In this document: in pieces, positions 1 to 36,034 of the stretch | How the letters are laid out: the number at the start of each line of letters is the position of its first letter | Position numbering within the stretch: position 1 is the first letter of the stretch | IMG/VR virus record: IMGVR_UViG_3300024520_000247 | Coordinates: 1-36,034 of that record | DNA: 36,034 nucleotides | DNA from: a virus | Strand: one strand, 5' to 3' | Position numbers and translations under genes: made by a program | Notes under the pieces: generated by a model | The model's input: only the letters and a program-made list of their open reading frames with translations | Databases searched by the model: none | Told to the model about the DNA's origin: nothing

Positions 1-122
1 AGGTTGTCAAACTTGATGTTTCGTATTGCGTATGTACGCTGGTCGCTGGAAGCGCTCGCATCGCTGTCGCTCGTCGCTCGCATCGCTGTCGCTCGTCGCT
101 CGTCGCAATACCGACAGGCACG
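1..122. repeat. Left copy of 122-bp terminal direct repeat
   Basis: Bases 1-122 recur at 35913-36034 with a single difference (T at 17, C at 35929). This means the contig closes on itself: either a circular or permuted genome assembled with an overlap, or a short true terminal repeat. The repeat lies in the control region between the divergent operons and cuts through no gene. It contains the 22-bp tandem repeat listed separately. Confidence 0.93.
55..98. repeat. 22-bp tandem repeat, two copies, in the control region
   Basis: Two perfect 22-bp units lie at 55-76 and 77-98, followed by a partial unit (ctcgtcgc) at 99-106. Each unit holds two CGCTGTCGCTC/CGCTCGTCG-type halves. The same array is in the right terminal copy at about 35967-36010. 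Tandem repeats in an intergenic region between divergent phage operons can be iterons or operator sites; neither role is shown by sequence alone. Confidence 0.85.
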
Positions 123-186
123 CGCACGCACGCGAGACAAACTCAAAGTTGACAGATCGGGACAACCCGCCCAACCTCGACCCCGA

Positions 187-200
187 TCGATTCTCCTGTC
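187..200 (-). promoter_or_regulatory. Orphan early-type ribosome-binding leader on the minus strand
   Basis: Read on the minus strand this is GACAGGAGAATCGA, one inserted base away from the leader GACAGGAGATCGA used by the rightward genes. No ATG or GTG follows within 12 nt; the nearest start is a TTG 18 nt away opening a 55-codon frame of unnatural composition. It may be a relic of a lost gene or a site that is not a ribosome-binding site. Confidence 0.4.
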
Positions 201-316
201 GGTCAAACCACCTTGGCACAGCAAAGCTCGCGAAACCTCTGTTGTGCCGAGGTACGCGCGAAATTCCCCGATTGTTGCCCTGATATGCTCCCCTCTCGGG
301 CCGCTCGTTTGCGGGC

Positions 317-343
317 TTGTTTAGTTTTTGCGGTAACTTGCGC
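317..343 (+). promoter_or_regulatory. Copy 1 of a four-copy 27-bp motif (TTTAGTTTTTGCG-N5-TTGCG)
   Basis: The 27 bp begin TTGTTTAGTTTTTGCG and end GTAACTTGCGC. The same 27 bp, with few changes, occur at 8149-8175 (+), 18416-18442 (-) and 27056-27082 (-). Shared parts are the TTTAGTTTTTGCG block and two TTGCG half-sites one helical turn apart. This copy lies 160 bp upstream of the first rightward gene, in the same direction. Confidence 0.7.
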
Positions 344-487
344 GACATTCCGACGCACCTGTCGAGCGCTCTCGGGTGGACCGGAGGCAAACAAAAACGC
401 GCATATCTCACAAAAACGCGCGCAATATAGTTGCGAGCCCGAAAGATTTGTGTTCTTCTGTTCTTGCTTTCGCGAGCTTGCAGCGAC

Positions 488-500
488 GACAGGAGATCGA
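488..500 (+). promoter_or_regulatory. Repeated early leader/RBS, copy a
   Basis: The 13-mer GACAGGAGATCGA ends 2 nt before the GTG at 503 and decides that start over upstream in-frame ATG codons. Exact copies precede the genes at 990, 2202 and 2899 (973-985, 2188-2200, 2883-2895); weaker forms precede 1789 and 2533. AGGAG is an ordinary Shine-Dalgarno core; the conserved ATCGA extension is not needed for that. Confidence 0.8.
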
Positions 501-502
501 CA

Positions 503-973
503 GTGCATATCACCCCGAATTACTCTTACAAGAAGCGCGAATATCGGATCGTTGGCATGCTAACGACGCACGTTGCGCCCTCGACAGAGCAAGAGCGCGT
601 CGAGAGCATTGCAGGCAGAGCTCTCGCGGCATTGCTCGCGAAACTCGGCGCACCCTACTCGACGACGATCGACGGCAAGCGCACGTCGCTCGTTATTACT
701 CACAACGACGAGCAGAGCACGCACACAACCCCCGCAACGGGTCGGTTTCGCGTGCTCTGCACACAACCCCCGAAACATGTCTGCGCCTATTGCGACCGAG
801 CGGGCAGCGTCAAGTGGGGCGGGCAGCACGCTTGCACGCAGCACGCAGAGCACGAGGGGGTCGTCTGGGATGCTGTAAGACGCACGCGCGCCGCTGCGCA
901 ACGATCACTCGGCGACGGTTACAGCGTCGCAATCACGCTCAACGTTGACCCCCGCAACCATCGCAACCACTAG
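503..973 (+). CDS. Unrecognised early protein with a possible zinc knuckle (156 aa)
   Basis: This is the first gene of the rightward operon. I start it at GTG 503 because the repeated leader AGGAGA sits at the right distance (491-496); the upstream in-frame ATG at 431 has no RBS. I do not recognise the family. The middle of the protein has CAYC followed by H-x-CTQH (about residues 94-115), a spacing that could bind zinc, and the last third is Arg/Ala-rich and probably helical. At the DNA level it contains a direct repeat, gcacacaacccccg, near 721 and 759. The stop at 971-973 touches the next leader. Position at the head of an early-type operon suggests a host-takeover or regulatory role, which is inference only. 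Confidence 0.72.
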   Translation: MHITPNYSYKKREYRIVGMLTTHVAPSTEQERVESIAGRALAALLAKLGAPYSTTIDGKRTSLVITHNDEQSTHTTPATGRFRVLCTQPPKHVCAYCDRAGSVKWGGQHACTQHAEHEGVVWDAVRRTRAAAQRSLGDGYSVAITLNVDPRNHRNH

Positions 974-985
974 ACAGGAGATCGA
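973..985 (+). promoter_or_regulatory. Repeated early leader/RBS, copy b
   Basis: Exact GACAGGAGATCGA, beginning in the stop codon of the previous gene and ending 4 nt before ATG 990. Confidence 0.8.
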
Positions 986-989
986 CAAC

Positions 990-1550
990 ATGAAACCGAA
1001 TAAATACGACACCCCGCTCGCGTTCTGGATCAACCGGGGCACGCAGGTCGTGCCGTCCGACGAAGCGTGCACCTGCGCCGACACGGTCTGCGATCATTGC
1101 GCAACACGCTGGGCCGACGCAGACACTTGGCAACCCGAGCGGGAACGGCAAGCGCTCGCGCTCGCTGTCGTCAAGTACTGCGACGAGATCGCGCGGGGTG
1201 TTGTTGTGCCCGCCGACGCGGTCGGGTCAAGCTATCAACTGCGGCACCTGCTGCACACGCTCGGCGATTACGTCGAGCAGCGCATGCGCGCTGCCGCTGC
1301 GCACGCAAACGACAACAACGTCGACGCTCTAAACGTCATCGCAGCGGCGTCGAACATGCTGCAACGCGCGACGCGCAGCGAGTTGCCCGCGTCGGATTAC
1401 CCGCCCGCCCAACGTGAGCGTGACGCACGCAACGCACGCTTTGCCGAGCGCAACGCACGCTTTGCCGCCGACCCGATATTCGAAGCGGTCGAGTGCCCGA
1501 GTTGCGGCGCACCGATCGACGAGTCGCACCACGAGGATTGCGAACTATGA
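990..1550 (+). CDS. Unrecognised early protein with two cysteine-rich ends (186 aa)
   Basis: ATG 990 is preceded by the exact repeated leader. The family is unknown to me. Cysteine pairs appear near the N-terminus (C-T-C-A-D-T-V-C-D-H-C, about residues 27-37) and at the C-terminus (CPSCG followed by H-H-E-D-C, about residues 169-184), so both ends may be small zinc ribbons flanking a helical, Ala/Arg-rich middle. A 21-bp tandem duplication (1428-1448 and 1449-1469) encodes the repeated heptapeptide NARFAER/NARFAAD just before the C-terminal ribbon. The stop overlaps the next start (ATGA at 1547-1550), implying translational coupling. Small zinc-ribbon proteins in early phage regions often bind nucleic acid or host polymerase; that role is inferred here. 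Confidence 0.75.
   Translation: MKPNKYDTPLAFWINRGTQVVPSDEACTCADTVCDHCATRWADADTWQPERERQALALAVVKYCDEIARGVVVPADAVGSSYQLRHLLHTLGDYVEQRMRAAAAHANDNNVDALNVIAAASNMLQRATRSELPASDYPPAQRERDARNARFAERNARFAADPIFEAVECPSCGAPIDESHHEDCEL
1428..1469 (+). repeat. 21-bp in-frame tandem duplication inside the 990-1550 gene
   Basis: Units 1428-1448 and 1449-1469 differ at one base near the end. Being a multiple of three, the duplication adds seven residues without breaking the frame. Confidence 0.85.
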
Positions 1551-1792
1551 ACGACTTTCCCGGCAACTTTTGGGACTATGATCAAGCGCAACACAACCTC
1601 GACTTTGATGCGCAGCGCACCCCCAAGGGCAGCGCTGTCTCGATCTCGCGCGGATCGCGCGCGTATCACCTCGACATGTATCGCCGCTGGTGCCTCGTCT
1701 ACTGCGAGCGCACGAGCACAACCGCAACGCGTGCACACGCACGCAGCAAAGCGCGGGCGCACTTGCTCGCATGGCAGGAGGATCGAAAATGA
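1547..1792 (+). CDS. Small unrecognised early protein (81 aa)
   Basis: This short gene begins at ATG 1547 inside the stop of the preceding gene (ATGA) and ends at 1790-1792 in a second ATGA overlap with the next gene, so it is most likely translated by coupling. The N-terminal part is aromatic and acidic (FPGNFWDYDQ, residues 4-13); the C-terminal half is rich in Arg and Ala and probably helical. No known motif is visible. The tight overlaps on both sides and lack of competing frames are the main reasons to call it real. Confidence 0.65.
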   Translation: MNDFPGNFWDYDQAQHNLDFDAQRTPKGSAVSISRGSRAYHLDMYRRWCLVYCERTSTTATRAHARSKARAHLLAWQEDRK

Positions 1793-2106
1793 AATTGCAC
1801 ACACGAGACCAAACCGCCCTTGAAATGATGGGCCGCGAACTGTTCCAGGCGCGCACGAGATATCCCGGGCACCTATCAGGAGAACCGGGTCGGTCTGGTC
1901 TGCTCGGCTTTGCCGATTGCGACACATTGTCGCGCAAGGATCTCGCCGTGCTCGCGGGCACCAGCGGCACGTTGCCGTCCATCGCCGACGTGGTGTCGTT
2001 TATCGAACGAGTCGAGGGTTGGACGACGATCCCCTCTGATCTGTTCGCCGACTTCGAGCGCGTGTTGACGGCAGCGCGGGCGCACAAGACGACCGAAGGG
2101 GGTTGA
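1789..2106 (+). CDS. Small unrecognised early protein (105 aa)
   Basis: ATG 1789 overlaps the previous stop and is preceded by GGCAGGAGGATCGAAA, a divergent form of the repeated leader (AGGAGG core, spacing about 7). The protein is soluble, of mixed charge, with a middle segment that reads like a small folded domain (LSRKDLAVLAGTSGTLPS, about residues 48-65) and a C-terminal helix. I do not recognise the family. It ends at TGA 2104-2106, followed by 95 bp with no gene before the next leader. An upstream in-frame ATG exists at 1690 but lies within the previous gene and has no RBS. Confidence 0.68.
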   Translation: MKLHTRDQTALEMMGRELFQARTRYPGHLSGEPGRSGLLGFADCDTLSRKDLAVLAGTSGTLPSIADVVSFIERVEGWTTIPSDLFADFERVLTAARAHKTTEGG

Positions 2107-2201
2107 CGACCTCACTCTGCGTGTCCGATTCGCGGGCGCGCGGGGATGTTTTCGTCAACCAACCAGACGCGCGAGAGCGGGTCGCAAGACAGGAGATCGA
2201 A
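2107..2201. other. 95-bp intergenic stretch in the early operon
   Basis: I see no gene. It is G-rich (gcgggcgcgcggggatg near 2130-2147) and ends in the repeated leader at 2188-2200. It is the only sizeable gap in the rightward operon, so an internal promoter is possible but not visible. Confidence 0.4.
2188..2200 (+). promoter_or_regulatory. Repeated early leader/RBS, copy c
   Basis: Exact GACAGGAGATCGA, 1 nt before GTG 2202. It selects this GTG over the TTG at 2103, which would add 33 residues of unlikely composition. Confidence 0.78.
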
Positions 2202-2543
2202 GTGCCCAGAAAGTTATACACGGTGGAAGTGCTCGACAGCGACGCGGGTTGCGCGATTGTCGTCGGCAGAGACGGCACGGGTTATGCGGTCGTCCGATAC
2301 TCGCGCGACGCGTGCGAGACGGTCGAGCAGATCGAGCGCGACGCAGCGCTCGAACAGGATCGTTGGCCCGCGTCGGCAAGTCGCGTCGGATATGCTGCGT
2401 TGGTCGGCGGGTTGCGTCGTCTGCGCCGCTATGCGGTGCCCGTCGATAGTCCGCTGCACGTCGCAACGATCGAGCGCTGGGAGTCGATCCACGGGGGTCC
2501 GATCCCGCTCGCGCAATACAGGAGAGATCACAATGGCGGATAA
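2202..2543 (+). CDS. Unrecognised early protein (113 aa)
   Basis: Start GTG 2202 is chosen from the leader immediately upstream. The N-terminal 30 residues alternate hydrophobic and charged residues (KLYTVEVLDSDAGCAIVV, about residues 4-21), suggesting a beta-hairpin, followed by helical acidic and Arg-rich segments. No family is recognised. The last 11 bp overlap the next gene, whose ATG is at 2533, and the tail of this gene (acaggagagatcac) supplies the next ribosome-binding site. Probably co-expressed with its neighbours; function unknown. Confidence 0.68.
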   Translation: MPRKLYTVEVLDSDAGCAIVVGRDGTGYAVVRYSRDACETVEQIERDAALEQDRWPASASRVGYAALVGGLRRLRRYAVPVDSPLHVATIERWESIHGGPIPLAQYRRDHNGG

Positions 2544-2883
2544 GCGGCAAAAGTGGACGGTGGGCGCCGAGCGCGCCCTCGTCGATATCGTCAAGAGTTT
2601 AAGCGATAGCCGACCCCGACGCGGGCGCAAGGCGCACCACGACGAAATGGACGCGCCCGATTGGTGGGCACTCGTTGCCCGTCGCTTGCGAACTCGTTGC
2701 GGGATCGCTGTTACGGGCGACGCGTGTGCGCGTCGGCTGCGAACAATCGAGAGCAGGCAGGATGCCCGCTTTACGGTCGACGCAACCGGGTCGCTCACGT
2801 CCGACGCAATCGCAGAGATCGCAGACGCGCTCGAAACTATCAGCGCACACACCCAAAAGATCGCCAAGGCGATCGACAACTAG
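2533..2883 (+). CDS. Possible SANT/Myb-like DNA-binding protein (116 aa)
   Basis: ATG 2533 follows ACAGGAGA at good spacing. The N-terminal two-thirds fit the pattern of a single SANT/Myb-type helical domain: KWTVGAERALVDIVKSL (residues 6-22), then DWWALVARRL (residues 43-52) and an Arg-rich third helix ending ARRLRTI (residues 65-71). In such domains spaced tryptophans pack the core and the third helix reads DNA. The C-terminal 30 residues look like an amphipathic helix that could dimerise. The assignment is by eye and moderate. Its place just before the DUF932 gene in the early operon would suit a regulator. Alternative: any small helix-turn-helix-like phage protein. Confidence 0.6.
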   Translation: MADKRQKWTVGAERALVDIVKSLSDSRPRRGRKAHHDEMDAPDWWALVARRLRTRCGIAVTGDACARRLRTIESRQDARFTVDATGSLTSDAIAEIADALETISAHTQKIAKAIDN

Positions 2884-2895
2884 ACAGGAGATCGA
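2883..2895 (+). promoter_or_regulatory. Repeated early leader/RBS, copy d
   Basis: Exact GACAGGAGATCGA starting in the last base of the previous stop codon, 3 nt before ATG 2899. Confidence 0.8.
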
Positions 2896-2898
2896 GAC

Positions 2899-4047
2899 AT
2901 GAAAACAGGCAAAACACTGCAAGAGCTAGTCAATGAAATAGAGCGACGAGATCGCGGCATAGCCGATCACATTGCGAACACGGGCGCGCTCCATATCCGG
3001 CAAGAGGTCGTCGACGACCCCGACACGCGCAACCCCGCAACCCCGCAAGCCGAGATCGTGCCGCGCTATCTGCTCGACGTGCCCGGGATCGACACTTACG
3101 GGATCAACGACCTGGCGCACCGGCAACTTGGGACGTGGGCGGGTATTCCTGCGCGCTATTATGAGCGCATGCGACTCGACGCGCCCAACTTGTTTTTGCG
3201 TAACGTGCGGCACTGGATGCACACCGAACCCGCGCCGCGCATGCTGCGCACGCTCGACGGCAAGGTGCGCGCCGTGCTTTCGTCGTCGTTCCTGCGGATC
3301 AACAATCAAGACATGGCCGAGACAATGCTCGGCATGGTTGCAAAGCAGAAATCCGACGTCGTCAGTTGCGACGTTACCGACTCGCGCCTCTACATCAAAG
3401 GCACTTTCCCACACGTCGAGCGGCACCTCGTGCCGACACGGTCGCAAAAGGACAAAGGGCAGGTCGGCGACGTGCTGCGCTTCGGTTGGCAAATGCGCAA
3501 CAGCGAGGTTGGGCTCGGGTCTGCCGTACTCTCGATCTTTGCCGAAGTGCTTGCCTGCACCAACGGAATGACGTTCCCGAAGGAGTTTGCCGGGGTCTCT
3601 CGTCGGCACGTCGGCAAGCGTGTGCAGTTGACAGGGCACGCGATGCGACTGTCGAGCGCGCGCACACAACGCAAGGAGATCGAATACGTTCAGAGCGCAA
3701 TGCGAGACACGTTCGAGCATGTCGCGAACCCCGCAAACGCCGACGAGATTGTCGCGCGACTGAACAAAACGACCGAACGCGAAATCACGGGTGACGTGCA
3801 CGGCGCAGTCCAGACGCTGCGGCGCGAGGTCACGTTGAGCGAAAACGAGGGATCGAGCGTACTTGCGCACCTTGCGGCGGGCGGCGACTTGTCGCAGTGG
3901 GGCTTGATTAACGCTGTTACTCGCACCGCAGAGGATCTTGATAACTACGATCGGGCAAGCGAGCTAGAGTCAATCGGCGGCAAAATGATGGACATGTCCA
4001 ACGCTACATGGCGCCGCATTTCCGAAGCGCAACCCGTTCGGGCTTAA
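2899..4047 (+). CDS. DUF932 (phage/plasmid-like protein) family (382 aa)
   Basis: This is the last and largest rightward gene. It matches the DUF932 pattern: an N-terminal region followed by GIPARYYERM (about residues 82-91), then a long core with FLRNVRHWM, LDGKVRAVLSSSFLRINN (about residues 119-136), and a segment describing an AVLSIFAEVLACTNGMTF-like strand/helix. The length, about 380 residues, is typical. DUF932 proteins occur widely on phages and plasmids; their function is not settled, though they often lie among early or replication genes. The start is fixed by the repeated leader. A convergent hairpin follows 9 bp after the stop. Confidence 0.85.
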   Translation: MKTGKTLQELVNEIERRDRGIADHIANTGALHIRQEVVDDPDTRNPATPQAEIVPRYLLDVPGIDTYGINDLAHRQLGTWAGIPARYYERMRLDAPNLFLRNVRHWMHTEPAPRMLRTLDGKVRAVLSSSFLRINNQDMAETMLGMVAKQKSDVVSCDVTDSRLYIKGTFPHVERHLVPTRSQKDKGQVGDVLRFGWQMRNSEVGLGSAVLSIFAEVLACTNGMTFPKEFAGVSRRHVGKRVQLTGHAMRLSSARTQRKEIEYVQSAMRDTFEHVANPANADEIVARLNKTTEREITGDVHGAVQTLRREVTLSENEGSSVLAHLAAGGDLSQWGLINAVTRTAEDLDNYDRASELESIGGKMMDMSNATWRRISEAQPVRA

Positions 4048-4055
4048 CGCGCCCC

Positions 4056-4098
4056 CGACGAGAGTGCGCAGGATGCCGTATTCGGCGCGCTCTCGTCG
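4056..4098. terminator. Hairpin between convergent operons
   Basis: A 14-bp stem with one G-U pair joins 4056-4069 (CGACGAGAGTGCGC) to 4085-4098 (GCGCGCTCTCGTCG) across a 15-nt loop. It lies between the DUF932 stop (4047) and the endolysin stop (4147), where both operons end. There is no U-tract on either strand, so termination may need Rho or the hairpin may protect 3' ends instead. Confidence 0.55.
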
Positions 4099-4146
4099 AC
4101 CCCCTCACAACACACCCCCGAGACAATCTTGCCCGTTCTAGGGCTA

Positions 4147-4962
4147 CTAGCGCGGCAGGTCGGCGAAATTAGGCTGCGACGTGTCACCTATCAACGCAGC
4201 GAGCTTGCCCGCCGTGATGCCGGGTAGCGACGTGAGCCAATCAACACGCGCGACATTGCGGTCGGTGTGTTTCTCGACGCCAGGATCGTCGTGCTTGCTC
4301 GTGTATTGCCAGATCTGCCAACCGTCTACCCCTGCGGGCAGGTCGGGCAAGCTCGAACCTTCGAGGGTGCCGTCGTTGCTGCCGTAGCGCGGCAACCAGT
4401 ATGCGTAATTCTCCAACCCCGAGACGTCGCCGATTATGTCGCGCACCTTGCGCGCGCTCGTGTAAAGGCCTGCACCGCCAGGGTGCGCCTCGTCGACAAT
4501 GTCGAGCCATGTCGTAACCCAGGCTTTCGCGTCTGCCTTGCTGATCTCGCCCTTGATTTCTTCGAGGTCGAGCCAGAGCGGCAGATCGGCGGGCGGCAGA
4601 TCGGCGATTGCCGCCAAGAAGTCGTCGGCTTCGCGCTCTGCGTCGTCTGCGCCTCCAACCCCTAGCGTTGCGTAATGATAGAACCCGAGCAGCATGCCCG
4701 CCGACGCTGCCGCGTTTGCTTGCTCAACGAGCGCGGGTTGCTGCCAATCCTGCCCTTCGGTTGCCTTGACTATGCACCCGACATTACCTGCGGCGAGCGC
4801 TTCGGACCCGTCGATCTTGCCCTGATAATGATTCACGTCGAGCAGATAAACGAGATCCGGCAGGTCGTTCGCGCTCGGGTTGTCGTCGTGCTGCTCGTGC
4901 AAGGCTTCGAGCCTTCGAACGCGTTTTCGCAGTCGCCTGATTTGCCGTTCAAGATCGCCCAT
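4147..4962 (-). CDS. Endolysin, glycoside hydrolase family 25 (271 aa)
   Basis: The protein carries the GH25 muramidase fold motifs in order: LLDVNHYQGKID (residues 40-51, first catalytic-face Asp at 42), IVKATEG (64-70), GFYHYAT (93-99), LWLDLEE (129-135, the D-x-E pair with the likely catalytic Glu134), GLYTSARK (165-172), YWLPRYG (188-194) and DGWQIWQYTSK (213-223). It cuts the MurNAc-GlcNAc bond of peptidoglycan. The first 26 residues are an Arg/Leu heptad-like coiled coil (RQIRRLRKRVRRLEAL), unusual for this family; there is no signal peptide, so release needs a membrane-disrupting partner. It is the last gene of the leftward transcript, 12 bp after the TM/coiled-coil protein, which supports a lysis role. 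Confidence 0.9.
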   Translation of the reverse strand: MGDLERQIRRLRKRVRRLEALHEQHDDNPSANDLPDLVYLLDVNHYQGKIDGSEALAAGNVGCIVKATEGQDWQQPALVEQANAAASAGMLLGFYHYATLGVGGADDAEREADDFLAAIADLPPADLPLWLDLEEIKGEISKADAKAWVTTWLDIVDEAHPGGAGLYTSARKVRDIIGDVSGLENYAYWLPRYGSNDGTLEGSSLPDLPAGVDGWQIWQYTSKHDDPGVEKHTDRNVARVDWLTSLPGITAGKLAALIGDTSQPNFADLPR

Positions 4963-4974
4963 TATCCTGCCCCG

Positions 4975-5361
4975 TTAGTCTGTCGCAGCGTGTAACCGCT
5001 CGTTCAATTCGCCCAACTTGTCTCGGAAATCTCTTTCGAGCGCGCGCAGATCTAACCGCAGCGCCTCGCTTTGCGATCTGCAAAGATCGACTTCGCTCGA
5101 ATGATGCGCAAGCCGATCGTCGAAGTCGCTGCGCAACTCCTGTATTTGATCGGCGCACTCGGCAGACTCGCGGCCCTGCAAATGCAGCACCATGCCGATC
5201 ACCGCTGCGGCGATAACTCCCGAAACCGCAATCGCAACGTGCAGCGTCCAACCCTGCCGTTTTATCAGTCTGGTTTGGAGCGAATCGTCGGGCGCGCGCC
5301 CGATAACCTCGTCGATTGCGTTGCCGCTGTTGCCGCTGTTGCCGCTGTTTAGTGCAGGCAT
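4975..5361 (-). CDS. Single-TM coiled-coil protein, candidate i-spanin (128 aa)
   Basis: Start ATG 5361 overlaps the previous stop by one base (TAATG). The protein has a soluble N-terminus with an NSG triplet repeat (residues 5-14, from a 9-bp DNA repeat at 5322-5349), a basic stretch RLIKRQGW (31-38), one hydrophobic segment (39-59), and a long charged coiled coil to the end with two cysteines (about 68 and 92). The positive-inside rule puts the C-terminus outside the cytoplasm. That topology fits an inner-membrane spanin (Rz-type), and it lies directly upstream of the endolysin. It differs from lambda Rz in having a 38-residue cytoplasmic head. A holin-like or structural role is possible. 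Confidence 0.6.
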   Translation of the reverse strand: MPALNSGNSGNSGNAIDEVIGRAPDDSLQTRLIKRQGWTLHVAIAVSGVIAAAVIGMVLHLQGRESAECADQIQELRSDFDDRLAHHSSEVDLCRSQSEALRLDLRALERDFRDKLGELNERLHAATD

Positions 5362-5579
5362 TAGTCGATCCCCGCCTCGACGCACACGTCGGGAAGTTCG
5401 AGCCCCAGCAAGTCGCCCTTGGCGCAGAGCGACACGTCGGCGCTCCAATCAGTCTCGCCCTCTGCAATGTCGACCTTGACCCCCGCGCATGCCTGCGCGG
5501 TCAAACTTGCGGTTATCCCCTTCGCGTCCCATCCGGCGCAACCCGAGCAAAGCGCCCAAATTATGATCAATCGGGCCAT
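5361..5579 (-). CDS. Small lipoprotein-like protein, candidate o-spanin (72 aa)
   Basis: The N-terminus MARLIIIWALCSGCAG has a short hydrophobic stretch ending in a Cys that could serve as a lipobox (C-S-G-C, cleavage before Cys14), so it may be an outer-membrane lipoprotein. The remaining 58 residues contain three further cysteines and no proline-rich stretch, unlike lambda Rz1. It lies next to the TM coiled-coil protein with a one-base overlap, which would make a spanin pair in reversed order (lipoprotein first). The first 13 bp overlap the end of the upstream gene. The RBS is weak (aagagcactcgcc before ATG). Alternative: a secreted Cys-rich peptide unrelated to lysis. Confidence 0.5.
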   Translation of the reverse strand: MARLIIIWALCSGCAGWDAKGITASLTAQACAGVKVDIAEGETDWSADVSLCAKGDLLGLELPDVCVEAGID

Positions 5580-5872
5580 GGCGAGTGCTCTTGCAAAAGT
5601 TCGAGACTCGTCGTTTCCTCGTCGCTCTCGTCGCTCTCGTCGTCGGCGGGCGGGTCTGTTGATTCTGCGGGCTCGCTCTCGTCGTCGGCGGGTTCGCCCT
5701 CGTCGGTGCCCTCGTCGGCGGGCAGTTCGTCAAGGCATTGCTGCACGCAATCGTTTATTGCGCCGAAATCTTCTCCAAACTGATCGTTGCCCGTCAACAT
5801 CGCAACGACCGCAACGAGCGCGCCGACTGCGGCGAGCGCACCCCCAACTTTCGCTTTCGTCTTGCCTTTCAC
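5567..5872 (-). CDS. Single-TM protein with a very acidic tail (101 aa)
   Basis: GTG 5872 overlaps the previous stop (GTGA) and has TGGAGA six bases upstream. The N-terminus is basic (MKGKTKAKVGG), residues 9-27 are a small-residue hydrophobic helix (ALAAVGALVAVVAML), and the C-terminal half is a low-complexity Asp/Glu/Ser/Pro tail (about residues 52-88) built on DNA repeats of the tcgtcgctc type at 5612-5720. One helix with a basic N-terminus and acidic C-terminus predicts N-in/C-out. Located first in the lysis cluster, it is the best holin or antiholin candidate in the window, but no holin family is recognised. Confidence 0.55.
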   Translation of the reverse strand: MKGKTKAKVGGALAAVGALVAVVAMLTGNDQFGEDFGAINDCVQQCLDELPADEGTDEGEPADDESEPAESTDPPADDESDESDEETTSLELLQEHSPWPD

Positions 5873-6399
5873 GGTATATCTCCAGCAGTCAAACTCGTCT
5901 CGTGCCAACCGCAACCGATAACCTCGAAGGTCTGCCCCGCTGTGCGGGTGTATTGCAGTTGAACACGCGTAACCAGACCCGCCGAGCTTGCCAGCGTATG
6001 CGTTGCCGACGCAAGCGCAAACGCCGCGCCGATTGCCGCCGTGCTTGCCGTTGTCCATCCCGCGCCCGTATTGGTGCGCACTCGAACGGTGCCATTTTTG
6101 ATGTATGCCCACGCGTACACCCCGACAACGTCTGCCCCGATATGATAAGGCGAGACCGAAAGCAGGGTTTCCCAACCCGTCGTTGTGTTTTCGCTGATCA
6201 CGGGCGACCAGTCTGTCGACCAGAACGACGCGCCCTGCTGTATGCGCTGCGCATAGGCGACGTTTCCGATCGAGTGCAACCCGCGCGCCCCGTATTTGAG
6301 ATCCGCAACCGCTTCGCCAGACGCGATCGCGCTGCCCCTGGCGAAAGCGTTGTCGACGAGTTGAATCTCGGCAACCGTTGCGGGTAAGTGAATCGCCAT
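5869..6399 (-). CDS. Probable virion tail-tip or fibre protein (176 aa)
   Basis: ATG 6399 has GAGG six bases upstream and lies 1 bp after the stop of the 554-residue tail gene. The protein is beta-rich with many Thr, Ala and Gly (for example GTVRVRTNTGAGWTTAST, about residues 102-119), the composition of receptor-binding or fibre domains. The N-terminus MAIHLPATVAEIQLVDNAF could be the attachment segment. No family is recognised. Being the last structural gene before the lysis cluster is a common location of host-recognition proteins, so its role is inferred from place and composition. Confidence 0.65.
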   Translation of the reverse strand: MAIHLPATVAEIQLVDNAFARGSAIASGEAVADLKYGARGLHSIGNVAYAQRIQQGASFWSTDWSPVISENTTTGWETLLSVSPYHIGADVVGVYAWAYIKNGTVRVRTNTGAGWTTASTAAIGAAFALASATHTLASSAGLVTRVQLQYTRTAGQTFEVIGCGWHETSLTAGDIP

Positions 6400-6400
6400 A

Positions 6401-8065
6401 TCAATCCTCTGGGATCAGGTATTGCGCGCCGAGCGTCGACGTTATCACCGCAAGGTACACACCGTGAGACCCCGACCACCGATCCTTAGATTTCATTTCT
6501 ACGGTAATTATACAGGGATACGTTAGATCGGTTTCGGGCAGCGTCAACTCGACGTGCGACAACCGATACCAATCATGAGACGGCGCGCGCACGTTCGGCG
6601 CCTCTGGATTTGCGAGCATGCCTCGCGATCCCCACTCGCGAAACTCGAACGTGCCGACGACCGTGTCGCCGAGAGGCACCCAACCGCTGGGCCAGGTGCT
6701 CGCAACGCCACCAATCGCCAAGCGCTGCATTGCGAGATCGATCTCGACCTCGTCGCCCGCGACGATCTCGACTTGTGCAAGGTCGAGCGCTCGCAAGCGA
6801 AACTTGCCGCCCGTAATCGCCGACGCTGCGTCGGTGTGCCTGTTCTGGTAAACCGCAATCGTGGTCTTGCTGTGCCACCCGTTGCGGTCGTCGGCGGGCG
6901 CAAGACCGTTGCCCGCTGTATCGGCAGAGATCACAGCGTGCGCAGTTATTGCCGTCCAAGTCGTCTCGTTGATATCCCCGCCCCAGTTGTATTCGGTGTT
7001 TGTGGTGCCGCGCGCCGAGTCGGCGAACATGCGCCAGGGCAGCGTGTCTATTATGTCGGGATCGACCGAGTGCGTGAGAGTTTGAGCGGGCGACGATTGC
7101 GACCCGTACAGCGGCACCCGACGTCGGGCAATGTCGACCGACTCGCGCGCGAGCATGCGCACACCCTGCCAGCGGGCGGGCTCGCTGTTATACAACAACG
7201 ACTCGTCGGGCCGCGTGAGCGTGCGGGGTATTTGCTCGACCGTTATGCCGTAAACCTCGCAGACCCCGACCGCGTAAAAGTTCGCATACAGACTCGCCGA
7301 CGACGCCGACCCGACAAGCCCAACGGGCGGGCTAACAGAGATCCAACGATCTGCCGCGTCGTTTGTGTTGTGATCGTCGCAAAACTGCAAGAGACGGGGA
7401 TCGCCAAAAGGCTCGCGTTCCGTTCCTTGATCCCCCCAAAAACCAGTCAAGACCATCGCCCGCTCTGGCGGGTTGCTTGCAGGCACCGCGCCTATATCAA
7501 CATCAAGATACAATTGACCGTTGGTGCGATAATACCCCTCGGGCCGGAATATTTCGCCCGCAAAGTCTACGTTTGTGTTGATCTCGCTCTTGATCCAGAC
7601 GAGCACAGCAACCCAACCCCGACGATCCTTGCTGTCTGCCGTCAAGATGCGATTGCCGACCGTGACCAAGTCGAGGATCAGACCGTCGCCCGCCCAATCG
7701 GCGACGTCGTCGGGCGGCAGGTCAATCACCCCGTTTGTCGCTGTCGTCGCATACAGCGCGACCGCTTCGTCGGGGGTCCAACTTCCCGACGAATACCCGA
7801 CCGACACGTCGATCGCTGCACGCAGACGCACCGTGATCGAATCGAGAGGGTCGTCGATATAGATCCATTGGACGTGCGCAACAGCAGGCCAAAGGCTATG
7901 CCAGCGACGATAGATATCCCCGAGCGACACCGCTGCGCTCTTGACCATGCGCTCGTCGCTGATCTGTTCGAGGTTGCGCCGTGCACGCACAAGCGCTGCG
8001 CTGCTCAACGGTGCGTCGTCGGTTGCGCCCGAAAATGCGCCCGCGTCCCAGTATTTGTAAGCCAT
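6401..8065 (-). CDS. Tail-tip associated protein, possibly baseplate or receptor-binding (554 aa)
   Basis: I start at ATG 8065 (MAYKYWDAGAF) with GAGGGG nine bases upstream; an upstream in-frame ATG at 8110 adds unlikely residues. The protein is long, beta-rich and rich in Trp and Asp, with no cleavage or membrane signals. I do not recognise a family. It follows the 772-residue hub-like protein after a 111-bp gap and precedes the short fibre-like protein, so it most likely belongs to the tail tip. Segments such as IDLPPDDVADWAGDGLIL suggest a globular rather than a collagen-like fibre protein. Confidence 0.7.
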   Translation of the reverse strand: MAYKYWDAGAFSGATDDAPLSSAALVRARRNLEQISDERMVKSAAVSLGDIYRRWHSLWPAVAHVQWIYIDDPLDSITVRLRAAIDVSVGYSSGSWTPDEAVALYATTATNGVIDLPPDDVADWAGDGLILDLVTVGNRILTADSKDRRGWVAVLVWIKSEINTNVDFAGEIFRPEGYYRTNGQLYLDVDIGAVPASNPPERAMVLTGFWGDQGTEREPFGDPRLLQFCDDHNTNDAADRWISVSPPVGLVGSASSASLYANFYAVGVCEVYGITVEQIPRTLTRPDESLLYNSEPARWQGVRMLARESVDIARRRVPLYGSQSSPAQTLTHSVDPDIIDTLPWRMFADSARGTTNTEYNWGGDINETTWTAITAHAVISADTAGNGLAPADDRNGWHSKTTIAVYQNRHTDAASAITGGKFRLRALDLAQVEIVAGDEVEIDLAMQRLAIGGVASTWPSGWVPLGDTVVGTFEFREWGSRGMLANPEAPNVRAPSHDWYRLSHVELTLPETDLTYPCIITVEMKSKDRWSGSHGVYLAVITSTLGAQYLIPED

Positions 8066-8176
8066 CGCCGCTAACCCCTCAAAACGCCGCGCGCGTTGAG
8101 CGCTGCGCAACCTCTGTCGGGGTTATGCGTGCGCGCTCGTCTCTCGGCTTGTTTAGTTTTTGCGCATAGTTGCGCA
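8066..8176. other. 111-bp gap between two tail genes, holding motif copy 2
   Basis: No gene is visible. It contains copy 2 of the 27-bp motif and, within it, TGCGCA-TAGT-TGCGCA, which can fold as a 6-bp hairpin. Among closely packed late genes a gap this size is exceptional and may carry a promoter or processing site. Confidence 0.6.
8149..8175 (+). promoter_or_regulatory. Copy 2 of the four-copy 27-bp motif, opposite to the surrounding genes
   Basis: Begins TTGTTTAGTTTTTGCG and ends CATAGTTGCGC; 23 of 27 bases match copy 1 (317-343). It points rightward, against the leftward tail genes on both sides, just after the stop of the hub gene (8177). If the motif is a promoter it would drive antisense RNA into the hub gene; if an operator, direction may not matter. 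Confidence 0.68.
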
Positions 8177-10495
8177 TCAGTCCCCGTAAATGTGCGCGGG
8201 GTCTGCCGCTGCCCCAAGCGTCGGGGTGCCCGACCCCGGTGCGCCCGAGTCGCTACAGTGCGCCCACTTGTCTTGCTGCGCGCTGGTGACCGTGTCGTAT
8301 GTGTCGAAAACGACGATAGACCCCGCAGCCATTGTCGTGATGTTGCCCGACCCGTCGACGAAATGAGCGTCGAGCGTGATCGTTGCAGCGGCAACCCCTG
8401 CGACCTCTGATCCCGACACCGTCGACAGCAAAACACCGTGCGAATCTATCAACGCGACCTTTTGACCAACCTCGAAATGCCCGCTTGCGGTGTCGCCGCT
8501 GCGCACAAACTCGTCGTCGTCGACCGTGATCGCCCTCGAAACGGCATTGTAGGACACAACGAGAGCGCTCGGGCTTATCAAGCGAACGTTGCCAGTCGAC
8601 GTTAGCAGCGCTTCAAACTGCGCGTGCCCTCGCTTTGGCCCGAAATTGAGGTTTACCGACGACACGATCGCGCCGAGCGGCGCACCTGTCATTTTCAGCC
8701 CTGTTGACGGGTCGAACAAGGCGACGTCGTCGATCGCAACATGATCGCCGAGATCGAGATCGAGCGCGGTCGAGAAGTTGACCGACGCTTTGATCATAGC
8801 AACACGGGTACCGAGCCTTTCGAGTCTAATGCCGACGAGGTCGGCTTGACCGCTCAAACGATCAAAGTCTCGCACGTCGTATGGGCTGCGCTTGTATGTC
8901 TCGCTTTGCCCGGTGTGCGGCGGGTAATACTCGCGCGCCGTTACCTCTTGCACCGTGACCGTGCTTTCGCTCTGCCCCTTTGGGCTCGGGTTCACTTCGA
9001 GCACAACGCGGTCGATCGCGCGCCCCATTGTATGGTGCTGCCATTGGCTCGGGTCGATCAACGACTGCTCGTCGACGTTTTGCGTTGTCTCGCCAGGGTA
9101 CACGTCGCCGAGTCTCGCGACGGTCCAAACACCGTCGCGACGGGTTCCGACCGCATACCCCCAAGGGGCGAGCAGGCGTTCGAAAACGTCGGCAATCTCT
9201 GTCGGTTTGGTGCCGCCTAACCAGAGCCAACGAGCGCGAACGAACGACAACTCTGCCGCTGCCTGTTCGAAGGCGTCGAGGTCGACTCGTGTGTGCGCTA
9301 CCCCGAGCGAATAGTCGGGATACAACCCGCCCGCGACAGCGGCATCGGTTGTGTAGTTGAAATGTTCGCCCATGTCGTAAGAGCGATCCGCGCCAACCGG
9401 ATAATTTGCCGAGTCGAACGACAACAGCAGACAAAGGGCAATGTGCGCGGGGTTGTCGCTCGACACAAACGTCGCCGCACCTGCCGGATCGTCGATATAG
9501 CCGAAAGGGGGATAATCGAGATCCGCATGCGACAGGATCACGGGATACCCGTCGTATGGCCCCGCGTCGTCGTTGAACTCGGGCGGCAACCCTTCCTCGG
9601 TCCAGACGAGACGAGGCTCGAACCCCCAATGCGGGGTCGCAGCGGCAGCGTTCCAGGTAAACGCGTACACCGCACGCAGTTTTGGCACCCAGATATAGGC
9701 GCCCGACGCGTTGCCGGGTAACGGCAACCCCCACCCCTCTGTAACCAACCCGCTATGTGCGACCCAAGGCTCGCCAAGGTGCTCCTCGTCTGCCCCGGGC
9801 ACAATGCCGAGCAACATGCGGCGCGGCAACTCGCCGAACGTCGCGCGCTCGAAACGCTCGGTTACCTCGACCGTCGTGCCGAACAAACCCGCAGCGGGCT
9901 CGCCCGAGACATAACCAAGCAGGATCACCGACTCGTCGAGCGCTGATCCGCCCGTTCGAAGCGTGCGATATACGGTCACACGTCGACCCGTCAACGCGGG
10001 CGGGTCGGCAAATAGCGGGGTTTCTGGCGGCAGTTGTCGACGGGGTGTTGCGTCGTGTCGTGTCGCGTTGAAAAACGCATTTCCAGCACCCGCAACGGTC
10101 ACGAGCAGAACAGCGCGATTGGCATACAGAATCATGCCAGCGGTGATCCCCGCTTGCGCGTTCGTCAGGTAGTGATAATAGGTGTCTGGCGGTCCGAGCG
10201 CGACGCTACTGATCCGATCAATCATGGGGCTTTGCGTGCGCATTAAGCGGTGCCCAACCCCTCTGCGCAGCATCACCCGAAACGTGCCGCTCGACATTGT
10301 GTGATTGATGACTTTCCACTTGCTGCCAACCCCTGTCGGGGGTTCGGCAAGGCCCGCGCAATAGTTGACCGTTCCCGGGGTGATATAATCGGGGATATCG
10401 GGATAACAGAAACGCATTTCAGCCGATCCCGGGCTCGCCGCCAATAGCGGCATTAGACCCTCGATCTCGACCATGTATGCGTATTGTGTCGACAC
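8177..10495 (-). CDS. Tail hub / tip attachment-type protein (772 aa)
   Basis: This is the second largest protein, in the position of the lambda J / baseplate-hub gene downstream of the tape measure. The middle has the pattern often seen in siphoviral hub proteins: a segment choosing a window of the tail (IADVFERLLAPWGYAVGTRR, about residues 437-456) followed by DGVWTVARLGDVYPGE and a long beta-rich C-terminal half. The start is GTG 10495, overlapping the previous stop as TAGTG, with GGGGG upstream; ATG 10474 (MVEIEGLMP) is an alternative. The C-terminal 130 residues look like one or two beta-sandwich domains that may contact receptor or fibres. Confidence 0.75.
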   Translation of the reverse strand: MSTQYAYMVEIEGLMPLLAASPGSAEMRFCYPDIPDYITPGTVNYCAGLAEPPTGVGSKWKVINHTMSSGTFRVMLRRGVGHRLMRTQSPMIDRISSVALGPPDTYYHYLTNAQAGITAGMILYANRAVLLVTVAGAGNAFFNATRHDATPRRQLPPETPLFADPPALTGRRVTVYRTLRTGGSALDESVILLGYVSGEPAAGLFGTTVEVTERFERATFGELPRRMLLGIVPGADEEHLGEPWVAHSGLVTEGWGLPLPGNASGAYIWVPKLRAVYAFTWNAAAATPHWGFEPRLVWTEEGLPPEFNDDAGPYDGYPVILSHADLDYPPFGYIDDPAGAATFVSSDNPAHIALCLLLSFDSANYPVGADRSYDMGEHFNYTTDAAVAGGLYPDYSLGVAHTRVDLDAFEQAAAELSFVRARWLWLGGTKPTEIADVFERLLAPWGYAVGTRRDGVWTVARLGDVYPGETTQNVDEQSLIDPSQWQHHTMGRAIDRVVLEVNPSPKGQSESTVTVQEVTAREYYPPHTGQSETYKRSPYDVRDFDRLSGQADLVGIRLERLGTRVAMIKASVNFSTALDLDLGDHVAIDDVALFDPSTGLKMTGAPLGAIVSSVNLNFGPKRGHAQFEALLTSTGNVRLISPSALVVSYNAVSRAITVDDDEFVRSGDTASGHFEVGQKVALIDSHGVLLSTVSGSEVAGVAAATITLDAHFVDGSGNITTMAAGSIVVFDTYDTVTSAQQDKWAHCSDSGAPGSGTPTLGAAADPAHIYGD

Positions 10496-11352
10496 TAGAA
10501 ACCCCCGCCTCGCGCCTCGATCCCGTCGATCACGATCGCATGTATGTCGCCCGCCGCGCTAATCATGCGAGACGGTGCCGCGAGCGGGTTAGTCCAAAGC
10601 GGGCTTGCGGGCTTGAAACGATAAGGGCCGCGATACGTCGTGCCGACTGTCTGATCGGGGTACAGTCGCCAACCCTCCGCACTGTTCGAAATCAGGTCGA
10701 GCACAAACCGTTCGAACGCGCAGTTTAGATCGCCCGTTGTGACGAACACTTGCGCAGCGCGTGCGGGGTCTGCTGCCGCGTCAATACGCACAAGAGCGCT
10801 TTGCACAATGTCGAACCCCGCGACGATTACCTGCCGTTCGCCCCAGGTCTGCAAATCGAGATAGTCGCCCGAACTGTACGCGACCATTGTGCGCGCGATC
10901 TGCGAGATCCGATCTTCGACAACGCCGATTCGCGGATACCAACCCGCCCGGTGCACGTCCTGCGACATGAGTACACCCGTCGCGCTCGTCGCGAGCACTT
11001 CCTCGGCGGGCGTCAACTCCCGAAACCCGAGCAACCGGGGATCGAGCGTCCAAGCAGGATTGGTCAGCACCCAGCGAAAGGTGCCCCCGCCCGTCCAAGA
11101 AACCACGAGTTGACCCTGCGCGCGCGTGCTGTCGGTGAAATTAACCCCGTTGGTGCTCACGTTCCAGGTTCCTGGAAAAGCCGCATTTAGAGCGATCTCG
11201 ATCTGCGTATATAGCTCGCCCGTCTCGTGCCCTGGCCACCAACGCTGCTCGGCGAGCGTGATCGTTGTCGTGCCGCCAACGCTGTGATTCGCAACCAACA
11301 CCTTGTTTGTGCTGTCTAGTGTGCGCGAGCTTAACAGTCTGCCAATCGTCAC
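10495..11352 (-). CDS. Tail protein at the distal-tail position (285 aa)
   Basis: The gene starts at GTG 11352 with GGGAGG seven bases upstream, 3 bp after the tape-measure stop. It is beta-rich (TTTITLAEQRWWPGHETG, about residues 28-45; VVSWTGGGTFRWVL, 83-96) with a C-terminal part containing WTNPLAAPSRM. No family is recognised with certainty. Its location between tape measure and hub is where distal tail (Dit) or other initiator-complex proteins are encoded, so it likely forms the ring at the tail end. The stop overlaps the hub start by one base. Confidence 0.7.
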   Translation of the reverse strand: MTIGRLLSSRTLDSTNKVLVANHSVGGTTTITLAEQRWWPGHETGELYTQIEIALNAAFPGTWNVSTNGVNFTDSTRAQGQLVVSWTGGGTFRWVLTNPAWTLDPRLLGFRELTPAEEVLATSATGVLMSQDVHRAGWYPRIGVVEDRISQIARTMVAYSSGDYLDLQTWGERQVIVAGFDIVQSALVRIDAAADPARAAQVFVTTGDLNCAFERFVLDLISNSAEGWRLYPDQTVGTTYRGPYRFKPASPLWTNPLAAPSRMISAAGDIHAIVIDGIEARGGGF

Positions 11353-11355
11353 GGG

Positions 11356-13542
11356 TTAACCTCCCACGTCCGAACTTCGAAGGTCGCCGCTGTTGCGCGC
11401 CTCGCGAAACAACGTCGCGACGGTCTGCCGCGACTCGTCGCGCGAGAAAATCGGACCAGTCGTCAAGTTGTAATTGATTGACGTGCCCCCGCCCATCGAG
11501 AAGTCGCTGCGCATTGTCTGCATTACATCCGAGACCGTTTCGATCTCGCCGACGCTCGACCCGTCGCCCGAACGACCCCCACCCGAGAGCAGACCCGAGA
11601 CAAGCCCGAACAGCGCGCCGATCCCTGCGAACGCCGCGAACGGACCCCCAAAACCTGCCGTCAAGGCTTGCTGCATTGCCGCTTGACGAAACGCGCCGCC
11701 GATCTGCCCGAACGTGCTGCCGAGCGTTTTTTTGATCGCGTCGCCAAAACTCTCGAACTTGCTTTCGCCCGTCGCCAGGAACGCGCCCAGATCCTCTGTC
11801 AAGCCGAGAACATCCTCGCCCAACCCCGCAAACGCGTCTTTAAAAATATCCTCGGATACCTCGCCGAACGTCACCATTTGATCCATGTACTCGACCAGAG
11901 CGACGATCCCCTCGCCAAGCGCTGCGTTTACATCTTGAACCCCCGTAAACATGAGCCCGAGACCTTCGACGAAAGGCCCCGCGACGCGCTCTGCCTGTGC
12001 CGCTGACTTCTCGCGCTCGAACTGCGCGATCAAACCAAGGCGCGCTTTCTCGTCGTCGGCTGGATCGTCGCCCCCGTCGCCCGGTTGCCTGAAACGCCCG
12101 ACGTCGCCCGCGCCATCGGCGCCTAACTCGGCACCCGCAGCGTCTGGGATAGCCTCCTGCAACCTATCAAAATATGCGTTCATATCGCCGATGGCTTGAT
12201 CCCCTGTCATAGCCATCGTTTCGAACTCGTTGCGCGCGTCGGCGAATGCCCGCGACGCTTCCTCGGCTTGACGTTGAGCAGAAACCCAGGACGCCTCTTG
12301 CTGTCTCACTCGCGCGTCAACCTCGTCGAACTCTGCCTGCGCCCTCGTTTCTGCCTCCCTATGCACACGCAACCGATTCTCTTGTTGCCTTATCTGCCGC
12401 CGAGTGAACTCGGTTTCCACTCGATCCCGCTCGCGTATGCGCTCGATCTCTGCCTCGACCCCTGCGACCGCAGCGCGTGCGCTTCGGATATCCTCAGACG
12501 CGCGGGCTTGCCGCGCTGCCGACCTTGCCGCGCTGTTGTCCCAGGATTCGATCTCGGCGATTGCTGCCTGCGCCCCAGCGATTGCGACGTCGATCGACTC
12601 TTTCAACAACATGAAACCGAGACCGAGACGAGCAACAACATTGGCCGCCAACTGCCCCGCGCCGACAATCATGCCGAGAGCCTCGCGCGCAAACACCCCC
12701 GCGCGACTCGTCGGATCAGCGATAGCGACCGCGAGATCGTCGAACGTCGAGGCTAAGTCGCCAACGACCGTGCTCGATCTGATCGTGCCGAGAATAATGC
12801 CGCCGATTGCCTCTTGTACGTCGCCGAACGCAAGCCCGACCCGCGCGATCTGAATCGTTGCTTGATCGCCGTCTGCTGCAACGCCGCGCATTTCGTCGGC
12901 CATGTGCGCGAGCATTTCAGACCCCGACGCGCCCGCTGCCTGCATCGCCTGCAACTCTTGTGTTAGTTGCGGGAATTTCTCGCGCAGCCCTTCGAGTTGC
13001 CCCGTTGCTACCTGCACAGCACGCTCGCCGAGCGCTTCGAGGCTTTCGCCCGTCTCTGCGCTCGCGTTCATTACAAATTCCGTTGCGTCTTGCAGCGCTG
13101 CGTATTCGGTAATGACACCGCGCCCGAGCGCGGCGATCCGCTGCATGGTTTCTTGGGTTTCGGTGTCGGCAATCCCTGCGGTGCGCTGCAACTCTGCCGC
13201 AAACGATTGCATTGCCGCTTCGTTCTCTCGGTAGCCGATCCCCGTGCGCTCCATGCTTGTCGCAAGACCCGCAAGGGTCTGCTCTTGCGCCATCGCTGCC
13301 TGGGTCACCCGCACGAGTTGCCCGACCGTCGCTTGCGTAACCCTGCCCATCAACTCCCATGCCTGGTTAATGTGCATCATGGTCTCGCCGAGACCGCTTG
13401 CGGCTTGCTCCTGTTTTTCGAAACCGTCTTTTGCCTTGTTTGACTGGTTGACGATCGTTTTTGTGAGTTGCGAGATCTCGCGGCGCAAACCTGCCGTTTC
13501 GGCGATATATTGCAGCGCGACGGTTTGCGTTGTTTCAGACAT
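11356..13542 (-). CDS. Tail tape measure protein (728 aa)
   Basis: The product has the features of a tape measure: long, largely helical, with Ala/Gln/Glu-rich coiled-coil stretches (about residues 1-60 and 340-430), an Ala/Gly-rich hydrophobic segment near the C-terminus (about residues 620-660), and location immediately after the overlapping tail-chaperone genes. Tape measures set tail length at about 0.15 nm per residue, so a tail near 110 nm is expected. ATG 13542 has AAGAGG at a spacing of nine. The length excludes a podovirus and, with no sheath gene in view, supports a siphovirus. Confidence 0.92.
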   Translation of the reverse strand: MSETTQTVALQYIAETAGLRREISQLTKTIVNQSNKAKDGFEKQEQAASGLGETMMHINQAWELMGRVTQATVGQLVRVTQAAMAQEQTLAGLATSMERTGIGYRENEAAMQSFAAELQRTAGIADTETQETMQRIAALGRGVITEYAALQDATEFVMNASAETGESLEALGERAVQVATGQLEGLREKFPQLTQELQAMQAAGASGSEMLAHMADEMRGVAADGDQATIQIARVGLAFGDVQEAIGGIILGTIRSSTVVGDLASTFDDLAVAIADPTSRAGVFAREALGMIVGAGQLAANVVARLGLGFMLLKESIDVAIAGAQAAIAEIESWDNSAARSAARQARASEDIRSARAAVAGVEAEIERIRERDRVETEFTRRQIRQQENRLRVHREAETRAQAEFDEVDARVRQQEASWVSAQRQAEEASRAFADARNEFETMAMTGDQAIGDMNAYFDRLQEAIPDAAGAELGADGAGDVGRFRQPGDGGDDPADDEKARLGLIAQFEREKSAAQAERVAGPFVEGLGLMFTGVQDVNAALGEGIVALVEYMDQMVTFGEVSEDIFKDAFAGLGEDVLGLTEDLGAFLATGESKFESFGDAIKKTLGSTFGQIGGAFRQAAMQQALTAGFGGPFAAFAGIGALFGLVSGLLSGGGRSGDGSSVGEIETVSDVMQTMRSDFSMGGGTSINYNLTTGPIFSRDESRQTVATLFREARNSGDLRSSDVGG

Positions 13543-13548
13543 TCGGCG

Positions 13549-14282
13549 TCACCTCTTGCGCGCTGCCTTGCGCTGCTCGTGCTGTAATCGCCCGCGCTCG
13601 GCTGCGACCATTTCGAACCATCCTAGCGTTTCGAGGTCAATATCGGACAGTTCAAGCTTGCCCTCCTCGAATAACCGCTGCGAGCGGATCAACTCGTAAA
13701 CCCAGAACGGCACACCGTAAGCAATGCACCGGATCTCTCTTAGTGGGTCGGGGTAGTCTGGGTATGCTTCGGGTCGTCTAAGAGCAAAGCGGCATCCCCG
13801 GGCCACACGCGTTTGATCTTGACAGGTGCGGCAGTCGAAGTGCCCGTCGACGTCGAGGGCAACTTCGAGCGCTTGCCGGACTTTCCCCGCGTCAATTCGG
13901 GGATCTTCGCGGTTAACGAGCGCAAGAAATACACATAAAGCAGATCGATCTCGTCGCTGCTGAAACACTCCGCAAGCAACGACGCGTCGACCTCTCTTTC
14001 GACACCGTCGACGACGATCGGACCCTCCCAATGCTCTGCCAGCGCTTGGACGCGTTCCTCCAGTTCGCCCCATGCGAAACTCTCGCGGATAATCTGCTCG
14101 CGCGCCTCTCGATCTTCCTCGGATTTCAGCCGATCGGCACGCTCGCCCGCCAGCGCTGCGTGCAACTTCCAGGCTTGCCCACGCTTCGCGTGCGGCTTGC
14201 GAAAGCGCACGATCTGCCCTTGGAACGGTATTTCCACCGTTTTTGATAGCGAATAAGGGGTCGTTTCGGTCTTGTCGCTCAT
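13549..14282 (-). CDS. Tail assembly chaperone GT fusion made by -1 frameshift (244 aa)
   Basis: The downstream frame (to stop 13549) has no start of its own with an RBS, but reads in the -1 frame of the upstream gene. At GGGAAAG (13887-13881) the zero-frame codons are GGA AAG, so a slip gives 134 residues of the upstream protein followed by 110 residues (from VRQALEV) to the end. The fused tail has a C-x2-C...C cluster (CRTCQDQTRVARGC) and a helical end rich in Lys/Arg. In lambda the equivalent GT recruits tape measure to tail tube monomers. Only a minority of ribosomes should slip. Confidence 0.82.
13740..14282 (-). CDS. Tail assembly chaperone, G-like (180 aa)
   Basis: This is the unshifted product between the major tail protein and tape measure, the fixed place of gpG-type chaperones. 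It begins MSDKTETTPYSLSKTVEIPF and the first 20 residues resemble the beta-strand N-terminus of such proteins; the middle is helical and acidic (KSEEDREAREQIIRESF). ATG 14282 has GGAGG six bases upstream, and the AGGCACCT palindrome next to it could partly hide the site. Beyond the slip site the zero frame continues 46 residues, Thr/Ser-rich (TSTGTSTAAP) and probably disordered. Confidence 0.85.
   Translation of the reverse strand: MSDKTETTPYSLSKTVEIPFQGQIVRFRKPHAKRGQAWKLHAALAGERADRLKSEEDREAREQIIRESFAWGELEERVQALAEHWEGPIVVDGVEREVDASLLAECFSSDEIDLLYVYFLRSLTAKIPELTRGKSGKRSKLPSTSTGTSTAAPVKIKRVWPGDAALLLDDPKHTQTTPTH
13881..13887 (-). other. Programmed -1 frameshift heptamer G GGA AAG
   Basis: On the minus strand the bases are GGGAAAG with the zero frame divided G GGA AAG, the same heptamer used by lambda for gpGT. 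It lies 138 nt before the zero-frame stop, and the -1 frame stays open from here to 13549. Confidence 0.85.
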
Positions 14283-14395
14283 AAGGTGCCTCCAAACGCG
14301 TCAAACTCGCGCGTTGCTTACAACCTAGCAGACCCGCACGAGATCGGGCGTTTTAGACCCCTTGGCGTCAATCCTCGACGAATCTGCGCGGCTTG
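14283..14395. other. 113-bp gap before the tail chaperone gene
   Basis: No gene is visible. On the minus strand a short hairpin, AACGCG-CGAGTTTGA-CGCGTT, ends one base before the GGAGG of the chaperone gene and could tune its translation. A weak CCCG/CGGG hairpin lies near 14333-14350. Such a gap after a highly expressed tail-tube gene may act as an attenuator. Confidence 0.4.
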
Positions 14396-15391
14396 TTAGG
14401 TAAACACAAACTGTACAGCACCGTTGGCGCCGTCCAAATGACAGCTAAAAGGTGCCTGAACCATGTTCGGTTGTCCCGGTGCGACCTGTATCGACGCGCC
14501 CGCCCGCCAGACAAGATCGCGCAGGTTTATCGTTAACTCGTTTCCGTTGGGGGTCTGGAAAACGATCGTACCTGCTGCCGTTGTCGACCCTTCGAGCGCT
14601 GACCAGAACGCAAACTCGGCCTGATCGACAAGCTCAAAGGTAATCGAACCCGTAACCGGCCCAGTGCGCGACAGGTAGCAAGGCCAGGCATAGCCCCCAG
14701 ATCCGGTATCTTTCATGCTGCCGCGCATTTGCGCTTCGAGATTTATGTCGAGCGAAAACTCGCGCGCGATCGGATTGTAAGAGTGAAACTCGAACGTTGT
14801 GCCCGTGCTCTTGATCGAACCGATCGGCGAGCCTGTGTTGTATGTGATCGTTCCCGGGATCGCCGAGTCTGCGGGGCGCACATATTCGCCCATCCAGCTT
14901 GCGGTTAGGCTTAACGGGGTATCAAAACCCGCGCGCAGCGACAGGCTACCAAACATCACGTCGACCGCTTCGTAATGATGACCCTCGCCGCTCGGCGCTT
15001 CGTACTTGTGCAGCGTGCAGGTGCGATCCGTCGCAGGATTAACGAGGTTGGGCTCGTCGCGCAGGTCATACGTTACCGACACCCCCGCAGCGACGGTGCC
15101 CTCGAAGCCTGCGCATTCCAACAGACTGCCGATCTCTGGCGCCGATCCTGTCGCATGACTCGTTTTCACCTCTGTTTCGATTTCGCCCTGCCAATATTCG
15201 GCCATGACGGCAGCGGGCGCGAGCGTGTCCATTTGCGGCAACACGACCTCGCGATCGACCTGCACAAACTGCGGGTCGTAAGACAACCGCTTGAACTGTA
15301 GCGCGTCGGTTGGGGCGGGCGGCGTGATTGCCGTGCCCTCTGTCGTCTGTACGCTCAAAAACCCGACCGCGTCGCGAAGTGGTGATCCCAT
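14396..15391 (-). CDS. Major tail (tube) protein (331 aa)
   Basis: The protein is beta-rich, begins MGSPLRDAVGFLSVQTTEGT (a pattern common in tail-tube proteins that start with residues naming an input value), and has repeats of strands such as ETEVKTSHATGSAPEIGSLL (about residues 72-91) and a C-terminal half with a further tube-like domain. It is directly upstream of the G/GT chaperones and tape measure, the canonical place. Start ATG 15391 has GAGGAA eight bases upstream. It is larger than lambda V (246 residues), perhaps because of an extra surface domain. The family was recognised by context and pattern, not by search. Confidence 0.82.
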   Translation of the reverse strand: MGSPLRDAVGFLSVQTTEGTAITPPAPTDALQFKRLSYDPQFVQVDREVVLPQMDTLAPAAVMAEYWQGEIETEVKTSHATGSAPEIGSLLECAGFEGTVAAGVSVTYDLRDEPNLVNPATDRTCTLHKYEAPSGEGHHYEAVDVMFGSLSLRAGFDTPLSLTASWMGEYVRPADSAIPGTITYNTGSPIGSIKSTGTTFEFHSYNPIAREFSLDINLEAQMRGSMKDTGSGGYAWPCYLSRTGPVTGSITFELVDQAEFAFWSALEGSTTAAGTIVFQTPNGNELTINLRDLVWRAGASIQVAPGQPNMVQAPFSCHLDGANGAVQFVFT

Positions 15392-15412
15392 TTGCTCTAT
15401 TCCTCGTCGTTG

Positions 15413-15910
15413 TTACAGCGTGCGATCCGTGCGCACTTTAACCGTTGCCCGCAATTCGACCTGTCGACGATACCGATCGTCGCCATGCGCGTCGACTGCT
15501 AGATCTTCCAGCACAATTCGCCAAATCTTGTCGTTCGCCCACTCCTCGCCGTGCTCGTTGAGCAGTCGGCGCAGGATCTCGGCATAGCCCCACGAGTAAT
15601 CCTCGACGGTCTCGGCGCCGTGCTCTCGATGTACGAGTCGCAAGAGCAGCGGCACACTTAGATCCCGGGCAGGGGTTAGGAAGTCGTCGATCTCGACCGA
15701 CCCCTCGACAATCACATACAAGCGAGGCAACAAGCGTTCGCCGCCGAAATCCTCTGCCGCTTCGTATTTCAGACGCTCGGCGCCTCCGATCAACGATTGC
15801 AGATCGACCCCCGCAGGTGCCTCGACTAGATCGCGAACCGAATCCCAGTTCGCCGCCATGCGGGTTGTTATGCCCTCGACAGCTTTGCGCACCGAATCGC
15901 CGACGCTCAT
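15413..15910 (-). CDS. Probable tail terminator / completion protein (165 aa)
   Basis: This gene precedes the major tail protein, where tail terminators (gpU-like) are found. The start ATG 15910 overlaps the previous stop (ATGA). The N-terminal helix (SVGDSVRKAVEGITTRM) leads into an alpha/beta segment with RLYVIVEGSVEIDDF (about residues 62-76) and LLLRLVHREHG (86-96), a strand arrangement compatible with the terminator fold. The C-terminal strand RRQVELRATVKVRTDRTL is also consistent. I do not see a diagnostic motif, so the call rests on position, size and secondary-structure pattern. Confidence 0.65.
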   Translation of the reverse strand: MSVGDSVRKAVEGITTRMAANWDSVRDLVEAPAGVDLQSLIGGAERLKYEAAEDFGGERLLPRLYVIVEGSVEIDDFLTPARDLSVPLLLRLVHREHGAETVEDYSWGYAEILRRLLNEHGEEWANDKIWRIVLEDLAVDAHGDDRYRRQVELRATVKVRTDRTL

Positions 15911-16371
15911 GCGATACCCGAGACGATATAGTCGGCGCCCCAGCGCACAAACTCGGCGTTTGCGTGTGCAGTTGGCACGGGGTGATAGGGGCGACGATTC
16001 ACGAGAAACACACCCGACGCAGTCGCCCGCTCTTTCGTATATCCCGCATAACCTGGGTATCCAGGGGTCCAGTTGATCAGATAACCGCCTCGCTCCATTG
16101 CCCATTGCCCGCGTTTGCGGTCGGGGCGCGTGTAAACGTCGGGATCGGTCAAGAGCGCATGCAGGATTCGTTGATTTACGGGCAGCATGTTCGCCGCGCG
16201 TTTCTTTGCGGGTTCGGGGTCTGCGCCTCGATAATCAATCACGAGTTGCATGCCGATCCCCGCGCCGCCTCGCTGAAACCGCCCGCCCGTTGATCGACTC
16301 TGAAACCGCAGACGAGATCGGCCCGCGATCTGCCCCGCTCGACGCGCTCGCGCTCTGCCCGTTCGCGCCAC
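15907..16371 (-). CDS. Neck / HK97 gp10-like protein (154 aa, or 114 aa)
   Basis: The core begins MQLVIDYRGADPEPAKKRAA and ends with a basic, aromatic region (YTRPDRKRGQWAMERGGYL), the general size and layout of HK97 gp10-type head-tail joining proteins. Two starts are possible. GTG 16371 overlaps the previous stop as TAGTG, a junction type repeated elsewhere in this genome, and leaves no gap; it adds a 40-residue basic leader. ATG 16251 gives a cleaner N-terminus with GGGG upstream but leaves 119 bp empty. I prefer the first because of the junction, with low certainty. The stop overlaps the next start by 4 bp. Confidence 0.62.
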   Translation of the reverse strand: MARTGRARARRAGQIAGRSRLRFQSRSTGGRFQRGGAGIGMQLVIDYRGADPEPAKKRAANMLPVNQRILHALLTDPDVYTRPDRKRGQWAMERGGYLINWTPGYPGYAGYTKERATASGVFLVNRRPYHPVPTAHANAEFVRWGADYIVSGIA

Positions 16372-16655
16372 TATTCGTCGCCCCCGACAACCGCAACGAG
16401 GTCGCCGCAGACATGCTCGCCAACCCCCTCGCCAACTGCGTCGGTGCACGCATAGCCCGAGAGGTCTGCGTCGGCGGGCACAAGCACGAGCACGGGTTCG
16501 ACACCGTCTGCCGTGCGCTTGCCCGACACAACATGCCCTCGCATATCCCTGATCTTGCGACGTTCCGACCACTCGACCCAGCGAGCGGCAACCCTCTGCA
16601 ACTTGCTCTTGCTCTTGCCCTTGCTCTTGCCCTTGCCCTTGCTCTTATCAGACAT
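16371..16655 (-). CDS. Small Lys/Ser-repeat protein in the connector region (94 aa)
   Basis: The first 18 residues are a lysine/serine/glycine repeat (MSDKSKGKGKSKGKSKSK) made by a 6-bp tandem DNA repeat at about 16605-16645; next comes a Trp/Arg segment (VAARWVEWSERRK, residues 23-35) and an acidic, Val/Gly-rich C-terminus (residues 58-94) with two cysteines. No family is recognised. A basic N-terminal tail could bind DNA or the negatively charged inside of the connector. The start overlaps the previous gene by 8 bp. Confidence 0.58.
   Translation of the reverse strand: MSDKSKGKGKSKGKSKSKLQRVAARWVEWSERRKIRDMRGHVVSGKRTADGVEPVLVLVPADADLSGYACTDAVGEGVGEHVCGDLVAVVGGDE
16605..16645. repeat. Short tandem repeat encoding the Lys-rich tail
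   Basis: Irregular repeats of gctctt / gccctt read as KS and KG pairs on the minus strand. Slippage here would change the tail length in steps of two residues. Confidence 0.7.
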
Positions 16656-17556
16656 TCGGCAACCTCTCGTGATAGTACGGGAACGCGCCAACCCCTTCCT
16701 CGCCCTCGTCGAGTATCGCGTCGCCGTCTGCGTCGTACCAGGCACCTTTGCTGCGCAACAACGCATCGAACTCGTCTGAATAGCGCTTGCGCACAACGTC
16801 GGCGATCGGCTGGATCGCGGGGTCGGTCATAGCGGCGCGGTCGATCATCACGAGCGCAGCGGCGAGCGTGCCCGCTGTCCGAAAGTGCATGTTGTCGATC
16901 ACAAGATGCGGTTTCATTTGCTGCCGCATGAGGTCGAGCATGAGTCGATCCCGGGCAAGCTCGATCACGTTCTCGTCGAGCCAACGACCCGCGCTCGCCC
17001 GTATGTTGCGCGGGATCACAACGCCGAGATCCGCACTTGATATCGGCAGCGAAAACGGCGAGCGCACAACCTCGAACATTACTTCGAGCGTTTCGAGATC
17101 GCTCGTTGCGCTGTATTTGTAGGCAACCACGGCACGATATTCGCCGATGGTGCCGTACACACCGACAGGCATTGCGCAACGCAACTGCGCAGCCCGAAAA
17201 CCTGCGCCGGTTATGTGTGGATATTGCGTGCGCTCGACAAGTTCACAAACGCCGCTCGCAGTTGTTAGCACCTGCACGCGTTCGAGACTGCCGCCAAGTC
17301 GCGATCCCAGATAGTAATATTGACCCCGGGACACCCCCGCAAGCGTGCCCGGTGAAACTTCGATCGCGTTGCGGTCTGCCCCTGCCGTCAACGTGTTGGT
17401 GATCCCGTTGTGAGTGCAGGGTAACGCGGCAGCAACCGACGCAGCGGTCGAGTCGTACACGTCAACCGTTACATCCGACGCAGATATCGCAGGGCCGCCA
17501 GGCAATTCGAACGCGAGCGCTGCAAAACTGTCGCCCTGTCGCAGATATTGCCGCAT
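16648..17556 (-). CDS. Head-tail connector region structural protein (302 aa)
   Basis: ATG 17556 follows directly after the previous stop (TAAATG). The protein starts with beta-strands (SFAALAFELPGG, residues 10-21), then a domain with YYYLGSRLGGSLERVQVLTT (about residues 80-99), and a helical C-terminal half with MLDLMRQQMKPHLVIDNMHF (209-228) and KRYSDEFDALL. Its C-terminal helical part resembles an adaptor-like fold only loosely. The place, two genes after the capsid and before the tail terminator, argues for a head-completion or neck role. I do not recognise the family. Confidence 0.62.
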   Translation of the reverse strand: MRQYLRQGDSFAALAFELPGGPAISASDVTVDVYDSTAASVAAALPCTHNGITNTLTAGADRNAIEVSPGTLAGVSRGQYYYLGSRLGGSLERVQVLTTASGVCELVERTQYPHITGAGFRAAQLRCAMPVGVYGTIGEYRAVVAYKYSATSDLETLEVMFEVVRSPFSLPISSADLGVVIPRNIRASAGRWLDENVIELARDRLMLDLMRQQMKPHLVIDNMHFRTAGTLAAALVMIDRAAMTDPAIQPIADVVRKRYSDEFDALLRSKGAWYDADGDAILDEGEEGVGAFPYYHERLPNV

Positions 17557-17925
17557 TTACACCCCCGAAACGCTGTTCGACCCGTTGAGCACAACCGGGC
17601 CGACGTGCCTGCGCTTGCGGAGTTGCTCATATTCGAGACCGTAAACCGTCAACGCATAGTAGCCAGGAGACGACGACGAAAACGACACCGTGCCGCCCGG
17701 GGTCTGCGCAACTATCGGCGACGCACCTGCGAGCCCAGACTCGACGCGGCGACGCAATTCGAGCGCGTGCGCTGCGAGCAGCACAACCGCCAGGTTGTAA
17801 GACGTCCCAAAGCGCGACGCCGACACCTGCAACGCAGCGTCGTCGAGGTAATCAAGGCGATCCGCGCGCATTTTGAACTCGGGCGCGCGTCTGTCGATCA
17901 AGTTGCGCTGCGCGTCTGTCGCCAT
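17557..17925 (-). CDS. DUF4054-like head-tail connector (122 aa)
   Basis: The pattern fits the DUF4054 adaptor family: an N-terminal helix pair, NLAVVLLAAHALELRRR (residues 44-60) as the long buried helix, a Gly/Ser-rich loop (GGTVSFSSSSPG, residues 77-88), then YALTVYGLEYEQLRKRRHVG (90-109) and a short C-terminal strand. Members about this long form the ring below the portal. It is placed two small genes after the capsid protein, as expected. The start ATG 17925 has TGGAG at spacing 11. Confidence is limited because the family was judged by eye. Confidence 0.7.
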   Translation of the reverse strand: MATDAQRNLIDRRAPEFKMRADRLDYLDDAALQVSASRFGTSYNLAVVLLAAHALELRRRVESGLAGASPIVAQTPGGTVSFSSSSPGYYALTVYGLEYEQLRKRRHVGPVVLNGSNSVSGV

Positions 17926-17931
17926 TGATAT

Positions 17932-18135
17932 CTACTCCAGTGCGGCTTCGAGGGCAGCAACGACCGACTTGCGCGTTTCGGTTTCGAGCCAAACGGCGAG
18001 TTGTGCCTCGTCGGTCGTGCCTTTCACGAGGGCAACCGCTTTGCGCGCAGACAGGTCGGCGAGATCGGCGGGCTCGGGATCGCTCTCGGGCTCGCTCGCA
18101 GGGTTCGCAAAATTCCAGTTGCGCCAGGCTTTCAT
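17932..18135 (-). CDS. Small unrecognised head-region protein (67 aa)
   Basis: The start ATG 18135 overlaps the previous stop (ATGA). The sequence opens MKAWRNWNFANPASEPE, has an acidic/Pro linker (residues 13-29), and ends in a helical segment with repeated Ala, Leu and Glu (QLAVWLETETRKSVVAALEA). This N-terminal peptide plus C-terminal helix could be a small binding module for capsid or connector. Continuing the frame upstream would add unlikely residues. No family is recognised. Confidence 0.58.
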   Translation of the reverse strand: MKAWRNWNFANPASEPESDPEPADLADLSARKAVALVKGTTDEAQLAVWLETETRKSVVAALEAALE

Positions 18136-18398
18136 GAGATAACCCGACCCTCTCGCCACACACCCCTTTCGAGATTCGCGGCGACCTCTTGCCCGTGCTT
18201 GCTCGTCTTGAACCGGCGCCATGCGCCCGCGTCAACGTCGGCGACGCCGGGAACGGGCGCCCCGGTGCGCTCGTCGACCCCCATCGAGCAGGGAACGTGC
18301 AACGGTCGAGGCGCGTGCCCCTTGTCGCCCTGCGCATTGTCGAGCCAACGCAACGGAAATTTGCTGTAATTCTGGATCGTGATCTGTTTGCCGCTCAT
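18132..18398 (-). CDS. Small head-region protein after the capsid gene (88 aa)
   Basis: ATG 18398 is preceded by GCGGGGTGAT. The protein begins MSGKQITIQNYSKFPLRWLD, then a Pro/His segment (HAPRPLHVPCSMGV) and a helical end. No known family is recognised. It is the first gene after the terminator-like hairpin and motif copy 3, so its expression can be set apart from that of the capsid gene. The strand-turn pattern might suggest a small barrel or joining subunit, which is speculative. Confidence 0.6.
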   Translation of the reverse strand: MSGKQITIQNYSKFPLRWLDNAQGDKGHAPRPLHVPCSMGVDERTGAPVPGVADVDAGAWRRFKTSKHGQEVAANLERGVWREGRVIS

Positions 18399-18415
18399 AT
18401 CACCCCGCAAGCGTG

Positions 18416-18442
18416 CCGCAAGTGCACGCAAAAACTAAACAA
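18416..18442 (-). promoter_or_regulatory. Copy 3 of the four-copy 27-bp motif
   Basis: On the minus strand it begins TTGTTTAGTTTTTGCG and ends TGCACTTGCGG. It lies between the terminator hairpin of the capsid gene and the start of the 88-residue gene (ATG 18398), 18 nt before that ATG, and points in the direction of the gene. This orientation would fit a promoter or operator re-initiating or controlling the tail genes; the T-run also serves as the end of the terminator. Confidence 0.7.
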
Positions 18443-18487
18443 CAACACAAACGGCACACGCGACGCACCCGCGAAGCGTGTGCCGTT
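18430..18487 (-). terminator. Terminator after the major capsid gene
   Basis: A perfect 12-bp stem (18450-18461 against 18476-18487, AACGGCACACGC/GCGTGTGCCGTT) with a 14-nt loop lies 15 bp after the capsid stop. On the minus strand it is followed by a T-rich stretch (TTTGTGTTGTTGTTTAG). This would reduce transcription of the tail genes relative to the capsid gene. Confidence 0.8.
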
Positions 18488-18502
18488 CGAAGGATTCAAC
18501 GA

Positions 18503-19435
18503 TCAGGGAACGATCCCTATCGTCATTTCGAGAGGATAGTCGGAAGCGACGCCGCCCGTTGCCCCGTAGCAGGGAACATAAGCGCGAAACTCGCGAAACT
18601 GCGGCGCCAGACTCTCGAACATTTCGCCGCCAGGGATAACGCCGCGCATAACCTCGGGCGCAACCCGCCGAGCGATGCACACGTTTTGAGTGCCGCCCGC
18701 CGCATTGGTAAACGCGTCGGTCAACTCTCTGGCCTTGTGGATCGTCACGGTCTGCCCCGCATCCTGCGCAGTACTCGCGACCGCTTGAAGGATCGTAATG
18801 TCCGATCCGGCAAGTCGCCGCGTGTTTTTGCAGTAATTGTAATCCTCGGGGGCGAGAATCAAGTCGGTGCCGATCGCGGCGGTTTCGGTGTTGTCCTCGA
18901 CGCTGTCGAGCAGGTCGAGCAGGTCTGCGATCACGGTATCGGCAGCGGTGCCAACGATCGCGTTCGGCATGAAACTGCGCGGGATGTTCGGGTGAGTGAG
19001 CACACCGAACAAACCGTTGGTGGCGTCGCCCGCCCAGAAAATCTCGTTGTGCCGACGCTCGATCGTGTCTCGCGCAGCCATTGCGAGGCGCATGTCGAGA
19101 GACATGCCGACGCGCGCGGCCTCGCGAATCTCAAACACGGTCCAGTCGTATGCCGCGAGAAGGTAACGAATGTTTCGGGTCTCCTCGGCAACGCCGACAC
19201 TCACGGTTGGCACGGCAGTCGTGCGCCCCGTTCCGATCACAGCACGACCGACCGAATCGATCATGCGCTGCGTGTAGGTTCGCGCACCGCTCGGAACGCT
19301 CGTATCGATATCGAACAGTCGCGCAAAATTGCGCGGGGGTCGCTTCGTTTCGAGAAGCGTCGGCATGATTTCCTCAAGTTGACGCGCGAGAAATAGCGAT
19401 TGCGCGGGCGTCAACTGATCAGTACGAATTTCCAT
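18503..19435 (-). CDS. Major capsid protein, DUF2184-like (310 aa)
   Basis: The sequence fits the DUF2184 type HK97-fold capsid: FLARQLEEIMPTLLE (residues 15-29), then LFDIDTSVPSGARTYTQRMI (40-59), the hallmark strand region followed by RYLLAAYDWTVFEIREAAR (90-108), and AMAARDTIERRHNEIFWAGD (118-137) with GLFGVLTHPNI. The C-terminal part has PCYGATGGVASDYPLEM. DUF2184 capsids occur in many phages with about this length. RBS AGAGG lies before ATG 19435. The gene follows a decoration-like protein and DUF2213 protease, a recurring order, and is followed by the strong terminator. Confidence 0.88.
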   Translation of the reverse strand: MEIRTDQLTPAQSLFLARQLEEIMPTLLETKRPPRNFARLFDIDTSVPSGARTYTQRMIDSVGRAVIGTGRTTAVPTVSVGVAEETRNIRYLLAAYDWTVFEIREAARVGMSLDMRLAMAARDTIERRHNEIFWAGDATNGLFGVLTHPNIPRSFMPNAIVGTAADTVIADLLDLLDSVEDNTETAAIGTDLILAPEDYNYCKNTRRLAGSDITILQAVASTAQDAGQTVTIHKARELTDAFTNAAGGTQNVCIARRVAPEVMRGVIPGGEMFESLAPQFREFRAYVPCYGATGGVASDYPLEMTIGIVP

Positions 19436-19446
19436 TACTGCTACCT

Positions 19447-20598
19447 CTACTGGTTGACGCGCAACAGCGCGATCGAGTTGTTAGCGTCGAAACTGACCCA
19501 CTGATATCGGTGCGGTGGGAGTTTGACGTAATCGCCATCCGGTACCCCGCCCGTCAAGGTCGGGCTGTCTCGCCATCGCGAACGCGTGTCGGTCGCAGGG
19601 TCAATCGAGACACCGAACCAAACGTCGCGCATCATGAATTGACCGTCCGAGTTGTCAACGTCGACGTAGGCAAGACCGTTTGCGAGGGTGGCGACACTCT
19701 CGAACGCTTCATACCCGATCGGCGCCTCGGTCGTTGCTGGCGCCGTGCCGTTCCAGGCGGCAATTCCCATCGTCTGCCATTCTAGCGGCAGACCTCCCGA
19801 TCCGATCAAGATCCCGGGACTCATGTCCATATAAGATCCCGACATGTTGAACCACATACCCGGGACTTGACTCGTCGCGTTCAACACCGAATCGGTTGTT
19901 ACACCTGTTCGACTGAAACCGATCAGGTGCGTGGGAACAACAAGGCCAAGCGCTGTGATTAGCGCGTCCACGTCGGTCTGCTGCGCGGTCGAACCCGTAA
20001 GGGTTACGGTCTGCGAATCGATCGCAGTCGCGAGCCCCCAGTATTCAACGGTTACGGTGTGAATCGCCCCCACCGCTTGAAAACCTGTGGTTTGGGGTGT
20101 GCCCCGCAGCACATACGCTGGGCAGTTCGCAGCGCTCGGCGCGACGACAGTGCCGTCGCCGCCCGAAATCAGCAACGACCCAAACTTGATCGAGTCGGGC
20201 TCGCCGCCCGCGTCAATCACGGTAATCGCGAGATTAGCGTCGGACTCTGCAAGGTCGAAGGTCTGCCCTTCGGCAAACGCCCGAAAGAGCAAATCCTGAT
20301 TTGGGGCAGGGGCGCCCGCTAGTTCGAACAGAGCGGCGCCCGAAAATTCAGGAGAGGCGCGCAGAGCGTCGCGAAACGCCGTGCTGATCTCGGTTTTGGT
20401 TGCCGCGCCAGAACTCGTATAAGTGAACGCATGACCGTTGAACGAGAAGGTATAGAGGGTCGTATTCTGCGCCGTTACGACCAGCAATTCGGTCTGAATC
20501 CCGACTGCGCCGTTCGTTCTGGCTAGAACCGATCCGCTCTCCACAATCTGCCCGGGGTGCCCGAACGGCACGTCGTCGGTGTATGATAGCTGACCCAT
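19447..20598 (-). CDS. Head decoration or cement-type protein (383 aa)
   Basis: The gene lies between the scaffold/protease and the capsid genes. The protein begins MGQLSYTDDVPFGHPGQIV, an N-terminal pattern of DUF2190-like or cement proteins, then a beta-sandwich-like middle with Thr/Gly-rich strands (VTAQNTTLYTFSFNGHAFTY, about residues 41-60), and a C-terminal region rich in Trp. It has AAGGAG, the best Shine-Dalgarno match of the head genes, eight bases before ATG 20598. Its long extra middle domain (residues about 100-250) may be surface exposed. The assignment is by position and partial pattern. Confidence 0.65.
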   Translation of the reverse strand: MGQLSYTDDVPFGHPGQIVESGSVLARTNGAVGIQTELLVVTAQNTTLYTFSFNGHAFTYTSSGAATKTEISTAFRDALRASPEFSGAALFELAGAPAPNQDLLFRAFAEGQTFDLAESDANLAITVIDAGGEPDSIKFGSLLISGGDGTVVAPSAANCPAYVLRGTPQTTGFQAVGAIHTVTVEYWGLATAIDSQTVTLTGSTAQQTDVDALITALGLVVPTHLIGFSRTGVTTDSVLNATSQVPGMWFNMSGSYMDMSPGILIGSGGLPLEWQTMGIAAWNGTAPATTEAPIGYEAFESVATLANGLAYVDVDNSDGQFMMRDVWFGVSIDPATDTRSRWRDSPTLTGGVPDGDYVKLPPHRYQWVSFDANNSIALLRVNQ

Positions 20599-20601
20599 TT
20601 T

Positions 20602-21219
20602 CTACTCTCCTTGCCGCGCGGTGCGCATGTTGCCGAGATACGTTGCGCGCGCCTTGTCCATGCGCGTTGCAAAACTGTCGCTAACCTTTGGGCTGCCGTC
20701 GTCGTTGCGCATGCTGCGACCGAGTTGCCGCAGCGAGTGCACGCTGCCAGCAACCGACGACTTGACCACGCTGTATGCGCCCTCGACCGCTGCGTCGCTG
20801 CGCTGCTCGCTGTCGCTATATGAATCGTCTCGGGTGTAAGCGACGACGATCGCGCGACGCAAGGCAGCGTTGTCGATCATTTCGACCGCACCGTCGTTGC
20901 GTTGCTCGTGCTCAACGTCGAGCTTGACCGCAAGCGGCACAAGTTCGTTTCGCTCGGCGACGTACTCGCGCACCGCAGCAGAGTCGAAACGGGGCGCCTC
21001 GTCGATTGCGTCGAACTTTGCGACAAGTGCGTCGCGCTCGCCGACGAGTGCGTCGAGTTTTGTCTGCAACTCGGTCGAGTTGCTCTGCGCGGCGTCGCGC
21101 TCTCCTGTCAACAAATCGACGCGCTCGGCACTCGACGCGATCACCTTTTGCAAGGCCCCCGCGCTAGTCGAAGCGACGACAACGTCGACCCCATCAATTC
21201 GGATCGTGGTCGTTTCCAT
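20602..21219 (-). CDS. Nested scaffold protein from an internal start (205 aa)
   Basis: Within the protease gene, ATG 21219 (METTTIRIDGVD) is preceded by AGAGGAACAT, a good RBS, and gives the C-terminal part on its own. This part has a coiled coil rich in Glu, Leu and Ala (ERDAAQSNSTELQTKLDAL, LVGERDALVAKFDAI) and basic C-terminus (SFATRMDKARATYL). Scaffold made from a nested start inside a protease gene is known in lambda (C/Nu3) and others. The dual product is inferred from RBS and domain boundary, not shown. Confidence 0.65.
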   Translation of the reverse strand: METTTIRIDGVDVVVASTSAGALQKVIASSAERVDLLTGERDAAQSNSTELQTKLDALVGERDALVAKFDAIDEAPRFDSAAVREYVAERNELVPLAVKLDVEHEQRNDGAVEMIDNAALRRAIVVAYTRDDSYSDSEQRSDAAVEGAYSVVKSSVAGSVHSLRQLGRSMRNDDGSPKVSDSFATRMDKARATYLGNMRTARQGE

Positions 21220-21951
21220 ATGTTCCTCTGGTTGGTTGCGCTGCCTCGCAGCGTCGGCACGCAAGGCAACTTCGGCGCCCTGTCTGCCACGCTTCAAGAT
21301 GGTGACGTGGTTGTAACGGATCGAGCGCTGTACGGCGTCGTACCTTTCGCCGCTCGGCGTCGTTCCCGGTGTGTTGTCGATCTGCACACGCTTGCCCGGG
21401 CTTATCTGCCGCAACCCCGACCGATCGATCGCTGCGACTCCCTGCGCGTCTTGAATCACGAGACGAGCAACGACCCGCGCGTCGGTCGCCGACCCCGCAC
21501 CGTCGCGCCGCAAAACCTCGCCGCGCGGATCGGTGCCGATCATGCCAACCGACAGGCTGCGAGCGTTCGACGCGTCGATCATTGTGCCTGGGTGCGTGTG
21601 TATCGTGACCGCTTTGCCGATTGCGCTTTCGATACTCTGCGCGTCGAGTATCTCGCTTGGCGGGCAATACTCTCGCACGACGACACCGTCTGCGCGCTCG
21701 TACTCGAACACACCCGAGCGATGCAGCACCGCTTCGACTATCAAGTGCCCCTCGGGGGTGCGCTTTGGTGATCCGAGAGTGGTCAAGAGGTCGTGCCGCT
21801 CGACCCAAGCGTCGTCGCGATAGCCTGCGGCATGCGCTGCCGCGCCTTGTTCCTCGGCGCGCTCTTGCGCGTCGGCGCCCACATAGCAGGTGCCGTCGTC
21901 GCCCCAGCGAAAACCCGTTTGCCCTTCGATCTCGCAGGATTGCACCGGCAT
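20602..21951 (-). CDS. DUF2213-like prohead protease with scaffold domain (449 aa)
   Basis: The N-terminal half has the motifs of DUF2213 head maturation proteases: AVTIHTHPGTM (residues 114-124, His), a GMIGTDP segment, LRQISPGKRVQID (180-192, candidate nucleophile Ser184), and RYNHVTILKRGRQGAEVAL (213-231), the N-H-x(2)-GR-G signature. The C-terminal 205 residues are scaffold-like. I start at ATG 21951 (MPVQSCEIEGQTG); TTG 21996 adds 15 residues (in-frame stop at 22011), and neither has a strong RBS. The N-terminal segment SCEIEGQTGFRWGDDGTCYV looks like a small two-Cys motif seen in other phage structural proteins. Confidence 0.82.
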   Translation of the reverse strand: MPVQSCEIEGQTGFRWGDDGTCYVGADAQERAEEQGAAAHAAGYRDDAWVERHDLLTTLGSPKRTPEGHLIVEAVLHRSGVFEYERADGVVVREYCPPSEILDAQSIESAIGKAVTIHTHPGTMIDASNARSLSVGMIGTDPRGEVLRRDGAGSATDARVVARLVIQDAQGVAAIDRSGLRQISPGKRVQIDNTPGTTPSGERYDAVQRSIRYNHVTILKRGRQGAEVALRADAARQRNQPEEHMETTTIRIDGVDVVVASTSAGALQKVIASSAERVDLLTGERDAAQSNSTELQTKLDALVGERDALVAKFDAIDEAPRFDSAAVREYVAERNELVPLAVKLDVEHEQRNDGAVEMIDNAALRRAIVVAYTRDDSYSDSEQRSDAAVEGAYSVVKSSVAGSVHSLRQLGRSMRNDDGSPKVSDSFATRMDKARATYLGNMRTARQGE

Positions 21952-22136
21952 GCAGGCAGAGTGCCCACGCGCGCATATGCCGTCAACCCTCGGCAACGTG
22001 CTCGTGGGTCAATCGCCGCGCTGCGCGGGCGAAAGAAATGCGCCGACGTTATGAGCGACACGGGGATCGCACGTCGACGCAGGGGCGACCCCCGCAACGC
22101 CGCAACAGAGCACAACCCGAAACCGTTGTCGACGTG
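21952..22136. other. 185-bp gap between Mu F-like and protease genes
   Basis: No ORF here looks natural; the frames that remain open are Arg/Cys-rich shadows. The gap shrinks to 140 bp if TTG 21996 is the protease start. It could hold a small gene lost by mutation or a control element; I see no hairpin or repeat of note. Confidence 0.4.
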
Positions 22137-23012
22137 TCAATCGGGAGTTGCGAGCGACCCTGGATCGCCAACGATAGGTGTGCGCCAGCAACGGCAGCGG
22201 ATAGGCTCGCCCGGTGCACCGTCTGAAAATCTAGCGTTGTTTGCGTATCGTTTGCCGGATCGACCAACGTGCAACTTTCGCACACGAGCGTCGCCCACTG
22301 TCGTCCAGATATAGGCAACGATCCCCGCTGCCTCTTGCCGCACGCGCGAAAGTTCGGCGTCGAGAGACAAGATCTGATCCGCTGCGATCAACTCGGCATG
22401 ACGTCGAGCCATTCCGACCCGCTGCGCTAACTCGTCGGCGAGTTTGTCGACGGGCCACTGATTTCGCCAAGCGTCGTCAATCAGCTTGTTGATCCGCTCG
22501 AAGTGCTTTGTATCGATCTTCTCGATCAACTCGATATTTCGACGCGCGAACGAGCGCATTTGCTCTTGGACGTTTGCGTCTGCCGCTCGCAGATAGTTGC
22601 CCCGAGCGCTTGCAATGCTCTCGATCTGCGCCTCTCGGTTGTGCTCGTTGACCTGCCGCGCCGCTTCCTCGACGAGGTTGCGTTGCTCTGCCGCTCGGCG
22701 TCGAGCGTTGAACCTACGCTGCGCCGCTGCCGCTGCTCGCTGCACGGCGCGACGGTTGCGGTTGTCGAGTCGGGTCTGCGGCGAGTCTGCCCGCGACTCG
22801 TCGGCAAGCGCTCTGCGATATGCGCGCACGATCGCGGGGTGCACCTCTCGCACCTTGCTCGCATACGCAACAAGCTCGCGCGTGTATCGTCGCTCTGCCT
22901 TGTCGGGGCGCGCGGGCGACGTTGCGACGACAGGCTCGGCGGATCTCGGTCGGCGCGGGGTGCGCGCGACTCGACTGCGGCGCGGGGTGCGCGCGACTCT
23001 CTTGCGCAGCGG
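22137..23012 (-). CDS. Mu F-like head morphogenesis (minor capsid) protein (291 aa)
   Basis: The C-terminal domain has the family pattern: YIWTTVGDARVRKLHVG (about residues 238-254), the W-T-x(4)-R-x(4)-H feature, followed by SDGAPGEPIRCRCWRTPIV. This is the Mu F / SPP1 gp7-type head morphogenesis domain, usually encoded just after the portal, as here. The middle is a long helical Arg/Ala/Glu region (about residues 60-200) and the N-terminus is extremely basic (KRVARTPRRSRVARTPRRPR, with a repeated VARTPRR unit). No ATG fits; TTG 23012, with GAGG ten bases upstream, is my best start, TTG 23090 overlapping the portal being an alternative. Confidence 0.82.
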   Translation of the reverse strand, partial: PLRKRVARTPRRSRVARTPRRPRSAEPVVATSPARPDKAERRYTRELVAYASKVREVHPAIVRAYRRALADESRADSPQTRLDNRNRRAVQRAAAAAQRRFNARRRAAEQRNLVEEAARQVNEHNREAQIESIASARGNYLRAADANVQEQMRSFARRNIELIEKIDTKHFERINKLIDDAWRNQWPVDKLADELAQRVGMARRHAELIAADQILSLDAELSRVRQEAAGIVAYIWTTVGDARVRKLHVGRSGKRYANNARFSDGAPGEPIRCRCWRTPIVGDPGSLATPD

Positions 23013-23017
23013 CAAGG

Positions 23018-24283
23018 CTATACGACCTCGTCGTCTTGCTGTTGCTGCAATACCCGCCCGCGCGGATCTTCGAGACCGTCTGCCTGCCAATAGAGATAAT
23101 CGGTCTCTGCCTCGGTCTTGTGTCGCTGCGACTGCACAAGCCCGCTCTCCTGTTCGAGCGAGTTAAACGACACGAGCGGCGCCTCGTCGAGCATGTAACC
23201 GCGCGCCGCTGCGAGGTATTGCCAGGCCCGCGCTATGTTCGGCGCATAGGCGTCGACCTGTCGCGCTCGTATCCGGTTGTAAAAATAGCGCGTGCCGCTC
23301 TTGTCGTCTGTCGACAGACCGGCGGGCGCGTGCCCAAATAACAGCGTCATGGGCATTTCAGCGGCAGCGGCGACAGACTGCGCGAACCTGTCATACATCG
23401 CAGCGGCGCCACTAAGATCGACGGTCAACTGCGTGGCATCCTCGCCCTCGTCGAGCAAGATACCGTTGACCACTGATTTGCTCTGGTTGATCAGGTCGAG
23501 ACGTCGCAAGACAGTCGCGTCGCCATCCTGTTCGAGCAGTTCAAGCAAGCGCAGTTTTAGGACGAAGATCCGCAACTCGTGCATGGCCGTCTCGCTGCCT
23601 TGCTCGACGACGCCCATTGCGCGCACCGCTTCCCAGACTCGCTGCGTGCGCGGGTCGCCCCAGTAATCGACAGACGCAAGATCCTCGGCGGGCAACTCGA
23701 CGCCGCGAAAGGGCAACACGCGCGATTCATGCACCCGCTCGCGCGTCATAACCGCAGCATTTGCGAGACCGTAGCTTATAACCTCGTATTCCTCGACCTC
23801 GCCGAAACGATCCGCTGCGGGGTCGCTGTACCAACTAACGGGGCGCAGTTGCCAGCGATGCAACACGCGCGCCCAGAGCACACGCGAGATCCTGCGCACG
23901 TCGGTCGGCTCGCTCTGCGACTCGCTGCCGTCGAGCAACCCGAGCACGACTGCCGCGCCCCCGAACGCAGCCGACCACGCGTCGGCCTTGCGTAGCTTCT
24001 GGGTTAGTTCGAGCGACTGCCAGTCGCGCAAGATGCGCTCGTTTTGCGTGTCGTTGATCTCTGCCTCTGCGTCGACGGTCCAACCCTCGCGCGTTGCCTC
24101 TGCTGCGGGCAGGTCGCAGATCCGACCAACGTATTTGCTGCCGCGATACAGCGCGCGCAGCGTCATCGGATCGAGGGGTTGCACCCAGGCAGCGTGCGTG
24201 TGCGTCGCCTTGTCTCGGTCGGTGCCGAGCGCAGTCAAAACATTGATCAACCCGTCGACTCGTTGCGTTGCTTCCTCGCTCAT
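23018..24283 (-). CDS. Portal protein, DUF1073-like (421 aa)
   Basis: The sequence has the family features: DPMTLRALYRGSKYVGRICD (about residues 38-57), REGWTVD, a core with AWSAAFGGAAVVLGLLDGS (101-119), DLINQSKSVVNGI (about 259-271) and LFGHAPAGLSTDDKSGTRY (about 313-331), which is a hallmark of DUF1073/portal proteins. The portal forms the dodecameric DNA gate of the head. ATG 24283 has GGGG in the upstream region, and the gene starts 4 bp after the large terminase stop. It is followed by the Mu F-like gene, in standard order. Confidence 0.88.
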   Translation of the reverse strand: MSEEATQRVDGLINVLTALGTDRDKATHTHAAWVQPLDPMTLRALYRGSKYVGRICDLPAAEATREGWTVDAEAEINDTQNERILRDWQSLELTQKLRKADAWSAAFGGAAVVLGLLDGSESQSEPTDVRRISRVLWARVLHRWQLRPVSWYSDPAADRFGEVEEYEVISYGLANAAVMTRERVHESRVLPFRGVELPAEDLASVDYWGDPRTQRVWEAVRAMGVVEQGSETAMHELRIFVLKLRLLELLEQDGDATVLRRLDLINQSKSVVNGILLDEGEDATQLTVDLSGAAAMYDRFAQSVAAAAEMPMTLLFGHAPAGLSTDDKSGTRYFYNRIRARQVDAYAPNIARAWQYLAAARGYMLDEAPLVSFNSLEQESGLVQSQRHKTEAETDYLYWQADGLEDPRGRVLQQQQDDEVV

Positions 24284-24287
24284 TCTC

Positions 24288-25790
24288 TCACCCCATCAAG
24301 GTCTTGTAATAGCTTCGCCCGCCACGAGCAGAGCGCGCCCACCTTATCTGCACTTGCGTCATTGCGTCGACCTCGTCGTCGGGTGTGCCGTCGTCGGGGA
24401 AGTCGCCGCAACGTTCCACGAAACCGGGCACCCATGAATAGGTCTCGGGCGGGGGCAGGTACACGTCGCCCCGCTCGATCTCGCTCGCACAAGACACCGC
24501 GCGCGCATACTTCGAGCCTTTCGGGTTAATCGCAATCATGCCCGGGATCTGTGCCGCCAGGTCCGACAGGATCGCCGATCCGTTCGCCTTATCCTCGATC
24601 AACCAGCGGCGCACGGTCGGCCATTTTGTGCGCATCGAAAGGATTGCCCGCTTCGTTGCTAGATAGTCGAGGCGCGCGCGAGTCTGATCGAGCAGGTAAC
24701 GCCGACGACCCTTGCGCGCCCACACCTGCCCGACGACATAGGACGACGTTTGATGATCTTTGAACGCGAGATCCCAACTTGTGACAACCTCGTCCATGTC
24801 GTCGAGTTTCGGCAGCGCTTCGCGCCCCGCTTGCCTCGCACGGTCGGGGGTGTCCCAGTACTGCCACCAATCGCGCCGATACAACTTGCCCTCGACGCTG
24901 CGCGGGCGTTGCAACATCAAAGGCTCGGCGACGCTCGCGAGCATGCCGCGAAAGAGTTGCATTACCTGCGCCTCGTCGTACCTCTCAGGGATCGCGACCT
25001 CGCCGAGACCCCGCCCGAGCGAGTCGCGCTCGACGTCGACAGGTTCGAGCGTGATTGCGGGCACGCAGAACAGCGACCAAGCGTCGTTGTGCTCTTGCTG
25101 TATGCGCCCGATCAGGTCGTCGGAGTGCCAGCGGTGATGCATAACAAGCACCCAGGCACCGGGTTCGAGTCTCGACCACAACGTCGAGGTCAGAAACTCC
25201 CACCACTTGTCTCGGTATGATTTCGAGAGCGCCTCATTCAAGCCACGGTATGGATCATCAATGACGACACCGTGAAAGCCGTAAGACGCGAGCGGCCCGA
25301 GAAACCCGACCGAGCGCATGCCGCCACGCTCGCCAAACTCGACGTCGTCGTCGTCGTGCTCGTCGTCGTCGTAAACCTCGCGCCGCGTGCCGCGTGCCGT
25401 CTCGCTCTCGTGACACAATCGCCAGTCGTAAACGGCGGCATACTTAGGGTGCACGCATTGCCACGCGTCGGGGCATTGCTCGAAATGATCGCGCACATAC
25501 CCGCCCCAGCGCTGCGCGACCTCGCGAGAGTATGACACCCAGGCAACCCTATGGGTCGGATTGTTGTCGAGGTAGTGCGCAACCGCTGCCGCTGTTGTCG
25601 TGCTCTTAGTGTGTCGAGGCGGCATCGCAACAAGACCGCGCCCGTCTGCGACCATGACCTCGTCTTGCAGGTATCGAGCAAGGCGCACGCTCGCGTCGTA
25701 CCTGCGCCACCAACCGTTTGTGCAGTGGTGCCAATAGGTGTCGGGCGTTAGTCGCCACCACTCTTGCTCGGCTAGGGATTCAATCAACAT
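24288..25790 (-). CDS. terL: Large terminase subunit (500 aa)
   Basis: The ATPase domain has Walker A PPRHTKST (residues 57-64), a classical R-x-x-K-S/T variant, and Walker B VVIDDP (175-180). The nuclease domain has SWDLAFKD (Asp340), IEDKANGSAI (Glu399/Asp400) and DDEVDAMTQ (Asp475), the three acidic metal-ligand positions of the RNase H fold. A run of acidic residues (DDDEHDDDD, 141-149) sits between the two Walker motifs just before GGMRSVG and is unusual. The start ATG 25790 overlaps the previous stop as TGATG; the RBS is weak, so coupling is likely. Packaging mechanism (cos or headful) cannot be read off. Confidence 0.94.
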   Translation of the reverse strand: MLIESLAEQEWWRLTPDTYWHHCTNGWWRRYDASVRLARYLQDEVMVADGRGLVAMPPRHTKSTTTAAAVAHYLDNNPTHRVAWVSYSREVAQRWGGYVRDHFEQCPDAWQCVHPKYAAVYDWRLCHESETARGTRREVYDDDEHDDDDVEFGERGGMRSVGFLGPLASYGFHGVVIDDPYRGLNEALSKSYRDKWWEFLTSTLWSRLEPGAWVLVMHHRWHSDDLIGRIQQEHNDAWSLFCVPAITLEPVDVERDSLGRGLGEVAIPERYDEAQVMQLFRGMLASVAEPLMLQRPRSVEGKLYRRDWWQYWDTPDRARQAGREALPKLDDMDEVVTSWDLAFKDHQTSSYVVGQVWARKGRRRYLLDQTRARLDYLATKRAILSMRTKWPTVRRWLIEDKANGSAILSDLAAQIPGMIAINPKGSKYARAVSCASEIERGDVYLPPPETYSWVPGFVERCGDFPDDGTPDDEVDAMTQVQIRWARSARGGRSYYKTLMG

Positions 25791-26071
25791 CAGTTGAGCG
25801 TCCGATCCCAGCAGTCAGCTTCGAGCACGGCGCAACCTACCGCACGAGCGTCGAGCAGCAACTCGACAACGAGCGTCGTGCCGTCGCATTGCGCGGCAAT
25901 GTGTGCGCTCGACGAGCGCGCATACTGCGGCAGACAATCGGCGAGCAGAGCGCGCACAAGGTGCCAGCCTTTCGCTCTGATCGTGATCGCTTCGAGGCAG
26001 AGAAGGTCGATCAACTCTCGGCGCACCTGTCGAGCTAGTGTTTCCTCAAGTGCGCAGCGCCAACCGTTCAC
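25790..26071 (-). CDS. Small protein between the terminase genes (93 aa)
   Basis: GTG 26071 overlaps the previous stop as GTGA, and the stop overlaps the terL start as TGATG; these junctions make it very likely a real gene. The sequence has helical segments with Leu/Arg (ETLARQVRRELIDLLCLEA, residues 9-27) and a C-terminal beta-rich half with cysteines (AVGCAVLEADCWDRTLN). I do not recognise the family. Its position between two terminase subunits could mean an accessory of packaging, or merely a small gene in the operon. The open frame running far upstream from here is a shadow of the small terminase gene. Confidence 0.68.
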   Translation of the reverse strand: MNGWRCALEETLARQVRRELIDLLCLEAITIRAKGWHLVRALLADCLPQYARSSSAHIAAQCDGTTLVVELLLDARAVGCAVLEADCWDRTLN

Positions 26072-26736
26072 GAGTCGCGCTCGACGGCAAGGTCGGCGAG
26101 TTTGCGCGCAAGCTCGCGAGCCTCTGGGTTGCTCATGAGCGAGCGCATTGCGCGGCGCGATCTGCGTGCGTCGCTGCGCTCTTGCTGCTCTGCGTTCGTC
26201 GCGTCGATCCGCTCGGTTGCCTCGCCGCGCGCAAGCATTTCGGTGCGCACCGCTTGCCCGATTGCGGTTGCGCTGCTCTGTACTAGCTTGATCAAATCCT
26301 GCGGCGGCATTGTCGCGAGTTGCGCAAGGATCGCGTTGCGGTCGTGCTGCACGAGTTGCGCTGCGGCTTGCGTCGGCAGCATCAACACCGCTTGCAGGGC
26401 AACGGCAGAGTTTGCAGCGCGTCGGCCCATGTCGAGCACGGCGCGCTCGTGCTCTTGCACAAGCAGCTTTCGACAGTGCCGATCCCAGGCTCGCGCTCGG
26501 TCCTTCCATCGCCAGGAATAGTACGCGTCGAGCCAACTGCCCGGTGCCTGCGTCGTTTTGCCGCTTGTGCGCCGCCAGATTGCTTGCATGCTTCGCGCGC
26601 TGCCTGCGTCTCGATACAGGGCGAAGCGATCGTGCCAGCGTCCTGATTCGTCGGGTTGTTGTTCCCACGGTTGTCGGTCGTCGGCAAGCGCTCTCGGTCG
26701 TCGTGCGTCTGCGTATTTGCTGCGTTTTTTGCTCAT
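26068..26736 (-). CDS. Small terminase subunit-like protein (222 aa)
   Basis: The N-terminal half has a pattern seen in many phage small terminases: ESGRWHDRFALYRDAG (residues 30-45), then WLDAYYSWRWKDRARAWDRH (68-87), the W-x(2)-R-A-x-A-W helix region, followed by long helices. The C-terminal third is rich in Arg/Glu with ARELARKLADLAVERDS. It lies two genes upstream of terL. Start ATG 26736 (MSKKRSKYADARRPR) has only a weak upstream purine stretch. It should bind the packaging site and start cutting. Recognition by pattern; the direct neighbourhood of terL supports it. Confidence 0.78.
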   Translation of the reverse strand: MSKKRSKYADARRPRALADDRQPWEQQPDESGRWHDRFALYRDAGSARSMQAIWRRTSGKTTQAPGSWLDAYYSWRWKDRARAWDRHCRKLLVQEHERAVLDMGRRAANSAVALQAVLMLPTQAAAQLVQHDRNAILAQLATMPPQDLIKLVQSSATAIGQAVRTEMLARGEATERIDATNAEQQERSDARRSRRAMRSLMSNPEARELARKLADLAVERDS

Positions 26737-26806
26737 GCTTTGCCGTCTGCCTGTCGTCAAGCGTGCCGATCTGCGTTTGCGTTGTCGAGCGCAAATCGTT
26801 CGTTGG

Positions 26807-27049
26807 TCAGACGATAGCGCGCGAAACGATAGCGCGCGCGACCCCCGAGTCTGCGCAGACAATGTCGGCAGCGGCGAGAGGCTTGTCGACGAGTCGCACG
26901 GTTACGTCGAGAAACACGGCAGAACAGTCGGCGATCTCTGCTCGTCTTGACGCGCTGCGGGCTAGTTCGTCGATCCTGCTGTTTACCGTCGCCATACAGT
27001 GCCGCACCGCTGCGTTGATTGCGGCTTGTGTCGGTTGTTTGTCGTTCAT
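26807..27049 (-). CDS. Small unrecognised protein upstream of the terminase (80 aa)
   Basis: ATG 27049 follows motif copy 4 by 6 bp and has ACGGGGCAAA in front. The protein begins MNDKQPTQAAINAAVRHCMA, is largely alpha-helical at first, then beta-rich (SAVFLDVTVRLVDKPLAAAD, about residues 43-62), and ends with a duplicated RAIV motif caused by a direct repeat of gatagcgcgcg at 26817-26840. No family is recognised. The motif copy just upstream and the packaging genes downstream suggest it opens the late operon. Confidence 0.58.
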   Translation of the reverse strand: MNDKQPTQAAINAAVRHCMATVNSRIDELARSASRRAEIADCSAVFLDVTVRLVDKPLAAADIVCADSGVARAIVSRAIV

Positions 27050-27055
27050 TTTGCC

Positions 27056-27082
27056 CCGTAAGTATGCGCGAAAACTAAGAAA
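27056..27082 (-). promoter_or_regulatory. Copy 4 of the four-copy 27-bp motif, upstream of the packaging genes
   Basis: On the minus strand it begins TTTCTTAGTTTTCGCG and ends CATACTTACGG. It matches the other copies in the TTAGTTTT core, CGCG and second half-site, with more changes. The 73-bp gap (27050-27122) between the methyltransferase gene and the packaging genes contains it, together with a GCGC/GCGC hairpin just before the T-run. It could be the border between early and late transcription on the leftward strand. Confidence 0.6.
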
Positions 27083-27122
27083 GCGCACAAACGCCCGCGC
27101 TCGTGTGTGCTCATGTCTGCGC

Positions 27123-27629
27123 CTATTCGGTGCCGACTTCGTTGCCCCACACGTCCCAGCGTTCGCGCTTTGCTCGTGCGAACATTTCGAGGCGCGGGCC
27201 TGGCGAGACTTGCTCCATTTTGCGGTATGCCTCGCAAGGCTTGACGCTATGCGCGCCCCGCTTTGCCTCGATCAACGTCGACTCGTTGCGCACGAGCGGG
27301 GGCAGCGTGCCGCGCACACCGAACAAAAGTTGCTCGGTCTGCCCCCTGTAATAGTAGCCGAGACCGAAGCGATCCTTTGCCCACGTCAACGTTGTGACAT
27401 AGCGAAAGCCGATCGCGCGCATTACGTCGAGCGCGTCGGGTAGCTTGTTGTTTGTTGTCCACAGGTACAAGTGGCAATCCCGATCCGGTTGCCAGCAACT
27501 CGCCCCGAGAATAACGTCGACGATCTGCGGCGTTTTCAAGAGAGCATAATGCCGATCCGCGCCGCGTTTAACTCTGCCCCCGCCTGTCTCGTTCCAGGGT
27601 GGATCAATCGCGATCGTGCGGTAATACAT
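27123..27629 (-). CDS. MT-A70 family adenine methyltransferase (168 aa)
   Basis: The catalytic motif DPPW is at residues 9-12 (TIAIDPPWNETGGG), with an N-terminal location as in short phage MT-A70 enzymes. Further conserved parts are HLYLWTTNNKLPDALDVM (residues 53-70), FRYVTTLTWAKDRFGLG (75-91), HSVKP (127-131, SAM-binding side), and LEMFARAKRERWDVWGNE (147-164). The enzyme transfers methyl from SAM to adenine N6, in phages most often in DNA. ATG 27629 overlaps the previous stop as GTGATG; GTG 27632 is equally placed. No restriction partner is nearby, so self-protection or regulation of the phage DNA is most likely. Confidence 0.9.
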   Translation of the reverse strand: MYYRTIAIDPPWNETGGGRVKRGADRHYALLKTPQIVDVILGASCWQPDRDCHLYLWTTNNKLPDALDVMRAIGFRYVTTLTWAKDRFGLGYYYRGQTEQLLFGVRGTLPPLVRNESTLIEAKRGAHSVKPCEAYRKMEQVSPGPRLEMFARAKRERWDVWGNEVGTE

Positions 27630-27979
27630 CACGCCCGTTTGCCGTGCCTGTACGGTCGCGCCTCGTTGTGTATCAGCTTGTTTGCGATTGCGGCTTGCAG
27701 GTTAATGTCGAGCGCGCCCGCTAGATCGGCGACGCGGATCACAATGTCGGCAAGTTCGCTCGGCAACCCCTCGGGCTTGCCGTTGTCATCATACAGGGTT
27801 TCGGTCGGCGCGATGTTGATCGAGCGCACGACCTCGGCTGCCTCTGCGGCCTCGCTGCAGATCAACATTAGTTTCGCGAGGATCACGGTTGGGTCGTGCG
27901 GGTCTTGCCCGTCCCAAAACCCGTTCGCGCTCGCCCCAAGGTGTGCGCGTCGTGTCAATTCGTTGATCGTTGCTGTCAT
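27629..27979 (-). CDS. MazG-like nucleotide pyrophosphohydrolase (116 aa)
   Basis: The all-helical MazG signature is present: E-x2-E-x2-E (SEAAEAAEVVR, residues 42-52; Glu43, 46 and 49) and E-x2-D (SELADIVIRVADLA, 74-87; Glu75, Asp78), which bind Mg. The C-terminus has NKLIHNEARPYRHGKR, typical of phage MazG-like proteins. Such enzymes hydrolyse NTP/dNTP to NMP and pyrophosphate; some phage forms lower alarmone or act on modified dNTPs. ATG 27979 has AGGG at a suitable distance. It lies between glycosyltransferase and MT-A70 genes, which could connect it to nucleotide or DNA modification. Confidence 0.82.
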   Translation of the reverse strand: MTATINELTRRAHLGASANGFWDGQDPHDPTVILAKLMLICSEAAEAAEVVRSINIAPTETLYDDNGKPEGLPSELADIVIRVADLAGALDINLQAAIANKLIHNEARPYRHGKRA

Positions 27980-27991
27980 CTTGTCACCCTA

Positions 27992-29281
27992 TCAAAGCAC
28001 GCTGATCCGCTGTTCGCCTGCCCTCATGCACACCTTGCCCCCAGCGAGTCGGGCCAGGCGAATCACCTTTGCGAGCGGGAACGATTGATCCCCAACCGGC
28101 CCTTTGCCGTTAATGCGCACCCGCTGGAGCTTGTTGTAAAACTCCCGAACGGTTGCGCCTTTTGCGCCTTGCTTGCGTAGTATTGCGCCCGCTTCGGCGA
28201 CGAGTCGTTCGTCGACGTTGATCGCGTGTGCCTCGACGAGTTGCCCGAACAGGTCGCAATACCTCTCGACCCACAGTCGTTGCGTGTAGCTTGCAAGCGT
28301 GTGTTTGCGCACGAGCGCACCTGCGCGGGCGCGCTCTGTCGGGTCGGTTATCAGTCGGCGCAAGTGCGCCTTTTGCTCGTCTCGGCTTGCGAACAAATAA
28401 GGGTATCCGTTGCCGCTCGCCGCGCCCGTGATCTGCGGGAACGTTACCGAATCGGGAGCGACTAGCGGTTGCCCCTGCGCCATCGACTCGACTGCCGATA
28501 TGCAGAACGTCTCGTGTACGCTGTTCGTCACGTTAAGATGACACCCAGACAGCGCGTCGAGATACTCTGCCCGAGTTGCGCACAAGCGCACCTCGACAAA
28601 CGGCAACGAGCGAATTGCGCCAACGTTGTCAATCGTGCTGCTCGTGTAGCGCACGCGAAACCGCAACCCCTCTTGCCATAGGTCGTTGAGCACGTCGAAG
28701 GTTACCCGCCAGCGCTTGTACCCTTGCAAGCGGTGATTGTAGGCAATCACAGGCAGATCGGTTTGGTGATCGACCTCTTTCCATTCGTTCTCGATCGTGC
28801 CGAGATCGATCCGGTGTGCGGTTGATTCGATCCGCGCGAGCATTGCCGGGGATAGTCTGTCTCTCGCTTCCTCGATCAGCATGTCGCGCATATGATCCGA
28901 GTTGAACACGTTTGCGTCGGCGCAGATCGAGCCCATGAGTTGCAACCACAAAACGTGCTCGTATGTAAGCTCGCCCCCGATTTCCCAGTTGGGCAAACTG
29001 CGGTGCATTGTGTAATTGTGCGCCGCAACGATTGCCGCCCGTTGCGCGGGGTAGAAATGCAGCGAGCCCGCCATTTTGATCTGGGCAGCGATCTCGACGA
29101 GGTTGCACCAGACAACGTCGAACCCTATGCGCTTGAACAGTCGATCGTACCAGGCACCGTCAAACGTGCACGCGTTCGCAAACTTGCGCGTTGATATACG
29201 CTGCGGCACTCGGGTCACATTAGGCAACCGAAACAACCCGTCGTCGTCGTATGCGTAACCGCTGCCCGCGTCGGGAAACAC
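27992..29281 (-). CDS. GT-B (GT4-like) glycosyltransferase, possibly the 3' part of a ParB fusion (429 aa)
   Basis: The N-terminal half contains a phosphate-binding-like strand (VVWCNLVEIAAQ) and NYTMHRSLP; the C-terminal half has QGYKRWRVTFDVL and the E-rich donor motif HETFCISAVESMAQGQPLVA (residues 259-278), typical of GT4/DUF3524-like glycosyltransferases. A further 50-residue tail (TVREFYNKLQRVR...) could bind DNA or another partner. The only in-frame start is a GTG at 29281 without RBS, inside the natural-looking sequence QFVVVFPDAGSGYAYDDDG that begins before it. In-frame stop TAA at 29318-29320. The upstream ParB frame overlaps it by 62 bp; a +1 shift would join them (see findings). 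Acceptor and sugar are unknown. Confidence 0.8.
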   Translation of the reverse strand: MFPDAGSGYAYDDDGLFRLPNVTRVPQRISTRKFANACTFDGAWYDRLFKRIGFDVVWCNLVEIAAQIKMAGSLHFYPAQRAAIVAAHNYTMHRSLPNWEIGGELTYEHVLWLQLMGSICADANVFNSDHMRDMLIEEARDRLSPAMLARIESTAHRIDLGTIENEWKEVDHQTDLPVIAYNHRLQGYKRWRVTFDVLNDLWQEGLRFRVRYTSSTIDNVGAIRSLPFVEVRLCATRAEYLDALSGCHLNVTNSVHETFCISAVESMAQGQPLVAPDSVTFPQITGAASGNGYPYLFASRDEQKAHLRRLITDPTERARAGALVRKHTLASYTQRLWVERYCDLFGQLVEAHAINVDERLVAEAGAILRKQGAKGATVREFYNKLQRVRINGKGPVGDQSFPLAKVIRLARLAGGKVCMRAGEQRISVL

Positions 29282-29498
29282 GACAACGAATTGGTGCGGT
29301 CGCCCCTGCGCGCTTGTTTACAACGACCGGCTTGCGCTGCCCGTACCGTCGCAAACTCGCCTTGATTGCGTCGAGGTTGCGCTCGTCGTGCAAGCGGGCG
29401 TTTGCGGGATCTCGGCGCAGGTCGTCGACCCTTACGGCAAGCGGGCGCAACCCCTCGACGATATGAGCGAGATCGATCTCGGGTGTGTGCGTGATCAC
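29220..29498 (-). CDS. Truncated ParB-like domain, out of frame with the glycosyltransferase (92 aa)
   Basis: GTG 29498 overlaps the previous stop as TAGTG. The first 62 residues match the N-terminal half of phage ParB/Srx domains: VDDLRRDPANARLHDERNLD (residues 24-43), AIKASLRRYGQRKPVVVNK (44-62). The expected continuation with the G-H/N-G-x-R/E motif is absent; instead the frame runs into Arg-rich nonsense (CRVSRRGQRLRIRRRR) to stop 29220. From Gly65 the glycosyltransferase frame continues naturally in +1. It is either a broken gene, a recombination junction, or a fusion by frameshift. On its own the ParB fragment should not be functional. Confidence 0.7.
   Translation of the reverse strand: MITHTPEIDLAHIVEGLRPLAVRVDDLRRDPANARLHDERNLDAIKASLRRYGQRKPVVVNKRAGATAPIRCRVSRRGQRLRIRRRRVVSVA
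29302..29306 (-). other. Possible +1 shift site at a run of four G (ParB to glycosyltransferase)
   Basis: Minus strand GCA GGG GCG A: after codon GGG (29306-29304) a one-base forward shift onto the fourth G gives CGA CCG CAC CAA and then the glycosyltransferase frame. A single extra G in the assembly would look the same. Confidence 0.5.
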
Positions 29499-29977
29499 TA
29501 GCCCCCCAAAAGGTCGAGTTGCAGATCGTGCGTAGTCAACGCAACCTCGGCAGCGACAAGGCGCAACAGATCTGCGCACTCCTCGACGGTCTGCACGACC
29601 TCGACGACGAACGCAAATCCCGCGACCCCTTGCGCATCCTGCAAGATCGGGGTTCCGACGACCGCTGCGTCGTGCAGGTCAACCCCTGAGAAATCGGGGT
29701 GCGCAAGCTCGATCCCCAGGCAGACATAATCGCGCCGGATCGCCAGCTTGTTGACATGTCGATCGGTCTCGGGCGCGAGTGCGCCCAGCATAGCGTGCCC
29801 GAGTTGCGGCGCCGCTGTTGTCTCGACTTGCTCGGCCGTTAGGTCGTCGACGCGCAGAGACACGCGCACCCGCAAGAGCGCATTGCCGTCGCTGTCGTTG
29901 TGCGCTGCTCTGTCGACAATCTGCACTTTGCCGACTGTCGCGGGGTGCGCGTCGAGCTTGATCAGGGTTGCTCTCAT
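29498..29977 (-). CDS. Unrecognised protein in the replication region (159 aa)
   Basis: ATG 29977 overlaps the previous stop (ATGA). The sequence is beta-rich with repeated strands (ALLRVRVSLRVDDL, residues 36-49; LAIRRDYVCLGIELAHPDF, 81-99; AGFAFVVEVVQTVEECADLL, 121-140) and an acidic, Leu-rich end (LTTHDLQLDLLGG). No family is recognised. The fold suggested (alternating strands with a final helix) could be an OB-type or a chaperone-like protein; this is only a guess. Located between the resolvase and the ParB/glycosyltransferase genes. Confidence 0.65.
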   Translation of the reverse strand: MRATLIKLDAHPATVGKVQIVDRAAHNDSDGNALLRVRVSLRVDDLTAEQVETTAAPQLGHAMLGALAPETDRHVNKLAIRRDYVCLGIELAHPDFSGVDLHDAAVVGTPILQDAQGVAGFAFVVEVVQTVEECADLLRLVAAEVALTTHDLQLDLLGG

Positions 29978-30600
29978 TTTTTCGCCTTTTGTGATTTTCG
30001 TCTTTTGTACGCGTCGCGATCCTTTGCATGATTCGAGCGCTCTGCGCGTACCCACTCCCAATCTAACGCCGCAACGTCATGCTTGCCCGCCCAACCCCCC
30101 AAGCGCATCGAAGCAACTGCGCCAATGAACGTCGCGCACTGGACGTCGATTTGACCCGCGAGCGGCCCCAACGCGGCACCATAGCGATCCTCGGCGACTC
30201 GGCACATTTGCCGCTTGCGCCATGCGGTCGACTTGCCCTTGCCGTGCCAGCCAAACGCGGCTTGCCAACTTGCGGGGTGTTCCTGCGGCAGCAACTCGCA
30301 CCCGAGCAGTTGCGCGCACACCTCCCAGCAAGCGGCATTGCGTGCAATGTCGAGCAGCGCGCGCACGTCGCGCCCGAGGAATTGCGCCTCTGTAACAAAA
30401 TGCACTCGCATGCCGCGAACCTTGCCGCCTCGTGTCGTCGGTACGTCGAGCGAGCGCAGCGCAGAGCGTAGCGCGTCGAGCTTGCGCCAGGGGTCGATCG
30501 CGTCGGTCTTGACGTGTGCAACAGAGCGCAACGAAACCCCCGAAAACGCAGCAACACCGCTCGATCTGCCCGGGTCAACAGCAATCACGCGGCGCAACAT
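29974..30600 (-). CDS. RuvC-like Holliday junction resolvase (208 aa)
   Basis: The RNase H fold pattern is VIAVDPGRSSGVAAF (residues 5-19, catalytic Asp9), HFVTEAQFLGRD (67-78, Glu71), and GQIDVQCATFIG (149-160, Asp152). The basic C-terminus (KDRDAYKRRKSQKAKK) may bind DNA. ATG 30600 overlaps the previous stop (TAATG). Such enzymes resolve branched DNA before packaging or during recombination. It could also be a more general RNase H-fold nuclease. Its place among helicase-loader and recombination genes agrees. Confidence 0.82.
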   Translation of the reverse strand: MLRRVIAVDPGRSSGVAAFSGVSLRSVAHVKTDAIDPWRKLDALRSALRSLDVPTTRGGKVRGMRVHFVTEAQFLGRDVRALLDIARNAACWEVCAQLLGCELLPQEHPASWQAAFGWHGKGKSTAWRKRQMCRVAEDRYGAALGPLAGQIDVQCATFIGAVASMRLGGWAGKHDVAALDWEWVRAERSNHAKDRDAYKRRKSQKAKK

Positions 30601-31460
30601 TACCGGCGCAGATCTGGGCCGGTTATCGTCACAACGGGCGCCCACTGCGCGAGTCGCGACACGATACGCGCCCCCGCGTGCACGTTGCGCCCGTCTAATC
30701 GGTCGCCGCTGAAAATGCGCAAGAGTTGATCCTCGTCGAGATTAGTCGTGATCAACGTCGTGCGCTCTGCGTCGTATCTAGCCGACAGCAGACTCGACAC
30801 CGTCTCGCGCTGCCAATCGGTGCGCAGATCCGACAACTCGTCGATCCCTAGAACGCACGCGTCGACAAGCGCAGACATGCGCCGATCCGCGCTCTCGTCG
30901 TTGTCGTCCATCGCCTGTCGCTGTGCTCGCAGCATGCTTGGGAGGTGCACATACTCGACGCTGGCCTTGTGCCGCTCGACGAGAGCGCGCAGCGTCGCAA
31001 CGAGTGCGAACGACTTGCCCACACCTGCTGGGCCGCTGATCGTCATGCCCGACGCGTTGCGCGTGTATTTGTCGCACCACGCTCGCAGCAACTTGAACAA
31101 GCGGGCTTGTGCGTCGTTGCGCGGCGTTGCCCCGAGTGCACTGTGTCGTTGCGGCAGGTGTGCACCGTTGAGCATGTCGACCGTTTGCCGTGCCCCGCTG
31201 CACTCTGCGCACTTGTGCGCCCATTCGTAACCTTCGAGGTCGCGGTCGTATGTGTAACCGTCGAGACACGACGAACACTCGCGCTTACATGCGCAGAGTG
31301 CCCACCTCCACATGCCGTCAACGCTGCGCGGGGTGTACCCTGCGCCCCCGCAAATGCACGGTTGCACCTGTTTCGCGGGCATGTCGGCGACGCGCTCTTG
31401 CAAGCGCTGCACGATTGCGTCGAGCCCACCGTCCGAAAACGGGTTGTTAAATGCTGCCAT
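30600..31460 (-). CDS. DnaC-like helicase loader ATPase (286 aa)
   Basis: Walker A is GPAGVGKS (residues 143-150), Walker B VLGIDEL (203-209), sensor I TLITTN (235-240), and SRL follows (268-270) where the arginine finger is expected. The N-terminal 100 residues have cysteine clusters (C35-x-C37, C56-x-C58-x3-C62-x2-C65, C84-x2-C87) that probably form zinc ribbons, a feature of several phage loaders. The loader opens a DnaB-type helicase onto DNA; no helicase gene is present, so the host DnaB is the likely partner. RBS CAGGAGA precedes ATG 31460; the gene overlaps the upstream organizer gene by 14 bp. Confidence 0.88.
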   Translation of the reverse strand: MAAFNNPFSDGGLDAIVQRLQERVADMPAKQVQPCICGGAGYTPRSVDGMWRWALCACKRECSSCLDGYTYDRDLEGYEWAHKCAECSGARQTVDMLNGAHLPQRHSALGATPRNDAQARLFKLLRAWCDKYTRNASGMTISGPAGVGKSFALVATLRALVERHKASVEYVHLPSMLRAQRQAMDDNDESADRRMSALVDACVLGIDELSDLRTDWQRETVSSLLSARYDAERTTLITTNLDEDQLLRIFSGDRLDGRNVHAGARIVSRLAQWAPVVTITGPDLRR

Positions 31461-32010
31461 TGTCGTCGCTCTCCTGTTGCAAGCACGCAAGCGCAGCAGG
31501 AACGCGCAGCGTGCCAGATCGATCTATGTCCTGCAAGGTTGTGTTTTTTCGTCGCTCGAACTGTTCGACCTTCTCGATTGAACGAAGCGCCAATTCCAGG
31601 TCGTCGTGCCCATTCTGCTTGTGAAATGTCGAACGCAACATGCCGTCAACAGCCGCGCAGAGTCGCTCGACCGTGAACCCGTCGCGCAAGCGAGAGCGCA
31701 CACGCTGCGCACGCAGCGGCGAGAGTTTGGCCCGCTTGTGCCCCGATTGCTCTCGCCAATACTCGAACACCGCGCGCACGTCGCTCGTTGTGCTCTCGCT
31801 CGGCAGCGTCGCACGCATGCCGCCCGCGATCAGACACACCCGCACTTGGTCGCAGTCCAAACCCCCGATTATCGAGTCGAAGTCGTCGGCGTCATCAATC
31901 ACGAGCAAGCGGCGCACGGTTGACGCTCGCAGCGTCGTTGCGGTGCGTTGTTTGCTCTCGATGTAATAGCGCAAGACCCGTCGACGAAGCTCGCGTAAAG
32001 CGTCGATCAC
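31447..32010 (-). CDS. Replisome organizer / replication protein (187 aa)
   Basis: The C-terminal half has a pattern known from phage replication proteins: FEYWREQSGHKRAKLSPLRA (residues 82-101), then RVRSRLRDGFTVERLCAAVD (103-122) and LELALRSIEKVEQFER (138-153), corresponding to the conserved domain placed at the C-terminus of organizer proteins. The N-terminal half (residues 1-70) is basic then acidic (LLVIDDADDFDSII) and might carry DNA binding. It is directly upstream of the DnaC-like loader, as expected for an initiator that hands DNA to the loader. GTG 32010 has CAGGAGA at suitable spacing. Confidence 0.75.
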   Translation of the reverse strand: MIDALRELRRRVLRYYIESKQRTATTLRASTVRRLLVIDDADDFDSIIGGLDCDQVRVCLIAGGMRATLPSESTTSDVRAVFEYWREQSGHKRAKLSPLRAQRVRSRLRDGFTVERLCAAVDGMLRSTFHKQNGHDDLELALRSIEKVEQFERRKNTTLQDIDRSGTLRVPAALACLQQESDDNGSI

Positions 32011-32055
32011 GTTTGCCTTTCTCCTGTCGTGTCAAAAAACCATCAACTGCACGGA

Positions 32056-32937
32056 CTAGGTTCCACAGATCCCATCACACTCATTCCCCCAAAACAGATC
32101 AAGCTGACCTCGATCTGCCAGATCGCGAAGGGTTGGCATCCGTTCGTCCCAGTTAATAGAGCGCAGGGTCACTCCTGGGACGATTTTTTGCACAAAAACG
32201 TCGTCCGCATCGAGCGTCGTGTCGGACGCATACACCCGACGCATGCGCTCCTCATATTGTGCTGCGCGCTCATATCCTCTTGGATCTTCATTTTGCAATC
32301 TCTGCCACTCCTCTGCCGAGTGATACGGACAAAAAACGCAAGCCGAGCGGGGGGGTTTCGGAAATCCTTCCTCGCGCATCCAGCGCAAACAATCCACCCG
32401 AGACATATTGAGATCAATTAGCGGGTACCTGTTAACCGACCAAGGTACCTTGCTATCTGTCATCCTGTGCGCCTCGTCTGTCGATATGCCCAGCCATTGA
32501 TTGACGATCACGGCATTCCCGAGACGTTTACGCGTTGTGCCCGTCAATCTGCGAATCTCCCGGCGCACCACTTCAATCTTGAAATCTCGCGTACACTTTC
32601 TGCGTATTCCACCCCCTGCCTTGCCGTCGTTGTATGTCCACAGCGGCACCCCACCACTCACATAACTCTGCCCCGTTTTCCCTGAAATTTTAACAATGCC
32701 CTCGGCATCTTCTAACGCTCGATCGGGCCAGCGTGTAACCCGGTAAATCGGGAAGCCAACAAGAGCTTCAAGTACATCGAGCCACTCGTAAACTGCCTCT
32801 GGCTCGGCTCCGGTGTCGGCAAATATCGCCCCATCTATAGGTGGCAGCGCGCCGCGTTCAACCATTAGCGCGATTGCCGACGATTGCACCCCCGCACCCA
32901 GCGAAAGGAATGTGGCAGGCAACTTTGGGATCTTCAT
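32056..32937 (-). CDS. PAPS-reductase-like PP-loop protein (293 aa)
   Basis: The PP-loop SLGAGVQSSA (residues 12-21) fits the ATP pyrophosphatase/PAPS reductase family; FADTGAEPEAVYEWL (39-53) follows as in phage members. Cysteines at 115 (RRKCTRDFK), 200 and 203 (SACVFCPYH) and 287 and 291 could bind a metal or Fe-S cluster. Function in phages is unknown; relatives act in sulfur transfer, tRNA thiolation and DNA phosphorothioation (DndC). RBS CAGGAG lies before ATG 32937. The gene has visibly lower GC and different third-base use than its neighbours and is flanked by 45- and 81-bp gaps, so it is probably a later acquisition. Confidence 0.82.
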   Translation of the reverse strand: MKIPKLPATFLSLGAGVQSSAIALMVERGALPPIDGAIFADTGAEPEAVYEWLDVLEALVGFPIYRVTRWPDRALEDAEGIVKISGKTGQSYVSGGVPLWTYNDGKAGGGIRRKCTRDFKIEVVRREIRRLTGTTRKRLGNAVIVNQWLGISTDEAHRMTDSKVPWSVNRYPLIDLNMSRVDCLRWMREEGFPKPPRSACVFCPYHSAEEWQRLQNEDPRGYERAAQYEERMRRVYASDTTLDADDVFVQKIVPGVTLRSINWDERMPTLRDLADRGQLDLFWGNECDGICGT

Positions 32938-33018
32938 GCGTAAAACTCCTGACGACGAGCACCACCTCGCCAAACGTCTCGGCGAAGCGGTGCCCGTCGC
33001 GGCCCCATGGCGAGGGGA

Positions 33019-33516
33019 TCAGAATGGTATATTGTCCTCGTCGAACGTATCAGTTGACCGCTCGCCGTGCTGATCACGCATCAACCGCGCCTCGTCTGCT
33101 GTCAACGCCCGAACGTCGCGCTTTGATAGGCGCGGGCGCTTGTAGGTCTTGCCCTGGTATTCGTCATCTTCGTGATAAACGCGCCCCACGAGATAGTTGC
33201 CGACGATAAACTCGTCGCAACTCGACTGCGAGGTCGGATCGAACCCCGATCCCGTTTTGCGCATGCGCTCGTCGAGCGCTCGGCATAGTCGCGAGAGATA
33301 CCAACGAGCGCTGTCGTCGTCGGTCAGCATGTACCAACACCGCATTTCGCGCCCGCTGTTCGCCGCGCTCTTGTCTGCGGCGATTAGGGTAAAATCAAGC
33401 ATGCGGTTGCCGCTCTTGCTCTTGGTTGTCGTGCAGACGCGCACCCTCAAAATGTGCTCGCCCTCGTCGAGTGTGCTGCTCGGGCTGTCGTAATCGTTGC
33501 CGGGATCGAATTTCAT
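33019..33516 (-). CDS. DUF669-like single-strand DNA-binding protein (165 aa)
   Basis: The product begins MKFDPGNDYD and has strands of an OB-type fold (HILRVRVCTTTKSKSGNRML, residues 21-40; WYMLTDDDSARWYLSRL, 61-77). The C-terminal end (DEDNIPF) is the acidic tip with a final Phe used by SSB proteins to contact partners. DUF669 proteins are common next to Sak4 or ERF recombinases. ATG 33516 overlaps the Sak4-like stop (ATGA) and has GGGGG upstream. It probably coats single strands during replication and annealing. Confidence 0.82.
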   Translation of the reverse strand: MKFDPGNDYDSPSSTLDEGEHILRVRVCTTTKSKSGNRMLDFTLIAADKSAANSGREMRCWYMLTDDDSARWYLSRLCRALDERMRKTGSGFDPTSQSSCDEFIVGNYLVGRVYHEDDEYQGKTYKRPRLSKRDVRALTADEARLMRDQHGERSTDTFDEDNIPF

Positions 33517-34361
33517 GTCGTCACCCCCTCTTGAACGTGGTCTGCGTTGTCGTGCTCGTTGTGCGGCACCGTTAGACCGTCGCGCCCGAGCGTTGCGAGA
33601 GCGAGCGACCCGAGCGACGTTTGCCCCGGCGTCGTCGTGCATACGATCGAGCGGGGAAATCCTGGCGCCGGTTTGGTGACGTATTGAGACGATAATTCCC
33701 AGCCTATGCCGTACATTACCCCCCCCTCTTTCTCTGCCTTGTAACAGTAGCCAAACGCCGCGTAATACTGCGCAAGCGCTTTGCCTACTCGACCCGCCAA
33801 CATGGGGGTTGTGCGTCGTCTCGATCGGTCGTCGACCCCGTGCTCGGCGAGGCAGATCGAGATCAGATTGACCGGCAATTTTCGCAGGTCGGTGATCATC
33901 GTTTCGACGTAATTGCCGATCCGGCCCCAATGAACGAACGACAGTTCGCCGACCTGCGCGCGCGGGTCTGCCGCTTGGGGACCGAGCGCGACATGCCGAA
34001 TAATGAGTCGCTGCATGTCGGTCAAGCTGTCCATCACGATTGTTTGACAGACGCGACCCGCGCCCCACGACCACGCCGGTTGCCCGTCGACCTCGGTTTC
34101 GCTGCCCCGCTTGATTGCCGAGAGCACGTCAAACAGCGTCGCGCTATCGTTGATCAACTCGACGTCTGCGTCGGGGTTTGTGTCGTGTATCGTCGCAAGT
34201 CCGTTTTGCTCGCTCAAGAGCACGAGCGGGCGCGGGCTCGACGCGCCCCAGCGGGTTTTACCCGTGCCCGAGTCCCCATAGATACCGACCCCGACAAAGG
34301 GTCGTTTTGCGATTAGGCTGCGCGCCGTTTTCGTCTGCCATTTTGCCTGTTTTACGGTCAT
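33513..34361 (-). CDS. Sak4-like RecA-fold recombinase (AAA_24) (282 aa)
   Basis: Walker A is GDSGTGKT (residues 29-36); Walker B is TIVMDSL (107-113); LVLLSEQNGLATI (47-59) contains the glutamate typical of the family, and NLISICLAEHG (165-175) follows as the next core strand. Short RecA-like ATPases of this type, next to SSB and an exonuclease, are the Sak4 single-strand annealing/recombination proteins. RBS CAGGAGA is ten bases before ATG 34361, and the start overlaps the previous stop (ATGA). It probably acts with the neighbouring exonuclease and SSB-like protein. Confidence 0.85.
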   Translation of the reverse strand: MTVKQAKWQTKTARSLIAKRPFVGVGIYGDSGTGKTRWGASSPRPLVLLSEQNGLATIHDTNPDADVELINDSATLFDVLSAIKRGSETEVDGQPAWSWGAGRVCQTIVMDSLTDMQRLIIRHVALGPQAADPRAQVGELSFVHWGRIGNYVETMITDLRKLPVNLISICLAEHGVDDRSRRRTTPMLAGRVGKALAQYYAAFGYCYKAEKEGGVMYGIGWELSSQYVTKPAPGFPRSIVCTTTPGQTSLGSLALATLGRDGLTVPHNEHDNADHVQEGVTT

Positions 34362-35632
34362 TCGTTCGTTTCTCCTGTCGTCAATTCTGCGTGTGTGTGC
34401 TGTCGTTGAACAAGGCCCGCGCACGCATCAACGCTTGGCCTCCGACAAATCGACATAAGCTCGCACGGTCGCTGCCAGATGTAACACTGATCCCCGTTTC
34501 GTGGGAATGAGGTGCCGACAACTTCGAGAGTGTCGACGACATGCTGCCGCCAATCCTCGTCGGGTGTAAACCGCTCGGGCACGGGCAAGCTCAACGAGTC
34601 TTGACGCGTGCGGATCGCAGCCTTACGGGTTGCGATCGTCTCTGCGCCTTTGATCATTAGGTGCCAATCGAGCATTGCCTCGGCTTCGATGATCATTTCG
34701 GCGCGTCGTCTCTCGATATCCTCGGCGTCAACGATGATCATTTCGCGCCGGTAAAGGTACGTTTCGCGCGCCTCCTGTATCGTCGGCAATGCCGCTATCG
34801 CTGATCCGACGAGTCGCAAGGGGTCGTCGACGACCCCCAGCAAATCGGCATACCACGCTGGCGCGTCCTGGTTAGATGCCGCCGAGATTGCTGCCACGAA
34901 ACTCTCGCGCGTTGCGATCCGCCCGCCGACCTTAGTGGGCGGCGCACCCGCGCGGGGTTTACCGATCGCGCCGCTCTTGAGTGTCTTGTAATCGCCCGCG
35001 CTCGCTGTCGTCGACGTGCTCGCGAGATCATAGATCACACCGCGCACGGGTTCGCCAAACTCATCTTCGACCTGCACCGCATAGGTTAACCCCTGCGGCG
35101 AATACTCGTTTTTGATTCGCCAATCGCGCAAATCCCTGCTTGTGCTCTTGTGATCGAGCACCCAGAGGGCACCGTTGATCCGAACCAACTTGTCGACCTT
35201 GCCGCTATATGTGCCGCGCCCAAAGGGGTTCGGGCCGAGCACGCGTTCGGTGCTGATCAACTCGACCCCCGATTCGCGCAGGTCGCCGAGACCGTCGACA
35301 CCGTAAACCGCGACATACCCCTCCAACATGTCGGCAGCGCACTCGACGATCCGCACACGCTGCGCGGTGTCTTGCTCGCGGGCGGGATCGAACCCGCCCT
35401 CGTGCGCCTCGTTTGCTGCGGTTGTGTCTTGCGCAAGACGCTTGCGCGCAGACTCGGCGCCCGTCGCCCACACGAGATCAAGCAACTCGTGCCAATATGT
35501 GCCGAGCGCGAGGGGATAGCTTCGAGCGTGCTCGTTTGTGAGTTTCAGACCGTAGCGCAAGAGCCAATAATGAGGGCACGCCATCGCAGAGCGTGCCGAG
35601 TTTGTCGCCGCGAGATCGAGATCGTTGTTCAT
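34358..35632 (-). CDS. PD-(D/E)XK exonuclease with probable Fe-S cysteines (424 aa)
   Basis: The Cas4/AddB/RecB-like nuclease pattern is complete: LGTYWHELLDLVW (residues 43-55, His48), YSGKVDKLV (142-150, Asp147), VLDHKSTS (158-165, D-x-K with Asp160/Lys162) and QGLTYAVQ (180-187). Four cysteines, Cys19 near the N-terminus and Cys383, Cys390 and Cys396 (CYIWQRPCELMSIC), are placed like the Fe-S cluster ligands in AddB and Cas4, though the spacing (x6, x5) differs from AddB. It likely resects 5' ends for the annealing protein. ATG 35632 has ACAGGAGA at good spacing and overlaps the previous stop (ATGA); ATG 35683 upstream has none. Confidence 0.87.
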   Translation of the reverse strand: MNNDLDLAATNSARSAMACPHYWLLRYGLKLTNEHARSYPLALGTYWHELLDLVWATGAESARKRLAQDTTAANEAHEGGFDPAREQDTAQRVRIVECAADMLEGYVAVYGVDGLGDLRESGVELISTERVLGPNPFGRGTYSGKVDKLVRINGALWVLDHKSTSRDLRDWRIKNEYSPQGLTYAVQVEDEFGEPVRGVIYDLASTSTTASAGDYKTLKSGAIGKPRAGAPPTKVGGRIATRESFVAAISAASNQDAPAWYADLLGVVDDPLRLVGSAIAALPTIQEARETYLYRREMIIVDAEDIERRRAEMIIEAEAMLDWHLMIKGAETIATRKAAIRTRQDSLSLPVPERFTPDEDWRQHVVDTLEVVGTSFPRNGDQCYIWQRPCELMSICRRPSVDACAGLVQRQHTHAELTTGETNE

Positions 35633-35871
35633 TGTTCCGTTTCTCCTGTTGTGAGCGTTTGCCAGATAATCGAACAGAGGCAATCGGCGACGTCGTCGTC
35701 GCGCACGCTCTCGACCTCGACCTCGACGACGTCGGCGGCATGCTGCCGCACGAGTCGCAAAGCGTCGAGCACACGTCGCGCGTGGTCATTTTCAAGACGC
35801 AATCGAAAGATTGGAGCTTGATTGATGATCAAGACAAGCCGCGCGGGGCGCGGCACAAACTGCTTGGGCAT
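35629..35871 (-). CDS. Small protein opening the leftward operon (80 aa)
   Basis: ATG 35871 (MPKQFVPRPARLVLIINQAP) has AGAGG six bases upstream. The frame extends open upstream to 36033 but runs through the terminal repeat and has no RBS there. The protein has a central basic/strand region (PRPARLVLIINQAPIFRLRL, residues 8-27), an acidic part with repeated Val/Glu/Asp (DVVEVEVESVRDDDVADCL, about residues 46-64), and a Thr-rich C-terminus. No family is recognised. Being the first gene of the leftward early unit, it could be regulatory. Confidence 0.62.
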   Translation of the reverse strand: MPKQFVPRPARLVLIINQAPIFRLRLENDHARRVLDALRLVRQHAADVVEVEVESVRDDDVADCLCSIIWQTLTTGETEQ

Positions 35872-35899
35872 GCGAAACCTCTGCTTTCCTTGTTCTGTC

Positions 35900-35928
35900 T
35901 CAAACTTGTTCGAGGTTGTCAAACTTGA
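35900..35928. repeat. Repeated tcaaacttg half-sites at the head of the leftward operon
   Basis: tcaaacttg occurs at 35900-35908 and again at 35920-35928, 20 bp apart, i.e. two helical turns. On the minus strand the second copy contains TTGACA at 35922-35917, a perfect -35 hexamer for the leftward genes, but no convincing -10 follows. They may form an operator next to the promoter. Confidence 0.5.
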
Positions 35929-36034
35929 CGTTTCGTATTGCGTATGTACGCTGGTCGCTGGAAGCGCTCGCATCGCTGTCGCTCGTCGCTCGCATCGCTG
36001 TCGCTCGTCGCTCGTCGCAATACCGACAGGCACG
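35913..36034. repeat. Right copy of 122-bp terminal direct repeat
   Basis: Matches 1-122 except C at 35929 (T at 17). Contains the same 22-bp tandem repeat at about 35967-36010. Confidence 0.93.

Follow-up and report, generated by a model that had tools for sequence, protein, structure and literature searches.

In other phage and plasmid proteins, ParB/Srx domains have been reported as NTP-dependent, mostly non-specific nucleases (PMC5512222). In the Delepquintaviruses DLP3 and DLP5, one cassette holds glycosyltransferase (GT), ParB and TerL genes close together, along with genes for a nucleotide-sugar epimerase, an aminotransferase and a methyltransferase (PMC7326821; NC_042082). All of the DLP3 and DLP5 genes are intact, and their GT is a remote relative of the one described here (E=2e-9 on the profile of our alignment A2). 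MshA, BshA and PimA, retaining GT4 enzymes with a GT-B fold, have the Glycos_transf_1 domain and the EX7E motif in common with this GT family, but the sequence identity is just 11-17%. In GT-B enzymes, strand β1 and helix α1 are part of the acceptor-side Rossmann domain; the copy analysed here lacks both.

Two kinds of phage loci (designated L with a number) come closer. The first comprises modules of a ParB-domain gene and a DNA methyltransferase gene (phrog_498, phrog_21315), exemplified by L005, where the order is ParB, methyltransferase and then two genes resembling TerS and TerL. The ParB half analysed here is closest to this type, and both cassettes contain a methyltransferase, here of the MT-A70 type. 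Our locus differs in that its ParB gene lacks the second half and in that a GT gene and a MazG-like gene lie between ParB and the methyltransferase. The second kind comprises pairs of a GT of the same family and an adjacent or nearby ParB-like gene (L001, L085 and L160, and the Arthrobacter phages DanielleIgnace and Kitkat). These pairs consist of two complete, separate genes, whereas here both are truncated and joined; in the two Arthrobacter phages the order is GT and then ParB, the reverse of the other pairs. We found no description of the ParB–GT pair as a unit in the literature searched, and as such it is apparently undescribed.

Two open frames meet at a short junction

The window, i.e. 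the whole stretch of DNA analysed, is an IMG/VR virus contig of 36,034 bases from a metagenome. Its ends form a direct terminal repeat of 122 bases (positions 1-122 and 35913-36034, 121 of 122 bases identical), and the record may thus be a complete genome; the repeat itself holds a duplicated CGCTCGCATCGCTGTCGCTCGTCGCT-like unit. The features of the cassette are listed in Table 1. The terminase small subunit gene puts the cassette where many relatives have it, and on the replication side of the cassette there is a PAPS-reductase-like gene (32056-32973; phrog_424, E=3e-40).

Table 1. Positions of the cassette genes and of the elements at the ParB–GT join in the window
Feature	Position	Strand	Basis
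ParB-like 5' half-domain gene, 65 codons from GTG 29498	29304..29498	-	PHROG matches; 72% identity to L005
Arg-rich out-of-frame tail of the ParB frame, overlying GT codons	29220..29303	-	Reading frame and G+C phase change
Junction CAGGGGC; homology blocks abut or share few bases	29302..29308	-	tblastn ends
GT4-type GT-B-fold glycosyltransferase frame without start codon, β1 and α1	27992..29317	-	Pfam, alignments A1 and A2, L085 model, Foldseek
Sole conventional start (GTG) before the body of the truncated GT frame	29279..29281	-	Within conserved β2 (FVVvFPD)
MT-A70-type DNA adenine methyltransferase, same cassette	27123..27632	-	PF05063, E=3e-15; phrog_359
MazG-like nucleotide pyrophosphohydrolase	27629..27979	-	phrog_3301, E=2e-23
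Terminase small subunit	26068..26862	-	phrog_6299, E=6e-12

The GTG that opens the ParB frame overlaps the preceding stop codon (TAGTG) and lies behind a G-rich stretch; the frame continues for 92 codons and stops at 29220. The GT frame, shifted by +1, is open from 29317 to 27992. The preliminary description, made from this sequence, had noted both frames and proposed that a +1 shift at GGGG joins them into one product; the arithmetic was reproduced, since skipping one G at 29303 yields 65 + 436 codons. Between ~29320 and ~29260 the phase of the position-specific G+C pattern shifts by +1, indicating that the ParB frame is coding up to the join and the GT frame after it, beyond what chance would give. 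Neither remaining frame shows decay, which suggests that the event is either recent or artificial.

The ParB frame encodes half of a domain

The first 62-65 codons of the ParB frame match ParB families (phrog_620, E=8e-9 over residues 21-62; also phrog_723 and phrog_498), although the Pfam search gave no match for this half. Its best relative is the ParB of L005, with 72% identity over 57 aa in a tblastn match ending at 29304, and it scores 70 bits against a profile of L005-type ParBs. Beyond 29304 the frame is Arg-rich and without a family match. The N-terminal β-α-β part with the NAR..h/NLDAIKASL..GQ.KPVVV signature of the ParB/Srx-like domain is present, and the gene lacks the second half, to which the GNG/GNxR motif, helix α2 and strand β4 belong. 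On the structural model of the complete L005 ParB (86-89), the part kept in the window corresponds to β1-α1-β2, with homology ending after β2, and the lost part comprises β3 with the GNG motif, α2 and β4. The preliminary view of a ParB-like domain that is lost after about 62 residues, with its second half missing, was therefore correct.

The ParB half is closer to the methyltransferase-associated type than to the ParB that adjoins the nearest GT relative, L085, to which it is just 29% identical over 41 aa. The difference between the two values (72% against 29%) suggests that the lost stretch may have been longer, or that modules with separate origins may have been brought together at the join.

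The glycosyltransferase lacks its N-terminus

The C-terminal part of the GT is of the GT4 type and scores above the curated cut-off of its Pfam family (PF00534, E=7e-8). It has the nucleotide-sugar-binding domain with the EX7E motif (EtfcisavE), which is aligned in nearly all members. A GT4 enzyme also has a complete N-terminal Rossmann domain opening with β1-loop-α1, and of this domain the first ~35-40 residues are gone. Comparison of the AlphaFold model of the intact L085 GT (mean pLDDT 90) with MshA, BshA and PimA by Foldseek gave E values of ~1e-12 and TM scores of 0.57-0.63. In this model β1 spans residues 2-6, α1 18-33 and β2 38-44. The homology of the window GT to L085, which starts at 29308 in tblastn, opens at L085 residue ~34-38, just before β2. 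The extra N-terminus of the relatives holds β1, α1 and a near-invariant P..S..N.DS.Y motif; in the 23-sequence alignment A2 the near-invariant columns P7, S10, N15, D17, S18 and Y20 are all missing from the window.

The GT sequence upstream of GTG 29281 had been described as natural, and indeed QGRPH-QFVVVFPD aligns with RARPDWHFVVIFPD of L085. This GTG is, as had been noted, the only ATG, GTG or TTG before the main body, and no Shine-Dalgarno sequence was seen before it. Since it lies inside the conserved strand β2, it is not the ancestral start.

Relatives carry two separate, complete genes

With the window protein as the query three GT loci were retrieved, and 77 viral loci with a search based on an alignment. 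The ~80 phage loci with this GT that we fetched formed 39 clusters at 90% identity; the nearest relative, L085, is 46-48% identical to the window GT. In each of the 38 clusters that no contig end truncates, the GT reaches ~35-40 residues further in the N-terminal direction than in the window, with the pattern hhV.PM.S..-NADSNY and a motif of the DS[NTC]Y type. Upstream DNA of 400 nt or more is available for 35 clusters, and 33 of these have a complete ParB-domain gene directly before the GT. Where the GT start could be assigned, most of the 33 show an overlap of exactly 19 nt between ParB and GT; in a few, the overlap is 4 nt or there is a gap of 1-3 nt. Examples of the pair are found in L001 (4345-6236), in L143 (2753-4614) and across L085-L161, and the exact 19-nt overlap recurs in many different phage contigs. 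In the two exceptions, L087 and L159, ParB genes lie farther upstream. Genes resembling the terminase small and large subunits, as judged from their sequences, follow in several of the GT loci.

No GT relative was confirmed in the genome_contigs collection, and the window GT had no tblastn match in the phage collection. Searches with the intact L085 and L143 GTs found the Arthrobacter phages. In DanielleIgnace, gp97 (GT) and gp98 (ParB-like nuclease) share 4 nt and a methyltransferase follows close behind; gp93 and gp95 of Kitkat are similarly arranged. The scores on the A2 profile (gp97 of DanielleIgnace, E=6e-35; gp93 of Kitkat, E=1e-24) place these GTs in the same family.

ParB and GT were joined in one frame, or by a frameshift, in none of the 39 clusters. 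In relatives, isolated phages among them, the GT thus has a start of its own and a complete ParB gene stands apart from it, the arrangement that the preliminary description had itself set against its proposal of a single 501-residue ParB–GT fusion. That proposal is abandoned here.

Origin of the junction

Both genes have lost the ends that face each other, which is the signature of a deletion or an illegitimate join. ParB homology ends at 29304, GT homology starts at 29308, and nothing lies between. We consider it very probable that a deletion or illegitimate recombination spanning two once-separate genes left this join as its scar, whether in the virus or in the assembly alone. The ancestor would have had a ParB/Srx-domain gene with a GT4-type GT gene directly downstream, between the replication genes and the terminase. 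At the join ParB would have lost its second half and the GT its first ~35-40 codons, including the start codon, β1 and α1, and the rest of the GT would have been left in the +1 frame. If the ancestor was like L085, L001 or L160, the loss would amount to ~0.5 kb or more, as estimated from the lengths of their genes. Both truncated products are probably non-functional and, judged from the relatives, there is no new fused enzyme here. The earlier suggestion of a recombination that replaced a methyltransferase holds in part: a recombination or deletion, with loss on both sides, is what we favour, and the ParB half is of the type that adjoins DNA methyltransferases.

The missing ParB and GT parts were not found elsewhere in the window, of which all frames were searched. 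The searches brought up no near-identical virus in which the arrangement is intact, the exact DNA of the junction had no match in other viral contigs, and TerL peptide patterns designed for close kin matched no other contig. A degenerate DNA pattern over the β2 region of the GT matched the L085 contig alone.

The scar may have been made by the assembly, through collapse or chimerism of a mixed viral population, with both genes intact in the real virus; we give this somewhat less than an even chance. The record is a metagenomic contig, and a loss on two sides that leaves both remainders undecayed is in keeping with a technical join. Spanning the join is a 13-mer (CGCAGGGGCGACC, 29298-29310) with one inverted copy in the record, at 22078-22090, slightly above the rough expectation. 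However, no long direct repeat marks the join within the record, and the 122-base terminal repeat suggests a coherent, complete assembly. The inverted copy of the 13-mer, 7 kb from the junction, is of doubtful meaning and could be due to chance.

It is very unlikely that the truncated GT works, either from GTG 29281 or from an upstream non-standard codon, as an enzyme with a naturally shorter N-terminus in this lineage. Its EX7E catalytic motif and remaining frame are intact, but every other member of the family has the N-terminus, and the available GTG lies within a core strand with no Shine-Dalgarno sequence seen before it. We find it hardly credible that a one-base sequencing or assembly indel has split an otherwise intact in-frame ParB–GT fusion. 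The GGGG homopolymer at the join is a typical indel site, but repair of the frame restores neither the second ParB half nor the β1-α1 of the GT, which is present in all relatives; since large domain parts are missing on both sides, the earlier idea of such an indel is insufficient. The least credible reading, in which programmed +1 frameshifting at GGGG yields a functional 501-residue product, had also been considered; it was rejected together with the in-frame fusion: both frames are open over the join and a shift gives a single long product, but no relative is fused or frame-shifted, each half of the product lacks core secondary structure, and the ParB frame meets neither a stop codon nor any other stalling signal at the site, continuing for 28 more codons.

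Deletion or illegitimate recombination across neighbouring genes can thus look like a frameshifted fusion when a single genome is read, and one would-be new enzyme fusion is struck off the list.

Possible role of the intact pair

The conserved, overlapping ParB–GT pair provides a concrete candidate glycosylation system, with relatives in culturable Arthrobacter phages, and its designation as a predicted DNA- or virion-glycosylation module is plausible. We tentatively suggest, as a possibility still short of probable, that the intact ancestors were an undescribed system of a ParB/Srx protein and a GT4-type GT, translationally coupled, located near the terminase and sometimes accompanied by nucleotide-sugar genes, which decorated phage DNA (or some component of the virion); in that case the window would hold a broken copy. 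Nucleotide-sugar-like genes, as recognised by inspection of the sequence, stand beside the GT in some loci (epimerase-like in L085, nucleotidyltransferase-like in L159). MT-A70 or other methyltransferases are often close to the GT, as in the window, L002 and the Arthrobacter phages. A gene of the thymidylate-synthase/hydroxymethylase family (PF00303) was not found in the record.

The tRNA-queuosine α-mannosyltransferase is a GT that modifies nucleic acid. The L085 GT (3908-5290), one of 23 members, matched the N-terminal family of this enzyme with 20 bits against a cut-off of 25; being below the cut-off and confined to one member, the match was set aside as evidence. At L002 (2-2136), an incomplete locus at a contig edge, an MT-A70-like methyltransferase gene takes the position of ParB immediately before the GT. 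At L159 (2165-3501), two tandem ParB-domain genes lie upstream of the GT, which is followed by a kinase-like and a sugar-nucleotidyltransferase-like gene.
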